Source: a virus
Virus record (IMG/VR): IMGVR_UViG_3300049855_000474
Location: 1-64,000 of that record
Strand: one strand, 5' to 3'
Length of the DNA stretch: 64,000 bases
Shown: positions 1 through 64,000 of the stretch, in pieces
Layout of the letters: the number at the start of each line of letters is the position of its first letter
Numbering within the stretch: position 1 is the first letter of the stretch
Position numbers and translations under genes: made by a program
Notes under the pieces: model-generated
The model's database searches: none
Told to the model about the DNA's origin: nothing
Seen by the model: the letters and a program-made list of their open reading frames with translations, nothing else

Positions 1-1080
1 GGAGCAGGTTGGCTCGTCGTCGCCCCTCGTGTCCGAGGGTCTGGTTCGGGTGTTCACGGCTGGCAAACGGGTAATACGATCACTGGTGCTAAGTCAGGCG
101 CTACAGTCTCACATAACGGAACCGCTATTGATTATGTGTATGAGGTTATGTTTACTAAGCCGGCTAACCAGACGACATTACACATAGGTGTCACACAGGT
201 CGACAAATCAGCGGAATCTGCAGAACTATTCTCTGTAACAGCGGCTTCTGCTTCTGCAACAGTGGCCCCAACTATGGGGAACCATAGTTGGGTTGTGTTG
301 GGGACAACACTTGTCGGAGCGACAGGTGGTTCAGCTCTTAACTTTCCTGAAATTTCAACGGGGCATGTAATTTGTGCAGATGCGATCTCCGAGGCAAATT
401 ACTCAGCAGATGGTTCTTGGGCAGCCGTATTATTTCGGTATGAGGATAGTCAAAGCAGTACAGGGGGTATTACGGACCCTGTGCTGGGTACTGGCTTATA
501 CGGATTGCAACGCTTGCAGGACACAGAAGATGGGGATGTTTCTCTATATGCCTCAGTAGCACCTGCTAGTACTAAAACTATTGACACCCGCACCTCGGCG
601 GGTTCTATTGCAACAACTAAGTATGACCAACTTTCCTATGGCAGTTTCAGTGCTGACGCGACAACAACGAACCATTTTTTCAGTACTTGGAAAGCGCGCG
701 GTCTAACGGCAGAAGCCTTTCAGGACTGTGTTATTGCTGTACAAAGAGCACAGCAATCATCAATCGTTTTACTGAGTAACAATGCTCACCTCTACTTCAC
801 TCGCATGCAAGCTTCTGCGAACCCAATCATGCGCCAACGGGAAAAGATCTGGCTTTCCGGGATAAGTACGCGTTCCTACAAAGGCAGCTTAAAATGGATG
901 TACTTTGTGAACGGTGGCAGCCTTGGTGATGTATTTGCTGGCGACCCAGGCTGGGCTCAACTGTCCAATGGCGCGGGTGCAGGTACCGTAAGCAACACAT
1001 TGGCTTGGGGTGGCGGAGCTGTAGTTATTGGACCAGCTGATGGTACCGTGCCTTGGATCAACAACTCATTTGGTACATAA
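1..1080 (+). CDS. Partial structural-type protein (5' end outside window)
   Basis: The frame is open from the first base, so the gene begins upstream; about 359 residues are visible. The first in-window ATG (position 136) is internal. I do not recognise the family. The protein is rich in Ala, Ser, Thr and Gly, has few charged residues, no membrane segment and no cysteine motif, which is the composition of beta-rich virion proteins. It ends six bases before the next gene, another beta-rich protein, so both probably belong to one late structural unit whose remainder lies to the left. Virion or fibre role is inferred from composition and context only. Confidence 0.7.
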   Translation, partial: GAGWLVVAPRVRGSGSGVHGWQTGNTITGAKSGATVSHNGTAIDYVYEVMFTKPANQTTLHIGVTQVDKSAESAELFSVTAASASATVAPTMGNHSWVVLGTTLVGATGGSALNFPEISTGHVICADAISEANYSADGSWAAVLFRYEDSQSSTGGITDPVLGTGLYGLQRLQDTEDGDVSLYASVAPASTKTIDTRTSAGSIATTKYDQLSYGSFSADATTTNHFFSTWKARGLTAEAFQDCVIAVQRAQQSSIVLLSNNAHLYFTRMQASANPIMRQREKIWLSGISTRSYKGSLKWMYFVNGGSLGDVFAGDPGWAQLSNGAGAGTVSNTLAWGGGAVVIGPADGTVPWINNSFGT

Positions 1081-1086
1081 CCTGTA

Positions 1087-2292
1087 ATGGCTACTAGATT
1101 CTATTTCGGGAAGATACTAACTGATACGGTGCCTACATTTAGCGCAACGTGGCAGCAAGCCTCCACCACCGCTCCAATTCGTGCACTCATGAGGACTGTA
1201 AAAACGAAATCTTTAAAGTCTTCAGCCCCATTTGTGCAAACTACGACTGAAGCCGTAGTAACTGGCGGAGCAAACTCCTTGTGCGCACAGTTTATATCAC
1301 GCCCATTAGATGCGCAGACGATCACAGGAACTGTCAAAGGCTACGCGCTTTTCAGCGAGGCCGTCGCGACTCAAGACTGTACAGTCAGGTGTGAAATTAG
1401 GGTTATTTCGCCTACGGGAACTGTGCGCTCAGGCACGAGCATTTTCAACGGAGGAACTGAGTTTGCTGCTGGAACTGCAACCAATAGTCGCATTCCAGCT
1501 GCGGCTTCTGGCACGTTGACATCTGTCACAGCGCAAGCAGGCGATTTTTTGGTGGTTGAAATAGGATTTATATCAGCTCCTAATGGTGTTACCAGCGTCG
1601 TAACCTTCCAGTGGCATGATGATACCTCAACAGGCGATCTTCCTGAAGACGAAACGACGACAGATACAACTCTCGCGCCTTGGCTTGAGTTCTCTCAGAC
1701 ATTGGTCTTACAGGATCAATTTGACAACGGGACTTCCCCAAGTGTCGGATCTCTAGGGGTGACCGATCTATCAGGTCTACCCGCTCCATCCTTTATCGAT
1801 AAGTCGATCGATACTCTACTAGAGTTTGCTCCTCCTTCCTTATCGATACCCTTGGTTGCGAGGCAAGCGAACCAAACAACTGACAACACAAACCCAACAT
1901 TCTTGCAGCAACAGACCTTAGGGGATGTAGCCACTGCTGCTTTCGATGACACACAAGTACGCCAGTTTGCCCCTGCTACTGTTGGTATTACGGATGTAGC
2001 TGCTATGACGGCACTTAATCAAACCCTATGCCCAGAACCTACATACGGCGTACCGGAGTTTAGTCCGCCTGCAATTAGCTTCAATCTCGTTGAACCATCG
2101 CAAGATGCGATAGCTGTAGCTTCCATCAGTTCTACACGATATATCAATCGCGTTTACGATACTACGGCAGCAAAATTTGTACGCTGGATTACGGACACTG
2201 TAGCCGATACCACAGGAATATACTACCCAGGTCCGGGCACTTTCAATGTACACACTTCTGATTATGTGATCGAAGCCAGCTATACTTTATGA
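1087..2292 (+). CDS. Putative virion structural protein, beta-rich
   Basis: 401-residue protein starting at ATG 1087. Residues 1-210 alternate hydrophobic and polar residues like a jelly-roll or carbohydrate-binding sandwich and end in 'PWLEFSQTLVL'; the rest is Pro/Thr rich with repeated short 'FSPPAISF' and 'FAPPSLSI' style segments. No catalytic motif, signal peptide or membrane helix. Close spacing to the upstream structural-type gene suggests co-expression. Tail fibre, baseplate decoration or head fibre are all possible; a specific assignment would be a guess. Confidence 0.65.
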   Translation: MATRFYFGKILTDTVPTFSATWQQASTTAPIRALMRTVKTKSLKSSAPFVQTTTEAVVTGGANSLCAQFISRPLDAQTITGTVKGYALFSEAVATQDCTVRCEIRVISPTGTVRSGTSIFNGGTEFAAGTATNSRIPAAASGTLTSVTAQAGDFLVVEIGFISAPNGVTSVVTFQWHDDTSTGDLPEDETTTDTTLAPWLEFSQTLVLQDQFDNGTSPSVGSLGVTDLSGLPAPSFIDKSIDTLLEFAPPSLSIPLVARQANQTTDNTNPTFLQQQTLGDVATAAFDDTQVRQFAPATVGITDVAAMTALNQTLCPEPTYGVPEFSPPAISFNLVEPSQDAIAVASISSTRYINRVYDTTAAKFVRWITDTVADTTGIYYPGPGTFNVHTSDYVIEASYTL

Positions 2293-2370
2293 TTCCGAAT
2301 AAAAAGGCGGTCTAGCTGAGTGTTATTTGATTGAAGCAGACTTATCACTGCAGTCTCAAGGAAGTTTATA

Positions 2371-2853
2371 ATGATTACAATACTTAAGTTCTTCGAAAAC
2401 ACGAACAAGCAGAACCAGGATGATGACAACGACGTAATCAGCAGAACAATGCTGAAAATAGCCGTCGTCTCCCGCCATTACAAGCAACAGCATAGCGCCA
2501 CAATGCCAAAACACGGTGAGCTTTGGCGTTGCAAGATTGTAAAAGAAATTTCCAGCGGAATAAACAAGGGCTGCTTTGTAGTTGAGCCACTAGAACAATT
2601 ATCTGAGGATAGCATTGTTAGACTCATTCCAGGTTTCTTCTGTCGTAAGTTTGTCAAAGGCAGACTTATCATTTATCCCAAAAAGCCTGGGCACGACTGG
2701 ATTCTGCCTCTCACACACAAACGAATCATGGCTGAAGAACACAATGCTTATTGTGTAATCGTCCAATTGGACGGATCAGCTGAGGATCTACGAGAGTGCG
2801 AGAAGAATGCGGAAATAGCGTCAAAACTTGACGAGCCTCCTGTAAAAGAGTAG
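2371..2853 (+). CDS. Hypothetical protein, 160 aa
   Basis: Starts at ATG 2371 behind a good Shine-Dalgarno (AAGGAAG). Unrecognised. Soluble, mixed alpha/beta composition with basic central part and acidic C-terminus ending 'EPPVKE'. A short 'KHGELWRCKIVKEI' segment resembles the start of small beta-barrel domains but no family can be named. It sits between structural-type genes and two further small genes that run to the terminator at 4039. Confidence 0.6.
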   Translation: MITILKFFENTNKQNQDDDNDVISRTMLKIAVVSRHYKQQHSATMPKHGELWRCKIVKEISSGINKGCFVVEPLEQLSEDSIVRLIPGFFCRKFVKGRLIIYPKKPGHDWILPLTHKRIMAEEHNAYCVIVQLDGSAEDLRECEKNAEIASKLDEPPVKE

Positions 2854-2879
2854 AATCTCTCAACAGGATAGATTCTACG

Positions 2880-3152
2880 ATGAATATTTATGCGCAGCTT
2901 CTGGACAAGGCTACTGTAGGCAGCAAAGTAGGGCTTACCTACATTGAAGGTAAAGCGGTAGCTTCTACTACTATAAACCATGGTAGATTTGGTATCATAA
3001 AGTCCATCAAGAGCGGTGTGGCATTCATTGAACTACTAAAAGACACCCAACCTAAGGCATCTGCGGATGCTGGTTCCGCTCTGGGTGTAACTATCGATCT
3101 ACCGGTTACGGCTTCAGGTTATTTAACAGTAACTGTTGAAGACGACAATTAA
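2880..3152 (+). CDS. Hypothetical small protein, 90 aa
   Basis: ATG 2880 follows the previous stop by 26 bases. The protein is mostly beta-type, with a C-terminal half rich in Ala, Gly, Thr and Val ('LPVTASGYLTVTVEDDN'). No cysteines, signal peptide or membrane span. It could be a small decoration or spike-type virion protein given the neighbours; function unknown. Confidence 0.6.
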   Translation: MNIYAQLLDKATVGSKVGLTYIEGKAVASTTINHGRFGIIKSIKSGVAFIELLKDTQPKASADAGSALGVTIDLPVTASGYLTVTVEDDN

Positions 3153-3170
3153 CCTAGGTCGGTAATACTA

Positions 3171-3998
3171 ATGAGATTCAGCCTTGAAGATGCCAAAGAA
3201 CTTCGGAGACAGCTTCTGATAATTTTGAAAGGTCTATCCTCCAAAGTAGAGTTGACACCAGCGGAAGGTAGTCAGTACCGGGTAATTGTAATACAAAGAG
3301 ACGCTAAGCTACCGGAGCTACCTCCAGGAGTAGAAACAATAAAGGATAATATAGCGGACCCTGTGGATAATGTGACAGGACAGCCTTCGAGTACTCCTGT
3401 AACCAAAGACTTGAGTAAGCCACAAACGGAAACTAATCGTACAGTAGAACCACCGGACGAATTCCGTTCTAGAAACAGGAGTCTACAGGATATGGTTAAA
3501 AAATACGCACACACAGAGAAGCTGGTTGATATCTCTGATGGTATCCAAAAGCTAGCTTCAAGAGACCTACAAATTGATAGTTACCTAGAGACCATCAGGG
3601 AAGCTCTTCTTCACAAAAAATATACCAAAGGCTCCCAGCTCTGGAAGTTGCTGCAAAGCGTATTCGCCAGTTACGATATCGAAAGTGCAGAAAAGCTTTG
3701 TGCTAAGCTGACCAAAGAGAAGTTTGAGGATGGTACACTACATGCCTGCAAACAAATGGTTGCTTTGGTTCTAAAAAAGAACGGTATCGCACCAGATCCT
3801 TCTCCACCCAGTTCTGGTATCGAAGTACAAAAACTGAAGAAAGAAACAGCTGAACAATTGGTTTCAATTGAAAAGGTTCTCGACGCTATGACGCTAAAGT
3901 TGCGTCGATTGGGTTTGAAAGAAGAAGCGAACAAAATGGACGCAATGTCTGGATCTGTCCATGACATCTGTGGTACAGTCAATAAGCTCGGTAACTAA
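3171..3998 (+). CDS. Hypothetical protein with C-terminal helical hairpin, 275 aa
   Basis: Starts at ATG 3171, 18 bases after the previous stop, and is the last gene before the terminator at 4039. The N-terminal region (about 1-60) is basic and helical, residues 60-100 are a Pro/Thr linker, and the remainder is helical. The C-terminal part (about 234-262) has the pattern LxxhxxxLxxxGxxxEA followed by an Asp-containing helix, which recurs in proteins encoded at 34106 and 41088. Function unknown; structural context is inferred from position. Confidence 0.6.
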   Translation: MRFSLEDAKELRRQLLIILKGLSSKVELTPAEGSQYRVIVIQRDAKLPELPPGVETIKDNIADPVDNVTGQPSSTPVTKDLSKPQTETNRTVEPPDEFRSRNRSLQDMVKKYAHTEKLVDISDGIQKLASRDLQIDSYLETIREALLHKKYTKGSQLWKLLQSVFASYDIESAEKLCAKLTKEKFEDGTLHACKQMVALVLKKNGIAPDPSPPSSGIEVQKLKKETAEQLVSIEKVLDAMTLKLRRLGLKEEANKMDAMSGSVHDICGTVNKLGN

Positions 3999-4038
3999 AC
4001 CAATGTAACGGTGGACATGAACAGTATGAGTTAAAAGA

Positions 4039-4076
4039 AGCCCCGAATACTCAACACAGGAGTACGGGGCTTTTTT
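4039..4076 (+). terminator. Rho-independent terminator
   Basis: AGCCCCG and TACTC pair with GAGTA and CGGGGCT around a short loop, with a two-base bulge, and the stem is followed by TTTTTT. It closes the structural-type unit that ends at 3998 and isolates the hydroxylase gene downstream. Confidence 0.9.
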
Positions 4077-4090
4077 AGTGGAGGAGTGCT

Positions 4091-4546
4091 ATGTTCGTAC
4101 AAATTGTGATCGGAGTTATTTACGCAAGCCTCGTAGAATGGTTAGTTCATAACTACATTCTACACGGGCTAGGAAAACGTAAAAACAGTGTCTGGTCCTT
4201 CCACTGGCACGAACACCATCACAATTCTAGGAAATATAATTTCGTAGATGCATCCTATCTCCAACCTTTCTATTCTGGTAGCAGGTTCAAAGAGATCCTT
4301 GGGCTACTTGCGCTGGCTTTAGCACAATCTTGGCTATTATTGTGGTTACCTTGGTTTGTTTTCACTACCTGGACCTACTGTGCGGTGTATCTCTGGGCTC
4401 ATCGAAAGTCTCACTTAGAACCTGAATGGTGTAAAAAGTATCTGCCATGGCATTTCGATCACCACTGTGGGAAGAACCAAGATTCTAATTGGGGAGTTGT
4501 TCTCCCTCTCTGGGACTATATTTTACGAACACGAAAGAAAATATAA
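4091..4546 (+). CDS. Fatty acid hydroxylase / sterol desaturase-like membrane protein
   Basis: 151-residue integral membrane protein with the histidine boxes of the fatty acid hydroxylase superfamily: HxxxxH at 20-25, HWHEHHH at 38-44, HxxxH at 104-108, and HFDHH at 121-125 followed by the typical NW..V.PLWD ending. Hydrophobic segments lie at about 1-25 and 68-103. Family members use a di-iron centre to hydroxylate or desaturate lipids. Start ATG 4091 has a strong GGAGG. It is the first gene after a terminator and its stop overlaps the next ATG (TAATG), so the two are translationally coupled. The substrate cannot be told from sequence; lipid modification of the infected cell is an inference. 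Confidence 0.82.
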   Translation: MFVQIVIGVIYASLVEWLVHNYILHGLGKRKNSVWSFHWHEHHHNSRKYNFVDASYLQPFYSGSRFKEILGLLALALAQSWLLLWLPWFVFTTWTYCAVYLWAHRKSHLEPEWCKKYLPWHFDHHCGKNQDSNWGVVLPLWDYILRTRKKI

Positions 4547-4893
4547 TGGGTTGTAATTGCCGAGGATCTAATAGTTATATTCCTACGATTAATCGAGTAG
4601 CTTCTCGTCAATCTGGTGATACCTTATGCCAACAGATAGCCAAGGCACAGGGGAATTTACCCATTAAGGTAACTACTTCTGGTGGTATACTTGTCCCTAC
4701 AGCTACAATGCCTGCGCACGCTACCTTGTCAGTTTTAGGTTGTAAACATACACAAGCAGAAAAGATCTTAAACCTGGAACTATCATTAACAGCGCTTTTC
4801 ACAGACAACAGCACGAAAGTAGCTTTTCTTGGTAGACTAGGGGCAAATCCTACTGTAGGCTCAGTAGACGCGCTACTCAAAGTTTTCAAGTAA
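4546..4893 (+). CDS. Hypothetical Cys-containing protein, 115 aa
   Basis: Starts at ATG 4546, which overlaps the stop of the hydroxylase-like gene by one base; a longer upstream start in the same frame would lie inside that gene and is unlikely. N-terminus 'MGCNCRGSN' has a CxC pair; the body is Ala/Thr/Leu rich with two more cysteines. No family recognised. Translational coupling suggests that it works with, or is at least co-expressed with, the membrane hydroxylase. Confidence 0.6.
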   Translation: MGCNCRGSNSYIPTINRVASRQSGDTLCQQIAKAQGNLPIKVTTSGGILVPTATMPAHATLSVLGCKHTQAEKILNLELSLTALFTDNSTKVAFLGRLGANPTVGSVDALLKVFK

Positions 4894-4917
4894 AATATTA
4901 CATTGGAGTCTAACCGC

Positions 4918-5937
4918 ATGGCGGATCAGAATTATTACGACTTACTCGGTGTTGCGAAAACAGCTACAACAGATGATATCAAAAAGAGCTACAGGAAGTT
5001 AGCTTTAAAATATCATCCAGACCACAATCAAGGAGATAAGAGCTCAGAGGAGACTTTCAAGAAGATCTCAGAAGCGTATGCCACCTTGAGCGATGACCGT
5101 AAACGTAATATCTACGATAATGGCGGCGTTCAACATAGGCAACATAGTTATCAGGATTTCATGAACATCAACCTTGAGGAAATTATGAACAATTTCAGGC
5201 AAGGTAGCGCACAAGAAAATCTAGATCTTCAAACCGACGTTGTAATAGAGCTGAAAGATGCTGTCTATGGAACTAAGGTGGAAGTATCTCTAGACTATAA
5301 CAAAAAGTGCCAACCATGCAAAGGTCTTGGTTCTAAAAATGGACACGCCAAGCAATGCAACAAATGCTTCGGTCGAGGACGTGTATCCGTAGCACAAGGT
5401 GGGTGGAATGTTGCAACAGTCTGCCCAAAATGCAAAGGCACCTGTAACGTACCACTAGACCATGACTGCGGACAATGTAATGGTAAAGGTTCTACTCGTG
5501 TACAACGAAAAATCAAGGTCAATATACCAGCAGGTATCGATAATGGTCAGGTTTTGCGTTTACAAGCACAAGGAGCGGCAGCAAACAATAGAACAGGGGA
5601 TTTGTACGTCAGGGTAAGTGTTCAACCAAACCCGGACTTTGAACGCCACTTCTTCAACCTCGTTACTCCAGTAAAGATCCCATTTGCTACAATCCTTACA
5701 GGTGGGGACATCGAAGTCAAGAACATCAAGGGAGAACTTCTCACTGTACAGGTAGAAGCATGTACACAACCAGGAACACTTCTTAAAGTTCCTGGTCAAG
5801 GTGTGCCTAGCCTTGGGGGAGGTTCTGTAGGTGACTTGCTGGTTGTTGTAGGAATTGAGATACCTACGACGGTAACAGAAGAAGTCAAGCAGAAAGCTCT
5901 AGAGCTACAGCAGGCGATTGAGAACGCAAAGGTGTAA
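4918..5937 (+). CDS. dnaJ: DnaJ-type co-chaperone
   Basis: 339 residues from ATG 4918 (GGAG ten bases upstream; a TTG further upstream is less likely). The J domain carries HPD at 33-35, which stimulates the ATPase of DnaK. The Gly-Phe linker is short. The zinc region has four repeats of the CxxCxGxG type, of which the third ends in Cys rather than Gly. The C-terminal substrate-binding beta domains follow ('[15 protein letters not shown]', '[11 protein letters not shown]'). This is a full type I DnaJ, slightly shorter than bacterial versions. No phage DnaK is in the window, so it probably recruits the host Hsp70, perhaps for replication-complex remodelling or folding of abundant virion proteins. 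Confidence 0.95.
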
Positions 5938-5958
5938 GAGAACCTGTAAAGGCTTCTC

Positions 5959-8900
5959 ATGAAGTCGGTACTCAAGCACGAAAAAGCCTTCTGTGAAGGT
6001 TGTCCCCTCAACCGAAACAAAGCCAAGAAAACTCATTACATTCCCACCGAAGTCCATTACGATAGAGTGGGTCCGGAAGGTCATGCTGAGGTTGATATCC
6101 TTGTCGTCGGAGATGCTCCAGGTAAGAGCGAAGACGACAATGGAATGCCCTTCACAGGACCCTCAGGCGAAGAGCTGAAAATCTCCCTGAAGAAGATTGG
6201 TATTGAAGGCTCCTTCGCTTTAGCCAATTCTATCAGGTGTCGTCCAACGGATGACGAAGGCAACAATCGCCCACCCTCCATTGAAGAAATTGCTGCTTGC
6301 GGCAACTACATCAAACAGGACTTAATTCAGCTAAAACCCAAGGTTGTTGTCCTTATGGGCAATACAGCCAAGGATATTCTAGCACCAACCCCAGAATGGC
6401 GGACTAAGGGAATTAGCAAGTTATCAGGTGAAATCTTTGTTACAAATGGCGTTACGTACACTGCCACAGTAAACCCCTCCAGCTTTCTACGCAACAATAA
6501 CTATATGGAACGACAGAGGTTCCATCGCCACATCGGCAACATTGGACGAATTCTTTCAGGTGAACAAGGTGCTTTCTCCAGGAAAGGTGTTTCTACACTT
6601 CTTAGAACAGAGAAAGCAGCAATTGATTTTCTGGACCTACTGGAGAACTTTGAAACTGATTTTGTTTGTGTAGACACGGAGACAGAAAATCTAAACCGTG
6701 TAGCACCAAACAAATTAGCCACTATCCAATTTGCTGTAGACAATGATATCGGTTTCGTCCTTCCTCTAGAACACTGGCAATCTCCCTGGACACCAGAGTT
6801 CTTAGAGTACCTTAGGGAGCGGCTAGCTCGCATCTTTAGTAATCCAGAAATCAAAATAGGCGCCTGGGTAGCTCACGGGTCCAAGTTTGACTACGGAAAG
6901 ATCACCAAGTTCTGCCGTATTATTAAGATAGCTCTCCCCATTATGGACCCCATCTTCATGGAGTACCTCCGAGATGAAAATCAAAGGAGAGGCATGGATG
7001 ACGGTGGAGAAGGTGGACTTGATGGTTCTGGTGGTACCAACTTCGATTTAAAGACCATGGCTAAGGACAAGCTGGGGTTCTACTATTACAATGAAAAAAT
7101 ACTAGAGGTCCGAAAAGACGGTAGTCTGGTAGAAGAACCGTTGTGGAATCCTGATAACTCGGTAAGTGAGTTCACTATTTATGCCGGTATGGACGTTTAT
7201 ATCGGTCGCCGTCTCATCTGCTATATCATCAACGAACTAGGACTAACAGAGCATAAAGAAAAATCAATCAACTTTGCTAAGAAGTGGGGTACCCGAGTTA
7301 CCCATCTTCTAACTAAAATTGAAGCCAATGGCTGCTTTGCTGATAAAGACCAATTGGAATACCTACGCAGTGACGACTCCCCGATCCTGAAACGGATGGA
7401 TGAGATTCCAGGGGAAATCACAAGCTCGCCTGAAGGTAAGAAAGCTAACCAGCTGATTCTATCCAAGGATCCTAGAACCAAGGGAATGAAGCCTCTCTTT
7501 GGCAAAGCACCAATTGTATTTGACATCGACAAGAAAGACCACCGAGTAGCTCTGTTGGTCGATACTTGCAAGCTCGAGCCTTTGGCTTACGGAAAGAAGG
7601 AAGGGGAAGCTAAAAGCAAGTACGCCAAGAAGGGCAAGAATGGAGAAATTGATAAAGGAAACGGGGTTCCTTCGATCAATAAGGCGTTCTTCCAGGAATA
7701 TAAAGACCACCCCTTTGCGGCGCTAGTTCAGGAATACGAAGGACTAAAGAAACTGAAGTCCAGCTACCTGAATAGCGTGATGAGCTTTCTGACTGATGAC
7801 ATTATCTACACAAAGCGTGGTCCAAAGTCAAACGCTGATAATTTGTTCGATGGAAGAATCCACCCAACTTTCTGGGACAGTAAAACTGTAACTGGAAGGT
7901 TCGCTGCTTCTGACCCGAACACCCAACAGCTTCCACGCGCCGAGGGTTTTGCCAAAAGCATGATCAAGTCAATGTATGGCGCGGCTCCTGGTCACGTCAT
8001 GCTGGAGGCTGATTTCGGTCAGGCGGAAATTCGTTGGTGGGCTCAAATAGCGAAGGACCAAGAATTCGCTAACTTGTTCAACGGGATGGTGTCTATATTA
8101 GAGGAATTTGAAAGGAATCCAACACCTGAGTTAGCTATTCGAGTATCGAATGAGTGTGACATTCATAAGCAGGTCAGTGCTGCAATGAATCGAGTACCAA
8201 TTGAGCAAGTATCGAAAGATATGCGCCAAGCAGCCAAGGGACTGTGCGTCGCCCCCGGAACTCTAATCCGGACTCCAGAAGGCTTGATTCCTATCGAGGA
8301 AGTAATAAATAGCTGGAAGGGTTCTGTATTGCTGGAAACGCGCAAAGGCGTAGAAGAGGCAAACAGGACTTTCGAGATTACCGTAAATAGAACCCAGAAA
8401 GTGAAAACAAGTAGGGGTTACACAATTCATGGAAGACCCGAGCATCCTGTATTAGTGTGGAGGAGTTGCAAGCTTCAGTTTGTAGAGTTGCAAAATCTCA
8501 ACTCAGAAGACCGTATTGTAACCAGGCGAAATGCCAAGTTGTGGCCTGAGAAATTGGTCAAGTTGGAGCCTTCGATACTAAAGTCTGGGGAAGAAATCTT
8601 CCCCAAAGAAGTTACACCGGACCTAGCTAGGCTACTGGGGTATATTACAAGTGAGGGAACTACAGGATACGAAAAGTTTATCCGTATTCCTAATACAGAT
8701 GAAAGAGTTATTGCTGACCTCAGAGAACTTCTAACATCTAACTTTGGCAAAGAAGCCTTTGCAGAATGTACAGATGATCGAAGTGCGGATAATTGGAAAA
8801 ATATAACTAAATTTACAATAAATTCAACAGCTGCCCGTTACCTTCGAAAACTAGGAGTAGTGGGTATCGAAGATTCGTACACAAAAGTAGTACCCAAAGC

Positions 8901-10326
8901 TATAATGCGGTCTCCGCGTCACGTAGTAATAGAATACCTTCGCGGATATCTTGCTGGGGATGCTTCTTCCAATTTCCACAGAGTTAAAGCCTGTACCGCC
9001 TCAAAACAATTAGCCAAAGAAATTCAAATCCTTCTATTGGACTTGGGGATTGTAGCCAAGCGTGATGGCAGCTACAGGAAGACCAACAAAGGAGAAGGTT
9101 TTTATTGGGATGTCACAGCAGTGGGTAAGGAGGCTGAACGCTGTTGGGCAATTATCCCACCAATCCGTCCTCTGGATGAAGCCTACGAAAAAGAATACAA
9201 CAACGCACAGCTCGATCACATTTACGGACTCCGAGAGTTAGCTAAGAAGTTTGCTGATTCCAACTATCGAGAAAAAGGAAACAAAGAAAACGGGGGTTAT
9301 TGGAAATACCCAGGTTTCCCTTGGACTCGTGCCGAGACTTGGACACTAGATTTCTGCTACAAGCACAAGGAGAAAATTATCAAAGGCTTCAAAGCCCGAG
9401 ATGAGCAACTTGCTTTAGATTTTGAGGAAATCCTTACGCAGGGTTACTTCCTCGATTCAATCGTTGAAAACGAAGTGATCGATCAAGACAACCAAACCGT
9501 CTACGATTTCACCGTTCCAGGCAGCCATTCCTTCGTGACCAATGGAATAGTAGGATCGAACAGCTTTGGCAGTTTATACGGAATGTCGCCTAAGTCACTT
9601 GCTATGCTTGTTAAATGCTCTGAATTTGAAGCTAAGCAATTGATTCAAACGTTCACTAACAAGTTTGAGCGTGCTGGCGGTTGGTTGGAGTATATCGAGG
9701 ATTTTGCAATGGAGAATGGATATGTTATATCGCCATTCGGACGTGCAAGACATCTCGCACCGCTGATCGAACTGAATGAGGGTGCGGCTCGACGGGTAGC
9801 TAGAAACTCACCAATCCAGGGTGCTGCTTCTGATACGACCGCAATGGGGGCTTGGTTAATTCAGGACTGGATTGAGAGGACCAATAGACCTTACAAGATT
9901 TGGAACGTTGTTCACGACGCTATTTCCATAGAAGTTCCCCTTACCAAGGAGGCTATTATAGAAGTTATGGCAGTTATGAAGAACTACATGACTAAGGAAA
10001 TCAACCCGTTCCTAAAGCAGGAATTTAATATCAATCTTATCGTTCCATTAGTTATAGATTTTAAGGTAGGTCTACGCTGGGGTCATTGTAAGACAGTGGA
10101 TCCACTTACGGATATTGATCAATTCGTAGCTACGCTGCAAGAACAGGACCGACGCCTCCATAACGGGGACAAGTGGTGGCAATTGGCTACCGAGCTAGAG
10201 GTAAAGAAGTTGGAGAAGGATTTAAGCAAGATCGAGAAAGAAAAGAAGGAAAACTGGGAGAAAGAGATCGCAAAACGTGTTAGGATGATTGAAGAGCACA
10301 GAAATTCGCTATTGAAGGCTGGTTGA
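5959..10326 (+). CDS. DNA polymerase I family replicative polymerase with N-terminal UDG-like domain and intein
   Basis: 1455-residue precursor. Residues 1 to about 200 resemble family 4/5 uracil-DNA glycosylases: CxxC at 12-15, 'GDAPGKSEDD' and 'PFTGPSG', and two later cysteines that complete the iron-sulphur pattern. A DEDDy 3'-5' exonuclease follows, with D239 and E241 in 'VDTET' and 'YAGMD' as the third motif. The polymerase A palm has motif A 'EADFGQAEIR' (D685) and motif C 'VVHDAIS' (D1320). Motif B is split after 'RQAAKGL' by an intein (residues 763-1201); splicing restores 'KGLSFGSLYG'. The mature protein would be 1016 residues. UDG-polymerase fusions are known in SPO1-like phages. 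It is followed after one base by a small membrane protein gene. Confidence 0.95.
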   Translation: MKSVLKHEKAFCEGCPLNRNKAKKTHYIPTEVHYDRVGPEGHAEVDILVVGDAPGKSEDDNGMPFTGPSGEELKISLKKIGIEGSFALANSIRCRPTDDEGNNRPPSIEEIAACGNYIKQDLIQLKPKVVVLMGNTAKDILAPTPEWRTKGISKLSGEIFVTNGVTYTATVNPSSFLRNNNYMERQRFHRHIGNIGRILSGEQGAFSRKGVSTLLRTEKAAIDFLDLLENFETDFVCVDTETENLNRVAPNKLATIQFAVDNDIGFVLPLEHWQSPWTPEFLEYLRERLARIFSNPEIKIGAWVAHGSKFDYGKITKFCRIIKIALPIMDPIFMEYLRDENQRRGMDDGGEGGLDGSGGTNFDLKTMAKDKLGFYYYNEKILEVRKDGSLVEEPLWNPDNSVSEFTIYAGMDVYIGRRLICYIINELGLTEHKEKSINFAKKWGTRVTHLLTKIEANGCFADKDQLEYLRSDDSPILKRMDEIPGEITSSPEGKKANQLILSKDPRTKGMKPLFGKAPIVFDIDKKDHRVALLVDTCKLEPLAYGKKEGEAKSKYAKKGKNGEIDKGNGVPSINKAFFQEYKDHPFAALVQEYEGLKKLKSSYLNSVMSFLTDDIIYTKRGPKSNADNLFDGRIHPTFWDSKTVTGRFAASDPNTQQLPRAEGFAKSMIKSMYGAAPGHVMLEADFGQAEIRWWAQIAKDQEFANLFNGMVSILEEFERNPTPELAIRVSNECDIHKQVSAAMNRVPIEQVSKDMRQAAKGLCVAPGTLIRTPEGLIPIEEVINSWKGSVLLETRKGVEEANRTFEITVNRTQKVKTSRGYTIHGRPEHPVLVWRSCKLQFVELQNLNSEDRIVTRRNAKLWPEKLVKLEPSILKSGEEIFPKEVTPDLARLLGYITSEGTTGYEKFIRIPNTDERVIADLRELLTSNFGKEAFAECTDDRSADNWKNITKFTINSTAARYLRKLGVVGIEDSYTKVVPKAIMRSPRHVVIEYLRGYLAGDASSNFHRVKACTASKQLAKEIQILLLDLGIVAKRDGSYRKTNKGEGFYWDVTAVGKEAERCWAIIPPIRPLDEAYEKEYNNAQLDHIYGLRELAKKFADSNYREKGNKENGGYWKYPGFPWTRAETWTLDFCYKHKEKIIKGFKARDEQLALDFEEILTQGYFLDSIVENEVIDQDNQTVYDFTVPGSHSFVTNGIVGSNSFGSLYGMSPKSLAMLVKCSEFEAKQLIQTFTNKFERAGGWLEYIEDFAMENGYVISPFGRARHLAPLIELNEGAARRVARNSPIQGAASDTTAMGAWLIQDWIERTNRPYKIWNVVHDAISIEVPLTKEAIIEVMAVMKNYMTKEINPFLKQEFNINLIVPLVIDFKVGLRWGHCKTVDPLTDIDQFVATLQEQDRRLHNGDKWWQLATELEVKKLEKDLSKIEKEKKENWEKEIAKRVRMIEEHRNSLLKAG
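8245..9561 (+). other. Intein with LAGLIDADG-type homing domain in polymerase motif B
   Basis: 439 residues, beginning with Cys ('CVAPGTLIRT', block A) and ending in Asn, with Ser as the +1 extein residue. Block B is 'GRPEHPVLV', with Arg where Thr is usual before PEH. Two degenerate LAGLIDADG helices are visible, 'LLGYITSEG' and 'LRGYLAGDA', consistent with a homing endonuclease. Block F/G is 'VYDFTVPGSHSFVTNGIVGSN'-like, with Ser in place of the usual penultimate His. The junctions rebuild an intact polymerase motif B, which fixes both ends with good confidence. Confidence 0.92.
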
Positions 10327-10327
10327 T

Positions 10328-10528
10328 ATGGAGAACTTCCTAGAAGTTATTTGGCTTCTATCCATCCTAACTATGGTGTTTGTAGGAGTATCGCTACTCC
10401 TATTTCTATTCACACTAGTAGTAATACTGATATTCCCCGTCGTATTAATAGTTTTCACTGTGCAATATCTCTCAGTGATCTTTCGTGAATATAATAGAAA
10501 GGAAAACCAGGACAATGACAGTAAATAA
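10328..10528 (+). CDS. Small integral membrane protein, 66 aa
   Basis: ATG 10328 lies one base after the polymerase stop. Residues 6-50 form one long or two hydrophobic helices (Val, Leu, Phe, Ile rich), followed by a charged tail 'REYNRKENQDNDSK'. No recognisable family. Could act in membrane anchoring of replication, superinfection exclusion or lysis control; none of these can be chosen from the sequence. Its end overlaps the start of the next gene. Confidence 0.6.
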   Translation: MENFLEVIWLLSILTMVFVGVSLLLFLFTLVVILIFPVVLIVFTVQYLSVIFREYNRKENQDNDSK

Positions 10529-10802
10529 ACTAGTATTACGAGATTTGGATATTTACGCTCTAAGGGCTTCGGAGAAAGATCCCGAGTCAATGGCTCGCTT
10601 TCATCAGGAATGTACTCCAGAACGAATCCTTGCTATCCTGGAGGAATTTAAGGAGATGAAGGAATGGTACGAGGGAGAAGAAGATCTCCGATCCCAAATT
10701 CAAGATCTTCGAGATGACCTTGAAACTGCGGAAGATAAGTGTGGTGATTACCATAGACAGGTTGAGGAGCTACAGGACGAAATAAAGGAGCTGCGAGGAT
10801 GA
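10515..10802 (+). CDS. Hypothetical coiled-coil protein, 95 aa
   Basis: ATG 10515 (with AGGA just upstream) is chosen over an upstream GTG at 10485. The C-terminal half is a long acidic heptad-patterned helix rich in Glu, Asp and Leu, so a coiled coil is likely. It overlaps the membrane protein gene and the deformylase start, indicating an operon. Function unknown. Confidence 0.6.
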   Translation: MTVNKLVLRDLDIYALRASEKDPESMARFHQECTPERILAILEEFKEMKEWYEGEEDLRSQIQDLRDDLETAEDKCGDYHRQVEELQDEIKELRG

Positions 10803-11401
10803 CCCCAGATAAGACTCAAATTTCAGCTAAAGATATGAATGTGCTTATATCCCGTCAGGACCAGAAGGAATACTTTCCTTTGCTTGTATACCCAAACAAG
10901 GGTCTTCGAGTAGAAACCAAGGAAGTAACTGACTTCGGACCAGCTTTCCAAGCTATTATCGATAAGATGACTGCTACGATGTACAGGGCTCAAGGTGTTG
11001 GGTTGGCAGCTCCTCAGGTTGGTATTAATGCTAAAGTGTTCATTTTGGACTGCCCTGACGAAGGAAATAACGGACTTCAGGTGTTTGTTAATCCCGAGAT
11101 TATAACAGCCACTCTTTTCAGTAAAGCTATGGAAGGTTGCCTTTCCTTCCCCGGTGTAGTGGAACAAATTGATAGGGCTTCCAGTATTGTAGGTAAAGCA
11201 CAAGACCGATTTGGAAATCCTTTTACTTTCGCAAGCCTAGCAGAAGCTGATACAGACGTCATAAAGCTTTCCGAAGTGGAAGTGGTTGCTGTGCAACACG
11301 AGATTGAGCACCTGCAAGGTATTTTAATGATTGACAAAGTCAGTCATTTGAAGCAACGTTACATGAAGAAAACAGTACAAAAAGTATTGAAGAGCCTGTA
11401 A
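10799..11401 (+). CDS. def: Peptide deformylase
   Basis: 200 residues with all three deformylase motifs: GVGLAAPQVG at 66-75, EGCLS at 112-116 (metal ligand C114) and QHEIEH at 166-171 (H167, H171, catalytic E168). The enzyme removes N-terminal formyl groups from nascent proteins. Phage copies are known and are often shorter at the C-terminus; this one keeps a short helical tail. Start ATG overlaps the upstream stop by four bases. The N-terminal extension of about 25 residues before the usual start is slightly long. Confidence 0.95.
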   Translation: MTPDKTQISAKDMNVLISRQDQKEYFPLLVYPNKGLRVETKEVTDFGPAFQAIIDKMTATMYRAQGVGLAAPQVGINAKVFILDCPDEGNNGLQVFVNPEIITATLFSKAMEGCLSFPGVVEQIDRASSIVGKAQDRFGNPFTFASLAEADTDVIKLSEVEVVAVQHEIEHLQGILMIDKVSHLKQRYMKKTVQKVLKSL

Positions 11402-11413
11402 AGGAATAAAACT

Positions 11414-11824
11414 ATGTGGATGTCGGCTGAGAAGTCTAGTTATTTCGAAGCAAAGTACCCAGAGTTGTGCCCTATCGACCCAAAAGCTGAATTTCAGCAC
11501 TACGGTAGGATGGGGTGCGTTGGTATTGGGTGGTTTGATCGTTTGGATCAGATGTGCAAGGAGTTGTCGGAACTAGGCTTTTTCGTACAGCTGACCTGCG
11601 TCAAACAGAAGTTTGGTCGATTGCGAGTGCATTTTGACCACAACCGTGGAAATACAGAGCAGTACCAAGCTATCCAGGCTATTGTAAAGAGAGCTGAAGA
11701 AGACTGCAATTCGAGTTGTTCTATATGCAGCCTACAGCTGAGCGAGCAGCAGTTATCCCGCTGTTACGGGATTGGCTACCTTTGCGATAGTTGTAGACAA
11801 AAGCATCTTTCCGCATTAGTATAA
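11414..11824 (+). CDS. Hypothetical phage protein with C-terminal zinc-binding cysteines, 136 aa
   Basis: ATG 11414 has AAGGA upstream. The pattern 'GCVGIGWFDRLDQMCKEL' followed by 'KFGRLRVHF' and a C-terminal CSIC...CDSC pair is familiar from many phage and bacterial hypothetical proteins that have no assigned function. The four cysteines probably bind zinc. It immediately precedes the histidine kinase; its last codons contain the TATAAT that may drive that gene. Confidence 0.7.
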   Translation: MWMSAEKSSYFEAKYPELCPIDPKAEFQHYGRMGCVGIGWFDRLDQMCKELSELGFFVQLTCVKQKFGRLRVHFDHNRGNTEQYQAIQAIVKRAEEDCNSSCSICSLQLSEQQLSRCYGIGYLCDSCRQKHLSALV

Positions 11825-11829
11825 TCCCT

Positions 11830-12564
11830 ATGACAGCCACATTCTCAGATGAAGACTTGCAAGCAGTAGTACTGCAGCTAAAGAGGGCTAATTCGGAACT
11901 TGAGCGCTTCGCTTATGTAGCGTCACATGATTTGAAGGCTCCGCTTAGAGCCATTTCGAACTTAGCGTCTTGGATTAAGGAAGACAGTGACAATAAGTTT
12001 TCTAAGGAATCCGTTGAACATTTCAATATGATGCTCAATAGAGTTTCTAGAATGGAAAAATTGTTGGATGATATTCTAGCCTATGCTAAGGTAGGTAAGA
12101 GAGATAATACTTTCGAGTCGGTCAACCTTGTTGAAATGATTCAAAGCATATTTTATATGCTTCCAAATAAGCGTTTCACGGTCCTAACCGAATCTACAGT
12201 ACCTACTTTTTTTGCTGAAAGGTATCCTCTCGAGCAGGTGCTTCGAAATTTGATTAGTAACTCAATCAAGCACCATCACGCAGGAAAAGGAACTATTACA
12301 GTTAGTATAGAAGAACTACAAAAACATATACAGTTTACAGTTACGGACGATGGTCCTGGAATTCCTAAGGAAAATCAGGCAGAATGCTTCGAGATGTTTC
12401 GAACGCTGAAACCCCGAGATGAGGTTGAAGGGTCCGGAATGGGTCTTGCTTTAGTTAAAAAGATTGTAGAGAACCAAGGTGGGTCAATAGATATTCTACC
12501 CTCTAACAAGGGTTTGAGTATTCGTTTCTTGTGGCCTCGATTCGATCGGTACAGAGAAGAATGA
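11830..12564 (+). CDS. Sensor-less histidine kinase
   Basis: 244 residues. The H box is 'ASHDLKAPLR' with phospho-acceptor H33; the N box is 'LRNLISNSIKHH', followed by G1 'DDGPGIP' and G2 'GSGMGLALV', so the ATPase domain is complete. Only a short coiled N-terminus precedes the HisKA domain: there is no sensor or membrane segment, so it is cytoplasmic and either constitutive or controlled by a partner. The H box most resembles phytochrome-type kinases. No Shine-Dalgarno is seen; TATAAT lies four bases before the ATG. The stop overlaps the start of a receiver protein (ATGA). Phosphotransfer to that protein and to the REC-GGDEF protein is inferred from the arrangement. Confidence 0.93.
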   Translation: MTATFSDEDLQAVVLQLKRANSELERFAYVASHDLKAPLRAISNLASWIKEDSDNKFSKESVEHFNMMLNRVSRMEKLLDDILAYAKVGKRDNTFESVNLVEMIQSIFYMLPNKRFTVLTESTVPTFFAERYPLEQVLRNLISNSIKHHHAGKGTITVSIEELQKHIQFTVTDDGPGIPKENQAECFEMFRTLKPRDEVEGSGMGLALVKKIVENQGGSIDILPSNKGLSIRFLWPRFDRYREE

Positions 12565-12965
12565 GTATTACAATTTTAGTCATTGATGATGATAACGTGG
12601 ATGTGTTAGCCTTACGCAGGTCTTTCAAGAAGCACAAAGTTCTTCGTTATGCCGATCTACAAACGGCTAAAGATGGGCGGCATGCCTTGACTCTCCTTAC
12701 AGGGCAGTGCCCTATCAAACCAACGCTAGTTCTTCTAGACTTAAATATGCCTGGTATGAATGGACTACAATTCCTAGATAATGTCCGGTCTATCCCTTCC
12801 TTGCAATATCTCAGAATACTAGTGTTGACCACGTCTGCTGATGATACCGACATCAAAGCTGCAAACTCCAAATGTATTGTAGGATACGTTACAAAGTCTA
12901 AAGCTGGAAATTATACTGAATTAACCGATCTGCTAAATAATTACTGCAATCTCACGGAGAGTTAA
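12561..12965 (+). CDS. Stand-alone response regulator receiver
   Basis: 134 residues from ATG 12561 (ATGA overlap with the kinase). A CheY-like receiver with acidic pocket 'IDDDN', phospho-acceptor D60 in 'LLDLNMPG', Thr in 'VLTTS' and Lys in 'VTKSK'. There is no output domain. It resembles the small receivers paired with phytochrome-type kinases. It probably serves as a phosphate carrier or sink between the kinase and the diguanylate cyclase encoded one base downstream, or acts by protein contacts. Confidence 0.93.
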   Translation: MSITILVIDDDNVDVLALRRSFKKHKVLRYADLQTAKDGRHALTLLTGQCPIKPTLVLLDLNMPGMNGLQFLDNVRSIPSLQYLRILVLTTSADDTDIKAANSKCIVGYVTKSKAGNYTELTDLLNNYCNLTES

Positions 12966-12966
12966 G

Positions 12967-13899
12967 TTGCACAAACCCTGGAATATTTTCTTGCTGGAGG
13001 ATGATGAAGCGGATAAGCTGCTTGTGCAGGTAACGCTAAAGCATTCAGGGGTGCCGTTTACGTTGACCCACGCCAAAACTATGGACGAGGCTAGGAGTAT
13101 TTTAGATTCTAGTGGTGCTCTGTTTGACTGTGCTCTACTAGATAGGTCGGTTCCTGGGGGTTGTGGATTAGACTTAGTTAGCCATAATAAACTACAGTCA
13201 GTACCTTGTATCATGCTAACTGGAAATCAGGACGAGACAGTAGCCTTACAAGCACTACAGCGGGGTCTTGAAGATTATATTATGAAGGGTGACATCACCA
13301 GGCACACTCTGGTGCGAGCTATCCGGTACGCTATGGAACGTAATAGTATCAAATGCGCTTTATCTGAAGCGAAAAAGAAACTAGAAGAATTGGTGAAAAC
13401 AGATCACCTGACTGGTCTTTTGAATCGCCGGGGTTTGGAAGAACTGCTTCAACGGCTGCTACAACGAAACTCTAACTTTGAAGAGAATCACGGCGTAATA
13501 CTCATCGATATTGACAACTTCAAGGCTATCAATGATACCTTAGGGTATGATGCTGGAGATGAGGCACTACGATTTGTAGCTACCAAGCTCAGGCTGTGTT
13601 CCCGTCCTTTAGATCATGTAGCTCGTATTGGTGGTGACGAGTTTATCATACTCCTAACAAATGTTGAGATGGAACAATGCGCTGCTATCTCAGAACGAAT
13701 TCGGACTACTTTTGAGGAAACACTACTCAATATAAGGGGATCCGAACTGAACGTAACGGTGAGTATGGGGGTATCGGCATTAAACAATGCCTCTACAGTA
13801 GAGGAACTGTTCAAAGCAACCCAAGCCGCACTTCACTGTAGCAAAAAACAAGGTAAAAACGCTGTGTGTATGAATTCCACAATACCACCAAGCAGGTAG
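12967..13899 (+). CDS. REC-GGDEF diguanylate cyclase
   Basis: 310 residues, TTG start at 12967 one base after the receiver stop and with GGAG upstream. Residues 1-125 are a receiver (D59 in 'LLDRSVPGG', Lys in 'IMKGDI'). A short coiled linker leads to a GGDEF domain with 'LTGLLNRRG', 'DIDNFKAIND' and the signature GGDEF at 222-226. RPLD at 213-216, five residues before the signature, matches the inhibitory I-site. All residues needed to make cyclic di-GMP from two GTP appear present, with product inhibition. In the host this could lock cells in a sessile or non-motile state; that consequence is inference. Confidence 0.95.
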   Translation: MHKPWNIFLLEDDEADKLLVQVTLKHSGVPFTLTHAKTMDEARSILDSSGALFDCALLDRSVPGGCGLDLVSHNKLQSVPCIMLTGNQDETVALQALQRGLEDYIMKGDITRHTLVRAIRYAMERNSIKCALSEAKKKLEELVKTDHLTGLLNRRGLEELLQRLLQRNSNFEENHGVILIDIDNFKAINDTLGYDAGDEALRFVATKLRLCSRPLDHVARIGGDEFIILLTNVEMEQCAAISERIRTTFEETLLNIRGSELNVTVSMGVSALNNASTVEELFKATQAALHCSKKQGKNAVCMNSTIPPSR

Positions 13900-13902
13900 T
13901 TT

Positions 13903-14364
13903 ATGATTGGTCTATTGAAGAAGTTAGGGTCGGTAGCTTGGAATTCCGTAATAGCGGTAGTATCGAATAAAACAAAGTTCCCGGCTGTCAATGAGCGAGA
14001 TCTTCAGGACTTTGCCAGCTATGTGCAGAAAAACACGGCTACTAAAGCACACTACCAAGTTTCTGGAAAGTTTATGGAGTACGGCACCACGCCTAGACGA
14101 TTTCTTTTGACAGTTGAAGCAAACAACACTATACTAATGTCTTTCTTCTTATGTGGTGAGCCTACATTCTCAGCAGTGACTTTTGCGTTAGCAAGAGATT
14201 TCTTTGGAAAGGAACGCACATTTCTATCAAGCTCTTTTCTCTATAGAGAGGATAGTACTGTTTGTTTAAACTGGCATACGGATTTTCCTGTTGTATACTT
14301 AGAGTACATCAATAAGATTTTACGTAGCTCTCGCAGCGTAAAGAGTTCAACAGAACTCAACTAG
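13903..14364 (+). CDS. Hypothetical protein, 153 aa
   Basis: ATG 13903 lies three bases after the diguanylate cyclase stop, so it is probably co-transcribed with the signalling cassette. N-terminal amphipathic or weakly hydrophobic stretch, then an alpha/beta body ('RRFLLTVEANNTILMSFFLCGEP'-like region) and a Ser/Arg-rich tail. No family recognised; a partner role in the signalling cassette is possible but unsupported. Confidence 0.6.
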   Translation: MIGLLKKLGSVAWNSVIAVVSNKTKFPAVNERDLQDFASYVQKNTATKAHYQVSGKFMEYGTTPRRFLLTVEANNTILMSFFLCGEPTFSAVTFALARDFFGKERTFLSSSFLYREDSTVCLNWHTDFPVVYLEYINKILRSSRSVKSSTELN

Positions 14365-14406
14365 TGACGACTCAGGTTAGTAACAATGAAACTGAAAGGT
14401 AATAAA

Positions 14407-14886
14407 ATGAGCGACAGAGAAATTAGTGACCGAATTCTATTCCTGTACCTTCGGGATCCCAAGGATCCCAAGCACGTGGCGACTGTTGCCAGGTTCAAGC
14501 AGGGCAATGTCCTGACTTTTGCCTGGGCAATCAACAAGGTGACCACGCTTCAGAGTGGTCAGAAGTTTAGCAACTTTGAAGACTCCTACAAAAGCAAGAC
14601 GGTCCATGACGTGTTCAATAAGGCACGTGGGCGTACGATTGCTGAGGGTCGTCTGGGCTGCCACAAGTCGTCTATCACCATTGAGCTTTACGAGGATGAG
14701 CGTCCGCTTAAAGCTATGCTGGAAACTCTCGCTGGGAACTCCGAGGTAGATGGTGTGGTTATCCCTTCCTTCCTGTCACGCTGGGCTCGCGATAACTTGC
14801 TCGGCATCTACGCGGAGGAGGCAAGGCAGCTCATTGCTGCTCAGATTGAAATAGAAAAGTCTCAAGTCTCTGACGTTAGCCTTTGA
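14407..14886 (+). CDS. Hypothetical protein, 159 aa
   Basis: ATG 14407 behind GAAAGG is preferred to ATG 14386. Codon use is visibly more GC-rich than in neighbouring genes (many GTC, CGT, GGC), as also seen at 55562 and 60130-61863, suggesting high expression or different origin. Soluble, helical, charged; no motif recognised. The stop overlaps the next start (TGATG). Confidence 0.6.
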   Translation: MSDREISDRILFLYLRDPKDPKHVATVARFKQGNVLTFAWAINKVTTLQSGQKFSNFEDSYKSKTVHDVFNKARGRTIAEGRLGCHKSSITIELYEDERPLKAMLETLAGNSEVDGVVIPSFLSRWARDNLLGIYAEEARQLIAAQIEIEKSQVSDVSL

Positions 14887-15449
14887 TGCGAATTTTAGTA
14901 GATGTGGACGATACCTTGGCGGAGTTTACTCCGCACTGGCTAGATCTTATTTCCGATATTCTCGGAAAGAAGCATGTTCCAGAAGATTTCGACACATGGC
15001 TTATCGACGCACTCTACCCGGAAGATATTAGAGAAGCAATTTGGGAGAGGGTTGATACCTCTCCAGGATTTATTCGTAACTTACCTATGGTAAATGGTGC
15101 TACCGAAGCACTGCACGAACTACGACAAGTAGGTAGAGTAATAGCCCTTACAGCACCACACATTGGACCCTACTGGTTCTACGAACGTGCTATGTGGCTC
15201 AAAGATCGGGGCTTCAAGCGTTCTACAATGGGCTTTGTAGCTGCCAAGGAAATTGTCAAAGCAGATGTGTTCATTGATGACAATCCTGAACACATCAATA
15301 ACTGGAAAGCTGAACACCCACAAGGGCTAGCTCTCCTTTTCGACCGTCCCAATACTCGAAAAGCCGAAACAGCAGGAGTCCGAGTATATAACTGGGATGA
15401 AGCTATTAACGCTGTCTTGAGCTATCAGTGCGATTTGGTAAAGAAGTGA
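14886..15449 (+). CDS. HAD-family 5'(3')-deoxyribonucleotidase-like protein
   Basis: 187 residues. HAD motif I is 'DVDDTLAEF' at residues 6-14, motif II Thr lies in 'IALTAPH' and the acidic motif is 'FIDDNPEH'. The arrangement fits the 5' nucleotidase, deoxy, cytosolic type C family, which dephosphorylates dNMPs. ATG 14886 overlaps the previous stop by one base. Together with dNMP kinase and dUTPase further on, it could adjust deoxynucleotide pools. Nucleotide specificity is inferred from family resemblance. Confidence 0.82.
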   Translation: MRILVDVDDTLAEFTPHWLDLISDILGKKHVPEDFDTWLIDALYPEDIREAIWERVDTSPGFIRNLPMVNGATEALHELRQVGRVIALTAPHIGPYWFYERAMWLKDRGFKRSTMGFVAAKEIVKADVFIDDNPEHINNWKAEHPQGLALLFDRPNTRKAETAGVRVYNWDEAINAVLSYQCDLVKK

Positions 15450-15450
15450 A

Positions 15451-15478
15451 TTGACAAAATAGCATCCCTTGGTATAAT
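15451..15478 (+). promoter_or_regulatory. Sigma70-type promoter, leaderless
   Basis: TTGACA (15451-15456), 16-base spacer, TATAAT (15473-15478): a consensus promoter. The ATG of the lipoprotein gene starts exactly six bases after the -10 box, so the expected transcription start coincides with the start codon. Confidence 0.85.
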
Positions 15479-15484
15479 CAAGGA

Positions 15485-15847
15485 ATGAAATGTTTTAATC
15501 TACTCATCATAGCTCTGCTAACCGCCTGCCTACCTAAACCTTCTATCGATTATCCGACCCTAGATTCTAGGATTGGTAATCCGGTACTGGTTTATGTACC
15601 TCCACGTCATGTAATTCCCGCGCCTTCCCCAGAGCAATTCCAGCCTAGAGACCCTGTGTGGAATTTCACTACGCAAGCCTCCCCGCCTGCAAATAGTGTT
15701 TATGAGGAAGAGCTTCGACGGGCTAATGAGGAGCGGAAGCTACAACAATACCACATTGTCCGAACAGTTTGCTATCCAGCATCGTACGCCTGTAGACCCT
15801 ACGTGCGCTGTTACTACGATACCTACGGCATGTTGACCTGCTATTGA
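15485..15847 (+). CDS. Small lipoprotein
   Basis: 120 residues with a lipoprotein signal: 'MKC', hydrophobic core, and lipobox LTAC with Cys at 15. The mature part is Pro-rich (15-75), then a charged helix 'EEELRRANEERKLQQ' and a Cys/Tyr-rich end. Exported and membrane-anchored in a Gram-negative-type host, if the lipobox is used. An outer-membrane spanin component is conceivable from the Pro-rich lipoprotein form, but no inner-membrane partner is adjacent. It begins its own transcription unit from the promoter at 15451 and the mRNA is predicted to be leaderless. Confidence 0.75.
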   Translation: MKCFNLLIIALLTACLPKPSIDYPTLDSRIGNPVLVYVPPRHVIPAPSPEQFQPRDPVWNFTTQASPPANSVYEEELRRANEERKLQQYHIVRTVCYPASYACRPYVRCYYDTYGMLTCY

Positions 15848-15870
15848 TAGTGGATAGCTCATCATACTCA

Positions 15871-15899
15871 TTGACATTTCCTCCGCTGTGTAGCAAGAT
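15871..15899 (+). promoter_or_regulatory. Possible promoter
   Basis: TTGACA at 15871-15876 is followed after 17 bases by CAAGAT (15894-15899), a weak -10. It would drive the small gene at 15920. The -35 is perfect; the -10 has three of six matches. Confidence 0.45.
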
Positions 15900-15919
15900 C
15901 AATACTGAGGTAACAGCTA

Positions 15920-16123
15920 ATGCTAAATGATCGCCAACTATGCCTATTGTCCAATTCCGCAATTGAGTTCAAAACTCTTATTGAGAAAATTGTATCAAAA
16001 CAAGTTTCAAAGTTAGAGCTTATGGAAGCCCTATCAGAGTTTGAAGCGGTAACCAGTTGTATAAGAATGGAATTGGATCACGGCTTTGATATTATAGAAA
16101 TTGAAAGTCAAATTGCTAATTAA
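15920..16123 (+). CDS. Small helical protein, paralogue of the 16197 gene
   Basis: 67 residues, ATG with GAGG upstream. N-terminus 'MLNDRQLCLLSNSAIEF' aligns with 'MKLNNRQVATLAHSIMIA' of the gene at 16197, and both continue with an amphipathic helix and 'EALSEFEAV'/'KTLKHLEAT'. The two probably arose by duplication. Two-helix protein, no known function. Confidence 0.6.
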   Translation: MLNDRQLCLLSNSAIEFKTLIEKIVSKQVSKLELMEALSEFEAVTSCIRMELDHGFDIIEIESQIAN

Positions 16124-16196
16124 GCTTGCGCTTACAGAGAAGTATGCCAAGCTTTGATAGTACCAACCAAGGTACCACTAGCAATAAAGAATACCA

Positions 16197-16385
16197 ATGA
16201 AATTAAACAATAGGCAAGTGGCTACATTAGCCCACAGCATTATGATCGCAACAAATTTGACAGACCGTGCTTCTGAGGGCACGATTACCCGAGAAGAGTT
16301 TGTAAAGACCTTAAAGCATCTTGAGGCTACGTATCACGGACTCAATGAAGAGTTCCTAAGGTCAAAGCAGTATGACGCAGGATAA
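16197..16385 (+). CDS. Small helical protein, paralogue of the 15920 gene
   Basis: 62 residues. Shares the L-N-x-R-Q start and the spacing of helices with the preceding gene product. A hairpin (AAGCTTG/CAAGCTT) occupies the gap between them. Its end overlaps the next start. Function unknown. Confidence 0.6.
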   Translation: MKLNNRQVATLAHSIMIATNLTDRASEGTITREEFVKTLKHLEATYHGLNEEFLRSKQYDAG

Positions 16386-16629
16386 GATCACAACCTGTTA
16401 TTATTCCCCTACAGGCAAATCCTACGAGGATGACAAGGGACGCTGCTCTTGTATCCCAGTCACCCCTGGTCTGGACGGAAAAGACAGGGAGTTCTGGCTA
16501 AAGCTCAATCAGATCTCCTTTAGGCTTAACGTTCTAAGTTCCCTAGAGAATATCGGAGAAATAAGTGAACTCGCCGAAGAACTTGCTGATATTCGGGACC
16601 AGCTGTTCCCTATAGAGCAAGAAGCGTAA
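16372..16629 (+). CDS. Hypothetical protein, 85 aa
   Basis: ATG 16372 overlaps the upstream gene by 14 bases. N-terminal third contains CxC ('GRCSCIP') and a 'YYSPTGKSYEDDKGRCSC'-type segment; the rest is an acidic helix. Unrecognised. Its stop overlaps the next start (TAATG). Confidence 0.6.
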   Translation: MTQDKITTCYYSPTGKSYEDDKGRCSCIPVTPGLDGKDREFWLKLNQISFRLNVLSSLENIGEISELAEELADIRDQLFPIEQEA

Positions 16630-17003
16630 TGCCGGCTAGCCACAAAGAAATACAGCAGACATGTAAAGTATGTGGAAGCAAACTTGTTCCTCTGTTCTAT
16701 ACAGTAGAGTGTAATAGGTGCGATAAACCTATCACAGGATGGTTTTACCGTGCCTATGTTCTCTGGACATTAGAGCCGGATGAGCTATGGTCTATACATG
16801 AGCATCCTATATTCAAATGGCGTTCAGACTGCGAAATATGGAAGGAGAAGCAATACAAGCCTTCTGGACTCGAAGTCAGACATGTCCTATCCTACGACAA
16901 GTTCTTCTGGACAGAACTTCCTGGTACTCTGCTAGAAGTCGCTGGGGTCTATCACAAAGTGCATACCACACACACAAATACAGTAACAGACACTTTGGGG
17001 TAA
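16629..17003 (+). CDS. Hypothetical zinc-ribbon protein, 124 aa
   Basis: TAATG overlap with the preceding gene. CKVCGSK and CNRCDKP, about 18 residues apart near the N-terminus, form a zinc ribbon. The remainder is Trp/Tyr rich and ends in His/Thr-rich sequence. No family can be named; nucleic-acid or protein binding is possible. Confidence 0.62.
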   Translation: MPASHKEIQQTCKVCGSKLVPLFYTVECNRCDKPITGWFYRAYVLWTLEPDELWSIHEHPIFKWRSDCEIWKEKQYKPSGLEVRHVLSYDKFFWTELPGTLLEVAGVYHKVHTTHTNTVTDTLG

Positions 17004-17098
17004 TGCTTCTTCCGAGATACACGATAATAGATACAAGTTCCGAACAGGTTTTTGTGGATGACCAATTGAGCGCTAAATTAGGATTAAGCCATGGATAA
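17003..17098 (+). CDS. Very small ORF, 31 aa
   Basis: ATG 17003 overlaps the previous stop (TAATG) and its own end overlaps the start of the gene at 17091. The reading frame gives a plausible peptide ('MLLPRYTIIDTSSEQVFVDD'). The continuous chain of one- to eight-base overlaps is the only evidence that it is translated; no homologue is recognised. Confidence 0.4.
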   Translation: MLLPRYTIIDTSSEQVFVDDQLSAKLGLSHG

Positions 17099-17645
17099 TA
17101 ACTGTACCGTATCCGATTCCCCAGTAAAAGTTAGTAAGGCAGTGTCCTACACCTTTCATTTTAAACCATATGGATGGGCAATTTACACAGTTAACGAAAC
17201 TACGGGGGAATTTCATATAACTAGTGATTGGGGAAGTTTTTCCCACCGTTGGGATCCCAAGAATCTAGGTGAGAAAACTTTTCAACAGTTTCTGATTAAG
17301 GCAGAACCTTCTTATATCTGTAGAAAGTTTGCTGCCGCAAATAAAGAGCTAAATGAAGTAGTAGACGAAGAAGAGACGCTAAAAGCTATTAAGACACGGA
17401 TTCTAGAAGATCGTAGAAGTCGATTTATACCTTCCAAGGAAGAAGCAGAGTTGCTTCTTAGTTTGGCTGAAGAGTGGGCTGATGCCGATTTCTCGGAAGC
17501 TGTAATACCTTCCGAATTTTTCGATTACTCTTATGAAGACTTTCTACATACTAAGGAATCTTACACAGCGAAAGTAGTTACTACGCTTCTACTCCCCGCT
17601 TTCCAGAGTTATTTAAAAGAAAGCAAAGTACCAAACCATGATTAA
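17091..17645 (+). CDS. Hypothetical protein, 184 aa
   Basis: Start ATG lies within the end of the preceding tiny ORF. The N-terminal part is aromatic and beta-type ('YTFHFKPYGWAIYTVN'), the C-terminal two thirds acidic and helical. The C-terminus runs eight bases into tnpB and looks complete, so the TnpB gene has not obviously truncated it. Function unknown. Confidence 0.6.
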   Translation: MDNNCTVSDSPVKVSKAVSYTFHFKPYGWAIYTVNETTGEFHITSDWGSFSHRWDPKNLGEKTFQQFLIKAEPSYICRKFAAANKELNEVVDEEETLKAIKTRILEDRRSRFIPSKEEAELLLSLAEEWADADFSEAVIPSEFFDYSYEDFLHTKESYTAKVVTTLLLPAFQSYLKESKVPNHD

Positions 17646-18831
17646 CCGAGCCCACAAAATCGAGTTAGACCCCACTGTTGCGCAGGCGATATACTTCGCT
17701 AAAGCGTGTGGGGTCGCTCGTTTTACTTACAACTGGGCTCTAGTGGAATGGAAGAAGCAATACCAGGAAGGTAGTAAGCATAAAGAGTTTGCTATCAATA
17801 AGCAACTAAACTCAATTAAATCAATTGAGTTTCCTTGGATGTATGAAGTAACTAAGCGGGCTCCACAACAGGCAGTTAAGAACTTAGGCTCAGCGTACAA
17901 GCGTTTCTTAAAGAAGCAAGGTAAATATCCTCGATTTAAGAAGAAGGGTGTTCATGATAGCTTCAGAGCCGATAACGGACCTGTAGATAAATATAGTCAT
18001 GCTGTCAAGATCATCGGAAAAGAAGTGATTTTACCTCGTGTAGGTAAAGTAAGAATGAAACAAACACTTAGATTTAACAACGGAAGGATAATTTCAGTTA
18101 CTGTTTCTAGGGAAGCGCATAAATGGTTTGCTAGTATTTTATTAGAGATCGAACACACTAAACCAATCCGTGAGAACCAAGCGGTGGTTGGGGTGGATCT
18201 TGGCATCAAAAGTCTAGCAGTCCTTAGTGACGGAACAGTATTTGAAAATCCAAAAGCATTAAGGAGCAACTTAAAGAAACTAAAACGACTTTCTCGGTCA
18301 CTGTCTAGAAAGCAGAAAGGTTCTGCTAACAGAAAGAAAGCTCGTATGAAATTAGCTCGATTACATTATCGGATAAGCTGTATTAGAAAAGACGCCCTCC
18401 ATAAGGTAACCACGTTCTTGACTAAGAAGTTCACTTTAATTGGGGTTGAGGATCTCAATGTTAGTGGGATGGTTAGGAATAGGAAACTCGCCAGAGCCCT
18501 TAGTGATGTTGGTTTTGGTGAGTTTAGAAGGCAGTTGACTTACAAATCAGAACTTTACAGCTCTAATTTGTTTGTGGCTGACAGATGGTTTCCTAGTTCA
18601 AAGACATGTTCTCAATGTGGACTTGTAAAAGAGACACTGGAGCTATCAGAACGATCCTGGTGTTGCCTTGCGTGTAATACGATACACGATCGAGATGTAA
18701 ATGCAGCTATTAATTTAAAGATGTTGGCGGAGAGTTCCTCCGTGTCAGTCTGTGGAGCGGATGTCAGCCTCGGTCTCGCGACCGAGCAGACCGTGATGAA
18801 GCAGGAACCAGGTAATACCTATGTTGACTAG
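17638..18831 (+). CDS. tnpB: TnpB-type RNA-guided nuclease (IS200/IS605 OrfB family)
   Basis: 397 residues. The RuvC-like triad is intact: D187 in 'VGVDLGIKSL', E271 in 'GVEDLNV' and D353 in 'HDRDVNAA'. The zinc finger is CxxC at 324-327 and CxxC at 343-346. The N-terminal wedge and a basic helical region (205-245) are present, so the length is normal. Family members are guided by an RNA transcribed from the gene's 3' end. There is no TnpA transposase and no room for a left end, since the ATG overlaps the upstream gene by eight bases; it appears fixed within the early gene string. Function in the phage (homing, competition with other phages) is inferred. Confidence 0.93.
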   Translation: MINRAHKIELDPTVAQAIYFAKACGVARFTYNWALVEWKKQYQEGSKHKEFAINKQLNSIKSIEFPWMYEVTKRAPQQAVKNLGSAYKRFLKKQGKYPRFKKKGVHDSFRADNGPVDKYSHAVKIIGKEVILPRVGKVRMKQTLRFNNGRIISVTVSREAHKWFASILLEIEHTKPIRENQAVVGVDLGIKSLAVLSDGTVFENPKALRSNLKKLKRLSRSLSRKQKGSANRKKARMKLARLHYRISCIRKDALHKVTTFLTKKFTLIGVEDLNVSGMVRNRKLARALSDVGFGEFRRQLTYKSELYSSNLFVADRWFPSSKTCSQCGLVKETLELSERSWCCLACNTIHDRDVNAAINLKMLAESSSVSVCGADVSLGLATEQTVMKQEPGNTYVD

Positions 18832-18950
18832 ATCAGTAGATCGTGTTAGTATGGGGGCTGGAGAACGTACTTCGGGATTTCGTTAAAGCTAACCAGGACA
18901 AGACGGATGAAGCTCCCTTCCAAAAGGGAGGTTGGGTGAATAGTTCAGGA
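18725..18950 (+). ncRNA. Putative omega-RNA (reRNA) and right-end structure of the TnpB element
   Basis: The 3' end of tnpB and the bases after it hold consecutive stem-loops: CGGAG/CTCCG, CTCGGTC/GACCGAG with a four-base loop (18769-18786), GATC/GATC just after the stop, and CTCCCTT/AAGGGAG (18913-18930) followed by GTT...GAATAGTTCA. This is the usual organisation of a TnpB guide RNA scaffold, with the guide lying immediately 3'. Exact 5' and 3' ends and the guide boundary cannot be fixed by eye. Confidence 0.5.
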
Positions 18951-19000
18951 GAAAATAGCATGGAAGCTGCCGTTTATTCTAAGTTGGATAATAGGTTCAA

Positions 19001-19465
19001 GTGAAACAATTGTTTCCACCGAAGAGTATTACGCTGGGTATCACAGGAAGTCGAGATATTCCCGAGGGTGGTCTGGAGATTATCAAGGCACAAATGGCTG
19101 CTTACGTGGCAAATCCCAGGATCACAAAAATCATATTCGGTGGGGCTAGGGGCGCAGATACAGAAGCACTACGAGCAGCACTCAACAGTCGAACCGAAGA
19201 GAAGCCAAAGCTAGTAGTGGTTGTCCCTATGACTGTAGACAGGCAACCACAAGAAACCCGCTACATTACTAGGCAGGCTGATGAAGTTGTGGAGCTGGGG
19301 TTAGAATATCACGACGGTGTGTATATTATTCGCGATCGTTGGATCGTTGAAAACAGTAACCAATTGGCGGCTTTCTGGAATGGGAAAGAAGGTTCAGGTA
19401 CTCACAAGACTATGAAGATAGCTGAAAAGTCTAAGAAGTCGGTGGAGACTTGGTATATAAAGTGA
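19001..19465 (+). CDS. SLOG / DprA-like nucleotide-binding protein (DUF2493 type)
   Basis: 154 residues, GTG start. Rossmann-like fold marks: 'GITGSRDIP' near residue 13, 'FGGARGADTEAL' in the middle and 'AFWNGKEGSGTHKT' near the end. These are the ligand-binding loops of SLOG superfamily proteins, some of which bind nucleotide-derived signals. It lies directly downstream of the TnpB element and upstream of a DNA methyltransferase. Ligand and role in the phage are unknown; small SLOG proteins are common in phage genomes. Confidence 0.8.
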   Translation: MKQLFPPKSITLGITGSRDIPEGGLEIIKAQMAAYVANPRITKIIFGGARGADTEALRAALNSRTEEKPKLVVVVPMTVDRQPQETRYITRQADEVVELGLEYHDGVYIIRDRWIVENSNQLAAFWNGKEGSGTHKTMKIAEKSKKSVETWYIK

Positions 19466-19499
19466 TTTTAGAGATTTATCAAGATTTAAGGGATAGCAA

Positions 19500-20348
19500 A
19501 TGCTACAGGCTGGATTAGTATTTTATGGTGACAATTTAAGTTATCTCAAACAGATGCCAACAAATAGTATCGATCTAGTCTACATAGATCCTCCATACAA
19601 TACAGGTAAAGTCCAAAAACGTACATACACCAAAACAGAGAGAGATGATGCCGGGGATCGTAAAGGGTTTGGAGGACATACCTATAAAACCACCAAAATA
19701 TCCTCAGCTTCTTTCGATGACTCCTTTGACGATTTTATGGGTTTTATCAAACCACGAGTAGAAGAACTGCATAGAGTACTAAAACCTACAGGTAGCCTGT
19801 ACTTCCACATCAATTACAAAGAAGTCCATTACTGCAAAGTACTCATTGATTCTATCTTTGGTAGAGAATGTTTTTTAAATGAAGTTATCTGGGCATGGGA
19901 CTATGGAGCTAAAGCTAAGAGGAAGTGGCCTGCCAAACACGATAATATACTAGTCTACGTCAAGGACCCGGAAGCTTATTATTTTGACGATTCCGAAGTA
20001 GAGCGCATCCCTTATATGGCTCCGGGGCTAGTTAATCCAGAGAAACAGGAGTTGGGTAAGCGTCTTACGGACACCTGGTGGCACACCATAGTTAGCCCGA
20101 TGGGTAAAGAAAAAATGGGTTACCCAACCCAAAAGCCAATGGGTGTGATAAGTAGAATTGTAAAAGCCTCTTGTCCCCCTGGCGGATTAGTGCTGGATGC
20201 CTTTGCTGGTTCAGGAACAACAGGAGCTGTAGCCCTACAGGCAGGTCGAAACTTTATAATGATAGATCAGAATCCAGAAGCTATAGAGATAATGAAGCAT
20301 AGATTCGCAGAGCAGGATGTAGTATTCGAAGAGGCTTCTAATGGATGA
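19500..20348 (+). CDS. DNA N6-adenine / N4-cytosine methyltransferase
   Basis: 282 residues. Catalytic motif IV DPPY at 30-33 precedes the AdoMet motif 'DAFAGSGTTG' and 'GYPTQKP' near the C-terminus, the beta-class order. 'LYFHINYKEVHY' and 'EVIWAWDYG' are typical of the family (PF01555 type). No restriction endonuclease is adjacent, so this is an orphan methyltransferase that could protect phage DNA or mark it for regulation. The ATG has no strong Shine-Dalgarno; the 3' end overlaps the next gene by eight bases. Confidence 0.93.
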   Translation: MLQAGLVFYGDNLSYLKQMPTNSIDLVYIDPPYNTGKVQKRTYTKTERDDAGDRKGFGGHTYKTTKISSASFDDSFDDFMGFIKPRVEELHRVLKPTGSLYFHINYKEVHYCKVLIDSIFGRECFLNEVIWAWDYGAKAKRKWPAKHDNILVYVKDPEAYYFDDSEVERIPYMAPGLVNPEKQELGKRLTDTWWHTIVSPMGKEKMGYPTQKPMGVISRIVKASCPPGGLVLDAFAGSGTTGAVALQAGRNFIMIDQNPEAIEIMKHRFAEQDVVFEEASNG

Positions 20349-20643
20349 TGACGATATCGAAGAGCGCAAGCGCATAGTTAGAAATGCAGAGGAGCTAGTC
20401 AAAGAGGCAGAACCGGATTCGATAGCTGCTGTTGCGATTGTGATGTTTTACAAAGCTATAGCTAAAGCGGTTTCTAGAGGAGAACTCCCCGACTACTTCT
20501 TGACAAAAGAAGGACTTAGTGTAGCCTTTACACACACGCTGTTTGGCAGTGAAAGCAGGATAGGAGCTGCTGAATACTTTGATCTCCCTATTATGGATAT
20601 AGGATCAACCTCAACCCCACCAAAGAAAGGGGAAATGAACTAA
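20341..20643 (+). CDS. Hypothetical helical protein, 100 aa
   Basis: Overlaps the methyltransferase end and its own stop overlaps the next ATG (TAATG). Acidic N-terminus 'MDDDDIEERKR', helical middle, Pro/Lys tail. No recognisable domain. Co-translation with the methyltransferase is likely. Confidence 0.6.
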   Translation: MDDDDIEERKRIVRNAEELVKEAEPDSIAAVAIVMFYKAIAKAVSRGELPDYFLTKEGLSVAFTHTLFGSESRIGAAEYFDLPIMDIGSTSTPPKKGEMN

Positions 20644-20813
20644 TGCGGAAAGAATGCTATGTAATTAGTAGAGTTAATAAGAAAACTCAGGAAAATTATC
20701 CTGTTCGTGTCTTTATAAGTAGGCAGCGTGCGGAAGAATACAAGAACGTAGAGTCCAAGCTCAGCGGAGAACGCTGGCTAATCGACAAAGTGGACATTGA
20801 AGTAGAGGAATAA
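20643..20813 (+). CDS. Small ORF, 56 aa
   Basis: ATG 20643 overlaps the previous stop by one base, and the TAA at 20811-20813 lies two bases before the next gene's ATG. The peptide ('MRKECYVISRVNKKTQENYP' start, 'RWLIDKVDIEVEE' end) has normal composition. The precise fit between two genes is strong evidence for translation. Confidence 0.65.
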   Translation: MRKECYVISRVNKKTQENYPVRVFISRQRAEEYKNVESKLSGERWLIDKVDIEVEE

Positions 20814-20815
20814 CC

Positions 20816-21091
20816 ATGTCAGACTTACAAAAAGCACTCAATACCTTGATGTCTTTCAAGCCTAAAGATATGCACGAGTCAATTATGACGCTACAAGATA
20901 TCCTAGATCGCAACCAGAATCCTGGTTGTGGTGGTGATGGTTCCATGTCAGAAAGGCAATGGACACTTCTAAGAGAAATAAAACTTTGTATAGTTGATTT
21001 GATGGGCAGGATGCTTCAGTGTGCTAAGGACAGGGGTCCTAAAATTTGCGAAACAGAACTCTGGAAACGTGAAAACAAAAAAAAGGATTGA
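20816..21091 (+). CDS. Hypothetical protein, 91 aa
   Basis: ATG two bases after the previous stop. Helical, with a Gly/Cys turn 'NPGCGGDGSMSER' in the middle and a basic end. Ends in an A-rich stretch before the RRM gene. No family recognised. Confidence 0.55.
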   Translation: MSDLQKALNTLMSFKPKDMHESIMTLQDILDRNQNPGCGGDGSMSERQWTLLREIKLCIVDLMGRMLQCAKDRGPKICETELWKRENKKKD

Positions 21092-21096
21092 TTTCG

Positions 21097-21645
21097 ATGC
21101 GTGTATTCGTTGGTAATTTGGCGTTTAATGTGGGTGATAAAGATCTTCGGGCTCATTTTGAGACTAATGGGTTTAAACCCACGGATCTTAAGGTAATGAC
21201 AGATAGAGAAACAGGCAAGTCTCGTGGATTTGCCTTTGTAACCTTCAGTACAGAGGAACAGGCAAGCAATGCCATCTCTAAGCTGGACGGTTCTATTATC
21301 AATGGTAGAGAAGTTAGGCTAAGTGTGGCTAACGATCGACCACCACGACCGAGCACCGGTCCTATTCCCACCCAACAGAGGAATACCTACAATAACCCAA
21401 GTCCTAACAGGGTGTTGAATAGAACACCTGTCCAACCAAGGATAGCAAATCCTGAACCTTCTTTCAGTCAGGACCCACCAACTACTGTAGCTGAAAAGAA
21501 ATTTCTACCCAGGAAGTCCTATGGAAAGCAACCTGTATACGATGAGTGGGGTAGTAGTGAAGGCAAGGGTGGAGATCGTCGTCGCAGTGACCGAATCCGT
21601 GGGAAACGTCGTCGAGATCAAGAGGAAGACGACAGTTGGGATTGA
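21097..21645 (+). CDS. RRM-domain RNA-binding protein with Arg-rich tail
   Basis: 182 residues from ATG 21097 (AGGA upstream). Residues 1-82 form one RNA recognition motif: RNP2 'VFVGNL' at 3-8 and RNP1 'KSRGFAFVTF' at about 42-51. After a Pro/Asn/Gln linker the C-terminus carries 'DRRRSDRIRGKRRRDQEEDD'-type Arg runs and an acidic end. It resembles the small single-RRM proteins of cyanobacteria and some other bacteria; these are rare in phages. Role in RNA binding is clear from the motif; its target is unknown. It could stabilise phage mRNAs or alter host RNA turnover. Confidence 0.92.
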   Translation: MRVFVGNLAFNVGDKDLRAHFETNGFKPTDLKVMTDRETGKSRGFAFVTFSTEEQASNAISKLDGSIINGREVRLSVANDRPPRPSTGPIPTQQRNTYNNPSPNRVLNRTPVQPRIANPEPSFSQDPPTTVAEKKFLPRKSYGKQPVYDEWGSSEGKGGDRRRSDRIRGKRRRDQEEDDSWD

Positions 21646-21654
21646 ACTTTAGTC

Positions 21655-21684
21655 TTTACAACGGCAGTATTGTCCTGGTATAGT
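21655..21684 (+). promoter_or_regulatory. Sigma70-type promoter
   Basis: TTTACA (21655-21660), 18-base spacer, TATAGT (21679-21684), in the gap between the RRM gene and the membrane protein gene at 21710, which has its own Shine-Dalgarno AGGAGA. Confidence 0.65.
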
Positions 21685-21709
21685 AGTTCTATAACTAGGA
21701 GATATTGAG

Positions 21710-22225
21710 ATGGCATTGAATGAAGACTGGACTAACTTAGCGGAAAACGCTCATATTTTTGAGCGTAGAGCAAATTGGGCTAGAACTGGGGATCAACGGG
21801 AAGCCGGAACAATACTGACTATTATTGTTACGTTGATAACAGCAGCCCTACCTATCTTTCTTCTTTTTCATGCTTTCGATGGTTTCCGTGAAGATAATTG
21901 GACAACGGGTTTTACTTACCTAGCAGGTTTTGCACTGACTGTTAGTATATTCAAGTTATTACTGATAGTTGTATCAAACCTCGTCCATATAGGAATTGTA
22001 ATTGGTCTACTTTGGTGGGTAGGCAGCTGCATACAGGACAGTGTTGAAGCAAAAATAGAGCGAGAGAGAAATCCACCACCCACAGTAGTTTCCGATCCCT
22101 ACTGGGATAACCCCTTTATTGACAGACCTACCTTGACTGAGGCAGAAAAAGAGATGGGATACACGGTCAAAATCGAACCAGGAAATCGTATCCTCTATGT
22201 AAAAGAAGAGGACAAAGGAAACTAA
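21710..22225 (+). CDS. Membrane protein, 171 aa
   Basis: Strong AGGAG upstream. Three hydrophobic segments at about 33-55, 68-90 and 92-108, then a soluble, Pro- and Glu-rich C-terminal domain ('ERNPPPTVVSDPYWDNP'). Inner-membrane location is likely. No family recognised. First gene after the promoter at 21655; the next gene begins three bases after its stop. Confidence 0.65.
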   Translation: MALNEDWTNLAENAHIFERRANWARTGDQREAGTILTIIVTLITAALPIFLLFHAFDGFREDNWTTGFTYLAGFALTVSIFKLLLIVVSNLVHIGIVIGLLWWVGSCIQDSVEAKIERERNPPPTVVSDPYWDNPFIDRPTLTEAEKEMGYTVKIEPGNRILYVKEEDKGN

Positions 22226-22228
22226 AAC

Positions 22229-22591
22229 ATGGATAATGAACAGGATAACGAGACAGAGATTGATCTAGAAGAACTTCGTAGTATGGAAATCGATTCCGTT
22301 TTCTACGGCGCTTTAGTCAATATTATGTCAAATGACCTTCCCAGTTCTATCGCACTTGTAACAGTGCTGCTGGAAAAACTAAAGGCAAAAGAACCTCTGG
22401 AAACAGATACTGCTGTAGATGTTCTACTTGCAGTGGTTGGCGACCTGGAAGATTCAAACTATTTCGAGGAGCGAGAAGCCATGGGCGGTTTTGATGGACC
22501 AGAGAGCTATAGCGAAGGACCTGAGGAATACGGTATTGAATTTGAGATCAAGACCGTTCAAGACGATGACCCAAAGAAAAGGCTAAACTAA
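22229..22591 (+). CDS. Acidic hypothetical protein, 120 aa
   Basis: Very acidic (Glu/Asp throughout), with a helical middle that resembles small helix-bundle proteins and a Gly/Glu tail. No motif. It is the last gene before the structured RNA region. Confidence 0.55.
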   Translation: MDNEQDNETEIDLEELRSMEIDSVFYGALVNIMSNDLPSSIALVTVLLEKLKAKEPLETDTAVDVLLAVVGDLEDSNYFEEREAMGGFDGPESYSEGPEEYGIEFEIKTVQDDDPKKRLN

Positions 22592-22592
22592 A

Positions 22593-22849
22593 CCTTTGCG
22601 AGAATTTAATTAACAGCGTAAAATCCGATGCGAAAGAATTCTCGTCTTGACCTAGAGATCCCGTAGGGATTGCTGATATAGCCCAGAGGTTGTATTTAGG
22701 CAAAGATTGTGGTGGTTCTGCACAATCAGAAAAGGTCTGTACTACAGGAAACTTGTTTAGCCTCCGGAAGAGGTCGGAAGTACTGTAGGAAATGAACAAG
22801 AGCCTCGATTAGACATTCCGGGTGTTTAGTCGAGGCTCGGCGCTTTTAA
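22593..22849 (+). ncRNA. Candidate structured non-coding RNA
   Basis: No gene fits here, but many helices do: CGAGAATT (22599) with AATTCTCG (22637), ACCT (22650) with AGGT (22687) enclosing ATCCC/GGGAT and GCT/AGC hairpins, CTTTG (22594) with CAAAG (22701), GATTGTG (22705) with CACAATC (22721), and a nested rod CTACAG-ACTT-CCTC (22742-22764) with GAGG-AAGT-CTGTAG (22770-22788). It ends in a nine-pair stem GAGCCTCGA/TCGAGGCTC (22800-22838) followed by CTTTT. I do not recognise an RNA family; tmRNA, RNase P and tRNA are excluded by lack of their conserved sequences. Confidence 0.6.
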
Positions 22850-22850
22850 G

Positions 22851-22879
22851 TGGACCAAACTCCTTATAATTGCTATAGT
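22851..22879 (+). promoter_or_regulatory. Promoter for tilS, leaderless
   Basis: TGGACC (22851-22856), 17-base spacer, TATAGT (22874-22879), then six bases to the ATG at 22886. There is no Shine-Dalgarno in those six bases (AACTAG). Confidence 0.65.
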
Positions 22880-22885
22880 AACTAG

Positions 22886-23575
22886 ATGCTAACAATCAAT
22901 CAAGCAATCAAAGGTTTTCTAGTTTCACCAGATCCCATAACAGGACCCTATATTATAGCCACGTCGGGGGGTCCAGATTCTCAATGTTTACTAAAGGGAG
23001 TTTCCCATGTTATTGGTACTAAAAATTGTATTGCAGTTGGTATTGATTATAATCTTTGCCAAACTGCTTCGAGACAGCTCGACATAGCAGAGAACCTGGC
23101 TAAAGACTATTGCGTAGAATTCCAACGTATCAAAGTTACCGTCGAAAAAGGTGGAAACCTACAGGCAAAAGCACGTGCTCTCCGCTATAAAGCTTTATAC
23201 CAAAGGGCTCGTGAGTGTGATTCTCAAGGTATAGTTATGGGACATAATAACGAGGATCAAGTAGAAACGCTTCTAAGTAAACTCCTTAATGGCAACACAC
23301 CTACTGCAATGAAGTTTCATACATACGTTGGGAATATTTGTATTATTCGTCCTCTACTGCTTCACACACGTGACGATATTAACAGATATCTTAAGTGCTG
23401 GAATATCCCATATGCTCAGGATTCCGCCAACTATAATCCTAAGGATCTCCATTCTTGGGTACGAGCAGAGTTATTGCCAAAAATGAAAGCTAAAAGCTCT
23501 AAAGTACATACTAATATCCTAAATTTTTTGACACAAAACCAATTAAAGCAATACACAGAAGAGGATTACCAGTGA
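22886..23575 (+). CDS. tilS: tRNA(Ile)-lysidine synthase
   Basis: 229 residues. The PP-loop SGGPDS is at 27-32. 'ARALRYKAL', 'GHNNEDQVETLLSKLLNG' and 'RPLLLHTRDDI' followed by 'DSANYNPKDLHSWVRAELLP' match the TilS catalytic domain; the usual Arg-Asn of the last motif is replaced by His-Ser. TilS converts C34 of the CAU-anticodon isoleucine tRNA to lysidine so that it reads AUA. The C-terminal accessory domain of longer bacterial enzymes is absent, so this is a compact form. No tRNA-Ile(CAU) is in the window; the substrate may be a phage tRNA elsewhere or the host tRNA. Confidence 0.92.
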   Translation: MLTINQAIKGFLVSPDPITGPYIIATSGGPDSQCLLKGVSHVIGTKNCIAVGIDYNLCQTASRQLDIAENLAKDYCVEFQRIKVTVEKGGNLQAKARALRYKALYQRARECDSQGIVMGHNNEDQVETLLSKLLNGNTPTAMKFHTYVGNICIIRPLLLHTRDDINRYLKCWNIPYAQDSANYNPKDLHSWVRAELLPKMKAKSSKVHTNILNFLTQNQLKQYTEEDYQ

Positions 23576-23775
23576 AGAAAGAAAGTATCAAAGTCAAAGC
23601 CAAACATACAGCTGCTAGATTCTACTACGGAATTAACCTGAAGGCTTACGTAGAGGACTGGGCTAACGATGACGGTGAAACCATCAATCTTAAAGAAGAA
23701 ATCGACAAGGATGTCCGAGATCTTGCGGATCTACTTGTAAGCTTCCACAAGGAATGTCAGAAGGAGAAACTATGA
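23572..23775 (+). CDS. Hypothetical protein, 67 aa
   Basis: GTG start overlapping the tilS stop by four bases. Basic N-terminus and acidic C-terminal helix. Short, no motif; its end overlaps the true start of the phosphoesterase gene by four bases (23772). Confidence 0.5.
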   Translation: MKKESIKVKAKHTAARFYYGINLKAYVEDWANDDGETINLKEEIDKDVRDLADLLVSFHKECQKEKL

Positions 23776-24560
23776 AACTAGCATGGATTACCGATCCACA
23801 TCTTGATACTATTCCAGATCATGTCGTGGAGGCTTTTGCTCGTCAAGTGAGCAAGATAGCTGACCGTGTAGTAATAACAGGAGATATTGCAGACGGTCCT
23901 TATAGTACACAGAGATTAGTTCATTTCGAGAAGTTCTTTAATAACAAAATTTTCTTCACTTTAGGTAATCACGACTATTATCACTCTTCTATTGCAAATG
24001 CAAAAAAAAGTGCCAAGCTAGTTAGCGAAACATATCCTAACCTGATTTACATGGAAGAGGCTGGGGTTATCGAGTTATCCAAGGAAGTTGCTTTAGTAGG
24101 CAATGGTGGATTCTACGATGCTCGAGCTGGGTCATCAGACAGTCGTTTTGATATGGATGACTTCAAAATCATCCGAGATCTAAGCAATCATAGCTATCAC
24201 GACCGTTTTATCCATTGCCGCCAGATTGCAGAGAACATGGCTAAAGAGGCGGAAAGGCATCTACTAGACGCAGCTAACCAGTACAAACACGTTTATTTTG
24301 CCACCCACGTACCTCCATTCACAGAAGCGTCCTGGCATAGAGGTCAACGCTCCGACTCTGAAGCACTACCGTGGTTCACTAATTTGACCTTCGGCAGGAT
24401 ACTGTCTGATATTGCTTATAACTATACGGACGTACAATTTACTGTGCTTTGCGGTCACACTCATAGTCCTGGGGAGTACCAACACTTAGACAATCTAAAG
24501 GTGTTGACAGGAGGGGCTGAGTATTGCTATCCTTCTGTATGGATGACATTCGACATCTGA
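23772..24560 (+). CDS. Calcineurin-like metallophosphoesterase
   Basis: 262 residues from ATG 23772, which has a strong AAGGAG; an ATG 18 bases upstream is less well placed. Metal-binding motifs are in the right order: 'TDPHLD' (DxH), 'TGDIADG', 'LGNHDYYH', 'FATHVPP' and 'CGHTHS'. This is a complete dinuclear metallophosphoesterase. Substrate is unknown; phage members are variously assigned to nucleotides, RNA ends or protein phosphates. It is one of three such enzymes in the window (others at 47037 and 57936) that are not close copies of each other. Confidence 0.9.
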   Translation: MKLAWITDPHLDTIPDHVVEAFARQVSKIADRVVITGDIADGPYSTQRLVHFEKFFNNKIFFTLGNHDYYHSSIANAKKSAKLVSETYPNLIYMEEAGVIELSKEVALVGNGGFYDARAGSSDSRFDMDDFKIIRDLSNHSYHDRFIHCRQIAENMAKEAERHLLDAANQYKHVYFATHVPPFTEASWHRGQRSDSEALPWFTNLTFGRILSDIAYNYTDVQFTVLCGHTHSPGEYQHLDNLKVLTGGAEYCYPSVWMTFDI

Positions 24561-24573
24561 AAGAAGTACCCAA

Positions 24574-24942
24574 ATGAAATGTCCTAAGTGCAGTTCCACA
24601 TTAAAGCAACTCTTTACTTCTTCCTATTGTCTTACCTGCGAGAATGCAGGTGATATAAAGGAAGTTAGCGCCAGCCACGTACCGCCTTCCACGGGAGTTA
24701 CCTTTACTTTCGGGTGTAAAATCCTAGCTTACCAGCACAATAACGGTGGAGGTTGGGTCGCTGATACCGCGATCGTATCAGACACAGTTTACGTTGGACC
24801 TGATGCGTGGGTTAGGGGCAATGCCAAAGTTACAGGAAATGTCAGAGTTACAGGTAAGGCACTAATTGCAGACAATGCCATAGTTAGGGACAATGCCATA
24901 GTTAGGGACAATGCCGTAGTTGCCGGCAATGCCGTAGTATAA
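24574..24942 (+). CDS. Hexapeptide-repeat (left-handed beta-helix) protein, interrupted
   Basis: 122 readable residues. The N-terminus has a zinc-ribbon CPKC...CLTC; from about residue 60 the sequence is made of imperfect six-residue repeats of the type N-A-x-V-x-x ('DNAIVRDNAIVRDNAVVAG'), the pattern of a left-handed beta-helix. DNA repeats of about 18 bases are visible at 24875-24925. A TAA at 24940-24942 stops the frame, yet the same repeat pattern continues downstream in frame to 25113. Confidence 0.7.
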   Translation: MKCPKCSSTLKQLFTSSYCLTCENAGDIKEVSASHVPPSTGVTFTFGCKILAYQHNNGGGWVADTAIVSDTVYVGPDAWVRGNAKVTGNVRVTGKALIADNAIVRDNAIVRDNAVVAGNAVV

Positions 24943-25113
24943 GGCAATACCATAGTTGGAGACAATGCCTATATTAAAGATGCGGCTAATGTGGGTGGGG
25001 ATTCGAGGGTTGGAGGCAAAGCCCGCGTTAGTGGTACTGCCCGCGTTAGTGGTACTACTCTTGTAATAGGAAATATTTCCTATGGAAATTATAATAATGG
25101 GACTATTAACTAA
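24943..25113 (+). pseudogene. In-frame continuation of the hexapeptide-repeat gene after a TAA
   Basis: After the TAA the same frame reads 'GNTIVGDNAYIKDAANVGGD' and 'SRVGGKARVSGTARVSGTT', clearly more turns of the beta-helix, ending at TAA 25111-25113. Either one base change has truncated the gene, or the stop is read through. There is no good start codon with a ribosome site for this half alone. Confidence 0.7.
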
Positions 25114-25144
25114 GCTAGTTAGAGAGTAAGTTTGTTGAAAAGAA

Positions 25145-25174
25145 TTGACTTAACTCCTCCGGTTGAGCTAGTAT
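25145..25174 (+). promoter_or_regulatory. Possible sigma70-type promoter
   Basis: TTGACT (25145-25150), 18-base spacer, TAGTAT (25169-25174), in front of the gene at 25199, which has AAGGAAG as ribosome site. Confidence 0.5.
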
Positions 25175-25198
25175 AGAAAGAGTAAAGGAAGTGCCCAA

Positions 25199-25414
25199 AT
25201 GACTCTAGTTTTCGACACTATGCAAGATCCCGGAGTAACCGAAGTAATACGTCTTCAACATGAAGATAGCCTAAAACTTGGATGTGCTTGGGATGTATTC
25301 TATTTTAGATCAAGCAAATACTGGACTAAAGAGTTGGAAAAGGAACTAATAAATAGGCACAGGGAAAATAGAGTACCTGTGGACCTTTCGAAGTTCGGAG
25401 CAGCAAAGTTATAA
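25199..25414 (+). CDS. Hypothetical protein, 71 aa
   Basis: ATG with AAGGAAG about nine bases upstream; first gene after a possible promoter. Mixed composition, no cysteine pair or membrane span. Function unknown. Confidence 0.55.
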   Translation: MTLVFDTMQDPGVTEVIRLQHEDSLKLGCAWDVFYFRSSKYWTKELEKELINRHRENRVPVDLSKFGAAKL

Positions 25415-25425
25415 GGAAATATCTA

Positions 25426-25974
25426 ATGAAAGTTCTATTTCTAGACTTCGACGGAGTCATTAACAACGAACAAACGTTTGAAGAGTTAAAACAAGCAGAG
25501 TTTACTCCCACAGACAGCGAACTTCAGTTAATTAGAAAACTAATAGTACAAGATCCTCGGCATAATGAGTCCTTTTGGCTTAATACTATACGGTCATTAG
25601 ACTCCAAGCTCATAGCACACATCACCTCAATCATCAAGGCAACTGGGGCTAAGGTTGTGATTTCCTCAGCTTGGCGCAATACCTTTAGTCTCCAGATTCT
25701 CGAACTACTCTTGAAGCACCATGGCTTTACTGGAGAGGTTATTGACAGTACGCCATCAAAAATGTCTCTTCATAGTCGAGCTGGCGAGATTTTTATGTGG
25801 CTGCGTAATGCCAAGGAAAACAAGTTGAATGTAGAGAATTTCGTTATCATCGACGACGATTCATCACCAAAAAACATTGAGTATCTTGTTGACAATTTGG
25901 TAGTAACAGATTATTCTCAGGGTCTGGATGAAGCCAAGACGCTTCAAGCTATAGAAATTCTGAAAAGGGGTTAA
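25426..25974 (+). CDS. HAD-like phosphatase, Swiss-army-knife RNA-repair type
   Basis: 182 residues. Motif I is 'FLDFDGVINN' (residues 5-14), motif II 'VVISSAWRN' and the acidic motif 'VIIDDDSS'. The S-S-A-W-R sequence and overall length fit the HAD domains found in RNA-repair 'Swiss army knife' proteins (HAD_SAK group). Such domains probably remove phosphates from RNA or nucleotide ends. A cREC protein, another domain associated with RNA-end processing, is encoded at 52264. Assignment to the subgroup is from motif resemblance. Confidence 0.8.
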   Translation: MKVLFLDFDGVINNEQTFEELKQAEFTPTDSELQLIRKLIVQDPRHNESFWLNTIRSLDSKLIAHITSIIKATGAKVVISSAWRNTFSLQILELLLKHHGFTGEVIDSTPSKMSLHSRAGEIFMWLRNAKENKLNVENFVIIDDDSSPKNIEYLVDNLVVTDYSQGLDEAKTLQAIEILKRG

Positions 25975-25976
25975 TT

Positions 25977-26756
25977 ATGGGTTGTGATATTCACATATGG
26001 GTTGAAGCTAGGGCAAGTGAAAACGATCCATGGCAGTTGGCGTTCCCAGAGTCGTGGACGTGTCCTTGGTGCCATGGAACCGGCATTTCTAAGGCTAATG
26101 CCTATAGGAAGGTGGATGCTGATTGCTTCCTTTGTGAGGGTGCCAAGGTTGTTAATCAATTTACTGAACGCAATTACAATCTGTTTGGAATGCTTGCTAA
26201 TGTACGAAACGGTACGGGTTTTGCGGGTGTTCGTACGGGTGACGGGTACGTGCCTATCAGTAAACCCCGTGGATTTCCTAAGGACATGAGCTTGGGATTA
26301 ACTAAACACTTGGCTTCCTGGGACTGTGATGTAGACGAGGAGAATTCAGAAGAAATAGAATATCCTTACCGATTGGCATACCAAGGAGACCATTCAGACA
26401 GCTGGCTTCTCATTTCAGAGATTCTAGAGTATTTTGCTGACGGCAATAGGGTCTCGCATCACCAGGGGATTGTCTCAATGGAGGAGTACAAAGTCTTCCT
26501 TGAGAAGGGACGACCAGATAGCTGGTCTGGTGGAATCGGCGGTTCTGGTGTTGAGATCGTCGACAACCAAAAGGCACGTAATCTTCTTGAGAATAAAGAG
26601 ACTCAAGAAGCAGGAAAGTACTATTGCACACTCGTGCACTGGACGAGCACCTACGCTGAGGATGCAGGGAAAGCCTTCCTAGAGTATTTCATTCCAGCTT
26701 GTCAGAAGCTCGGTGACCCCAAGAACGTTCGACTGGTTTTCAACTTCGATTCGTGA
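25977..26756 (+). CDS. Phage protein of the 'MGCDIH' family, unknown function
   Basis: 259 residues. The start 'MGCDIHIWVEAR' and later 'ERNYNLFGMLANVRNG', 'FAGVRTGDGYVPIS' and 'PRGFPKD' are hallmarks of a widespread but uncharacterised family in phages and bacteria. This copy has an inserted zinc-binding module, CPWCHGTG and CFLCEGAK, like a DnaJ-type zinc knuckle, between the N-terminal strand and the RNY motif. Conserved Asp/His near the N-terminus and later His residues could bind metal. No function is known. Confidence 0.82.
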   Translation: MGCDIHIWVEARASENDPWQLAFPESWTCPWCHGTGISKANAYRKVDADCFLCEGAKVVNQFTERNYNLFGMLANVRNGTGFAGVRTGDGYVPISKPRGFPKDMSLGLTKHLASWDCDVDEENSEEIEYPYRLAYQGDHSDSWLLISEILEYFADGNRVSHHQGIVSMEEYKVFLEKGRPDSWSGGIGGSGVEIVDNQKARNLLENKETQEAGKYYCTLVHWTSTYAEDAGKAFLEYFIPACQKLGDPKNVRLVFNFDS

Positions 26757-26763
26757 GGTTCAG

Positions 26764-26922
26764 ATGTATATTCCACATATTTGTATGGATGAAATCCAAG
26801 CCGCTGTGACGATTGTCCAGACAGCAAACGGAACTATTCCAGTTCTGTTGGAAAACATCAAAATGGTTGTAATGACTTCCTGCCGTAAGAAGCGTCTTCC
26901 AGGTAAGAAGACAAATGGCTAA
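26764..26922 (+). CDS. Small ORF, 52 aa
   Basis: ATG 26764 has GAGG six bases upstream and begins eight bases after the preceding stop; the end overlaps the next start by eight bases. Helical middle and a basic C-terminus 'RKKRLPGKKTNG'. Function unknown. Confidence 0.55.
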   Translation: MYIPHICMDEIQAAVTIVQTANGTIPVLLENIKMVVMTSCRKKRLPGKKTNG

Positions 26923-27121
26923 AAGCAATGTTTCCGAAAAAACCAGAAGGAAGCCGAGAAAGCGCTACATAAAGCCAGAGGGTCTTACAGACGAGCAAGT
27001 GAAAGAAATTCGTAGGAAATACCGACGTGGAGATACGTCTACCAGGAAACTAGGGGTTGAATACGGAGTTAGTCACGTGTATATTAGCTACTTGATCAAG
27101 CGTACAAGAGCTATAACATAA
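26915..27121 (+). CDS. Small basic DNA-binding protein, resolvase-type HTH
   Basis: 68 residues, strongly basic N-terminus. The sequence 'LTDEQVKEIRRKYRRGDTS' then 'LGVEYGVSHVYISYLIKR' is the helix-turn-helix pattern seen at the C-terminus of resolvases and in small phage HTH proteins. Probably binds DNA; a transcriptional regulator is possible. Overlaps the preceding gene. Confidence 0.7.
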   Translation: MAKSNVSEKTRRKPRKRYIKPEGLTDEQVKEIRRKYRRGDTSTRKLGVEYGVSHVYISYLIKRTRAIT

Positions 27122-27136
27122 TCAAGGAATTTGAAG

Positions 27137-27655
27137 ATGAAAAATTACGTCAAAGGTTACCTCAGCATAGCAGCGTCATTTGTTCTTACAGTAATTGGTG
27201 TAACAATTCTGGTCTCCGAAAAAGAGGTTAGTGCTAGCCATTACGGAATACTGCTTCTAGCATCTATCGTACTGTTCGCCTATGTGGTGAAGGATGTCTT
27301 GGAAACTGTCTTCGCAGCAGAGAAGACCAGGAGGGCTTCTCAGGAGGCTGCAGCAGCAATTCGCAATAAAGAGATTTACGCACCCCAGCAGGTTTTCGCT
27401 CCTGCTGTGAAACCTGTCTTGCCTGTGGTCCCTCCACCAAAGAAGAGGGAAGATACAGTTTCCTACGTTAGGCGAGAGGATACTATCGCTTACAGTACTG
27501 TGCCAGTAGAGTCCTTTACGGTGATGACGGTGGATATCAGCGCTAGTGAACCTAGTAATGATTACTCCTCTAGTTCAGATAGTGGTTCTTCTCCTGACTT
27601 CAGCGGTGGAGGCGGTGATTTCGGTGGCGGTGGTTCTAGCGGAAGTTGGGACTGA
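27137..27655 (+). CDS. Membrane protein with Gly/Ser-rich tail, 172 aa
   Basis: ATG 27137 with AAGGA upstream (a TTG at 27131 is less likely). Two transmembrane helices at about 5-27 and 36-58, then an Ala/Glu helix, a Pro-rich stretch, and a C-terminal low-complexity tail of Ser, Asp and Gly ending 'GGGGDFGGGG...SW D'. Such Gly-rich ends are common in small membrane proteins of bacteria. Function unknown. Confidence 0.65.
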   Translation: MKNYVKGYLSIAASFVLTVIGVTILVSEKEVSASHYGILLLASIVLFAYVVKDVLETVFAAEKTRRASQEAAAAIRNKEIYAPQQVFAPAVKPVLPVVPPPKKREDTVSYVRREDTIAYSTVPVESFTVMTVDISASEPSNDYSSSSDSGSSPDFSGGGGDFGGGGSSGSWD

Positions 27656-27714
27656 TGTATAACTATTTCAAACGTTGGTATTACAAGGCTCTAAGGTTTA
27701 TTTACGGAGGAACT

Positions 27715-27963
27715 ATGGTTACTGAAATTATGGTAGGCGTGAGACTTGATGGTTCGTTGGATATTGACTTTTCTGATGACAATGATAATAAGCCCGACTG
27801 GACCTTCAACAATATTACAATTGAACAGGCGGAGTTTCTTCTCGAAGAACTTACGCATGCTATGGCTAGAGCTAAGCTTCGGGCACAGAAGCTGGCTATA
27901 GCGTCGAGAGCAGAAGTATCGAAGGCAGAAGCTTTGAAAGCAGTAGAAGATACCAAGAAGTAA
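27715..27963 (+). CDS. Hypothetical protein, 82 aa
   Basis: ATG 27715 is preceded by GGAGG at ideal distance. An in-frame ATG at 27655 overlaps the previous stop and would add 20 aromatic and basic residues; either may be used. The body is a beta hairpin followed by a long Ala/Lys/Glu helix. Function unknown. Confidence 0.55.
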   Translation: MVTEIMVGVRLDGSLDIDFSDDNDNKPDWTFNNITIEQAEFLLEELTHAMARAKLRAQKLAIASRAEVSKAEALKAVEDTKK

Positions 27964-28053
27964 GCTAGGAAAAGAGCTTGACCTACGGCTAAGTGCTGTA
28001 AAAGCTCTTCTAGGTAAGGCTATTCCAGCCTCCCTCAAAATACAGAGGACCCT

Positions 28054-28851
28054 ATGAGTTTAGTAATTCCTACCTTGCCTGTCTACGGAGTATGTGGACT
28101 AAAGGGGCAAGGTAAAGACACTATCGCCAGGCTAATACAGAAGGCTAATTCCGGCTTTACAATAACCCATTTCGCCCAGCCACTTAAAAGTATGACGATG
28201 GCGATCTTCGGGCTGAGCTACAGTCAGCTGTACGATGACAAGGAAAAGGAAATTCCGCTCGAAAAGGAAATCGTCATGGACGAATACCTTGAGGCGATGA
28301 AGGCAGCTACCGGACTGGATATCAAACCAGAAGGAGTAGTAGCTAAAACGCCTAGGCAGGTCCTTCAGCTATTCGGAACCGATTACGTCCGCAAGGCAGA
28401 AGATCTTTATTGGGTCACCGCTTTTCAAGGGGTAGTGAAAGCGTGCCTAACCAGGAACAGCCCAGTTATTGTTCCGGATCTAAGGTTTCTAAATGAAGAG
28501 AAAGCTATTAGGGACCTTCCTGGTGGTTATATTGTACGAGTTCTTAGAATAGATTTTCCGGAGAGTTCAGACTTACACCCATCAGAGATGGAAGGATTGA
28601 AAATTAATCCCGATCTTTTGATCGGTGCTAAGACAGGAGATCTATCTCTTCCTAGGCGGATAGCCGGATTATTAGCCCATAATCAACTAGAAGAAGCAAG
28701 TTGGTATGATTTTCGGTTAGTCCAAAAGGTACTAAAGATGTTGTCCGAGGGAAGTGATGTTGAAGGTATTGTATGTACATTATACAAGGGTGATGAAAAG
28801 ACTTATTGTGTAGTAGGTCGTATTATGGCTTACTATGGTAACTGGAAATGA
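28054..28851 (+). CDS. Deoxynucleoside monophosphate kinase
   Basis: 265 residues. The P-loop GLKGQGKDT at 15-23, 'HFAQPLKSM', 'TPRQVLQLFGTDYVR' and 'VPDLRFLNEE' match phage dNMP kinases of the T4 gp1 type, which phosphorylate dNMPs for replication. Length is close to the family norm, with a C-terminal extension of about 40 residues. The gap before it holds a hairpin (AAGAGCTT/AAGCTCTT). It leads a run of overlapping genes with dUTPase and clamp loader. Confidence 0.9.
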   Translation: MSLVIPTLPVYGVCGLKGQGKDTIARLIQKANSGFTITHFAQPLKSMTMAIFGLSYSQLYDDKEKEIPLEKEIVMDEYLEAMKAATGLDIKPEGVVAKTPRQVLQLFGTDYVRKAEDLYWVTAFQGVVKACLTRNSPVIVPDLRFLNEEKAIRDLPGGYIVRVLRIDFPESSDLHPSEMEGLKINPDLLIGAKTGDLSLPRRIAGLLAHNQLEEASWYDFRLVQKVLKMLSEGSDVEGIVCTLYKGDEKTYCVVGRIMAYYGNWK

Positions 28852-29165
28852 GTAGTTTACAGCAGAAAATGGCTGAAAGCCAGTTATGCCTATCCCAGGC
28901 AGCGGGATTGGATTTATTGTTTGATTATATAGATGAACAATTTGAGTCTAAACAAACTGCTGCGCAGCTAAATGTGGAATTAGACAATCTAAACATTGAA
29001 CCAATTAATGACATTTTCTTGATTGGACTACTTACAGCGACTTTCGAAGGTAGGAAATATCTTCCTGCACGTGCCAAATTCTACGAGAGATCTTACCACC
29101 TACTGGTAAAAGTCCGGGGCAAGAACGATAGTATCATTGAAGGTCTAGAACAAGGAGATTACTGA
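28848..29165 (+). CDS. Hypothetical helical protein, 105 aa
   Basis: Overlaps the dNMP kinase stop (ATGA) and the dUTPase start (TGATG), so all three are translated from one message. Helical, acidic, with an 'LIGLLTATFEGRKYLPARAKFYER' core that resembles small phage proteins of nucleotide operons, though none is named. Function unknown. Confidence 0.6.
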   Translation: MSSLQQKMAESQLCLSQAAGLDLLFDYIDEQFESKQTAAQLNVELDNLNIEPINDIFLIGLLTATFEGRKYLPARAKFYERSYHLLVKVRGKNDSIIEGLEQGDY

Positions 29166-29635
29166 TGGCTACTGCTAAATTCAAGAAGCTTGATCCTAAG
29201 GCAAAGTTACCTACCTATAACAACGAAAAAGATGCGGGGATGGATCTTTATGCTCTAGAAGACTACACAGTTACCCCCGGAGTTGTCACGAAGGTACGTA
29301 CAGGGCTAGCCCTCCAGATGCCTGAAGGTTATGAAGGGCAGGTTCGACCGAGGTCTGGTAATGCTTTCAAATTTGGACTTTCCGTTATTAACTCACCAGG
29401 CACAATTGATTCCGGATTCAGAGGAGAAATTTGTGTTCTTCTAGTCAAGCACAGTTTCAACACTAAAAATTTAGAGAGGTTTTTGCACCTAGAAAAGCAT
29501 GAAGGCAAAGCTGGTGACAAAGTTGCCCAGCTAGTAATCAAGGCAATTGAGTACCATGATATTGTCGAGATTGAAGAGTTTGATGCTCCGGAAACAGATC
29601 GTGGCGCTAAGGGATTTGGTAGCTCAGGAGTCTAA
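29165..29635 (+). CDS. dut: dUTP diphosphatase
   Basis: 156 residues, trimeric dUTPase type. Motif 1 'DAGMDLYA', motif 2 'RPRSGNA', motif 3 'GTIDSGFRGEI', motif 4 'GDKVAQLVI' and motif 5 'RGAKGFGSSG' are all present. It hydrolyses dUTP to dUMP and keeps uracil out of phage DNA, in keeping with the UDG-like domain on the polymerase. Confidence 0.97.
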   Translation: MATAKFKKLDPKAKLPTYNNEKDAGMDLYALEDYTVTPGVVTKVRTGLALQMPEGYEGQVRPRSGNAFKFGLSVINSPGTIDSGFRGEICVLLVKHSFNTKNLERFLHLEKHEGKAGDKVAQLVIKAIEYHDIVEIEEFDAPETDRGAKGFGSSGV

Positions 29636-29637
29636 TT

Positions 29638-30750
29638 ATGTCTGATGATCAGAATTACGAACCCTTTGTCAAGAAGTACCGACCTAAGAAACTGAACGAG
29701 GTTGTCGGTCAGAAGGTCGCTGTTGGTATCATTGAAAGCATGCTTTCTAAGAACGAAATAGCACCGTGTATTCTGATTACAGGGGAATTCGGTACAGGAA
29801 AAACAACCTTAGCAAGAATTATTGCTATATATGTAAACTGTGAATCGGGAAAGGGCTGTGGTACGTGCCGATCCTGCGTAGCAATGGACAAAGGAAGTCA
29901 TCCTGACGTCACAGAGGTAAATGCGGCAGATAGCAGAGGAATTGATACAATTCGAGACCTCGTTACTATCTCGCAGCTGGCACCTCGGTTCGAAAAGCGT
30001 GTGATTATTCTCGACGAAGCGCACGCACTTACACCGCAGGCGGCTTCTGCGCTACTGAAGCCATTGGAAGAGCCCTCCAAGCGAACGATCTGGATTTTGT
30101 GCACTACCGATGCTCAGAAGATCCTGAGCACTATTAAGAGTCGGTCACGACAAATTAAGCTGCTTCCAGCTCCTGCGAAGTCCATCCAGAACCTGCTGCA
30201 GCGCATCTGTACAGCTGAAGGAGTGCCTTACCCAGAGAAGGCGCTCGAGATGATCGCCACCCTGGCGGACGGGCACCCACGTAATGCTGTCCATATGCTG
30301 GAATCGGTGAAGCATTATGCTACCAGCAACGGGATGCCTGAAAATCTAGAGGAAGTTCTCCCTAAGATTATTGACGAGATGTCCAGTATCCCACCTGAGA
30401 TTCTCTGTACCAAATACGTCCAATTGCTTTTAGACGGTGATTACAAAGCTATCCAGGCAGTTCAACGGGCAGATAACAAAGAATACTTCATGCACATAGT
30501 ATTCAAGTATTTGCGTGGAGTTGTTCACATGATGTACAATTCCCCCACTACTCCAGAGATTGAGATGTTTATGAGTCAGACACAATTCAAACGCTCTTTC
30601 AATAGGAGTCAGTTGCTTCAGTTGATGGACCTCCACTTAAACGGTCTGGAGCAGGCTAAGAGGTATGGCGTGGATGCTGCTGATGTCCTCGATATGGTGG
30701 TGCTCAAGTGCCTGGAACTGATGCAGACAGCACCACAGGTGAAATCATGA
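29638..30750 (+). CDS. Clamp-loader ATPase (DnaX gamma/tau-like)
   Basis: 370 residues. Walker A GEFGTGKT at 49-56, a zinc module with cysteines at 67, 73, 76 and 79, DEAH at 125-128 and the SRC-like 'IKSRSRQ'. The N-terminal 'FVKKYRPKKLNEVVGQ' is typical. It is as long as the ATPase core and lid plus collar domain of DnaX, without the tau extension. Loads a sliding clamp at primer ends; the clamp and other subunits are not in the window. The next gene overlaps its stop (ATGA). Confidence 0.95.
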   Translation: MSDDQNYEPFVKKYRPKKLNEVVGQKVAVGIIESMLSKNEIAPCILITGEFGTGKTTLARIIAIYVNCESGKGCGTCRSCVAMDKGSHPDVTEVNAADSRGIDTIRDLVTISQLAPRFEKRVIILDEAHALTPQAASALLKPLEEPSKRTIWILCTTDAQKILSTIKSRSRQIKLLPAPAKSIQNLLQRICTAEGVPYPEKALEMIATLADGHPRNAVHMLESVKHYATSNGMPENLEEVLPKIIDEMSSIPPEILCTKYVQLLLDGDYKAIQAVQRADNKEYFMHIVFKYLRGVVHMMYNSPTTPEIEMFMSQTQFKRSFNRSQLLQLMDLHLNGLEQAKRYGVDAADVLDMVVLKCLELMQTAPQVKS

Positions 30751-31058
30751 GCCTATATCTAACTGTTGAGGAGATTGACGAGCTGGAAGTTTTGGCTAAG
30801 AAAGCCACAGGAGGAGAGTGGTCTGTGGAACAACACGGTCCTAACCCAAAAGAGTACGTTTTGTACTCTGGAAGGAATACAGTTCTTCCAGGTACTGAAG
30901 AATCAGGATTTCCTATGCGCGGGCATGGACTCAATCTAATGTATATTAGCGAGCCAGACTGGAACGGGGATAATAACTTTGCTTACTTATCAAAAGTAAG
31001 TCCTGATACGATCTTGAAGCTAATCAACAGGATTCGAAATTTAGAAGAGGTATTATGA
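30747..31058 (+). CDS. Ea22-like hypothetical protein, 103 aa
   Basis: ATG 30747 (ATGA overlap). 'LAKKATGGEWSVE' near the N-terminus and a C-terminal helix 'DTILKLINRIRNLEE' resemble the Ea22-type proteins found in many phages, whose function is not settled. The similarity is short, so the name is tentative. Confidence 0.6.
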   Translation: MSLYLTVEEIDELEVLAKKATGGEWSVEQHGPNPKEYVLYSGRNTVLPGTEESGFPMRGHGLNLMYISEPDWNGDNNFAYLSKVSPDTILKLINRIRNLEEVL

Positions 31059-31330
31059 CTATTTATGTTGGTGATTTGGTTCGGATTAGCTGTACGGTAG
31101 ACCCTGGAATGTTTTCTGACGAGCGCACTGTAGGGATTCTCGACATAAAAGAGAACCGATATGTCTACTTCTTTGCTAGTCTACGTAGTCTTCCGGACAA
31201 GACGGCTAGAGGACCTTCTGTTCATGGTAAAGTGCTAGAGCTTGACGAGGATCGAGCCCTAGTGCGCTTCAGCGGCAATGATGGTTGCGAGACATGTGTT
31301 ATAGCACTAAAGGACATTAAAGAAATATGA
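31055..31330 (+). CDS. Hypothetical protein, 91 aa
   Basis: ATGA overlaps at both ends. Small beta-barrel-like protein ('YVGDLVRISCTV', 'GKVLELDEDRALVRF') reminiscent of KOW or SH3-type barrels. No definite family. Confidence 0.55.
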   Translation: MTIYVGDLVRISCTVDPGMFSDERTVGILDIKENRYVYFFASLRSLPDKTARGPSVHGKVLELDEDRALVRFSGNDGCETCVIALKDIKEI

Positions 31331-31680
31331 TCTACGAATACAAAGCCGAGTTGGTCAGGGTAGTCGACGGAGATACCATTTATGCCAAGACCTCGCTTGG
31401 ATTCAATGTATATATGGACTTAGAGTTCCGGTTGTTTGGCATCAATACGCCTGAGGTCATCGGAGCACAAAAGACAGCTGGGCTAGCAGCCAAGGCTGAG
31501 CTGGAGCGCCTTCTCAAAAGTGGACCACTTCGTGTAGTGTCCGAGAAGTCTGACAAATACGGTCGGTGGCTTGGTACCTTCTATGCCAAGAATGCTGACG
31601 GTACGGAAACCAACATCAATGATGCCCTCCTTAAAGGAGGCTTTGCTCTGCCTTACTTCGGGGTTGGTCCAAAGCCCTAG
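31327..31680 (+). CDS. Staphylococcal nuclease-like (thermonuclease) protein
   Basis: 117 residues. 'RVVDGDTIYA', 'FRLFGINTPEV' and 'KYGRWLGTF' correspond to the OB-fold and active-site segments of SNase-domain nucleases; the catalytic Arg-Glu-Arg set appears as R in 'FRLFGINTPE', E in 'NTPE' and R in 'YGRWL'. There is no signal peptide, so it acts inside the cell, possibly in host DNA degradation or repair. Converges with the minus-strand gene two bases downstream. Confidence 0.88.
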   Translation: MIYEYKAELVRVVDGDTIYAKTSLGFNVYMDLEFRLFGINTPEVIGAQKTAGLAAKAELERLLKSGPLRVVSEKSDKYGRWLGTFYAKNADGTETNINDALLKGGFALPYFGVGPKP

Positions 31681-31681
31681 A

Positions 31682-32260
31682 TTACTTAGAACTGCGAGAC
31701 TGCGGAGGAGACCAGAAGAGGTTCCTCGTGTTTCCGCATTTAACAGGCTTCAAGTGGTTCCTTATAGCATTTCGAAGATCGTGACCATAAGGAGCGCCCC
31801 AATGCATAGCTCGACCCTTGCAAGGATCTTGAATTTCTCCTTCGTACCAAGACTGGCTAAATTCCAGAATTTTAGACCATTTCTCCTGGTGAGTAGTCCA
31901 AGATACAGCAGAAGGCCAGTGTTTGGGTCGGTCTACACCGTTTGTAGGAAGAGAATGAATCCACTTATGCCGCTTAGTGTGGTGAACTTTCTTCTGGAAT
32001 CCGGCACAATAGGCATGGACTTGGTCCCTAAGTGTCCAATCTGGGTTAGCTTGTCGACGAAATTGCCATTGACGATACAAAGTCCAAAGAATAGCAGCGT
32101 GGTCGGTAGTGGCTTGCCAACCAGCCTCAGAAACTAGTGCCTGAGCTAATAATACATGGGTTTCAGTGTCCCAGTTATCTACCTCTGGACCTGCAAAATC
32201 CGCCTTTGCAGACGATATAAACATAAAAAACATAAAAATAGTTAGTAGAAGTTTGGTCAT
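31682..32260 (-). CDS. Exported protein, possible cell-wall hydrolase
   Basis: 192 residues from ATG at 32260; an ATG at 32278 would add six residues. A clear signal peptide (MTKLLLTIFMFFMFISSAKA) opens the protein. The mature part has 'ALVSEAGW' and 'HAAILWTLYRQ', reminiscent of lytic or cell-wall hydrolase active-site helices with a catalytic Glu, but no family is certain. It is the only minus-strand gene in this region, convergent with the nuclease gene, with its own promoter and a predicted leaderless message. Could be the endolysin-like function or a late-acquired gene. Confidence 0.6.
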   Translation of the reverse strand: MTKLLLTIFMFFMFISSAKADFAGPEVDNWDTETHVLLAQALVSEAGWQATTDHAAILWTLYRQWQFRRQANPDWTLRDQVHAYCAGFQKKVHHTKRHKWIHSLPTNGVDRPKHWPSAVSWTTHQEKWSKILEFSQSWYEGEIQDPCKGRAMHWGAPYGHDLRNAIRNHLKPVKCGNTRNLFWSPPQSRSSK

Positions 32261-32266
32261 AAAGAT

Positions 32267-32295
32267 ACAATAAGGCATAAAACAGAGATAAGCAA
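32267..32295 (-). promoter_or_regulatory. Promoter for the 32260 gene, leaderless
   Basis: On the minus strand TTGCTT (32295-32290), 17-base spacer and TATTGT (32272-32267), then six bases (ATCTTT) to the ATG at 32260. No Shine-Dalgarno. Confidence 0.5.
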
Positions 32296-32331
32296 CCGAA
32301 TAGATGTAAAAGAGACTGAGAGGTATTGCAG

Positions 32332-32769
32332 ATGACAGACGAAACGATGAACTTGGATAACTTGGAATTTTATGCTATCAAAGTAGGGCAAGAGGATGGA
32401 ATCCCGGCAGTGGAGCAGGATTTGTCTACAGGACAGTACAATGTTCTGATCTTCACTTCCTACGAGTCCGCAAGTAAATACTGTTATCTCCGTAAGCCGA
32501 CGCACAAAGATAATATCTACAAACTAGACAAAAAGACAGAAAATAAAAGAATTATCCAAACGGGACTACTTAGGATTGCTAGAAAGTGTTGTGTAGATTA
32601 TAAGTACATTGGTGGTGTAGTTTTCGATCATCCTGGGGTTTCTGGGAAAGATACAATATACGCTACCATGCAAGCAGTAGCGTTGGCAGCTCGACGACTG
32701 GTTCCAAAGGAGAGTACCAATAATATCTTTGAGTTTCTAGCGAGAGCGGACGCTGAAGATAACATCTAA
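32332..32769 (+). CDS. Hypothetical protein, 145 aa
   Basis: ATG 32332 with GAGAGG upstream (a TTG six bases earlier is less likely). Alpha/beta composition with several Tyr and Lys and a Cys pair in the middle; no motif. Divergent from the exported-protein gene. It precedes the tail module; function unknown. Confidence 0.55.
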   Translation: MTDETMNLDNLEFYAIKVGQEDGIPAVEQDLSTGQYNVLIFTSYESASKYCYLRKPTHKDNIYKLDKKTENKRIIQTGLLRIARKCCVDYKYIGGVVFDHPGVSGKDTIYATMQAVALAARRLVPKESTNNIFEFLARADAEDNI

Positions 32770-32774
32770 AGGTC

Positions 32775-32790
32775 TTATTTGATAGGGTGG
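32775..32790 (+). repeat. 16-base repeat, copy 1
   Basis: TTATTTGATAGGGTGG occurs here, across the start of the gene at 32787, and again identically at 42145-42160 upstream of the gene at 42199. A phage-specific promoter or regulator site is possible. Confidence 0.6.
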
Positions 32791-33830
32791 CATACCCAGA
32801 AGACGAAAAGCCAGAAGATTTCATCTTCCAGGCGGTACCAAAGAGTGCCAGACAAGCCGCAGCCCAAACTGCGGAAAGTCGCGTAACTATGACGGTTAAG
32901 AGCGCTATTCAATCCTATCTGGAGCGCTTCTTCAAAGAAGACGGCTGTTACAGGAAACAGTTACAACAAACGGCGCCTTATGCTATTCAGTACGAAACTA
33001 GTATTTCTGGCGCTAAAGACATCTCTGACCCTACAGTATACGAGTTGCAGCTCGCGAGACTTTGGAAAGAGCTTCGACAAAAGCTGCCTTGTATACTAAT
33101 AGTTGACCAAGAGTTCAAATACGAAATATCAGGTCTTGGGGGTATTTCAGGGTCTTTCCTCTTTAGTAGGAAGACCTCGTCTATTGAGCTTAAAATGGAT
33201 TGCTCAGTTACGATGTTAATCGAAGTAGCTGCCTGGGATGAGACCACATGCAGCGATCTTAGAGATCTTCTGGTCTACATATTTGGACCGCTGACAATAG
33301 CTAATAAAAGCCATGTAATCAGGAGTAGTAGGAATCAAGATAGATGGGAAATCAGGCTACCCCAGGCTTTTGACCCCCAAGGGCTAGAACGTAAAAATGT
33401 AGAAGGTGATTCTAAGGATTCTTTCTGGATCTCTGGAATAGAACTCACCGTAGATTTCGAAGGAACTATCGACCTAGCCTTTGCCAACCAAACCCAGCTT
33501 GTTACGGTTGGGGATTTTAGAGAAGGCATGATTCCTAATGGCTTTGATATCGATGGCGTAATGACCTATATCCCAGCGGAAGGAACACCGACAGTAGAAA
33601 GTATTTCCGTTCCCACGGAAGTGACGCTAGGTCGTCCTACTAATATTACAGCACATTGGATCCCAGCTCAGGCAATATTTATCAGTGATGACCCCCGTAT
33701 TGCAATTGTGGACGAAAAGGGTGTCATCATACCAAAAAGATTAGGAAAATTCCGTGTCCATTTGATGGATTATGGAAAAAACAACCCAGAGGCTTTATTG
33801 ACCTGGGAAGTGCAGGTTAAAACGATGTAA
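32787..33830 (+). CDS. Virion structural protein with C-terminal Ig-like (BIG2) domain
   Basis: 347 residues, GTG start at 32787 with AGGG just upstream. Residues 1-250 are an uncharacterised alpha/beta domain. Residues 260-347 have 'VESISVPTEVTLGRPTNI' and 'DPRIAIVDEKGVI' then 'LGKFRVHL', the pattern of bacterial Ig-like group 2 domains common in tail and baseplate proteins. It opens the tail module, so a tail or baseplate component is likely. Confidence 0.65.
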   Translation: MAYPEDEKPEDFIFQAVPKSARQAAAQTAESRVTMTVKSAIQSYLERFFKEDGCYRKQLQQTAPYAIQYETSISGAKDISDPTVYELQLARLWKELRQKLPCILIVDQEFKYEISGLGGISGSFLFSRKTSSIELKMDCSVTMLIEVAAWDETTCSDLRDLLVYIFGPLTIANKSHVIRSSRNQDRWEIRLPQAFDPQGLERKNVEGDSKDSFWISGIELTVDFEGTIDLAFANQTQLVTVGDFREGMIPNGFDIDGVMTYIPAEGTPTVESISVPTEVTLGRPTNITAHWIPAQAIFISDDPRIAIVDEKGVIIPKRLGKFRVHLMDYGKNNPEALLTWEVQVKTM

Positions 33831-33850
33831 GCTGTACAGTGGAGGTGTAA

Positions 33851-34054
33851 ATGTCCTGGTCAACAAAAATATTGGTGTATTTACTTAATTTTGTACTAGG
33901 AAAACTCCTCCCTGATAGCAATTTCGTAATTTGGGCTTTCGATACTAAACAAAAACAGGTAAAGGCTTCAATATTCCTGAAGCGTAAAAGCGAAGGAAAC
34001 TACAGCTACAACATAATTACCTTACATAATAAAGCTAAAAAGTCGGGTACTTAG
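33851..34054 (+). CDS. Hypothetical protein, 67 aa
   Basis: Good ribosome site GGAGGT. Hydrophobic N-terminal helix (about 6-20) then a basic beta-type half. Possibly membrane-associated. Unknown function. Confidence 0.55.
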   Translation: MSWSTKILVYLLNFVLGKLLPDSNFVIWAFDTKQKQVKASIFLKRKSEGNYSYNIITLHNKAKKSGT

Positions 34055-34105
34055 CCCTGATTATTTAACTTTAGAGGCACACCTCGAAGGGATCTGGAGT
34101 TTCAA

Positions 34106-34498
34106 ATGAATATCGATAAACTATACAAGCTTGCTATTGCGTTGGAAGCGCAAGAGATGCATGACGAATCTGTCAAAATTGGTCGATTGATTCGAGAAAT
34201 CAACGCCGCTCCTTCGAAGGATTCGGATGTTGAGATTTCAAGCTGGCCTGACTTCCTCGGCTGGTGGAACAACAATCGTGGGCAAGCACTTTCATACATC
34301 TTCATCGATACTTACGGTGAAAATAGCGAGGAAGCCCAGGAAGTAATTAAACTCATTCAGGAGTCAAATGCTCTTGAGGAGCATTTACATAAGTTCTACA
34401 TGCAGCTTCGTCAGAAAGCACAGCAATCAGCTGCTCCTGGACCAGCGGCACCAGCGGCACCAGCAGCTGACGAAGACCTAGAAGACCTGACAGCGTAA
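34106..34498 (+). CDS. Helical protein with LxxLAxxL motif and Ala/Pro tail, 130 aa
   Basis: ATG with GGAG upstream. N-terminus 'IDKLYKLAIALEAQEMHDES' matches the helical hairpin pattern seen in the products of 3171 and 41088. The C-terminus is a low-complexity Ala/Pro linker and an acidic end. Probably a minor virion or assembly protein because of its place in the tail module. Confidence 0.6.
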   Translation: MNIDKLYKLAIALEAQEMHDESVKIGRLIREINAAPSKDSDVEISSWPDFLGWWNNNRGQALSYIFIDTYGENSEEAQEVIKLIQESNALEEHLHKFYMQLRQKAQQSAAPGPAAPAAPAADEDLEDLTA

Positions 34499-34502
34499 GT
34501 AA

Positions 34503-34727
34503 ATGAGACCCGACCTTCAGAAACGACTAGAAGCAGTAGCTTCAGTTCTAGATAAAACAGCGGATGTTGCGGAAAGAGCAATATCATCTGAAAAATATCG
34601 CCTACGTAAGCAAATACTAAAGGCAGTTGAAAAAATAGGATCTATTTCTCTGTCCCGAGAACAACAGACCAAAATAGTTGCCTATCTAGATTTGCTTGGT
34701 ACAAAACTAACTAGATTAGGTAAATAG
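34503..34727 (+). CDS. Small MRxxLQKR-family protein, 74 aa
   Basis: Starts 'MRPDLQKRLEAVASVLD'. The same N-terminal motif opens the proteins at 40143 and at 62236 on the minus strand. All are short, helical and lie in virion gene modules. Function unknown. Confidence 0.62.
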   Translation: MRPDLQKRLEAVASVLDKTADVAERAISSEKYRLRKQILKAVEKIGSISLSREQQTKIVAYLDLLGTKLTRLGK

Positions 34728-34736
34728 GCAATACCA

Positions 34737-36113
34737 TTGAGTACCTTTATATCGATAGCTAATAAACTGCAAAAGCTTGCGATTACAGCCTCTACGATGG
34801 CTGAGATACGCAAAGAGCTTATTAATGGCTATGGATGGGAGGCTGGTGATTACATCAACCTCAACAAGGTAATAGGCAAACAGTCTGTATCTATAGATCT
34901 AGAGGGTGACAAAGAGGGCGACCATGCCAAACTCCACGTAAGTTGGAGTTTCAAGGATCGTTCCGGAGTCTACATCTATAAGGATGAGGACATAGAAGAG
35001 ACTGCTCAGAATATCAATGACCTTGCCGAGACGCTACTAAATGAAAGTTCCGATGAGAGGAAAAAGCGTCAACAGAAAGAAAAAGCTGACCTAGTGCAGG
35101 TCCGTAAAGATCGCAAAGAACTAGAGGCTAAGGAAAAAGAAAAGAAAAAGCAGGAAAAAGCCAAAGAGAACTCTGCGGAGAAAATCAAAATTGACAGGAA
35201 TAAAATACACGAAATCAAGTCATGGCTTGTAGATCGTGGCTGGAAGTTAGCAAAAGTTTACGGATATTACAAGGAATTCGGCGATGTACGAGTATGGCTT
35301 ACGTTCGGACGGAATAGTGTATCTATAGGCTCTAGTATTAAAGCTTCCAGTCAAATTGATTTCGAAAATATGGACTCTTTTGAGGCAGCCCAGAAGATTG
35401 ATGAAACTGCTGAAAATCTGGCAATGATCCATACAGAAGGTCCTGATACAAACAAACCAGAGCATCAGGAACTTAAGTTAATCCATGCACTAAACGAGTT
35501 CGGCTGGAAAAATAGCCATATAGACGGCGGAGTACTCCGCACATCTAGGGAACTGCTAGGAACGGAACTCCCTTGTATTATTACAATGGCTATTGACCTG
35601 GAATCGGGTAGAACAAATTTTGCATGGATTGCTAATAATGAGCATCCGATCCAAATACTTTCATGGGTATTGGACATAGCAGATTTGAAGACTAAAGAGC
35701 TTACAGAGAAAATTAACCTACTGTATGATTCTGTCCAGAAGAGTGTTCGCAGAAAGGATGCTATTTTAGGAGAAGAAGTAGCTAAGCAGCAAGAGCAAAA
35801 GAAGAAAGATGATGAGTATAATGCCTGGAAAGCCAAGCAAACTCAAACAATAAATAAAAAAGATAAAGAAGAATCCTGGAAACGACGGCTAGAGCGTGAG
35901 TTAGCACAAAAGAAAGCACCTGCCAAAGCCATTAATCTAGACCCTGCTGCTCTTGAAAATCTCGTAAAAGCTGAAATTAAGACAGCCGAAACTAAAGTAA
36001 CCCCAGGTCGTTGGTTTATGCAAGTCGTAAAACCTGGGCAACGTCGGTATTTCCGAGGATTGAAAACCAAAAAAAAAACGGTGGAATTGCTGGCGTATTA
36101 TATGATGAGATGA
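34737..36113 (+). CDS. Tail-module protein with three divergent repeats, 458 aa
   Basis: TTG start at 34737, giving 'MSTFISIANKLQKLAI'; the next ATG is at 34797. Three copies of a domain of about 90 residues can be seen, each opening with a helix and 'GW' (near 31, 171 and 259) and closing with an acidic helix; Lys/Glu coiled coils join them. Near the C-terminus an A10 run (36069-36078) precedes a short ending in this frame, while the -1 frame continues to 36229. Virion or assembly role is inferred from position between tail genes. Confidence 0.62.
   Translation: MSTFISIANKLQKLAITASTMAEIRKELINGYGWEAGDYINLNKVIGKQSVSIDLEGDKEGDHAKLHVSWSFKDRSGVYIYKDEDIEETAQNINDLAETLLNESSDERKKRQQKEKADLVQVRKDRKELEAKEKEKKKQEKAKENSAEKIKIDRNKIHEIKSWLVDRGWKLAKVYGYYKEFGDVRVWLTFGRNSVSIGSSIKASSQIDFENMDSFEAAQKIDETAENLAMIHTEGPDTNKPEHQELKLIHALNEFGWKNSHIDGGVLRTSRELLGTELPCIITMAIDLESGRTNFAWIANNEHPIQILSWVLDIADLKTKELTEKINLLYDSVQKSVRRKDAILGEEVAKQQEQKKKDDEYNAWKAKQTQTINKKDKEESWKRRLERELAQKKAPAKAINLDPAALENLVKAEIKTAETKVTPGRWFMQVVKPGQRRYFRGLKTKKKTVELLAYYMMR
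36069..36078 (+). other. A10 run, possible slippage or frameshift site
   Basis: Ten consecutive A residues within the 34737 gene. Adding one A, or a -1 shift, joins 'PGQRRYFRGLKTKK' to 'NGGIAGVLYDEMNTKAIK' and extends the protein to 497 residues ending at 36229. In the annotated frame the protein stops 11 codons after the run. Confidence 0.5.
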
Positions 36114-36229
36114 ACACGAAGGCTATTAAAGCCAGCGTGTCCAAGGATAGTTTCAAGCTCTGGTGTGAACTACAAGAAGAACAAGTTCCTGCTTCTATCC
36201 GGAATAAGATTCTAGCGAAAATTTCGTAA
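36110..36229 (+). CDS. Short ORF or frameshifted C-terminus of the 34737 gene
   Basis: ATG 36110 overlaps the preceding stop (ATGA) and gives 39 residues, but the same frame is open upstream to the A10 run and reads like one domain across the ATG. No ribosome site is seen. I favour a recoded extension of the upstream protein over an independent gene. Confidence 0.4.
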   Translation: MNTKAIKASVSKDSFKLWCELQEEQVPASIRNKILAKIS

Positions 36230-36250
36230 CATTACGGATTCTTACATCAA

Positions 36251-36269
36251 AAGCTTGGGCGCCAAGCTT
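36251..36269. promoter_or_regulatory. Perfect hairpin upstream of the sheath gene
   Basis: AAGCTTGG pairs with CCAAGCTT around a three-base loop. There is no T run, so it is not a standard terminator; an mRNA stabiliser or processing hairpin ahead of a highly expressed gene is possible. Confidence 0.45.
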
Positions 36270-36322
36270 ATAACCTAAACGTCGACCTACAGCCATAAGC
36301 TGAGTATCGAAGGATAATAACT

Positions 36323-39300
36323 ATGGCTGATATTCTCACTACAACGCGTGCAACTAAGGCTGGCGTATACATTGGTCGCGTCTTTCGTCCGACGCCTGCG
36401 GGTCTTGCGGCATTTTCCCGAGTTCCTTGCCTTGTAGGTAAGGGAAACCGTCTCCAGACGGTTTTCAACCAACCGATTCGTCGCAGTTTCCGTAATAACG
36501 TAGCAATTGATTTCTCTCCTACGAGTCCTCATATTGCAACTTTGAGCTATGCGGCTCGAAATGACCAGACTGTAGCGAAATTATATAAATCGACGGGTCA
36601 ACCAGTTCCACAGAATCAATGGTCGTTCACAGAAAGCACCCCCAACGCGGGATACAATCAGGTTCTAATAGTTCCCGAAGTTTTCGATGCTAATGCTGAT
36701 TATTTCATTGACTACCAGTCTACGTCAGCGACCATTAGGGATGAATTGCCTTTCAATGAACTTCGAGAGATTCGTTTTATTGGTGATACCGAAAGCCAAG
36801 ATCGTTACGTAGAAAATAGGAATTATTACATCCCAATTACGCTTAGTACGACAGTTGCAGGTGTTCTAAACGCGGATACGGGGAATAACCACTATAACGA
36901 CCGTGACTTTACTACACCAGCGATTGCTAGTGGTACCAACAACGGTTCAGCGGTTTTGACGGTATTGGCTGGTACCTTCACGGGTGACTACAGCCGACTA
37001 TACACCGTGACTGTAACTGGTGTCAATACTACAGTTGACGCGAGTGTCAAAATTACGCTACTCAGCGGTGGTAACAGTGTGGAGGCGCCTTCACCTGTCC
37101 ATACATCACTAGCGGTCCCTGTGGGGCAAGTTGTCAACTTCCCAACGCCTGGTGGTACTTCTACGGATACGTTCACGGATCCTGCGACCGGTGACGTTGT
37201 TACTCTCCAGCTTGCCGATACGTCAACAACTGGTACCGGTGACACAATCAGCGGTACAGCACCCACGATGACACTTACGGATGCTGGCGGTACCTTCACA
37301 GCTACTGACGTTGGTCGGTATATCACCATTTCTGGTGCTACAACTCCTGCGAACAATGGCTCGTTCCTCATTGCTGGTTACACCAGCGGTACGGTTATTA
37401 CCTACACGAACGCTTCCGGCGTAGCCGAAGCTTTCACTGGTACGTATTCTATCCCTAACGTAAGCACGGGTGATGTGTTTACTTTCGCAGGACTAGGACC
37501 GAGTCTTATCGAGGTAGCTGGAGAAGTTCTCAATACCAACCAGTTCTCCACAATTGGTGCTGTCACAGAGACGGTCACCAATGCAAGCGTTGCCTTGACT
37601 ATTCGTAATGATGCTTCCTACACAGGAACCAACAACCGTAACTATCACGTACAGTGCACAGCGGCAGCGGGCGTGTCCCCCAGCCGTACGGCGACCTTCG
37701 TATGGACCGGTTATGGGGAAAACCCCGTAACTGAGGGAACTTTCTCTATCAGCGAGGCTGCTGAAACTAATCTAGAGAGAACACTTGAAAATGGAATCAA
37801 AGTAGACCTGGACTTCGGGTCAGTAAACTTTGTGGTAGGTGACAAGTTCACCTTTACCGCAACAGCTGCACGCTCTCTGATTACTGCCAAAGATAGTCGC
37901 AATTATACGCTTACCGTGCAATCTGCTGCTGCTGGTACGGTTTCACTTCAGTATGTCACGACTACACCTGAAGGTTCCTTCGCTATCGTCCCTGTCACCA
38001 CAAACGGAAGTCTTCGTCTTCCTGGCGGTGTTGACCTTCGTGTCCGTAACATTGGTACACTGACCGGTCAAAACCGGTACGTGGCTGCTGATGAGTGGAC
38101 ATTCTCCACAGTGGATGAGGAAGTTATCGACTGGACGCTTAAAACGCGTGTAGAAGAGACCATCAGCTCAACAGAGTTTTTTACTGACATGCTCGGTACC
38201 GTGACAGAAGTTGTTGGTGCTACATACATCATAATACAAAATATCCCCTCTAACATTCTTTATGTCAAGGATGCTGTGACGGGCGATATGTTGACAGCAA
38301 CAGCTCTTACAGATCAGCCTATCATCTGGTTCATTAATAGACCTGATAACAATGTCAAGGTGAGCTACGAGTACAGTGGTATTGAACCATCACCTGGGCA
38401 ATTATACTATATTACGGCTAACATACTGCGTCCTGACGAGTTGTACAATGTGCCGGTCTTGAGCCTCACATATGACGACGCGTCTCGTCTACTGGGTCCT
38501 TCTGCTACGAACAACGACTTGTTGATTGCTGCGGAAATCGCGCTGAACGATAACGGGGCGCCTGGCATCTACACCTGCCAAGCGAAGGACTCTGACTCAG
38601 ATGGAGTCATTTCCTCGGTCGATATCAATAACGCTGTTCTTGCCACAGAGAACAACAATAAACTAACAGACGTTATCGTACTGAACGGTAACACATCTCT
38701 TTCGACGGCTCTGACATCGAACGAAAAAATGAACGATCCTTTTGAGCGCAAAGAGCGTGCTCTTTGGGTCGGTCTGCCTGTTGGTTCTACTATCGGTAAT
38801 ACGGATTCGGCAGGTACCGTTGCTTTCACAGCAAAGCGTACTCTCCAGGTGTACGGCGATAACCACGCCCACGGCACCCGAGTACTACTGGCAAACAGTA
38901 GAGCTGTCAAAACTATTACCTTGACTGACGGTACGCAAACGGATGTGACTTTGGATGGCTCGTTCATCCAGACAGCAATCGCGGCAAAGAACGCCAGCTT
39001 CACGGATCCTGGTTCGACAATCCTTCGCCAGTTTATTTCAGGGTTCAAGTCCATTAACGTGTTCACGGAACCTGAGGAATATCAGCTCCAAGAGCTTAGC
39101 GTTCTCTACGTCAGTAACCAGGGTAGTTCTGATGCCCCTGTCTTCCGTATTGAAGAGTCTGTCACTGTAGACACTTCAGCACCAGATAATAACGAAATTT
39201 CCGTAGCTATCAACCAAAAGCAGTTTGTCACCAAGCAAGTTCGCGAAACTATGGAAAATGCACTAATCGCAGTCGTTCCCCCTAGCGAAGCTGCTGGCGT

Positions 39301-39544
39301 CGCCATCGTGCGTTCCTTCCTGGTAGGCAAATTGGTTGATATGATCGGTAAGGGTCTAATCGGACCCTACACTGACGACAGTGGAAATTCTCGCACAATC
39401 GATCCATCGGTTGACGTGGAAGTATTCCGAGATCGTACCGATAAGACATTGTACCACTTCAAGTATTACTGGATGGGAAGGTACCCCATCAAGCGTCTTT
39501 TTGGGATGTATTCAGTCGACAAAAGATTTTTTTCCCAGCAATAA
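36323..39544 (+). CDS. Contractile tail sheath protein
   Basis: 1073 residues, ATG with AAGGA upstream. The N-terminus ('KAGVYIGRV...VPCLVGKGN') and the C-terminal 340 residues ('FKSINVFTEPEEYQL', 'FVTKQVRETMENALI', 'FLVGKLVDMIGKGLIGPYTD', 'YWMGRYPIKR') fit tail sheath ends. The middle (about 195-620) contains three copies of a beta domain, each ending near 'GDxFTFxA' or 'DEWTF', which makes the protein much longer than typical sheaths of about 500-700 residues. These insertions would decorate the outside of the tail. GC-leaning, optimised codons suit an abundant protein. A terminator follows and the tube candidate lies close downstream. Confidence 0.75.
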   Translation: MADILTTTRATKAGVYIGRVFRPTPAGLAAFSRVPCLVGKGNRLQTVFNQPIRRSFRNNVAIDFSPTSPHIATLSYAARNDQTVAKLYKSTGQPVPQNQWSFTESTPNAGYNQVLIVPEVFDANADYFIDYQSTSATIRDELPFNELREIRFIGDTESQDRYVENRNYYIPITLSTTVAGVLNADTGNNHYNDRDFTTPAIASGTNNGSAVLTVLAGTFTGDYSRLYTVTVTGVNTTVDASVKITLLSGGNSVEAPSPVHTSLAVPVGQVVNFPTPGGTSTDTFTDPATGDVVTLQLADTSTTGTGDTISGTAPTMTLTDAGGTFTATDVGRYITISGATTPANNGSFLIAGYTSGTVITYTNASGVAEAFTGTYSIPNVSTGDVFTFAGLGPSLIEVAGEVLNTNQFSTIGAVTETVTNASVALTIRNDASYTGTNNRNYHVQCTAAAGVSPSRTATFVWTGYGENPVTEGTFSISEAAETNLERTLENGIKVDLDFGSVNFVVGDKFTFTATAARSLITAKDSRNYTLTVQSAAAGTVSLQYVTTTPEGSFAIVPVTTNGSLRLPGGVDLRVRNIGTLTGQNRYVAADEWTFSTVDEEVIDWTLKTRVEETISSTEFFTDMLGTVTEVVGATYIIIQNIPSNILYVKDAVTGDMLTATALTDQPIIWFINRPDNNVKVSYEYSGIEPSPGQLYYITANILRPDELYNVPVLSLTYDDASRLLGPSATNNDLLIAAEIALNDNGAPGIYTCQAKDSDSDGVISSVDINNAVLATENNNKLTDVIVLNGNTSLSTALTSNEKMNDPFERKERALWVGLPVGSTIGNTDSAGTVAFTAKRTLQVYGDNHAHGTRVLLANSRAVKTITLTDGTQTDVTLDGSFIQTAIAAKNASFTDPGSTILRQFISGFKSINVFTEPEEYQLQELSVLYVSNQGSSDAPVFRIEESVTVDTSAPDNNEISVAINQKQFVTKQVRETMENALIAVVPPSEAAGVAIVRSFLVGKLVDMIGKGLIGPYTDDSGNSRTIDPSVDVEVFRDRTDKTLYHFKYYWMGRYPIKRLFGMYSVDKRFFSQQ

Positions 39545-39573
39545 CAAGTACTTAGCTCTAGTAGCTTAAACAA

Positions 39574-39617
39574 AGAAACCGTAGTGGCTTTGATGGCTTC
39601 TACGGTTTCTCTATTTT
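39574..39617 (+). terminator. Rho-independent terminator after the sheath gene
   Basis: AGAAACCGTAG pairs with CTACGGTTTCT (eleven base pairs) and is followed by CTATTTT. It ends the sheath message. Confidence 0.82.
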
Positions 39618-39647
39618 AACTGCCACTACCAGATTAATTGATTAAAG

Positions 39648-40097
39648 ATGGACGAAGATACACAAATTCCGGAACCCCGAAGGTCCCTACATACACAATT
39701 ACAGAAAACCAAGTCCTGGGTTGCTCTGGTGGCCGGGTCTATCTTTTCTATTGTAATGATTGGATTCCAGTCAGCGCAGTTTATAAACTCTCTGGCGACC
39801 AAGCAACAAGTTACAGAAATGCGGGATTACCTGATCAAGGAGAATACCAAAATCAAGGAGGATTTTGACTATTCTAAAAAGAATGAAATAGAAATGCAAA
39901 TTGAACTTAGTGCAGTTAAAAAAGCCTTCCTGGACCACATGGAAAAGCATTCAGGTAGATTAGCGGCTGAAAGAGAACCTAATAAGGCAAAGGCGGCTTC
40001 TTCGGCTAAGGAAGCACGACGTAAATTTAGGGAATCTATCAATGCAGGAAGAACTATAGAACAGGCGCTTTACGACTCTTCTCCGGACTGGTTTTGA
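39648..40097 (+). CDS. Single-span membrane / coiled-coil protein, 149 aa
   Basis: ATG 39648. One transmembrane helix at about 24-46, then a long charged coiled coil and a basic Ala/Lys helix. Topology N-in with a soluble helical C-terminus. Lies between sheath and tube genes. Could be a lysis-related or virion protein; unknown. Confidence 0.6.
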   Translation: MDEDTQIPEPRRSLHTQLQKTKSWVALVAGSIFSIVMIGFQSAQFINSLATKQQVTEMRDYLIKENTKIKEDFDYSKKNEIEMQIELSAVKKAFLDHMEKHSGRLAAEREPNKAKAASSAKEARRKFRESINAGRTIEQALYDSSPDWF

Positions 40098-40142
40098 GTA
40101 ACACGGTTATATATTAGAGACTAGTTATGGCAGGTATTTAAT

Positions 40143-40433
40143 ATGCGTAGAGAACTACAAAAACGAATAATAAATGTTTCTGCCTCTTTAGTCGCAATGA
40201 AACCCGCAACCAAATTGGCTCATGACGAGCCTGAAGTCGACGCAATAATGAATAAAGTCGACAGTTTACTGACAGAGTCTCTGGACAAAATAGAGCAATT
40301 GAAAGCACTACAACAGGCTTCAAAATATACAGAAGCTGCGGGTGCTTCGGATCTGGCTGCAAAAGCTGCCAGGGATATGTCGGTTCTATTATCAAAAGCT
40401 TCAATACTGCTCAACCAGCGAGCCACAACTTAA
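40143..40433 (+). CDS. Small MRxxLQKR-family protein, 96 aa
   Basis: Starts 'MRRELQKRIINVSASL', sharing the N-terminal motif with the 34503 and 62236 proteins. The remainder is helical and Ala-rich with acidic turns. No cysteines or membrane span. Unknown role in the virion modules. Confidence 0.62.
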   Translation: MRRELQKRIINVSASLVAMKPATKLAHDEPEVDAIMNKVDSLLTESLDKIEQLKALQQASKYTEAAGASDLAAKAARDMSVLLSKASILLNQRATT

Positions 40434-40504
40434 TTACGTAGACTTCTTGTTTCTATTTCTGATGAGGGAAAAGTCAGTAAGACTTAGTACCGGAGGGTAT
40501 TAAT

Positions 40505-41023
40505 TTGGCATCCCCGAGTCCATACGCAACTAATAATCACGGCGTCGGAGTTCCTAAGATAAACTTCGATGCTCCAGGCTCGACAACGTCGATGACCTAC
40601 CACGGTCTTGCTATCGTGGTGGATAATAACATTGTGGGTCGAATCCAATCGTGGGCGCCTCAGATGTACTCGAGAGAGGGTGAGTGGGTTTACGAACTCA
40701 ATCACTTTACTTTTGGACGTCCGGTAGACTACGTCCCTGGCATCAACAGCAATTACACGATTAACTGCAATCGAGTAGAGGTTTGGGGTCAGGAACTTGA
40801 GCGTGCGTTAGGTTATCCGGCTGTGTGGTCGGATCTTATCGATCAAGATCGTCCTTTTGCTGTAAAGGAATTCTTGCTTAGAGGAAATAATCCGTACCGA
40901 ACCTGGGAGTACACAGGTTGTTGGTTCCGTAACAAGAACGTTCAAGAGTTTCAATCTAAAGAAACTCCTCAGGTTATGGTCACAGCAGAGCTTGCTTTCG
41001 TGGGTCGTCATAGATCAACGTAA
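40505..41023 (+). CDS. Putative tail tube protein
   Basis: 172 residues, TTG start with a strong GGAGGG eight bases upstream. Beta-rich protein of the size of tail tube subunits ('VVDNNIVGRIQSWAPQMYSR', 'NCNRVEVWGQELERALG', 'VMVTAELAFVGRH'). Sheath-then-tube order is standard in myovirus genomes. No sequence motif proves it, so the call rests on length, fold type and position. Confidence 0.6.
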   Translation: MASPSPYATNNHGVGVPKINFDAPGSTTSMTYHGLAIVVDNNIVGRIQSWAPQMYSREGEWVYELNHFTFGRPVDYVPGINSNYTINCNRVEVWGQELERALGYPAVWSDLIDQDRPFAVKEFLLRGNNPYRTWEYTGCWFRNKNVQEFQSKETPQVMVTAELAFVGRHRST

Positions 41024-41087
41024 TATACAATTAGCCGCTTAAAGCGGTTTGGCGCTAGAACAATCAAACTATTCGGAGAATGTGGAA

Positions 41088-42050
41088 ATGGCTCAAAACA
41101 AAAATATGGAACTTATCGTAGCCGAGCTGGATCTTATGGCTCAGGAGCTAGAGACCAAGGGCAGTGTCGAGCTTGCTAGTCTCGTGGACGAAGTGGCAGC
41201 AGATCTTGTTAAGGAAGCTGCGGCGAAGTCGCCAAAGGCACCAAAGAATGAAAAGGCTCCTAAGGCTGGTAAGGGAAACGGTAAGCGTAAGAAGATCCAG
41301 AAGAAGAAAACAGCTAAGGCTACTACGGCTGTTAGCCGATCGGAAGCTAAGAAAATCCTCAAGGCTGCGCATGCGGAGCTTTTGGATATCGCTGGAGAGC
41401 TTCTAAAGGACAAGGACACCAAGAGTGCTTCGGCTATCCTCCGTTATGCGGAAGAAGTGGACGAGGAAGAGAAGGGCATTGAGGACGGTGATTCTCCCCT
41501 TATTAATGATGGTGAAGAGCCCAATGCGGGTGGTGACCTTTTCCCAGCCAAGGATGAAGATGAGCTAGATAGCGACCCTGCGGAGGGTGACGATCTTGAC
41601 GAGCCTGAGAAAGGCGATGATGACCTTGATCCAGACGCGGATGGCGATGTGGATGTCGATACAGATGACGACGATGACCTGGAGAAGGAAGTCGAAGCCA
41701 TGATGCGTAAGTACGATCTTGATAAGCCCAAGACTCCTGAAGCACCTAAGACGCCCGAGGCACCTAAGATGCCTGAAGCGCCTAAGTCCCCCAAAGCCCC
41801 TGAACCTCCCAAGGCTCCTGGCGCTCCTTCGGACGAAGACGACAAGGACGATGATGAGGAGGAGGAAGAGGACGACGACAAAGATGAGGCTGACAAGGAC
41901 GACGACAAGGACGACGACAAGGACGATGAAGAGAAGAAAGTCGCGGGAACGTTGTTTGAGCTAGCCAAGAAGCTAGGTTCAGCGGGCGAGAAGGACCTTG
42001 CCTACAGTATTGCCGAAATGCTTGATCGTCACAGCATTAAATCCAAGTAA
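41088..42050 (+). CDS. Highly charged low-complexity protein with helical hairpins
   Basis: 320 residues from ATG 41088 (an upstream TTG at 41049 is less likely). Helical hairpins of the LxxhAxxLxxxGxxxxA type lie at the N-terminus (8-36), near 100-126 and at the C-terminus (about 290-316). Between them are a Lys/Pro basic segment (50-85), a long Asp/Glu-rich segment, a repeated T-P-E-A-P-K unit, and another Asp/Lys run. Largely disordered. Charged disordered proteins of this kind occur as scaffolds, internal proteins or DNA-mimicking proteins; which applies here is unknown. A terminator follows. Confidence 0.62.
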   Translation: MAQNKNMELIVAELDLMAQELETKGSVELASLVDEVAADLVKEAAAKSPKAPKNEKAPKAGKGNGKRKKIQKKKTAKATTAVSRSEAKKILKAAHAELLDIAGELLKDKDTKSASAILRYAEEVDEEEKGIEDGDSPLINDGEEPNAGGDLFPAKDEDELDSDPAEGDDLDEPEKGDDDLDPDADGDVDVDTDDDDDLEKEVEAMMRKYDLDKPKTPEAPKTPEAPKMPEAPKSPKAPEPPKAPGAPSDEDDKDDDEEEEEDDDKDEADKDDDKDDDKDDEEKKVAGTLFELAKKLGSAGEKDLAYSIAEMLDRHSIKSK

Positions 42051-42079
42051 TAGTATAAACATTACTACGTGAAGTAAGA

Positions 42080-42107
42080 AGTCCGAGCTTAACCGCTCGG
42101 ACTTTTT
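42080..42107 (+). terminator. Rho-independent terminator
   Basis: AGTCCGAGC pairs with GCTCGGACT around TTAACC and is followed by TTTT. It separates the 41088 gene from the chaperone and tape-measure genes. Confidence 0.92.
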
Positions 42108-42144
42108 CGTTTGGATCTGGTAAATGAATCCAGCAGACAGCAGA

Positions 42145-42160
42145 TTATTTGATAGGGTGG
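42145..42160 (+). repeat. 16-base repeat, copy 2
   Basis: TTATTTGATAGGGTGG, identical to 32775-32790, lies between a terminator and the start of the tail chaperone gene, where a promoter would be expected. Confidence 0.6.
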
Positions 42161-42198
42161 ATAACACAATTTCCACTGTATTTATTTGAGGTTTAGTA

Positions 42199-42984
42199 AT
42201 GACTGATAATCGTCTTGGTGATCGTGTTGATATTGATCAGATCTTGGAGGGTGATTTACCCTACCCAGGGCAACAACAAGCCCCCTCAGCCTTTTCAGGA
42301 GCTGAGGGGATGGATGCTCCCTTCAAGGTGAGCACGGGACAATCCAGCTCCACCAATAAAGCGGGTTTAGATGTAGGTAACTATGATCCTAAGTCTACAG
42401 CAGCCCAACAGACAACAAAAGCGGCAGAGAAGCCTATAGATAAAGAGCCCCCAGTAGCTTCAAAACCCACAACAGCGAATGTGTCAATGCAGCTACGAAA
42501 GTTCCGTGAAGCTTTCGGTGTGAAGCGCATTAGTACAAAAACCTATGTAGTTAAGCGTCAGAGTGAGGAAGGTGAGGTCAACTTCTCTTTCCAGCTTCGT
42601 CAATTGAACTATGAAGATTATCAGTGGGCTGTAATGAAGGCAACAGAGCATTCCATAGAGAATGATGTGCCTCTGATGTTCGCTTTCCACTTTGCGACAG
42701 TCGCAATCGCAATCTCTGCTATGGATGTAGACTTAGCAGAGGGTACTAAACCAACCCCAATCTACGAAGTATTCAATATTCCTGTAGAGAATACCGCACA
42801 TATTCGAGATCCTTTCTACCCAGCAACTCCAATTCGTACAGCGGCTGCTGCTCTCCTGTTCACGGAGCTGCATGACTCTCTTTTTGATATTGTTCAAGAA
42901 CTGCATGATGCTGTAGACGAGTACGTGACCAACAGGTCACAAGCGGTCCAGAAGGAGAAAGAAGAGGTTGGCCCTTTAGCATAG
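42199..42984 (+). CDS. Tail assembly chaperone, upstream frame
   Basis: 261 residues. Low-complexity N-terminal 90 residues (Pro, Ala, Lys, Thr), then a helical domain. Position directly before the tape measure and the overlapping -1 frame downstream match lambda G/GT-type tail assembly chaperones. A slippery CCCTTTA at 42972-42978 lies just before the stop, so a fraction of ribosomes should continue in the -1 frame to 43532, giving a 444-residue fusion. The shorter form and fusion would coat or deliver the tape measure during tube assembly. Confidence 0.72.
   Translation: MTDNRLGDRVDIDQILEGDLPYPGQQQAPSAFSGAEGMDAPFKVSTGQSSSTNKAGLDVGNYDPKSTAAQQTTKAAEKPIDKEPPVASKPTTANVSMQLRKFREAFGVKRISTKTYVVKRQSEEGEVNFSFQLRQLNYEDYQWAVMKATEHSIENDVPLMFAFHFATVAIAISAMDVDLAEGTKPTPIYEVFNIPVENTAHIRDPFYPATPIRTAAAALLFTELHDSLFDIVQELHDAVDEYVTNRSQAVQKEKEEVGPLA
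42972..42978 (+). other. -1 ribosomal frameshift site CCCTTTA
   Basis: The zero-frame codons are GGC CCT TTA; slipping back one base re-pairs CCC and TTT perfectly (X XXY YYZ). The -1 frame then reads 'SIEQLKEVDYDLWLRGK' into the next ORF without a stop. A GGAGGT/ACCTCT hairpin starts 16 bases downstream and could stimulate the shift, although the spacing is longer than usual. Confidence 0.75.
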
Positions 42985-43040
42985 AGCAGCTCAAGGAGGT
43001 TGATTACGACCTCTGGCTACGAGGTAAGCTTGCTGCAAAA

Positions 43041-43532
43041 ATGCGAACTACCGTTAATGATCCACGGCTGCTGGACCTCACGCATACACAGGCAGAGTTG
43101 TCATTACTATTCATTCATGATGATGAAAATGAATATTTCGATAGAGTCGAAGCTATGCTCGGTATTCTATGGACACGGGAGGAAGTGGCTGGAATGCTTG
43201 GTGGCGAGGTAGGGGATCAACAATTACAGCAAATAGAGAAGTTTGATATAAAAAGAGCTCGATACCCCTTAGCGCTGATACTACGACCCGATCTATTTAC
43301 CGAGTTGAAAGAACGTTTTGGTTTGGGTACAAGAGAAAAGAACGATAAGGGTATGCCAGGAATGCCACATGTCCCAAGTGATGCTCAGTCTCTTGGTATG
43401 CTTGATAAAGACTCGTTCTTGAACAAACTAGGATTCAAGAGTTATAAGGATGATGCAGTAGGCTCACCCAATCAAAGAGATGTTCAAACAGGATTTATTC
43501 CGACAACACCACGTCGTCTAGGCGGAAGATAA
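43041..43532 (+). CDS. Tail assembly chaperone, downstream (-1 frame) part
   Basis: 163 residues from the first ATG, but coding sequence is evident further upstream in the same frame ('EQLKEVDYDLWLRGKLAAKM') with no start codon placed for the AAGGAGG at 42993. This part is therefore probably made as the C-terminal half of a frameshift fusion with the 42199 gene. Helical, with a 'HTQAELSLLFIHDDENEYF' region and a Gly/Pro/Arg tail. It abuts the tape-measure gene exactly. Confidence 0.7.
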   Translation: MRTTVNDPRLLDLTHTQAELSLLFIHDDENEYFDRVEAMLGILWTREEVAGMLGGEVGDQQLQQIEKFDIKRARYPLALILRPDLFTELKERFGLGTREKNDKGMPGMPHVPSDAQSLGMLDKDSFLNKLGFKSYKDDAVGSPNQRDVQTGFIPTTPRRLGGR

Positions 43533-46514
43533 ATGGCTGATAAGAAAGAAAAGGTCCTGTCAAAGCAGGATGTTGATATAATCAAAAAGCGCACTAAGCT
43601 GCTAGCAACAGAGCAGCGTTTATCTAAACTAGACAAAGAACTCAGGCAATCACGTGTAAAACTAGGGCGTATTGACAATGAGCAGTCCGAAGAAGCTATA
43701 AAGCTTAGAGAAAAGATAGCCCAGCTAGATCACGAAGCGGTTGGAATAACTAGAGAGCACGATAAACTCCACAAGAGCATTACAAGTTCTTATGCTGATG
43801 AATCCAAGCATATAGCTAATATACTCAAAAATCGTCTAGGACTCAACTCATTACAAGAACAAGTTAATAGAAAAGCAGGTAAGCAACTAGATTACGCTAG
43901 TGATATTACTAAAGAGATCTCTGGCTGGATCGGTTACCTTCAAAAAGCCAAAGGGTTGCTGGCTGATATCTCGAATCCGGATAGTAAGCCGGATACGATG
44001 TTTGGTAGGGCTGGAAAACTAGCCTATGAAGATGTTCAGTACGCAGCTAAGAACTATCTGGCTCTACAAGGCGAAGTACAACAGGCTAACGAAACTACCG
44101 CATCAAAAGCTACAGCTGCTGCTATGAGCACAGCCAAAGCTATCGGTAACATGTCCTCCTCTGGGTTTGATGAGAAGACAAGGAAAAACGTCTCAGGCTC
44201 GGTAGCTGTTATTTACGAGTTTCGCCAAGCTTACGAAGAGTTAGGCAAAGAAGCCAAGAAAACCAGCCAAGAACTTGGTGCCGATCTGTCGGAAGTGAAG
44301 AAGCTTCAGGCAGAGTTAGCTACAAAAATGACCCTGGACGTTCGTGACGAGAACGCCAGAAAAGCTGTAGCCTCTATGACTAAAGAGTTCATCTACATGC
44401 GAGAGCGGGGTATTTTACCTGCTGACGTTGGTATTGATGAGGTTATTAAAAGAGCCCAACAGTTCGGAACAGCTAGCCCCAGAAATATAGCTAAAGTAGC
44501 TAAAGAATTTGCTTACCTCTCTGCTCTGCCTGACGTAATGGCAAAGCGACTCAAGAAGCTCAATCCAGAGCTAGGACGATTCGTTGCTGCAAACAGGGAA
44601 GAACTAGCAAAATCTGTACGAGAGCTAAACGCAGAACTCGGGGACCAAAATACAGTCCTGGAGAATCTAGCTACCAACTACGCGGTGCTTACAGCTAAAG
44701 CTCATGCTTATGGTGCTTCGGCGGAAACAGCAGCCAAGGTAGGAAATGCTTTAGCTAAGGGACTATTCAAGACAGATACTTCAATCGATGCTATTTCTAT
44801 GGGGGCAGGCGAGAATCTTGCTAACCAAATCCGTAAGAATAAGCAAGTAGCTTACGATCTCGCCAGGCAACAAAAAGGTGATGACGGTAAAGAACGCACC
44901 AAGGAAGAAATTGAGCAAACTGCCCAAATTTACATCCGAAAAGCGAATGAGGGCGGTACATCCAATTCTACACTAGCGCGGATGACCTCTACTACTACCC
45001 AAGGCATGGAGGCTCTACTGGGTAGAATGCGGGAACTTATACCACAAGGAACAACAACAGAAAATGCTTCTCGAATCATGGCGTCCCAAGGCTTCACAAC
45101 TGGAAGCGCGATGGGCGATGAAATTATGGCACAGCTTGCTCTAGAAAAGCCTGACGCTAAAGCTACAGAAAAAGCATTAGGGGATATCAAAAAGTTCCAA
45201 GAGGAAGCAGCTAAAGAAGCTAAGGCTCTATTAGACAAAGAAAACGAGTATAAAGCAAAGCAAGAAGCCGCAACACTCGCGGTAACTCAGATGGTTGAAC
45301 CTGTCAAACTTCTCGAGAATATCGAGAAATGGACACTGGCTACATCTAACAACACTTTTGGTATAGCTGCAACACTCGCGGTACTTGGAGGTGGTAACCT
45401 ACTACTTAAAGCCCTACAAAGTCGTGGCGGACCAGGCGGCACCAACCCATTCCCTAATCTAGGGAAACCTAGAAGTGGTAGTGGAGGAACAGGGGGTTCA
45501 GGAGGAACAGGTGGTAGTGGTGGTAGCAGAGGAATACCGGGGGATATCGAAGCTCCCAAGACACACACATATAGCGCCACTACAGGCGAAGCAGTAAACC
45601 CTACTACAGGTAAGGCAATAGATGCGGTCTCTGATGCTGCAGATGACTTGGCAGAAGTAACTAAGAAGCAAACTCTTACCCAGAAGCTAATGACACTGGG
45701 TAAGAAGGATATAGGTAAAGCCCTAGCTGATACTACAAAAGGCATCACAAAAAATGGCGGAAAAAAAGTAGTAGAGGCAACTAAGAATTTGTGGGAGGGG
45801 ATTGGGAAGACAGCAGGCAGCGCCAAAGGCTCATTAGCTTCTGGTTGGCGTGGTATGACAGCTACATCCACCGAAATAAGTAAAAATACCGGCAAGGTGG
45901 GCAAAGCTCTAGGAGCTGTAGGTCTTGGATTAAGTGCCTATACGATATTGTCTGATGATAAAACTAACGCCTCCGAAAAGACCGCAAAAGTAGGCGAGGC
46001 GGTTGGAGAAGTAGGACTTGCCGCTATAAATCCGATAGCAGCAGCAGCCTTAGCAGCCAGAACTGTAGCTTCATTAGGAGCACGCTATGTGGCAGGTAAC
46101 GAAGGAGCTGCGGATTGGATTGATGACAATGTCAAACTCTCCAAAGTAGGAGAACTATTAGGTGAAGGGTTGTTTAAACTCTTCGGTGACGAAAATACAA
46201 ATACCCTAGTAAAAAGCACACAAAACGTTGCTCCTGCTCAGACCGGTCCAAACATAAGTAAGAACACAGGCAGTCCTGTAAAGACAGCAAACGTAGCACC
46301 TTCTCAGCGCACACCCGTTGGAGCACCAGGAGCTTCAGCATCAGGAGCCGTACCACCAGGTTCAATTACCGCCCTAGCTGCTACAGGTTCGGCTATTTCG
46401 AATCCAGATGGGAGTATTCGAGTCCCCTGTGAGTTTACTATCGCAGGATTTCAAGATGCGGTATTCGCCAATATTCGCCAATTTGATAGCAAAAAAGCCA
46501 CAGGTCTAACGTAA
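43533..46514 (+). CDS. Tape measure protein
   Basis: 993 residues, starting directly after the chaperone stop. The N-terminal 600 residues are almost wholly helical with coiled coils (Lys/Glu/Ala/Leu), followed by a hydrophobic segment around 612-630, a Gly-rich linker, further Ala-rich hydrophobic helices (about 800-870) and a Pro/Ala/Thr C-terminus. This layout and the position after a frameshifted chaperone pair define a tape measure. It sets tail length and is thought to be ejected into the host membrane. No lysozyme or peptidase domain is visible in it. Confidence 0.82.
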   Translation: MADKKEKVLSKQDVDIIKKRTKLLATEQRLSKLDKELRQSRVKLGRIDNEQSEEAIKLREKIAQLDHEAVGITREHDKLHKSITSSYADESKHIANILKNRLGLNSLQEQVNRKAGKQLDYASDITKEISGWIGYLQKAKGLLADISNPDSKPDTMFGRAGKLAYEDVQYAAKNYLALQGEVQQANETTASKATAAAMSTAKAIGNMSSSGFDEKTRKNVSGSVAVIYEFRQAYEELGKEAKKTSQELGADLSEVKKLQAELATKMTLDVRDENARKAVASMTKEFIYMRERGILPADVGIDEVIKRAQQFGTASPRNIAKVAKEFAYLSALPDVMAKRLKKLNPELGRFVAANREELAKSVRELNAELGDQNTVLENLATNYAVLTAKAHAYGASAETAAKVGNALAKGLFKTDTSIDAISMGAGENLANQIRKNKQVAYDLARQQKGDDGKERTKEEIEQTAQIYIRKANEGGTSNSTLARMTSTTTQGMEALLGRMRELIPQGTTTENASRIMASQGFTTGSAMGDEIMAQLALEKPDAKATEKALGDIKKFQEEAAKEAKALLDKENEYKAKQEAATLAVTQMVEPVKLLENIEKWTLATSNNTFGIAATLAVLGGGNLLLKALQSRGGPGGTNPFPNLGKPRSGSGGTGGSGGTGGSGGSRGIPGDIEAPKTHTYSATTGEAVNPTTGKAIDAVSDAADDLAEVTKKQTLTQKLMTLGKKDIGKALADTTKGITKNGGKKVVEATKNLWEGIGKTAGSAKGSLASGWRGMTATSTEISKNTGKVGKALGAVGLGLSAYTILSDDKTNASEKTAKVGEAVGEVGLAAINPIAAAALAARTVASLGARYVAGNEGAADWIDDNVKLSKVGELLGEGLFKLFGDENTNTLVKSTQNVAPAQTGPNISKNTGSPVKTANVAPSQRTPVGAPGASASGAVPPGSITALAATGSAISNPDGSIRVPCEFTIAGFQDAVFANIRQFDSKKATGLT

Positions 46515-46527
46515 ACCAAGAGGAAAA

Positions 46528-46767
46528 ATGTCTGCAAAATTACTAAAGTCACTAGCAAATGGAAAATGTACGGTCAAAAACACCATATCTGGTGATGTGG
46601 TTGTATATTACCCAAAAGAAGACACTAACGAGCTGGATCATATTATCATCCGAGCTAGTGGTACAGAAGTGAACTTGGTCAAGTTCGCTTCTATCAAGCA
46701 GCTGAGGAAATCCCCTAACCTCAAGAGACTTGTAAACGATGGTAGTCTCTCAGTCGTCACCAATTAG
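46528..46767 (+). CDS. Hypothetical protein, 79 aa
   Basis: ATG with AGAGG upstream, 13 bases after the tape measure. Basic, beta-type ('GKCTVKNTISGDVVVYYPKE'). Resembles small head-tail or baseplate proteins only by position. Its end is near the start of the next gene. Confidence 0.55.
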   Translation: MSAKLLKSLANGKCTVKNTISGDVVVYYPKEDTNELDHIIIRASGTEVNLVKFASIKQLRKSPNLKRLVNDGSLSVVTN

Positions 46768-46777
46768 GGATAAGCCG

Positions 46778-47044
46778 ATGACATCAAAAAGCCTCAAAAA
46801 GCAACCAGGAGCTGCTTACCTAATCCCTATAGAAGCTACAATAGAGCTTCGAAAGATCATACAGTATAACGACTCCTGCGCTTTCCCATACAAGCGAGTT
46901 CAGCGATCCGATGTGATCAAGTTACTCAAGCAGTACGGATGGGAGGGATCGGTACATAGCCTCAACAGGCTGATCCATGCCCACTTTGGACGTTCTTTCA
47001 CTAAAGCCTCAAATCAAAATACCGGAGCCTCTAAGAATGCCTGA
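46778..47044 (+). CDS. Hypothetical basic protein, 88 aa
   Basis: ATG 46778 is preferred over an upstream start inside the previous gene. Contains 'RVQRSDVIKLLKQYGWEGSVHSLNRLIHAHFGRSF', which looks like a winged-helix or HTH segment. DNA binding is possible. Its stop overlaps the next gene by eight bases. Confidence 0.55.
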   Translation: MTSKSLKKQPGAAYLIPIEATIELRKIIQYNDSCAFPYKRVQRSDVIKLLKQYGWEGSVHSLNRLIHAHFGRSFTKASNQNTGASKNA

Positions 47045-48170
47045 AAACAAGTCGCGATGGTCTAAAACCGTAAATAAAGCTAAAAACCATCCAGCGGCAA
47101 AAGCGGCTGCCCTCCCAGAAGAACCTCGAAAAAAGATTACAGCAGAGGACCTTATAGCTCAAGCGGAAAGCCGAGATAAGGCAAAAGTCTACCCCTCGCT
47201 ACATAACCATAAAGCACCCCCAGGATACCACCTTCGAGGAGTGTCTACCCTACTAGATGCCGAAGGCACACCAGTGCAGACTTGGGTCAAGACCGTCAAG
47301 AGTCAAGATGATCCAATGGCAATATTAGATCAATTCCAAATTGCTGTAGCTAATAGGGACATCAAACAAGCAAAACCAGTAAAAGCACCCACAATTGCTG
47401 ATAAGGATTTGCTAACAGTGTTTCCGATAGGTGACCAACACGTTGGGCTTCTATCTTGGGGAGAAGAAACCGGTGAGGATTTCGATATTAATATCGTAGA
47501 AAAAGTACTATATGCGGCAGTAAATAGATTGGTAGAGTTAGCACCATCCAGCGAACAAGCTCTAATTATCAATCTAGGGGACTTCTATCATGCAGATAAT
47601 CCTGACTCGCGTACACGCAGCGGGCACGTTCTGGATGTAGACTCTAGGTGGGCTAAAGTATTCCGAATAGGCGTTATGATCATGACAAAGTGCATCGATC
47701 GTGCGCTAGAGAAACACAAAAAAGTCAGTGTTATCAACGCTTTAGGTAACCACGACTACTGTAGTGCTCTAATGCTAACCACCTGTCTAGCTCATCATTA
47801 CAGGAATGACCCTCGTGTGTATATCGATACATCACCAGCAATGTTTCACTGGTTTGAATTTGGAGAATGCTTGCTCGGTGTCCATCACGGACATACAGCA
47901 AAAGCAGCAGATCTACCAGCAATCATGGCTTTCGATAAAAAAGAAGCCTGGGCTAGGACATCTTTCAGGCAATTCTATTGCGGACATATTCATCACCAGA
48001 AAGTTCAAGAGTTCCGAGGCGTTACAGTAGAATACTTCCGGACATTAGCAGCTCGCGACGCCTGGCACGCAGGGCAAGGTTATAGGTCGGGACGTTCTAT
48101 GGTTTGCGATGTTTGGCATAAAAATCGTGGCAGGATCATGCGCCACGAAGTTGGAATTGAGTCTCTGTGA
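47037..48170 (+). CDS. Metallophosphoesterase, SbcD/Mre11-like fold
   Basis: 377 residues from ATG 47037 (GGAG upstream). After a basic N-terminal extension of about 130 residues come 'IGDQHVG', 'NLGDFYHAD', 'ALGNHDY', 'HHGHT' and 'CGHIHH', the five phosphoesterase motifs in order. The aromatic-rich C-terminus ('VEYFRTLAARDAWHAG') is typical of phage members in tail modules or near replication genes. It could act on DNA ends or nucleotides. It is the last gene of the tail module, followed by a hairpin with a weak T run. Confidence 0.88.
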   Translation: MPENKSRWSKTVNKAKNHPAAKAAALPEEPRKKITAEDLIAQAESRDKAKVYPSLHNHKAPPGYHLRGVSTLLDAEGTPVQTWVKTVKSQDDPMAILDQFQIAVANRDIKQAKPVKAPTIADKDLLTVFPIGDQHVGLLSWGEETGEDFDINIVEKVLYAAVNRLVELAPSSEQALIINLGDFYHADNPDSRTRSGHVLDVDSRWAKVFRIGVMIMTKCIDRALEKHKKVSVINALGNHDYCSALMLTTCLAHHYRNDPRVYIDTSPAMFHWFEFGECLLGVHHGHTAKAADLPAIMAFDKKEAWARTSFRQFYCGHIHHQKVQEFRGVTVEYFRTLAARDAWHAGQGYRSGRSMVCDVWHKNRGRIMRHEVGIESL

Positions 48171-48191
48171 GACGCGCGTACTGTGTATATA

Positions 48192-48236
48192 AAAGCCAAA
48201 GCCAAACCGGCTTAGTTGGCTTTAATGCCTTTTAAT
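48192..48236 (+). terminator. Possible terminator
   Basis: AAAGCCAA pairs with TTGGCTTT, with inner GCC/GGC pairing, followed by AATGCCTTTTAAT. The T run is interrupted, so strength is uncertain. Confidence 0.5.
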
Positions 48237-48291
48237 AGTTAAATCTTTATACGGTCTTACTACCCTCACCGAAAGGATACGACCACCAACG

Positions 48292-49308
48292 ATGACCACC
48301 CGGAAAAGCGCGGAACCCACTGTTTCTAGAGACATTGAAATAAACGATACGGGAGTGTTGCTTCAAGTTCTAGGTCCTAATGACGCTTACGTGAAGCTAA
48401 TCAAGAAGTCTTTCAGAATCAAAATCTGGTTGAGAGGAAACTTGGTTAAATTGGCTGGTGGCGAAAGCGGGGTTAGGTTAGCAGAAAAGGTGCTTGGTGA
48501 GTTAGAGGCTCTAGCCCGTAAGGGCAAAGAAGTTGGTCAATTGGAAGTTACTCAGTGCATCAATATGGTAGGCAACCAACCTAATATTGATCACAAAGCG
48601 TTACGCAAGAGTGCTGTTAGAACCGGTGTCAATAGAAAGACAGTAACCCCAAAGGGGGCGGCTCAGCAAGCGTATATGCAAGCTATCGAAGAGAACGATG
48701 TGACGTTCGGGATAGGTTCCGCAGGATCCGGGAAAAGTTTCGTTGCGATGGCAATGGCTATTTCTGCAGTACTAGACAATAAATACAAGAAAATCATCCT
48801 TACACGTCCTACCGTCGAGGCTGGAGAGAAGTTAGGATTCCTGCCTGGTGGTCTAGAAGACAAGATCAACCCATACCTGCGTCCTTTATTCGATGCCATG
48901 GAAGACCTTTTGGATAGAGAGAAGGCTACCGAATGGATGCAGAAGGGCATTGTAGAAGTAGCCCCACTAGCCTTCATGAGGGGTCGCACGCTCTCGAATG
49001 CCTTCATTATTCTAGATGAAGCTCAGAATACTACATGCGAGCAAATGAAGATGTTTCTAACTCGTATTGGGTTTGGGTCCAAAGCAGTTATTACTGGTGA
49101 TATGACACAGTCTGACATAGAAGGCAGACGCAATGGTTTGATGGATGCAGTTCAGCTACTGCACAACACAGAAAGTGTTTACATTAACCGGTTCACGGAT
49201 ATTGACGTGGTGAGGCATCCTCTGGTACAAAGGATAGTACGCGTATATGACGCTCGAGATGAGCGCCGCCAGAAAGAAAGAGAAGCTGAAAATGGACCAA
49301 AAGGGTGA
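48292..49308 (+). CDS. phoH: PhoH-like ATPase
   Basis: 338 residues. Walker A GSAGSGKS at 142-149, 'TRPTVEAGEKLGFLPG', Walker B 'IILDEAQN' with DEAQ at 242-245, and 'ITGDMTQSD' are diagnostic of PhoH. The N-terminal 100 residues contain the usual beta/KH-like region. PhoH proteins are common in large phages; an RNA helicase-like or RNA-processing role is suspected. The ribosome site is unclear (AAAGGA is 14 bases from the ATG). Confidence 0.95.
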   Translation: MTTRKSAEPTVSRDIEINDTGVLLQVLGPNDAYVKLIKKSFRIKIWLRGNLVKLAGGESGVRLAEKVLGELEALARKGKEVGQLEVTQCINMVGNQPNIDHKALRKSAVRTGVNRKTVTPKGAAQQAYMQAIEENDVTFGIGSAGSGKSFVAMAMAISAVLDNKYKKIILTRPTVEAGEKLGFLPGGLEDKINPYLRPLFDAMEDLLDREKATEWMQKGIVEVAPLAFMRGRTLSNAFIILDEAQNTTCEQMKMFLTRIGFGSKAVITGDMTQSDIEGRRNGLMDAVQLLHNTESVYINRFTDIDVVRHPLVQRIVRVYDARDERRQKEREAENGPKG

Positions 49309-49543
49309 TTGGTTTTCTAAGCCAGGTGATACAATTGTAGATCTCCTCAATGAGAGGTGCATGCCTATCTGGGAATTTGCTAAAAAATCAGGTCTATCTT
49401 TTAGTGAAGCTGTTGACTTGATTGATGGTAAAATTGCTATCACTACCGAAGTAGCTCGGGGACTAGAAGCTGCTTTTGGTGCTCCAGCGTCTTTTTGGCT
49501 CCAACGTGATAGTAATTATAGGAAGAAGATCTCTTGTTCGTAA
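49292..49543 (+). CDS. HigA-like antitoxin / XRE-family regulator
   Basis: 83 residues from ATG 49292, overlapping the phoH end; an ATG at 49259 is an alternative. 'GDTIVDLLNERCMPIWEFA' through 'EVARGLEAAFGAPASFWLQRD' is the HigA/VapI HTH pattern. HigA proteins normally neutralise HigB and repress their operon, but no HigB toxin gene is beside it. It could protect against a host toxin or act as a phage repressor. Confidence 0.82.
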   Translation: MDQKGDWFSKPGDTIVDLLNERCMPIWEFAKKSGLSFSEAVDLIDGKIAITTEVARGLEAAFGAPASFWLQRDSNYRKKISCS

Positions 49544-49989
49544 AGTGTCACGTTCACGGGCAGCCCTTCCCAAAGTCTGCCTGCCATTCTCATCACGAAA
49601 AACCCAGGTCTACTGGTGGCGGTGACGAAGCTTCGAACCTAATTTGGCTCTGTGCTAATTGCCACAGTACCGCACATCGGGTAGCCCAGCTGGTAGAGAA
49701 GGGTCGCGGGGGCGAAGCTGAGGATATCAGTACAGGCTCCTATCCTCTACCTGCACAAAGGCAACGCTTCAAGCTTGTAGTTGCGGAGATTCTTCAAGCG
49801 ACGGAAGACTCTAAGGTCACAGGCAAGAGGAAAGCCAAGGCTATGATCGAGCTTGAGCTACCTCACGAGGTCAACGACCGCATTAAGCTGCTGCTGGCTG
49901 ACAGTCGTGGCAAAGGGAAAAAGCTTAGCGTGGCTAAGTACATCGAGGCTTTAGTTGTCACCCACTTGAAGCAAAAAGGCCTTCTGTAG
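49534..49989 (+). CDS. HNH-type endonuclease-like protein
   Basis: 151 residues with a TTG start at 49534 (GGAAG upstream); no ATG is available. 'CHSHHEKPRSTGGGDEASN' followed by 'LCANCHSTAH' is an HNH core with a zinc-binding CxxC pair. The C-terminal 60 residues ('IELELPHEVNDRIKLLLAD', 'LSVAKYIEALVV') look like a separate helical or ribbon-helix-helix DNA-binding module. Could be a free-standing homing endonuclease or packaging-associated nuclease. Confidence 0.78.
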   Translation: MFVKCHVHGQPFPKSACHSHHEKPRSTGGGDEASNLIWLCANCHSTAHRVAQLVEKGRGGEAEDISTGSYPLPAQRQRFKLVVAEILQATEDSKVTGKRKAKAMIELELPHEVNDRIKLLLADSRGKGKKLSVAKYIEALVVTHLKQKGLL

Positions 49990-50051
49990 AAGATTATTGT
50001 GGAAGTAGGCTTTTGTGTTGAAATTATGAGGCTCGTGTTGAAAATATGAGA

Positions 50052-50086
50052 AAGGCGCCTGAACAGTTTGAATGTTCAGGCGCCTT
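50052..50086 (-). terminator. Long hairpin terminator for the tRNA operon
   Basis: AAGGCGCCTGAACA pairs perfectly with TGTTCAGGCGCCTT. Read on the minus strand it is followed by TCTCATATTTTC, and it lies just past the tRNA genes. It may also stop plus-strand messages from 49534. Confidence 0.75.
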
Positions 50087-50092
50087 CCAGTT

Positions 50093-50169
50093 TGGCTCTA
50101 GGGGCAGGGCTTGAACCTGCGACCCTTCGTTTAACAGACGAACGCTCTTACCAACTGAGCTACCCTAGA
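50093..50169 (-). tRNA. tRNA-Asn (anticodon GTT), CCA encoded
   Basis: Cloverleaf: acceptor TCTAGGG/CCCTAGA, D arm GCTC/GAGC, anticodon stem TTCGT/ACGAA with loop CTGTTAA, T arm GCAGG/CCTGC with TTCAAGC. Discriminator G73 and CCA are encoded. Last of three tandem tRNAs on the minus strand. Confidence 0.95.
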
Positions 50170-50180
50170 ATAATAATAAT

Positions 50181-50256
50181 TGGTCCCTGGGATCGGTATC
50201 GAACCGATTGCCTCTGCGGCTTCACTGCAGCGCTCTACCATTTGAGCTACCCAGGG
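50181..50256 (-). tRNA. tRNA-Phe (anticodon GAA), CCA encoded
   Basis: Acceptor CCCTGGG/CCCAGGG, D arm GCTC/GAGC, anticodon loop GTGAAGC with U33 and GAA, T arm ATCGG/CCGAT with TTCGATA. One A-C mismatch at the top of the anticodon stem. A73 and CCA are encoded. Confidence 0.92.
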
Positions 50257-50257
50257 T

Positions 50258-50332
50258 TGGTTCCTGGGGTGAGATTCGAACTCACGACTTGTCGATTAAG
50301 AATCGACGACTCTACCGCTGAGTTACCCAGGA
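50258..50332 (-). tRNA. tRNA-Lys (anticodon CTT), CCA encoded
   Basis: Acceptor TCCTGGG/CCCAGGA, D arm ACTC/GAGT, anticodon stem GTCGA/TCGAC with loop TTCTTAA, T arm GTGAG/CTCAC with TTCGAAT, A73 and CCA. Only one base separates it from tRNA-Phe, so the tRNAs are processed from a common transcript. Confidence 0.95.
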
Positions 50333-50529
50333 ATATGTTGTATCAGTTGCTAAACAACTGTCGCTTACCAAACACCTTGCAATTGCTATTATTAGGCAAT
50401 TGAAGGTAGCTGGGTTGCGACAATAGATTTACAACGATACACATAACCTGAACTCCAAACGGTACAAACGGGTCTAGATTTTCTTGCTAGGCTGAAATAC
50501 ACCTAGAAGAACATATAACACAGGTAACA
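50333..50529 (-). other. Spacer between VanW gene and tRNAs
   Basis: No gene is visible. It contains hairpins CAATTGC/GCAATTG (50380-50402) and CTAGG/CCTAG (about 50490-50510), which may serve RNA processing between the mRNA and tRNA parts. No clear separate tRNA promoter was found. Confidence 0.4.
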
Positions 50530-51327
50530 CTATGGTGCAAGCGTCCCAACGATGATTATCCTCCTAGAGGGCGGATAAAGGAACAACCTTTCCTCCTGTG
50601 AGGTACCTAACAAGCTTTGAAAGTAGCGAATCCTGTAGAGCTTGTAGCCTAGAGTCCCAGGTTCTTGTACTTTCTTTCGACCCAGCTTCCAGTCCGCTCG
50701 AGCCACCTTCCAAATATCGAAGTTTTCAGTTTCTAGAATCTGGAACTGGATTGTTACTTTCTTAGCAGGACCACTACCATACAGGGCGATATGGACAATC
50801 CCAGGTATAGAAATATCCGTAACTATCTTAACAGGAAACGGGTAGGTGTTCTTTACTTGTAGATCCTTCACTCCCCAGATAACTGTCGCGTCTAGAGATG
50901 GCTGGATATAAGAACTAGCACGAGAATGTGGGGAGTGCTCTACTATATCTAAGCCAGCATAGAGAAATACGGCATGAAGAGTGCTGGCAGCTTGGCATAC
51001 ACCACCACCGAAATCCTTACGAAGGCGCTTCTTAAAGATGACCTTCGCTTTCTTGAAACCCTGCTTTTCTGTCCGTGGTCCTACAGTTTTATTAAACGAA
51101 AATAACTCGTTAGGTTGTATTACAACGCCATCAAGCAGTTGTGCGGCAAGTTTGATATTGGCAGCTCTAGCGCCGTGTGCCTTACCACGATAAGAAAACT
51201 CAGTCTTATACTCAGAGAGTAGTGTAGATTGAGCATGAGCCCGAGGACACGAGCCCAATAAAACCAAGATCAGTAATACTAAAAGTAGCGACAATAAAGC
51301 ATTTTTCAGCACAAAAACCCTATTCAA
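50530..51327 (-). CDS. VanW-like exported protein
   Basis: 265 residues, TTG start overlapping the upstream stop. Signal peptide or anchor at about 8-32. The VanW domain is clear: 'ARAANIKLAAQLLDGVVIQP', 'FSFNKTVGPRT', 'FGGGVCQAASTLHAVFLYAG' and 'HSPHSRASSYI'. VanW proteins are found in some vancomycin-resistance clusters and in many exported bacterial proteins; their biochemical role is unresolved but is linked to the cell wall. Rare in phages. It follows two small membrane or exported proteins in a minus-strand operon that ends with tRNAs. Confidence 0.9.
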   Translation of the reverse strand: MNRVFVLKNALLSLLLVLLILVLLGSCPRAHAQSTLLSEYKTEFSYRGKAHGARAANIKLAAQLLDGVVIQPNELFSFNKTVGPRTEKQGFKKAKVIFKKRLRKDFGGGVCQAASTLHAVFLYAGLDIVEHSPHSRASSYIQPSLDATVIWGVKDLQVKNTYPFPVKIVTDISIPGIVHIALYGSGPAKKVTIQFQILETENFDIWKVARADWKLGRKKVQEPGTLGYKLYRIRYFQSLLGTSQEERLFLYPPSRRIIIVGTLAP

Positions 51328-51572
51328 TCTGGAAGTACCTTAACCCAAGCTTCGCATTTAGAATACTGATAAGCAGGACAAAGCATATAGGCAATTTCTT
51401 TGGTTGTTTTACCTACACACTTAGAGTTACCGCTAGGTAACGGTGACTCGCAAAAAACTTTTGCGTTAGGTATTTGAAGAACCAAGGTTGTATAATGAGC
51501 ATTGTAATAGGCATAATCTGACCAGTTAGGACTTGCCACAAGCACATTAATAAACAAGAAAAACAACTTCAT
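51324..51572 (-). CDS. Small exported Cys-containing protein, 82 aa
   Basis: Hydrophobic N-terminus 'MKLFFLFINVLVAS' is a signal peptide; the mature part has four cysteines (CES, KCVG, LCPA, KCEA) likely to form disulphides in the periplasm. Ribosome site AGGAGG-like upstream on the minus strand. Its stop overlaps the VanW start (TTGA), so the two are coupled. Unknown function. Confidence 0.65.
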   Translation of the reverse strand: MKLFFLFINVLVASPNWSDYAYYNAHYTTLVLQIPNAKVFCESPLPSGNSKCVGKTTKEIAYMLCPAYQYSKCEAWVKVLPD

Positions 51573-51600
51573 AAAACCTCCTACAAACGAACTTTACAGG

Positions 51601-51942
51601 TTAGTTCTTAATAAGCAAGAGGTCTTCTCTAGAAAAACGACCAGTAGGTTCAGACTCCTCGTCGTCAAGAGGTGCCGGATAAAGAATATGATCAACGATA
51701 GAAATAGTAGAAACTACCTCTTCCGTGGGTCTCTTGAAGACCTTAACCGCAGGATCCTGCTTAGAAGCAAAACTAGATCGATTAGCTTTAGCCTGAGCTA
51801 CCTGTAGGTCAAAATCTTTTTGAATCTTATCAGCTTGCATAGAGTTCCGAATATTATAGACTCCGAATAACACTAAAATAAAAAGACAACCTACTATAAA
51901 ACCTACAGCAAGACCCAAACTAAACAACTGTTCTCCACCCAT
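51601..51942 (-). CDS. Single-span membrane protein, 113 aa
   Basis: ATG at 51942 has a strong GAGGAG on the minus strand. One transmembrane helix at about 7-30 ('GLAVGFIVGCLFILVLFGVY'), then a charged helical cytoplasmic or periplasmic domain ending 'REDLLLIKN'. No family. An inner-membrane partner of the exported proteins is possible. Confidence 0.65.
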   Translation of the reverse strand: MGGEQLFSLGLAVGFIVGCLFILVLFGVYNIRNSMQADKIQKDFDLQVAQAKANRSSFASKQDPAVKVFKRPTEEVVSTISIVDHILYPAPLDDEESEPTGRFSREDLLLIKN

Positions 51943-51952
51943 GACATTCTCC

Positions 51953-52264
51953 TCACAATGATAAAGATTTCTTCCACGAACGCAATTTTGCATTTAAGTT
52001 ATCTCGACCCTGAGGATTGGCACTATGAACATGCCAATCCGGTGGTCCTTCCTCATAATAGTTTTCGGAAAGCCAGTTGACAAAAGACATAACATCAACA
52101 GTGTTACCGGCTGAATCCAGACCGAGGTCATGGTCCAAAGACATAAAAGAAGGAAGTCCAAGTTCTAGGACAATAGCCTTGGCGTCTTCGAATGTTCGTG
52201 CTAACACATAGCTATCGTCCGGTGGAGTACGTTCATCATCTAGATACAAGATGTAACCAGTCAT
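51953..52264 (-). CDS. Cyclic-phosphate processing receiver (cREC) domain protein
   Basis: 103 residues. 'LYLDDERTPPD' at the N-terminus, 'SLDHDLGLDSAGNT' in the middle and 'WHVHSANPQGRDNL' near the end are the signature of cREC domains, a receiver-like fold predicted to process cyclic phosphates at RNA ends. First gene of the minus-strand operon; predicted leaderless promoter. May act with tRNA or RNA repair, in keeping with the downstream tRNAs. Confidence 0.85.
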   Translation of the reverse strand: MTGYILYLDDERTPPDDSYVLARTFEDAKAIVLELGLPSFMSLDHDLGLDSAGNTVDVMSFVNWLSENYYEEGPPDWHVHSANPQGRDNLNAKLRSWKKSLSL

Positions 52265-52270
52265 GACCTA

Positions 52271-52299
52271 GTGATACAACAAATTTTTGTTGGTGGCAA
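52271..52299 (-). promoter_or_regulatory. Promoter for the cREC-VanW-tRNA operon, leaderless
   Basis: On the minus strand TTGCCA (52299-52294), 17-base spacer, TATCAC (52276-52271), then six bases (TAGGTC) to the ATG at 52264. Confidence 0.6.
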
Positions 52300-52325
52300 G
52301 AAAAATCACTCTTAGCGAGATCAAA

Positions 52326-53871
52326 ATGCAGCTAAAGACAATTAAAAAGTTGCTACGAGAAGGCAAGCTGGAGGAAGCTGAACGAGAGTTCATGTATTCT
52401 CTATACAGTACAGAAGGTTTAAAACTCTGGAAAGAGGCTTTGTTGATCAAGAATCCTGAGGATAAAATTCCTCATCTTCTCGGGTTCGCCACAAAGATTG
52501 TATTCTGCGAGAAAATAACAACAGCCTCTGTAAATTTCCATACCAAGGTAATTAAACTAGGGTCAACGTTCTTCTGTGATTATATTTCATCCTGGGGAGA
52601 TGTCATATTCATCCTGATGCACGAACGAAATCACCTTCTTATAGACTACTTCTATACGTCCAGAATGAACGAATTTAAAAACCGCATATTTGCCAACATG
52701 TGGGAAGATATCTACATAAACAATACAATACTAGAACATGTTGATAGCCAACTATGTCAGAGGTTCTACGCGAATCCTGATGCCAATAATCTGGATTGGT
52801 TAATGAGCCAATCAAAGATTTACGAATGGTTCAGTTGGTTCAATAAAGAGCATGCTAGGGTAGTTGTTGCCTGTCCTACCTTTTTCGAGTTTGCGGAACA
52901 ATTAAGCGAGGGTCTGCTGGACCCTAAAAATGTAGGTTATTACAGCTGGATGGAAATTGGGTTAGCTGTAGAACTCGAAATTACGACGGAGAGATATCTT
53001 GACATTGGAGGACTTCCAGAGAACAATGGAGAAAGTGGAGGCTCTCTTCCAGAGCTAGAAGAGGGGTCCTCATCATCAGAGGACTCCACAGAGGATTTGG
53101 TTCTGGAGGAGAGAGACAAAGAACTAACTATTGACAGTTATCCGGTGACAAAAACACGCGTAGGTCCACAAAGCTTACCTGAGCATATAAAAGAGCTGTT
53201 AGCATTAAAACTTTCCAGTGATGAGTATATTTACAGAAATACGGATAGACAGGCTACGTACAAAGAAGTGATAAGTAGACAAGTTGTTCAACCGTTATTA
53301 GCTTCCAGAATAATAGATGACGAGTACAAAGTACTTTCACCTTTCCCCTCGTCTATCTCAAGACGAGACATTTTTTCTCTTGCCTGCGGACTAGTACCCA
53401 CATACTGGGAACAAAATCGACATAAACCGGTAGAGGAAAAAGCAATTTCACTCTATATAGATACAAGTGGGAGTATGCAAGAGTGGTACCCGATGATACC
53501 ACAAATCGTAAAGGAATTAAACGGTTTTTGTTCTCTGGTTTACAACTTCGACACCCACGTAATACAGGTCGAAGACCCCTTGAGCAGCGTAATATACAAT
53601 ACCACACAAGGAACAAACTACAATAAAGTCTGTAAGCACATTACAGAAAACGAGATTAATAGCATTATAGTTTTCTCTGACAGTACGGAGTCGATCCAGA
53701 AAAGCTATATAAAGAGCCTGGGACTGCGACTGAAACAATTCATATACATCACCACATCTAAAAAAGATGGTAAGAGCTGTGGCTTTATAGAGTTAGCCAA
53801 AGAGATGGGTGACAAAAAAGCTAAAGTAGTATATCTAGGCAACGTAACAGCTACAAAGAAGGAGTTCTCTT
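52326..53871 (+). CDS. VWA-domain protein with N-terminal metallopeptidase-like region
   Basis: 515 residues from ATG 52326; an in-frame TTG at 52287 is possible. Stop is TGA 53871-53873. The N-terminal half has HERNH at 99-103, matching the HExxH zinc motif, in a helical domain like the DUF2201-type regions of bacterial VWA proteins. A Ser/Glu-rich linker follows (about 235-265). The C-terminal VWA domain has a MIDAS site DTSGS starting at D379 and later 'IIVFSDST'. It is coupled (TTGA overlap) to a MoxR-type ATPase, the usual partner of such VWA proteins in chaperone-like or metal-insertion complexes. Confidence 0.85.
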
Positions 53872-55042
53872 GATTGAACAATTAGGAATTATTGGATGGG
53901 GTAAGATAGAACCTATCATCCTATCCGCCCTTCTGGCTGGTGAGCCTATCCTTTTTGTAGGGTCTCATGGTGTCAACAAGACTGATGGTGCTCAAGCTCT
54001 GAGTGAAGGGGTTCTGGGGTTAGGAACAAATTACGTTAAATACGAAACACCAATCATCCAAAACGATGATATCCTTGGATATATCAATGCTAAGGACATG
54101 ATGGAAGGCAAGTTGAGTTACCTACAAACCCCAGCATCCTTATGGGCAGCTGACGCAGTTGGTTTGGATGAGCTTAATCGAGCTAATCCTATGACAGCCG
54201 CTAAGCTCATGGAGACCGTGCGTACGAAAAGTATCATGGGAATGAAGACAAATCTAAAACTTGTCTTCGCCATGATAAATCCACCACAGGATTATGATAC
54301 TATCTATATTGACGTGGCTTTAGCTTCCAGATTCGTGATTATCAAGGTGCCTGGAACAAAGCAGTTGAGCACATCGGATCTTACAGAAATTATTCAGGGT
54401 ACCGAAAAAGACCCAAAGAGTTTTAAGGATTTCAAAGAGGAATTCGAGAAAATTCAGGCTGTAGAGCTTGACACTGAAGACAAGCAACAAATAACAAAAA
54501 TGGTTGTCAATATTGGGCGTAAACTCAAAGAGGTAGAGATTGAGCCTAGAGAGCTAAAGACCATTGCCAAGCTGCTGGTAACAGCACAAAAGTTGAAAAG
54601 AAGCAACTTTCCTCTTGACGAAGGTGTAATGGCTGACATAATCCTAAGCAAGATACCCCAAGCATGGGGCATCACGCGACATCAAGTCGATGCTAAAAAC
54701 ATACGCCCAACACTGCTTCAAAACCTAATAGGCTTTGCTCTCAATGATCCACTAAGTAAAGCCACTACAATTGAAGAAGTATTAAAAGCGCCGAAAGCGG
54801 ATAATCTTGCTTGGGCAAGCGCTCTCCTAGCTGTAATTTCTAAGGAAACCGACGCTAGCAAGTTACGATCCCTATTGGGTCAGTTGAACACCGTAACAAA
54901 TGCAGAAATAACAAACCACTGCATGCAAGCTGCCGTTACTCGTATACTAGAGATTTCCGAAAAGGGTATGATCCCAAAAGACTACCTAACATGGGATCGC
55001 GAGGAAATGAAGGATCTTGTGAAGGAAATTGTCAATGCTTGA
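53870..55042 (+). CDS. MoxR-type AAA+ ATPase
   Basis: 390 residues, TTG start with GGAG upstream and a four-base overlap with the VWA gene. Walker A GSHGVNKT at 31-38 (Asn replaces the usual Gly), Walker B/MoxR sequence 'VGLDELNRANP' near 97-107, sensor 'FAMINPPQDYDT' and 'LASRFVIIKV'. The C-terminal 150 residues are helical. MoxR ATPases work with VWA proteins to remodel or activate target proteins. Pairing of both in one phage operon with two metallopeptidase-like proteins is unusual. Confidence 0.9.
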   Translation: MIEQLGIIGWGKIEPIILSALLAGEPILFVGSHGVNKTDGAQALSEGVLGLGTNYVKYETPIIQNDDILGYINAKDMMEGKLSYLQTPASLWAADAVGLDELNRANPMTAAKLMETVRTKSIMGMKTNLKLVFAMINPPQDYDTIYIDVALASRFVIIKVPGTKQLSTSDLTEIIQGTEKDPKSFKDFKEEFEKIQAVELDTEDKQQITKMVVNIGRKLKEVEIEPRELKTIAKLLVTAQKLKRSNFPLDEGVMADIILSKIPQAWGITRHQVDAKNIRPTLLQNLIGFALNDPLSKATTIEEVLKAPKADNLAWASALLAVISKETDASKLRSLLGQLNTVTNAEITNHCMQAAVTRILEISEKGMIPKDYLTWDREEMKDLVKEIVNA

Positions 55043-55550
55043 ATTGGGTTTGGGCGAGTTGAACAGAGTTCTACATACGAATGCCAGTCTAAATTACTAT
55101 TTCACAAACAAAGGGCTGATAAACTCGGGTTCTGCTGTGAATATTCCTGCTTATGCTACATCCCGCCCACTACCGAAAATAGAGCTATCGAAGTTACTGC
55201 TGCTCCAGCTTATAAACAAGAAGGACAACAGTACAATACTGGTAGAATTTTTCGGTAACCAAACACGTGCCTTCGGTGTACCTACAAAACCAGGATTCGA
55301 GAATCAATACAAAGCAAGCGGTTTGCATGCCTTGTTTATGCCAGAACCTGGTCTGAATTTGGATAAGAAAGAGTGGGAATTAGAACGACTGTTTATATCA
55401 CCAACATTACACGAATTAGCACTGCACAACTTTCTTCCTATGCTACTGTCTGCGCCAGTCCCTAATAACATTTGCACAGTTCTAACAAAAAACAATAGAG
55501 GGCAGAAAGCCTACCAACCCGATTACATTAATCTAATGGCAAAGAAATAA
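55035..55550 (+). CDS. Hypothetical protein, 171 aa, in the MoxR-VWA cluster
   Basis: ATG 55035 (AAGGA upstream) overlaps the MoxR stop by eight bases. Mixed alpha/beta, with 'STILVEFFGNQTRAFGVP' and 'FISPTLHELALHNFLPMLL' segments. Resembles a PRTRC-type or small adaptor protein only in general size; not identified. Tight coupling implies that it works with the ATPase and VWA proteins. Confidence 0.6.
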   Translation: MLELGLGELNRVLHTNASLNYYFTNKGLINSGSAVNIPAYATSRPLPKIELSKLLLLQLINKKDNSTILVEFFGNQTRAFGVPTKPGFENQYKASGLHALFMPEPGLNLDKKEWELERLFISPTLHELALHNFLPMLLSAPVPNNICTVLTKNNRGQKAYQPDYINLMAKK

Positions 55551-55561
55551 AGGAGACCAAA

Positions 55562-56350
55562 GTGATTGAAATTTATTTGATGGATGGTTGTGAAGAGGAA
55601 TCGCTCCGTAAGTTCTTGACGCGGCTGGTTGATATGCAACTCGCTTATACGATCAAGAAGCTCCCCAAGAAGCCTTACCGCCTGCTGAGTTGTTACGTTG
55701 AAGGTGCTTTCAAACAGGCTGGGATTTGGGGTTTGCCTGTTGAGCGTGGACATCTGCGACTACTCTGTGCTAGCGAGCAAGTAGGACCTTTGTTCGGTCA
55801 ATCGGTTACACTCAAGCGCAAGGATGGCGTCCAAAAGCTGATGTTTGCTTCACATCCAGATCCAGATACCTTGTGCACAGTAGCGCTCCACGAGCTTGGA
55901 CACGCCTTGAAGGCTGTTCGTAAGAAGACTCATGATTGTGTCATGGTTGTGAAGACCAAGAAAGAGTTGTCTGCGGAGACCACCAGGACGCTTATCCAGC
56001 AAGGTGCCCTGGAAAAGTTAGGCAAGCTTTACCCGGAGTCAATGGTAGAGCTGGGAGGATCCCACTGTCTTGAGGCTGCATGTATTATGCAGGTAGCCCC
56101 ATCTAATAGCGCAATTGGCTTTGATCAGCCATTCTGCGATCTTTGTTTCGAAAACGTAAAAGACGAAGTGAAGAAGGTAAATGCCGAGTTTGATGCTGTC
56201 AAGAACAAGTGTGGAGAATGCACTTATCTTAAGCGGTGCATGAATACGAAGGAGTGGGTATGGGACGGCTCCGACCCCTGTGACGAGTTTGAGCAAGATC
56301 CTACTTTGATGGCGAATAATACGCCGCCCCAACAAGCGAAGGCAGACTGA
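55562..56350 (+). CDS. Archaemetzincin-like zinc metalloprotease
   Basis: 262 residues, GTG start with AGGAG. Active-site helix HELGH at 110-114. About 50 residues later come 'GSHCLEAACIMQ' (H168, C169, C174) and 'FCDLC' (C192, C195), the order seen in archaemetzincins (M54), whose HExxH region, HC..CxM and CxxC are normally closer together. A C-terminal CGEC...C region adds another zinc module. Probably a protease of the infected cell or of the virion. GC-richer codon use than neighbours. Its place after the MoxR-VWA genes suggests joint function. Confidence 0.78.
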   Translation: MIEIYLMDGCEEESLRKFLTRLVDMQLAYTIKKLPKKPYRLLSCYVEGAFKQAGIWGLPVERGHLRLLCASEQVGPLFGQSVTLKRKDGVQKLMFASHPDPDTLCTVALHELGHALKAVRKKTHDCVMVVKTKKELSAETTRTLIQQGALEKLGKLYPESMVELGGSHCLEAACIMQVAPSNSAIGFDQPFCDLCFENVKDEVKKVNAEFDAVKNKCGECTYLKRCMNTKEWVWDGSDPCDEFEQDPTLMANNTPPQQAKAD

Positions 56351-56353
56351 TCA

Positions 56354-56596
56354 ATGGATAAAACAGACTCTATAATTGCAGGCATAGTATGCACAGTTAT
56401 TATAACCTTAATCTGGTTCATCGTCGAAGGAGCCCCGTATAGCCCCTGCGCAGCACCCAAGTGCTACGGCAAGCTCGTAACAGCACAGCAATGCCAAACC
56501 AGCTGTCACCCTCTCAAAGTGAAAGCATTCGATACCTCAGCTACATGGGATCACTACGGTCGCATGAAACCAGACAACTGCCTCTGCTCACACTAA
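56354..56596 (+). CDS. Small membrane/exported Cys-rich protein, 80 aa
   Basis: One hydrophobic helix at about 7-25, then a Cys-rich part (six cysteines) likely to be periplasmic and disulphide-bonded. Starts three bases after the protease stop. Unknown. Confidence 0.55.
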   Translation: MDKTDSIIAGIVCTVIITLIWFIVEGAPYSPCAAPKCYGKLVTAQQCQTSCHPLKVKAFDTSATWDHYGRMKPDNCLCSH

Positions 56597-56618
56597 AACA
56601 TTCTGAAATAAGGCAAAT

Positions 56619-57743
56619 ATGACTAACTCCGATATCCGCTCGAAACTTATTCCTTATTTTACAAATTTACATTATCGAGAGGTACCAACAGCTCAACGGG
56701 CTGTTGGTTGTCTTGTCCTACTTGATAATGTGAAGACTTACGATGAAATTGTAGCGGATTTCGAGTCAGAAGAAAACTACAAATCCTTCCTTAGACCAGT
56801 TAAAGCACTACTCACAGATTCCTTTTGTGCTCGAAATGCCTGGCGAGCTGCTTTATATGCAACCGGTCAAAATATTGACTTAAACAAAGCAGCACAAGCC
56901 TTCAAAGTCAACCAGAGTGATTTTTATTTTCTCTGGGATGGTCTAAAGGAAGAAGATCGGGATATTATCAGACATAATGCCAAGGAATCGCCTGTACTAC
57001 TCAAACAGTTAGCAAAGGAAGATTTGCGAGGTTTGATGAACAGGCTTAGCAAATTTTGTAAGCAAATTGCTTATCAGAAACTTCGATTCCTACAGACGAC
57101 AGACAATGCTATACTTATGGAGGATATTCATAGTGAACTCCTAACAAAAGCCCTTAAGATGGTAAGACATTACGAACATATGTCTGAGGATGGAAAAACT
57201 CATGCTATTCTAAAAATAGAAAATTATGCCAGATCCGGCATAGCCAACTATGTTACGAATATGATCAACTTTTATACCACAAAGAAGCGGGCTCGTGTCC
57301 AGAATACCACGGAAATCTGCGGTACCTGTGATTATTGCCTAGCTGGACATATTACACATTGCCGTAATGCCGTCAATAGCTTCCAAGCAACTACCTTGCG
57401 AATTGATCTCCCAGCTAATGCTGACAATCCAGCCTCAATTGCTTCCAGCCTGAGAACTTCCCTGCGTCCCTACGACGAAACTTTAGTAGAGGACGAGATG
57501 CTGCAAACCATGTTGAGGGGAAGCAGTGACGAGCTGAAAAACTTCGTTAATATCGTAACTGACGTGCAAACTCCAGAAGAATTTGAAAGATGGCTCCAGC
57601 TACACTATGATGTCCGTGTAGATGAAATTACAGACGATCGCAAAATGACAAATTACGCCCTAGAATACTTAGACCTGCAGAAACCTCAAACTAGACGTAT
57701 GCTACAAGCTAAGTATAATAAATACGCGGGTGACCGACGATGA
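56619..57743 (+). CDS. Possible sigma-factor-like protein with zinc insert
   Basis: 374 residues, ATG with AAGG upstream. Residues about 165-228 ('MEDIHSELLTKALKMVRHYE', then 'YARSGIANYVTNMINFYTTKKRAR') have the pattern of sigma region 2: an acidic helix followed by a helix ending in basic residues. A CxxCxxC...HxxHC cluster follows at about 234-248. The C-terminal end is helical and basic. A phage sigma or late-transcription factor is plausible, but no region 4 HTH can be shown. Confidence 0.45.
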   Translation: MTNSDIRSKLIPYFTNLHYREVPTAQRAVGCLVLLDNVKTYDEIVADFESEENYKSFLRPVKALLTDSFCARNAWRAALYATGQNIDLNKAAQAFKVNQSDFYFLWDGLKEEDRDIIRHNAKESPVLLKQLAKEDLRGLMNRLSKFCKQIAYQKLRFLQTTDNAILMEDIHSELLTKALKMVRHYEHMSEDGKTHAILKIENYARSGIANYVTNMINFYTTKKRARVQNTTEICGTCDYCLAGHITHCRNAVNSFQATTLRIDLPANADNPASIASSLRTSLRPYDETLVEDEMLQTMLRGSSDELKNFVNIVTDVQTPEEFERWLQLHYDVRVDEITDDRKMTNYALEYLDLQKPQTRRMLQAKYNKYAGDRR

Positions 57744-57943
57744 CAGATACCGCGCACGTAGTAGGTTTTGTAGCTACTATCGTAGCTTCCGCAGGAAAGC
57801 CAGATTCTTTCGGTAATATCTTGACACTAGAAGAAATAAACAATCTAGCAACCAAATCCGCTGGACTTTGCTGGGTGGAAGATGGTAGCCTGGTGACGCA
57901 TGTACTTTTAGAAAGTACGAACAAGTTTCGATTGGATGGATGA
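57740..57943 (+). CDS. Hypothetical protein, 67 aa
   Basis: ATGA overlap with the upstream stop; ends eight bases inside the next gene. Small alpha/beta protein with Ala/Val core. Unknown. Confidence 0.5.
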   Translation: MTDTAHVVGFVATIVASAGKPDSFGNILTLEEINNLATKSAGLCWVEDGSLVTHVLLESTNKFRLDG

Positions 57944-58508
57944 CTCGATGAGATTTGACGCAATTTCAAGCGATCCACATTTTTCGCACTTTAATATAAT
58001 TCAATACTGCGGTCGTCCTTTCAAGGACGTCTACCATATGCAAGAGGAGTTAATTCAACGGCATAACGAAGTAGTTGGTCCTGATGATACTATTCTTTAC
58101 CTTGGGGACATGTTCTTCATGAAGCCACATGAAGCCGAAAAGCTCATGAAGAGACTAAACGGTAAAAAGTATCTTCTGCGTGGAAACCACGACAAAAGGA
58201 TCACAGATTCCCAGTTTCTAAACATTGGATTTGAGATGGTTTTCCCTATGTATTTTCAAGCATACCTAGGCAAGTACCCCGTATGGTATTCCCATTACCC
58301 CTTTGCAGGATATTCCGAGGATAAGCGATACGAGGATCGTCGTCCACCAAAGGACGGTACAGTAATTGTACACGGGCATACTCACGATAAGACTAGGCTA
58401 ACCAAACAAAACACAGTCCACGTAGGTGTGGATGGCTGGGATTATCGACCTGCTCGATTTGAGGAAGTAGAAGCGCTAGTAGCAGAAGCTTACGAAAGGA
58501 AGAAATGA
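57936..58508 (+). CDS. Calcineurin-like phosphoesterase (small phage type)
   Basis: 190 residues. 'SSDPHFSHFNIIQYCGRPF', 'LYLGDMFF', 'LLRGNHDKR', 'WYSHYPFAG' and 'VHGHTHDK' are the characteristic series of a compact phosphoesterase family frequent in phages and bacteria. Complete metal site. Substrate unknown. ATG 57936 overlaps the previous gene; an internal ATG at 57948 is an alternative. Confidence 0.9.
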   Translation: MDDSMRFDAISSDPHFSHFNIIQYCGRPFKDVYHMQEELIQRHNEVVGPDDTILYLGDMFFMKPHEAEKLMKRLNGKKYLLRGNHDKRITDSQFLNIGFEMVFPMYFQAYLGKYPVWYSHYPFAGYSEDKRYEDRRPPKDGTVIVHGHTHDKTRLTKQNTVHVGVDGWDYRPARFEEVEALVAEAYERKK

Positions 58509-58509
58509 T

Positions 58510-58833
58510 ATGCCATACATCCAGCAAGAACAAAGAGTTCCTCTCGAGGAACCTATCAAGCAGCTTACTGCTGAAATAGTCAAGCTATCCCTAAAAGGCG
58601 ACCTGACTGGAATGTCAGGGCTATTGAACTACTCCTTCTCCCGTATCCTCATGGGTGTCATCCGAGGAACAGGCGGCATCCGGTATCACAAGATTGCATC
58701 CGTATCCGGGATGCTGAAGAATGTGTCGGATGAATTCTATCGAAGGGTGGTTGTTCCCTACGAAGATCGACAAAGCAAGGCTAACGGCGATATTCCGGAG
58801 TACGAGAGCAATGACGATCTTAATCGAATCTAA
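58510..58833 (+). CDS. Phage DUF6899-type protein, 107 aa
   Basis: 'MPYIQQEQRVPLEEPIKQL', 'LLNYSFSRIL', 'EFYRRVVVPYED' and 'KANGDIPEY' match a small protein family common in phages of many hosts; no function is known. Starts one base after the previous stop region; overlaps the HTH gene downstream. Confidence 0.8.
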   Translation: MPYIQQEQRVPLEEPIKQLTAEIVKLSLKGDLTGMSGLLNYSFSRILMGVIRGTGGIRYHKIASVSGMLKNVSDEFYRRVVVPYEDRQSKANGDIPEYESNDDLNRI

Positions 58834-59086
58834 AGGCACTCAGTTGCCTGGCGAGGATACTATTCCTATAGTAGAAGTAACTTCTCTTCTACGTAAAATC
58901 CGGAGAGAACAGAAGCTCTCCCAGAAGGTTTTTGCCAAGCAGATCGGAATTTCAGTTAAAAAGCTACGGGACTTCGAGAAATCTGAAGACCCAGAGGTCA
59001 TTCTGCTACAAAGAGTTCTCATGGGCTTAGGCGGAAAATTGGAAATTGTTGCTTGCTTTGACGATAAGAAAGAACGTATACTCTAG
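58811..59086 (+). CDS. XRE-family HTH regulator, 91 aa
   Basis: ATG 58811 (GAGAG upstream). Residues 22-60 ('LLRKIRREQKLSQKVFAKQI', 'GISVKKLRDFEKSED') form a Cro/C1-type HTH; the C-terminal part 'MGLGGKLEIVACF' is typical of small antitoxin-like regulators. Probably a DNA-binding repressor. No toxin gene is adjacent. Confidence 0.82.
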   Translation: MTILIESKGTQLPGEDTIPIVEVTSLLRKIRREQKLSQKVFAKQIGISVKKLRDFEKSEDPEVILLQRVLMGLGGKLEIVACFDDKKERIL

Positions 59087-59089
59087 CCT

Positions 59090-59320
59090 ATGCCTATCCT
59101 AACCAAAATAGTGATACAGTGCGACGCTAAAGACTGTGAAAGCACCTGCGAAGCTGATGTCGAATGGCACAACCAAGATCGCTATCCTAGTCTAAGGAAT
59201 ATTACAGAAACTTGGAAAGTTGAAAGAGGAATACCTAACTTTGGTAAGATAAAATACTGGTGTGATAAACATGCAGCTAAAAGCTTAGTAGTCAGCTACT
59301 GGAGGGGTGACAATGATTAG
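59090..59320 (+). CDS. Small zinc-binding protein, 76 aa
   Basis: Cysteines at 'QCDAKDCESTC' and 'YWCDKH' can form a treble-clef-like zinc site. Starts three bases after the previous stop and overlaps the next gene. Unknown function. Confidence 0.55.
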   Translation: MPILTKIVIQCDAKDCESTCEADVEWHNQDRYPSLRNITETWKVERGIPNFGKIKYWCDKHAAKSLVVSYWRGDND

Positions 59321-60065
59321 AGACCACGTCAAAGCCAGAGTTGAAGCCGTCAAAGCCGGTCATATGCCCAAGGTAACTCTGGAGGAATACGAAACACTTC
59401 GTATGAATACAGATGAATGGCGAGCAATTGCCCCTATCCTAACGGATGAGGCATTGAAGCAAGCTATAACTAACACATTGAAAAATTGCAGTAATCGTAG
59501 CGGTACCTACGAAGACGCCTTACAGAATGTGTACGTTCCGCTACTGATGGAACGCGTGTTCGGCTCCTCAGCAGAAGAGGACGATATCAAGGAACCTGCG
59601 CGTACTTATACATGCAGCGAAATGTGGGATATCTGCCTTGAAAATCCTAATGCTCGCTTTGCAGCCAGCTACCTACGCGGACTGCAAACGGGCTACCTGC
59701 TCAGAGCAGGGACACTCCCAAATACTAAAAAGTTCTGTATCATGAATGAGGTTGGTAATCATCCTTTTATGGATTTCAGGAACGACTATGATTTCTACAA
59801 AGTCACTCGTCTACCAGACGCTCCATCAAGTGTTGAGGAACCCACCCGCACCTATTCCACTATTGAGATGTGGGATATTTGCAGAGCAAATCCTAAAGCC
59901 CGATTTTTAACCATTCTGGAAAATAGAGAGCACGTCCTCAAAGGTGGACAACATCCAAAAACTTTTGAGTACTGTGTCAATTATCCTGATAGAACTGGCT
60001 TCTTTATGGGTGCCAGAATTGATTATGATGGTTGCACAATCACACGTCTCCCCGATGCCGATTAA
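59313..60065 (+). CDS. Hypothetical protein with two tandem repeats, 250 aa
   Basis: ATG 59313 has GGAGG seven bases upstream (a GTG at 59307 is less likely). The C-terminal 155 residues are two copies of a unit of about 77 residues, each with 'RTY...EMWDIC...NP.ARF' and ending 'TRLPDA'. The N-terminal 85 residues are helical. A convergent terminator follows. Function unknown; the repeats suggest a binding module. Confidence 0.62.
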   Translation: MIRDHVKARVEAVKAGHMPKVTLEEYETLRMNTDEWRAIAPILTDEALKQAITNTLKNCSNRSGTYEDALQNVYVPLLMERVFGSSAEEDDIKEPARTYTCSEMWDICLENPNARFAASYLRGLQTGYLLRAGTLPNTKKFCIMNEVGNHPFMDFRNDYDFYKVTRLPDAPSSVEEPTRTYSTIEMWDICRANPKARFLTILENREHVLKGGQHPKTFEYCVNYPDRTGFFMGARIDYDGCTITRLPDAD

Positions 60066-60071
60066 AAGCAA

Positions 60072-60100
60072 AAAGCCCTCTGGCATAACCAGAAGGCTTT
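60072..60100 (-). terminator. Terminator for the minus-strand head operon
   Basis: AAAGCC and TCTGG pair with CCAGA and GGCTTT around CATAA. Read on the minus strand the stem is followed by TTTTTGCTTTT, so it chiefly ends the head operon; it may also act weakly on the plus strand. Confidence 0.85.
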
Positions 60101-60129
60101 CAACAGTTAGCTGCCTAAGCAGCGCGAGC

Positions 60130-60846
60130 TTAGCTCTTGAGGGGAAGGTCGAACTTCACACCAAGCATGCCGTTAGCAACGCTGGGAGTCTGCGACACGA
60201 AGCCAATGGCGTTAGCCGCACCACCCGCAGCGGACGACACCTTACCAGCAGCCGCAGGATACACAAGTGCACCCACAGTGTAAGCAACCGAGGTATCGAA
60301 CATCGTGGTGAAGATCTCACCTTCATGAGCACCCACGCTGACCGTCGAGAAGTAATCCTGAGCACGATTATTGACCGAACGCTCATGGAAACGCGACAGG
60401 CTCTCCTGCATGGTGAGCGTGTAACGGTAGGTCACCGTAACAGTCTCGCCAGCCTGAGCAGAGTGGAACGTCACGACAGCATTCACGAGACTGACGGCAT
60501 ACTCGCCCGACGCCGAAGCGTCATCAAGAGTAAGCACGCCAGTCGTGCTCGCCACAGCGCGGGTCGAACCCGACACGAGGTTAGCATTGCTAAGCGTAAC
60601 AGTGTAGGGAGCTGACGAAGGAACGGTCACAGTCTCAACAACCGTATCCGTCAACTTCTTCATTGCATCGGTAATCGCGAAACCCGCAATCGCCTGGTTA
60701 GCACCCGCTCCGCAGGGCTGAACCACCATCGTGCCATCACCGCCGTCAACATAGACAAGCAGCTGGCCTTCCTCAGTGATGCTGGCTCCAGCAGCGACGG
60801 GACGCTCCTTAAGATCAGCAAAGTACGAACGCATCAAATCAAACAT
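60130..60846 (-). CDS. Abundant virion protein (capsid decoration or major structural candidate)
   Basis: 238 residues, ATG at 60846 with AGAGGAG on the minus strand. Ala/Thr/Val/Ser-rich, beta-type, with 'GTMVVQPCGAGANQAIAGFA' and 'TVTYRYTLTMQESLSRFHER'. GC-rich optimised codons set it apart from most genes here and suggest very high expression. It is the last gene of the head operon, downstream of protease and scaffold-like genes, where major capsid or decoration proteins lie. At 238 residues it is short for a large-phage major capsid protein, so decoration is somewhat more likely. Confidence 0.6.
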   Translation of the reverse strand: MFDLMRSYFADLKERPVAAGASITEEGQLLVYVDGGDGTMVVQPCGAGANQAIAGFAITDAMKKLTDTVVETVTVPSSAPYTVTLSNANLVSGSTRAVASTTGVLTLDDASASGEYAVSLVNAVVTFHSAQAGETVTVTYRYTLTMQESLSRFHERSVNNRAQDYFSTVSVGAHEGEIFTTMFDTSVAYTVGALVYPAAAGKVSSAAGGAANAIGFVSQTPSVANGMLGVKFDLPLKS

Positions 60847-60897
60847 TTTATATACTCCTCTGTAGAATTCTTACACTAGACGGATGTCTAGATTGGA

Positions 60898-61863
60898 TTA
60901 GCGACTGGACTTGCCAGCCTGGTGACGTGCACGGAAGCCAAAGACCTCACGCAACTGCTCTTTAGGATCGGTCTCTTCAGAGAAACCTGCGGTGTATGTC
61001 ATGAGAGGAACATTCTTCGATGCAGGAGCGACGGCAGTCGAGGCTTCGACCGTGGGCGTACGCTGAGGCATGTCATTGATCTGCTCCTGGATCTCGTTAT
61101 AAGATTCAGGCGAAAGATCCATCCACTTCATGGCTTGCTTGAAAGCGTCATCGAAATACTCTGAGGACTTCTCCTGCCAAGCAGCTTCGATAATCGCAAC
61201 AGCACGATCCGACTCAATACCCGCCGAACGCATACGATTGAAGAGAGCATCCTTGAGCGCGTTAGCGACAATGAAGTTCTTCGTTTGCGCAGTCACAACA
61301 AGGTTAAGCGTATTAACCATGTCATTACGGAGGTTAGCCTTCGCACGACGAAGCTCGTCGGTCGATGCAGCCTTGAGATGAGCTTCGAGCGCCTGGTAGG
61401 CGTCGGAACCCTTGACGGAAGCAACGTAAGCTCGAGCACGAACACCAGCAAGAATCTCTTCAAGATCCATACGGGTAGCCGCGTTCACGATGCCGTGCGC
61501 ATAAGCGTCAGTCGAAAAGACCTTCGCAACGCGCTCCACATCTTCCTGGTCACTCAAACGAATCTGAGCAACGGGCTGACCATCAGCGCACACAAGCCAA
61601 TGAGGATCCGAAGACCTTTCATTGAACAAATGCATGGTGAGTTCAGCAGTCTTCGTCACATTCCTGGGATCGAGTACAGCCGCTGTGAGAGTTTCCGTAG
61701 ACATAATCTCTGCAGTAGGCGCCACGGCGGGCGTAACAGCAGGAGTTACATCACTAGAAACAGTTGCGGTGGGCTGAGACTGTTGTGCGGTCGTGGGAGC
61801 GCCCTGCTTGTTAGCAAGTCGCTTCTGTCGATCCGCCCTTAAGGCTGCCTTGTCGATTGTCAT
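60898..61863 (-). CDS. Head scaffold-like protein
   Basis: 321 residues, ATG 61863 with AAAGGA. Low-complexity N-terminus (Thr, Val, Pro, Gln, Ala; about 15-60), helical middle, and a basic C-terminus 'RARHQAGKSSR'. Helical, Ala/Glu-rich composition, GC-rich codons and position between protease and an abundant virion protein fit a scaffold or prohead core protein, or a head protein processed by the protease. No motif gives certainty. Confidence 0.55.
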   Translation of the reverse strand: MTIDKAALRADRQKRLANKQGAPTTAQQSQPTATVSSDVTPAVTPAVAPTAEIMSTETLTAAVLDPRNVTKTAELTMHLFNERSSDPHWLVCADGQPVAQIRLSDQEDVERVAKVFSTDAYAHGIVNAATRMDLEEILAGVRARAYVASVKGSDAYQALEAHLKAASTDELRRAKANLRNDMVNTLNLVVTAQTKNFIVANALKDALFNRMRSAGIESDRAVAIIEAAWQEKSSEYFDDAFKQAMKWMDLSPESYNEIQEQINDMPQRTPTVEASTAVAPASKNVPLMTYTAGFSEETDPKEQLREVFGFRARHQAGKSSR

Positions 61864-61976
61864 AGCATTATCCTTTAATACTAGCCTTGTTGGGTTTCAT
61901 AATATCCTCAGCACCAGTACCGAGGACTTTGGCTCCAGCTAGAGGAGCAACTAAGGGCAATTAAATCACCCTTGAA

Positions 61977-62005
61977 ATTATATAACTAGTCTATGATTAA
62001 GCCAA
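61977..62005 (-). promoter_or_regulatory. Promoter upstream of the scaffold-like gene
   Basis: Minus strand: TTGGCT (62005-62000), 17-base spacer, TATAAT (61982-61977). The leader of about 110 bases contains AAGGG/CCCTT, GCTCC/GGAGC and CCTC/GAGG hairpins. The same 11 bases GTTATATAATT occur again at 62303-62293. Confidence 0.6.
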
Positions 62006-62236
62006 ATCCTGAAGAGTATCACCACCAGCCATCTGGGTAAGCTCATTGTGCTTCGCCCAAAGCTGAGCCAAAGCACTGTGCGCCTTAGGCAACTTGTCCT
62101 TACCTATTTTACCAGATTGTAGGTTTAATGAGATCTTATGAATAAGATTCTCAATATCCTTCAGTTCCTCAGGTCCAGCAAGCTTCTCAATAGCCGCCGC
62201 CACAACATACACTCGCTTTTGTAGATCTTTACGCAT
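61997..62236 (-). CDS. Small MRxxLQKR-family protein, 79 aa
   Basis: Starts 'MRKDLQKRVYVVAAAIEKLA', the third member of the family with 34503 and 40143. AGGAA precedes the ATG on the minus strand. Two or three helices. Lies between protease and scaffold-like genes. Unknown function. Confidence 0.62.
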   Translation of the reverse strand: MRKDLQKRVYVVAAAIEKLAGPEELKDIENLIHKISLNLQSGKIGKDKLPKAHSALAQLWAKHNELTQMAGGDTLQDLA

Positions 62237-62420
62237 TCTTCTTATTCCTGTGAAAATCTCCAGAAAATGGAGAAATTGTAGATCGCTTACAGAATTATAT
62301 AACCAGGTCTTCCAATTTAGTGCAATAGGAGAGAAGATCTTCTAAACTGGTGACTGGGTACTTGGAAAGGTCTTTCCTAAGTAAGAAAATTGTTTTATTG
62401 GCTAATTCAGGGCATTCCAT
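62237..62420 (-). other. Non-coding leader between tnpB remnant and the 62236 gene
   Basis: No gene is visible. Reading the minus strand, it contains GTTATATAATT (62303-62293; includes TATAAT, no good -35), a CTCC/GGAG hairpin near 62265, and A/T-rich spacer. A promoter for the 62236 gene may lie here. Confidence 0.4.
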
Positions 62421-62611
62421 TGACATCCTCCCCTTCTCTAAAGAAGGAGATTCCTAACTCACTTCAGAGCCTACCGTTAGACAGCAGGAACAGGTTTGGC
62501 TTGTGAGGTACTCATTTACCTCAGTGTAAGTCCCTGAGCGCCTAATGGCTTTGTACTTCAGGAACGTCCTTAGCATAGCCCAACCAGCGTTAGTAAACAT
62601 AAGTCCTTGTA
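62421..62611 (-). pseudogene. Decayed TnpB element: C-terminal fragment plus right-end hairpin
   Basis: On the minus strand from about 62611 the frame reads 'AGWAMLRTFLKYKAIRR', then 'EVNEYLTSQTCSCC', the end of a TnpB of the IS605/IS1341 kind up to the first CxxC of its zinc finger. It then breaks off ('LTVGSEVS', stop) before the second CxxC and the last catalytic Asp. Directly after comes CTCCTTCT...AGAAGGGGAG-type hairpin and GATGTCAA, the usual right end of such elements. It differs from the TnpB at 17638. Only the 3' tip of the element survives. Confidence 0.8.
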
Positions 62612-62613
62612 AT

Positions 62614-63360
62614 TTATAGCTTATCCCAAGGAGAGCGCCAACGATCATATGCAGTATGATCGGCGGGGCAAACTCCAGGCAAAATTGAAGTTTCAATGTA
62701 GTTTAAATTAAAACAATTTTCATACAATAGTTGTCCGTTGACAACCTGTCCCTTACCTTTACCGTGCTGCATGTGACTACAAGCAATTCGTCCATTAGGA
62801 CTAGTAGCCCCACAACCCGGATAAGAACATTCCGTATAACCAACAAAGGCTCCCATAGAAAAACCAAGACGATCACCACGCAACATTTGCGCAATCATCT
62901 CTGGATCCTTTGTGCGATCCCAAGCAGCAAGTACTACAATTTTGTACTGACCATTAGCTAGCTTCTGTAGTGATGCATCAAGATGCACACCACGGGCTTT
63001 ACGGATGTCCTTGTTGTCGTGATCTCGATGTGTCGGCTTGGAAATAAATGTTTGATAGGCAATTCTTCCAATGTCGGGATTGAACGCTGACACAGCATCA
63101 AAAGTAAAAGCATCAAGGTTTCGATTGGGGACATCTACTGTCACAATGGGGATTTCATTGATGATGTAATCTTTAATATCTGGTGATATATGATACTTTT
63201 CAGCGGCTAGGGGTAGCCAACTGATATCAATGTGTCCGGTTTTATTGAAGATATGGTTTGATGCCATACGGAGCTTACCGGTGGTAGGGTCCCGGAATTG
63301 CTCGCACTTATGCCCTTCGAACTGTCGAGTGGCTGGGGTGGTTTCACCTAGTTTTATCAT
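62614..63360 (-). CDS. Prohead maturation protease
   Basis: 248 residues, ATG at 63360 with AAAAGG upstream. 'SKPTHRDHDNKDIRKARGVH' carries the probable catalytic His, and 'RGDRLGFSMGAFVGYTECSY' the probable catalytic Ser; CSYPGCG...C.H forms a zinc knuckle; 'NYIETSILPGVCPADHTA' closes the domain. This is the layout of phage head proteases (U9/S77-like) that cleave scaffold and capsid proteins. The last residues 'YDRWRSPWDKL' lie next to the decayed TnpB element, so the natural C-terminus may have been changed by that insertion. Confidence 0.75.
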   Translation of the reverse strand: MIKLGETTPATRQFEGHKCEQFRDPTTGKLRMASNHIFNKTGHIDISWLPLAAEKYHISPDIKDYIINEIPIVTVDVPNRNLDAFTFDAVSAFNPDIGRIAYQTFISKPTHRDHDNKDIRKARGVHLDASLQKLANGQYKIVVLAAWDRTKDPEMIAQMLRGDRLGFSMGAFVGYTECSYPGCGATSPNGRIACSHMQHGKGKGQVVNGQLLYENCFNLNYIETSILPGVCPADHTAYDRWRSPWDKL

Positions 63361-63420
63361 TTATGAAGCCTTTTCACGTAGCAATTAGAGCAATAACCCT
63401 TACATAATAGATAATCTTAG

Positions 63421-64000
63421 TTATTTCATCTTTTTCAGGGCATTAGAATCATCAATGAAACCAGTGAGAAGTCTATCACCGCCGCGTTCGCCGGGAATAG
63501 AAACTCTACTGAAGTCAATGGGCATAGCGGGTTTTGGTTTCTCTACTGCCCCTGGTGCTTCTGGACGAACAAGGGTGTAGGCATAGACATACTGAAGTTC
63601 TGTCTTGAGCGCTGTCTTATCATGAATAGAATCTAGTAGCCCGTCAGTAATATCAGAAGCGATATCTTGACTTAGGGTGATACCGTGAAGTAGACCAGCG
63701 CGAGCAAGTAGGTACTGCAGCACTTGGTCTCTCTTGACATTTCCGGTATCAATGATACTGGAAACTCTTTTTTGCTTGCCGACGACTTTGCTGGATTGGT
63801 TACCGAGATAATCCAGCAATACTTTGGTCGAGTATTCAGCCTGTTCCCTGGTTATACCTAGGAACGAGCCTCGGATAAAATGAGGGAGAGTAGCTACAGC
63901 AGCGATGGAATCCCCATAATCAGAAGTAGTTGTTTCTTTTACGGAGGCTCCAAGAGTGGGAAGTGAGATATTAGAAGGTGCTCCACCTGGGGCACCTCCT
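63421..64000 (-). CDS. Partial head-module protein (5' end outside window), possibly portal C-terminus
   Basis: On the minus strand the frame is open from the window edge to the stop at 63421, giving about 193 residues; a TTG at 63819 is internal. The visible part starts in a Gly/Pro/Ala stretch, then 'GDSIAAVATLPHFIRGSFLG', and helical sequence to a basic end. It lies just upstream of the protease, where portal genes usually lie, and Gly/Pro-rich C-termini are common in large-phage portals. That naming is inferred from position only. Confidence 0.55.
   Translation of the reverse strand, partial: GGAPGGAPSNISLPTLGASVKETTTSDYGDSIAAVATLPHFIRGSFLGITREQAEYSTKVLLDYLGNQSSKVVGKQKRVSSIIDTGNVKRDQVLQYLLARAGLLHGITLSQDIASDITDGLLDSIHDKTALKTELQYVYAYTLVRPEAPGAVEKPKPAMPIDFSRVSIPGERGGDRLLTGFIDDSNALKKMK

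Follow-up and report, generated by a model that had tools for sequence, protein, structure and literature searches.

Operons in which genes for a histidine kinase (HK), a receiver and a REC-GGDEF(-EAL) protein follow each other are known from bacteria, for example from Vibrio rotiferianus (pAM7), V. alginolyticus, Pseudoalteromonas NC201 and Shewanella hafniensis/carassii. In these operons the kinase has an N-terminal input region such as CHASE or PAS, and the cyclase in most cases extends into an EAL domain. PleD, WspR and DgcR, all three encoded on chromosomes, likewise consist of REC, a helix and GGDEF, with an I-site and a phospho-accepting aspartate (PleD has two receiver domains), and are activated by phosphorylation-induced dimerisation. 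In the Legionella pair Lpl0330/Lpl0329 a histidine kinase reportedly controls a REC-GGDEF protein; this pair, which we liken to the phage genes by description and not by sequence, is cellular and is said to have a bifunctional GGDEF-EAL output. From phages, lone GGDEF proteins have been described in Bacillus phage SP-15, Bacillus phage G (gp350) and an uncultured member of the Caudovirales (AdrA-like). Unlike the genes described here, that of SP-15 has neither a kinase nor a receiver gene as a neighbour.

The window analysed in this study, a stretch of 64,000 bases, belongs to a virus record of 153,375 bases (IMGVR_UViG_3300049855_000474). It contains a three-gene cassette which is a real, conserved and phage-borne variant of the bacterial signalling operon and whose function is predicted. 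Order, orientation and catalytic motifs are those of the bacterial operons named above, but the phage HK lacks any N-terminal input region and the phage cyclase lacks EAL. The original prediction had considered the three-gene set to be undescribed. As far as phages are concerned we found no report of an HK-receiver-diguanylate cyclase set in literature searches that covered subscription journals and preprints thinly; the gene order itself, however, is common on bacterial chromosomes and plasmids. Of interest are the phage as the carrier, the loss of sensor and phosphodiesterase, which is common to two phages, and the prediction, open to test, that host c-di-GMP is set by the phage.

The cassette and its products

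The genes and sites of the cassette are as follows.

11830..12564, + strand: histidine kinase, 244 aa, ATG start; short signalling helix, HisKA (24-88) and HATPase_c (133-236)
11926..11928, + strand: phospho-accepting H33 of the HK, in SHDLKAPLR; invariant in HK alignments
12561..12965, + strand: lone receiver of the Rcp1/phytochrome response-regulator type, 134 aa, ATG start, Pfam Response_reg
12738..12740, + strand: phospho-accepting D60 of the lone receiver, motif LLDLNMP; invariant in receiver alignments
12967..13899, + strand: REC-GGDEF response-regulator diguanylate cyclase, 310 aa; REC 7-119, helix 112-143, GGDEF 144-298
13141..13143, + strand: phospho-accepting D59 in the REC domain of REC-GGDEF, motif LLDRSVP; invariant in the alignment
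13603..13614, + strand: RxxD primary inhibitory site, R213-D216 (RPLD), exactly five residues upstream of GGDEF
13630..13644, + strand: GGDEF active-site motif, residues 222-226, by motif position
13903..14886, + strand: two phage genes downstream of the cassette, function unassigned; not claimed for the circuit

All Pfam matches exceeded the curated cut-offs: HisKA and HATPase_c in the first protein, Response_reg in the second, and Response_reg and GGDEF (E 6e-42) in the third. The open reading frames, domains and residues at 11830-13899 were as originally predicted, and the positions given for H33, D60, D59, GGDEF and the RxxD site at its canonical distance were all exact. The genes had also been described as lying head to tail with overlaps of a few bases. 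This is true of HK and receiver, which share 4 bases (ATGA) with the receiver ATG inside the overlap; an overlap of 4 bases is also present in Vibrio. The receiver stop and REC-GGDEF, in contrast, are separated by 1 base, and the latter gene starts with TTG behind a good ribosome-binding site, GGAGAG. Two genes upstream of the cassette lies a gene for peptide deformylase (10799-11401); in the second phage no such gene was observed next to the cassette.

Besides the H-box histidine the HK possesses the N (140-148), G1 (173-179) and G2 (201-209) boxes that characterise HisKA/HATPase_c kinases. Pfam detected no sensory input domain, and just 23 residues precede HisKA. Such a domain is optional for a histidine kinase, although it is required for the name 'sensor kinase'. 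The AlphaFold model (pLDDT 80) begins with a helix of 46 residues. PDB relatives of the HK were 8f71 and bacteriophytochromes. The lone receiver was related to 6xvu, RcpA (1k68) and Rcp1 (1i3c). Lone receiver and HK core group with receivers of the Rcp1/RcpA phytochrome type and with the kinase cores of bacteriophytochromes, whose photosensory module is missing from the phage HK. The residues that define a receiver (acidic pair, phospho-accepting aspartate, T/S and K) are present in the lone receiver as D10/D11, D60, T90 and K112 and in the REC domain of REC-GGDEF as D12/D13, D59, T85 and K107.

REC-GGDEF combines the GG[D/E]EF motif, the metal- and guanine-contacting residues and the GGDEF fold of diguanylate cyclases. 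Its AlphaFold model (pLDDT 90.7) comprises REC, a long helix (112-143) and the GGDEF domain, and the best Foldseek matches were DgcR (6zxb), WspR (3bre) and PleD (2v0n). These three are also the best matches by sequence, with 27-28% identity. The residues for metal and substrate (D181, N189 and D198) match their PleD counterparts and are invariant in the GGDEF alignment with bacterial homologues, and the RPLD of the phage is aligned with RAID of PleD. D198 corresponds to D344 of PleD, a residue typical of GTP/GTP-specific cyclases. In Hypr GGDEF enzymes, which make cGAMP, a serine stands in place of this guanine-contacting aspartate. Because the hallmark serine is absent from the phage cyclase, c-di-GMP and not cGAMP is the expected product.

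Carrier phage, second phage and bacterial relatives

That the cassette is carried by a genuine phage is borne out by genes for a major head protein and a terminase large subunit in the same record, the relatives of the terminase being those of Vibrio phage GR7B, Phage NCTB and Pseudomonas putida phages. Other products of the record are an intein-split PolA, RecA, a PhoH-like protein, a sigma-70 region 2 protein and a tubulin/TubZ-like GTPase. Scans for a tyrosine integrase were negative in this contig and in the second phage; for the window phage this is compatible with a lytic life style but is no proof of it.

PolA (window 5959-10326) carries an N-terminal domain of the uracil-DNA-glycosylase type and an intein with a LAGLIDADG homing endonuclease; an intein end is present in polA of the second phage too. 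The product of L003:9379-10650 (- strand) is a Tubulin/FtsZ-family GTPase with a TubZ-like C-terminal domain and is possibly a phage cytoskeletal protein. A cREC gene (cyclic-phosphate processing receiver, PF20274) is located at 51953-52264 (- strand) of the window, and this family is associated with counter-defence by jumbo phages that involves NAD/ADP-ribose (PMC7824862). TnpB/OrfB-like ORFs (zinc ribbon, RuvC type) are common to both phages (window 17638-18831; L017:1818-2852 and L017:4605-5639), and one of those in the second phage sits immediately upstream of the cassette.

The cassette is conserved in one further, diverged phage, IMGVR_UViG_3300049847_000494 (locus L017), whose terminase is 69% identical to that of the window phage. 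HK, receiver and REC-GGDEF are in identical order there and share 61%, 59% and 52% identity with their counterparts, a similarity far above chance. The HK is again sensor-less and the cyclase again lacks EAL, while all active-site residues are kept and the I-site is present as RPFD. Downstream of the cassette the second phage likewise has counterparts of the two genes that come next in the window (L017:7984-8448 and L017:8461-8871; 32% and 36% identity, respectively), neither of which had a match in Pfam or PHROG. In the codon-position comparison these two neighbours were a mere 27-36% identical. The cassettes of the phage pair differ at 64% of third but 21-25% of second codon positions; these differences were used in place of dN/dS, which is precluded by saturation of dS (dN was 0.34-0.43). 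If active, the cassette would be one kept under selection in both phages.

When the concatenated set was compared with plasmids, matching gene order was found in V. alginolyticus, V. rotiferianus and Pseudoalteromonas, and a scan of GTDB genomes revealed operons of this kind in Shewanella, Alteromonadaceae, Azospirillum, Chloroflexota and others. For the bacterial operons named at the outset mean identity was 35-39% over 91-93% of the concatenated set. In order, orientation and homology of the proteins the phage set conforms to the bacterial HK-REC-REC-GGDEF operon. In phylogenetic trees the phage pair was monophyletic for HK, receiver and GGDEF (support 100, 100 and 98, respectively). The HK pair fell inside a nearly all-proteobacterial group of 20 rows with a support of 92; in the receiver and GGDEF trees the pair was placed among members of bacterial cassettes, with weak support for the exact neighbours. 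This monophyly fits a single event, and the simplest reading is that the three genes were acquired together, once, from a proteobacterium.

Proposed circuit and alternative explanations

The original prediction spoke of a complete phosphorelay ending in a diguanylate cyclase. The gene set from HK to cyclase is indeed complete, with catalytic and inhibitory motifs intact in both phages, but the term phosphorelay is not appropriate. A multi-step relay has an HPt domain between two receivers, and no match to HPt (PF01627) was obtained in either phage contig, which may be incomplete. The absence of HPt points instead to one kinase serving two receivers in parallel. EAL and PilZ domains were likewise missing from domain scans of both phages, which implies that c-di-GMP would be written by the phage and read by receptors of the host. 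We consider it likely that the cassette is a phage-borne branched two-component system which raises host c-di-GMP during infection.

Kinase, phosphotransfer and cyclase activities are assigned here from the protein families, and it is the gene order that suggests specificity of the HK for the two receivers. The dimeric, sensor-less HK would autophosphorylate on H33 without an external signal. In the simplest case it would be constitutive and the timing of its expression would act as the switch; alternatively, a partner from phage or host might gate it through the short N-terminal helix. The HK would phosphorylate both receivers in parallel, the lone one on D60 and REC-GGDEF on D59. Once phosphorylated, REC-GGDEF may dimerise more readily via helix 112-143, joining two GGDEF active sites that would convert 2 GTP to c-di-GMP, with the RxxD site limiting output through product inhibition. 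The lone receiver might compete for phosphate as a sink or timer, or it might serve as an adaptor that acts on a target in the host. Any effect on the host is speculative, including the control of motility, biofilm or anti-phage cyclic-nucleotide responses put forward in the original prediction; acting via the host's own receptors, c-di-GMP would probably shift motility, envelope or metabolism toward phage production. If the circuit is active, the phage possesses every step from histidine kinase to second messenger and not one borrowed enzyme, and it would become possible to test directly whether and why phages set host c-di-GMP during infection.

It might be thought that kinase and lone receiver chiefly disturb host two-component signalling by cross-phosphorylation or sequestration, c-di-GMP being secondary. 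A kinase with no sensor would suit such a role, HK-receiver modules without GGDEF recur in other large phage contigs, and there is a precedent in the phage protein PIT4, which affects several host two-component systems (PMC10714779). Nevertheless we regard this explanation as unlikely, because both phages have kept REC-GGDEF, complete with active site and I-site. There is also little to recommend the idea that a bacterial two-component operon is passively carried or decaying, with the missing sensor as the first sign of decay. The module is widespread among bacteria, and the CHASE, PAS or membrane input found in most bacterial homologues is indeed lacking from the phage HK. However, the sensor is missing in an identical manner from both phages, and the second phage keeps the cassette, with all catalytic residues and the I-site, at a divergence beyond synonymous saturation, which argues against decay. 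Moreover, GC and GC3 of HK (0.405/0.376), receiver (0.414/0.393) and cyclase (0.445/0.412) fit the phage mean (0.448/0.423). Misassembled or contaminating host sequence can be dismissed: the gene order is typical of bacterial chromosomes and many GGDEF/HK matches in phage collections fall in host-like records, but phage genes flank the cassette on both sides and, decisively, an independent phage contig has the cassette together with matching downstream genes.

The branched circuit proposed above can be extended, tentatively, to a group of large phages in which a sensor-less, permanently active kinase might drive host c-di-GMP as a write-only signal while the lone receiver hijacks host signalling partners, so that the phage sets the sessile or motile state of its host. 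We think this somewhat doubtful; as an example of its effect, cells might be held slow, pseudolysogenic or superinfection-resistant.

Kinase and receiver genes in other viral contigs

Among the best 80 GGDEF loci of viral contigs, the second phage alone had HK and receiver genes beside a REC-GGDEF gene, and 74 of the 80 had neither nearby. A search of viral contigs by HK alignment gave 11 loci. In large viral contigs (64-548 kb) an HK with PAS or CHASE3 was found near or beside one or two receivers, Rcp1-like or other (loci L019, L020, L023, L024, L025, L026 and L027, around positions 5000-10600 of each). Several contigs of 142-548 kb combine such an HK with Rcp1-like receivers, in some cases together with one more REC protein, and have no GGDEF. 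The cassette points to a wider set of kinase-receiver modules, which seem to be more widespread in large phages than single cases suggest. Matches to GGDEF and HK in phage collections were not counted, as they lie in 'phage' records that lack annotation and for the most part resemble DNA of the host. One example is 'Pseudomonas phage Y11', which is unverified and GC-rich and in which the match adjoins chromosome-like genes.

On a 116-kb viral contig, the GGDEF protein of L124:4758-5612 shares 39% identity with the cyclase of the window; its N-terminal part resembles a receiver minus the phospho-accepting aspartate, and there is no kinase nearby. L025 and L026 have a third gene, whose product consists of REC and an unrecognised domain of about 180 aa.

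Follow-up and report, generated by a model that had tools for sequence, protein, structure and literature searches.

The first 64,000 nucleotides of the virus record IMGVR_UViG_3300049855_000474 (hereafter, the window) carry four adjoining genes that encode a VWA protein with an N-terminal HExxH motif, a MoxR-type ATPase, a protein without recognizable relatives (ORF3) and an archaemetzincin-like protein. Their arrangement raises the question of whether the four genes form a single system, as the initial annotation proposed, or are separable neighbours that happen to adjoin.

The phage record and its kin

The record containing the window has 153,375 bases and encodes a DnaB helicase, a ribonucleotide reductase, a terminase, a major capsid protein (MCP) and an intein-bearing family A DNA polymerase, as well as long genes that are tail-gene-like on size and order alone. 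Judging from the polymerase, helicase, reductase, terminase, capsid and tail-like genes, the record is that of a large tailed phage. The terminase and MCP share about 30–35% identity with those of 200–260-kb phages, e.g., BcepSauron, Motura and Vibrio GR7B. IMG/VR yielded a single kin record (IMGVR_UViG_3300049847_000494, hereafter G001), whose terminase and capsid proteins are 69% and 75% identical, respectively, to those of the window phage. Neither near-identity searches nor tblastn turned up a significant match in the phage collection, whether the query was the window or one of its proteins, and PDB sequence searches returned chance matches only. Single-protein scans of IMG/VR revealed zero relatives of MoxR, VWA and ORF3, and the G001 homologue as the sole relative of the archaemetzincin-like protein. 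With two aligned sequences each, the AlphaFold predictions reached a mean pLDDT of 33.9 for the archaemetzincin-like protein and 33.0 for the VWA protein, and these predicted models are too poor for judging ring, zinc or MIDAS geometry.

Several other genes of this phage were recorded. A histidine kinase (HisKA and HATPase_c), a single-domain response regulator and a REC-GGDEF diguanylate cyclase overlap or adjoin at 11830–13899 (+) and are kept in the same order in G001 (61, 58 and 52% identity, respectively); a two-component/c-di-GMP signalling cassette of this kind appears to be unusual for a phage. A 1455-aa protein (5959–10326, +) combines a uracil-DNA glycosylase, a 3'-5' exonuclease and a family A DNA polymerase interrupted in frame by a LAGLIDADG intein, and is conserved in G001, as are a full-length DnaJ (4903–5937, +; J domain, CXXCXGXG and C-terminal domain) and a fatty-acid hydroxylase-type protein (4091–4546, +). 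The window also has an IS605 OrfB/TnpB-like gene with a Cas12f1-like TNB domain (17638–18831, +). The large subunit of ribonucleotide reductase (1317 aa; L003 1060–5013, –, equal to G000 84060–88013) has an HNH-like insertion in its middle, probably an intein or homing element.

Layout of the locus

The four open reading frames lie on the plus strand at 52287/52326–56350, co-directional and in agreement with the initial annotation, which had described them as coupled. The VWA frame opens with a TTG at 52287, and the ATG at 52326 is the likelier start. The VWA and MoxR genes overlap by TTGA and the MoxR and ORF3 genes by ATGCTTGA; the ORF3 frame opens at 55029, and its ATG at 55035 begins a 171-aa gene (55035–55550) whose start overlaps the MoxR stop. 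The archaemetzincin-like gene starts with a GTG at 55562, 11 bp past the end of ORF3. No terminator-like site was seen on the plus strand in this 11-bp gap, so all four genes could be co-transcribed.

The shared direction and the three tight junctions speak for one machine made of the four genes, in which MoxR–VWA (with ORF3) would remodel and switch on the archaemetzincin-like protease, which would cut host or virion proteins. Against this, the protease gene is preceded by a separate ribosome-binding site (AAAGGAG) and has a GC3 of 0.529, versus about 0.41 for the VWA/MoxR/ORF3 trio (genes >150 aa: mean 0.416, s.d. 0.064).

The VWA and MoxR proteins

The VWA protein (52326–53873, +) was compared with a profile of five phage proteins (Atu_ph07, CBB, phiYS40, LR756511 and L049, the last found by motif search). 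It aligned end to end, through both HERNH and DTSGS, with a HMMER E-value of 6.6e-10 (Z = 20000) and an hhalign probability of 96.8%, versus 2.8% for the best of 60 shuffles. PHROG 1314 matches its N-terminal part (5e-5) as well as its VWA part. The HERNH (HExxH) of the metallopeptidase-like domain is encoded at 52620–52634, and the DTSGS (MIDAS DxSxS) of the VWA domain at 53460–53474; the latter and a QGTNY (GT motif) align with the phage DUF2201 family. Pfam and PHROG models match both the VWA and the MoxR protein weakly, and a direct Pfam match of the VWA protein to PF13203 was not reached.

The MoxR-type AAA+ ATPase (53870–55042, +) matches phrog_1297 at 1.8e-6 and, with scores below the Pfam cut-offs, bpMoxR (5e-5, the best) and AAA_3 (1.8e-4). 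A MoxR profile comparison by hhalign (96.4%) spans the Walker A/B and sensor regions. The sequence motifs expected of an AAA+ ATPase are present, i.e., Walker A (GSHGVNKT, 53960–53983), Walker B with its DE (DELNRANP, from 54167), the sensor 1 Asn (MINPP) and the Arg finger (ASRF), and residues G31, G34, K37, D100, E101, N128 and R154 are invariant in the MoxR alignment. The names given to the four parts by the initial annotation were apt, and the motifs stem from homology rather than chance.

We also considered a ternary VWA-MoxR conflict (defence) system such as those of Kaur et al. 2020, a reading to which the bpMoxR match of the ATPase and the third coupled gene, ORF3, would lend themselves. 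A VMAP, FtsH or beta-propeller third component was not found, there was no PADLOC match, and the VWA protein is of the DUF2201 phage type. ORF3 itself matched nothing in Pfam, PHROG, NCBIfam or PADLOC and has no viral relative. With its third component missing, the conflict-system reading was rejected as very improbable.

The 15 relatives of the VWA protein that were inspected share the signature H[E/Q]xxHxxxxH, with a conserved Asp further along (typically in AxDxxIN). The window protein keeps the HERNH and the Asp, and has Tyr in place of the His five residues past the second His, which is present in 15/15 relatives; in the Atu_ph07 protein, Gln replaces the catalytic Glu. Given these losses, peptidase activity is no safe assumption, and peptide cutting by the N-terminal domain in the window phage appears doubtful. 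Such lapses in the signature suggest that, in some phages at least, the domain binds peptides or proteins instead of cutting them. The initial annotation's count of two metallopeptidases is uncertain, given the His that the VWA protein lacks.

MoxR–VWA pairs in other phages

The initial annotation could not place the cluster, but its MoxR–VWA pair has a published counterpart. Iyer et al. 2021 (PMC7824862) described, from jumbo phages of group 2.2, a MoxR (ASV44729.1) together with a VWA protein (ASV44728.2) that carries a metallopeptidase domain at its N-terminus, and proposed that the two serve as a virion-assembly chaperone. Searching phage records with PHROG 1314 and 1297 recovered ASV44728/ASV44729 as neighbours in Agrobacterium phage Atu_ph07, and likewise neighbouring MoxR and VWA genes in CBB, phiYS40 and LR756511. 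By Pfam, the CBB and Atu_ph07 VWA proteins consist of DUF2201_N (putative metallopeptidase) and DUF2201.

The pair is widespread. A tblastn search with the Atu_ph07 VWA protein found relatives in 676 phage records, with N4-like phages, vequintaviruses and phage G among them. A MoxR match was adjacent to, or at most about 1.1 kb upstream of, the VWA gene in 6/10 neighbourhoods opened, and MoxR lies adjacent to or near VWA in 11 of the 15 phages inspected (Atu_ph07, CBB, phiYS40, LR756511, L049, LIT1, D467, Kuerle, Axy24, 4L372XY and RHph_TM29). MoxR comes first in all 11, versus VWA first in the window. Relatives of ORF3 were not found among the neighbours of the other pairs, and a similar-sized gene inside the LIT1 pair (gp34) showed no relation to ORF3 when compared. 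A vequintavirus 'anti-sigma factor' adjoining VWA has no Pfam match and was left out of the MoxR count; the Campylobacter record A12a, which is marked unverified and is by taxonomy a vequintavirus, was left out as an indication of host range. In GenBank, the metallopeptidase-VWA protein of phages (e.g., LIT1 gp35, Pollock, D467) is often labelled 'HNH endonuclease', as is PHROG 1314, likely an annotation error.

Taken together, the alignments indicate that the first two genes of the locus are a divergent member of the known phage MoxR–VWA (DUF2201_N + DUF2201) module.

The archaemetzincin-like protein

The fourth gene (55562–56350, +) encodes an archaemetzincin-like (M54) metalloprotease. The NCBIfam archaemetzincin model NF033823 matches its C-terminal motif region at 3e-4, and with 20.7 bits versus a cut-off of 145 bits we name the protein archaemetzincin-like rather than a member of M54. 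A profile of the window and G001 proteins scored 92.7% by hhalign against 12 cellular archaemetzincins, and of 100 column shuffles the best reached 29% and the next 2.2%; a likely matrixin (L143) was left out of the archaemetzincin profile, and the result was the same with it in. The G001 homologue is 62% identical and conserves all motif residues.

The archaemetzincin consensus is HEXXHXXGXXHCX4CXMX17CXXC (PMC3427221). A contiguous HExxHxxGxxH is absent from the phage protein, where the alignment runs from HELGHAL (HELGH at 55889–55903, kept in G001) through about 48 inserted residues to GGSHC-LEAA-CIM and CDLC. The insertion (55913–56050), which lies between HELGHxL and (G)xxHC and is conserved in G001, splits the motif. 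The third His, Met-turn and Cys4 zinc site follow at 56063–56146 (HC-LEAA-CIM-x15-CDLC, also kept in G001), with a spacing of 15 residues, not 17.

This insertion could be regulatory, and the archaeal AfAmzA is occluded and inactive in vitro, for which its authors suggest triggered activation (PMC3427221). Both points would suit the one-machine reading. A version of it in which MoxR–VWA is coupled to the archaemetzincin through the insert, with ATP-driven remodelling opening an occluded protease, would be an AAA+-switched metzincin. It would also give the family, most of whose archaeal members show no activity in vitro, its first activator; we give this version very little credence.

A tblastn search of 50,697 phage records with one cellular archaemetzincin found none, and an M54 profile had no match in 11 other large phages. 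On this limited search, phage archaemetzincins appear rare.

Separability of the four genes

Downstream of its archaemetzincin-like gene, G001 has a 374-aa gene, further genes and a phosphoesterase, which is the order of the window; the preceding gene differs. The 374-aa protein (56619–57743, + in the window) is 41% identical in G001 and adjacent there. VWA, MoxR and ORF3 were not found anywhere in G001, a 132,976-bp and possibly incomplete record for which gene absence is firm at the archaemetzincin-like locus only. Conversely, no relative of the archaemetzincin-like protein was found near the MoxR–VWA pairs of other phages, in the stretches or records searched.

As the protease gene occurs in G001 without the trio, and pairs occur elsewhere without the protease, we conclude that the four genes are not one system. 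The single unit initially annotated is not confirmed, given G001, and activation or delivery of the protease by MoxR–VWA is unsupported, as each is found without the other; the gene-neighbourhood comparison revealed independent occurrence for the protease gene, a result that the initial annotation had named as counter-evidence. Despite the tight junctions, one machine made of all four genes is thus very improbable.

Just upstream of VWA lies a cREC_REC gene (51953–52264), and a VanW-family protein with a hydrophobic N-terminus is encoded at 50530–51327 (–), adjoining tRNA genes (50093–50332). Neither the VanW nor the cREC gene was found in G001. The gene order fits a variable accessory stretch ahead of a conserved block, which may reflect gain here or loss in G001, both being possible. 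This case suggests that phages can acquire or lose the pair irrespective of the genes around it.

Proposed functions of the pair and the protease

Given the homology, motifs, gene overlaps and separability observed here, we consider it probable that MoxR–VWA is a phage chaperone pair and that the downstream archaemetzincin-like protease is separate, belongs to another conserved gene block and works independently. No functional test of a MoxR–DUF2201 pair was found in the literature. From what is known of RavA–ViaA and ATV p618/p892, we infer that the ATPase is most likely a ring that remodels a VWA-recruited client. The MoxR ATPase would presumably assemble as an AAA+ ring, with the VWA protein as its adaptor, whose MIDAS and N-terminal metallopeptidase-like domain may bind the client. 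ATP hydrolysis would then remodel or unfold the bound client. ORF3, translationally linked, is a possible local accessory. The downstream protein would act independently of the pair, as an archaemetzincin-like zinc protease whose active-site motif is split by the insertion.

A narrower version of the chaperone-pair explanation names the client, with the pair serving as a virion-assembly chaperone or processing unit. Besides the published proposal (PMC7824862), the involvement of ATV p618/p892 in tail development and the position of the CBB pair after structural genes point this way. In N4-like and several other phages, however, the pair lies among replication and nucleotide-metabolism genes (helicase, DNA polymerase, dCTP deaminase), and it was not found in G001 despite common capsid and tail genes. 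A virion role of the pair is possible and is not favoured by gene context alone; we regard this specific assignment as tentative and rather unlikely.

Comparison with known systems

Among the widespread phage chaperone pairs of this kind, the one described here is divergent but ordinary, and the adjacent, separable archaemetzincin-like gene is mildly novel; absent from the other phages searched, its product is a small new lead.

The experimental precedent for a viral MoxR–VWA pair is p618/p892 of Acidianus two-tailed virus (ATV), which function in tail development and for which interaction was shown; the ATV VWA protein has no peptidase domain (Iyer et al. 2021, PMC7824862). The window pair likewise joins a viral MoxR ATPase to a VWA partner, but it is known from sequence, whereas ATV is an archaeal virus whose pair was shown to interact and whose VWA protein has no such domain. 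With RavA-ViaA and other cellular MoxR-VWA chaperones, the two-protein principle is shared and the VWA architecture differs; to our knowledge, the HExxH domain is absent from RavA-ViaA-type cellular VWA proteins. The closest resemblance is to the Atu_ph07-type MoxR-(metallopeptidase-VWA) pair (PF13203 + PF09967; PHROG 1314 + 1297), with which the window shares neighbouring genes, the N-terminal HExxH and the full-length architecture, and from which it differs in its reversed order, the +5 His replaced by Tyr, its extended and strongly diverged sequence and the extra ORF3. The fourth protein resembles archaemetzincin (AmzA, M54) in its HELGH, HC-x4-CxM and CxxC, and differs in its insert of about 48 residues, the 15-residue spacing ahead of CxxC (17 in archaemetzincin), an extra C-terminal Cys cluster and being encoded by a phage.
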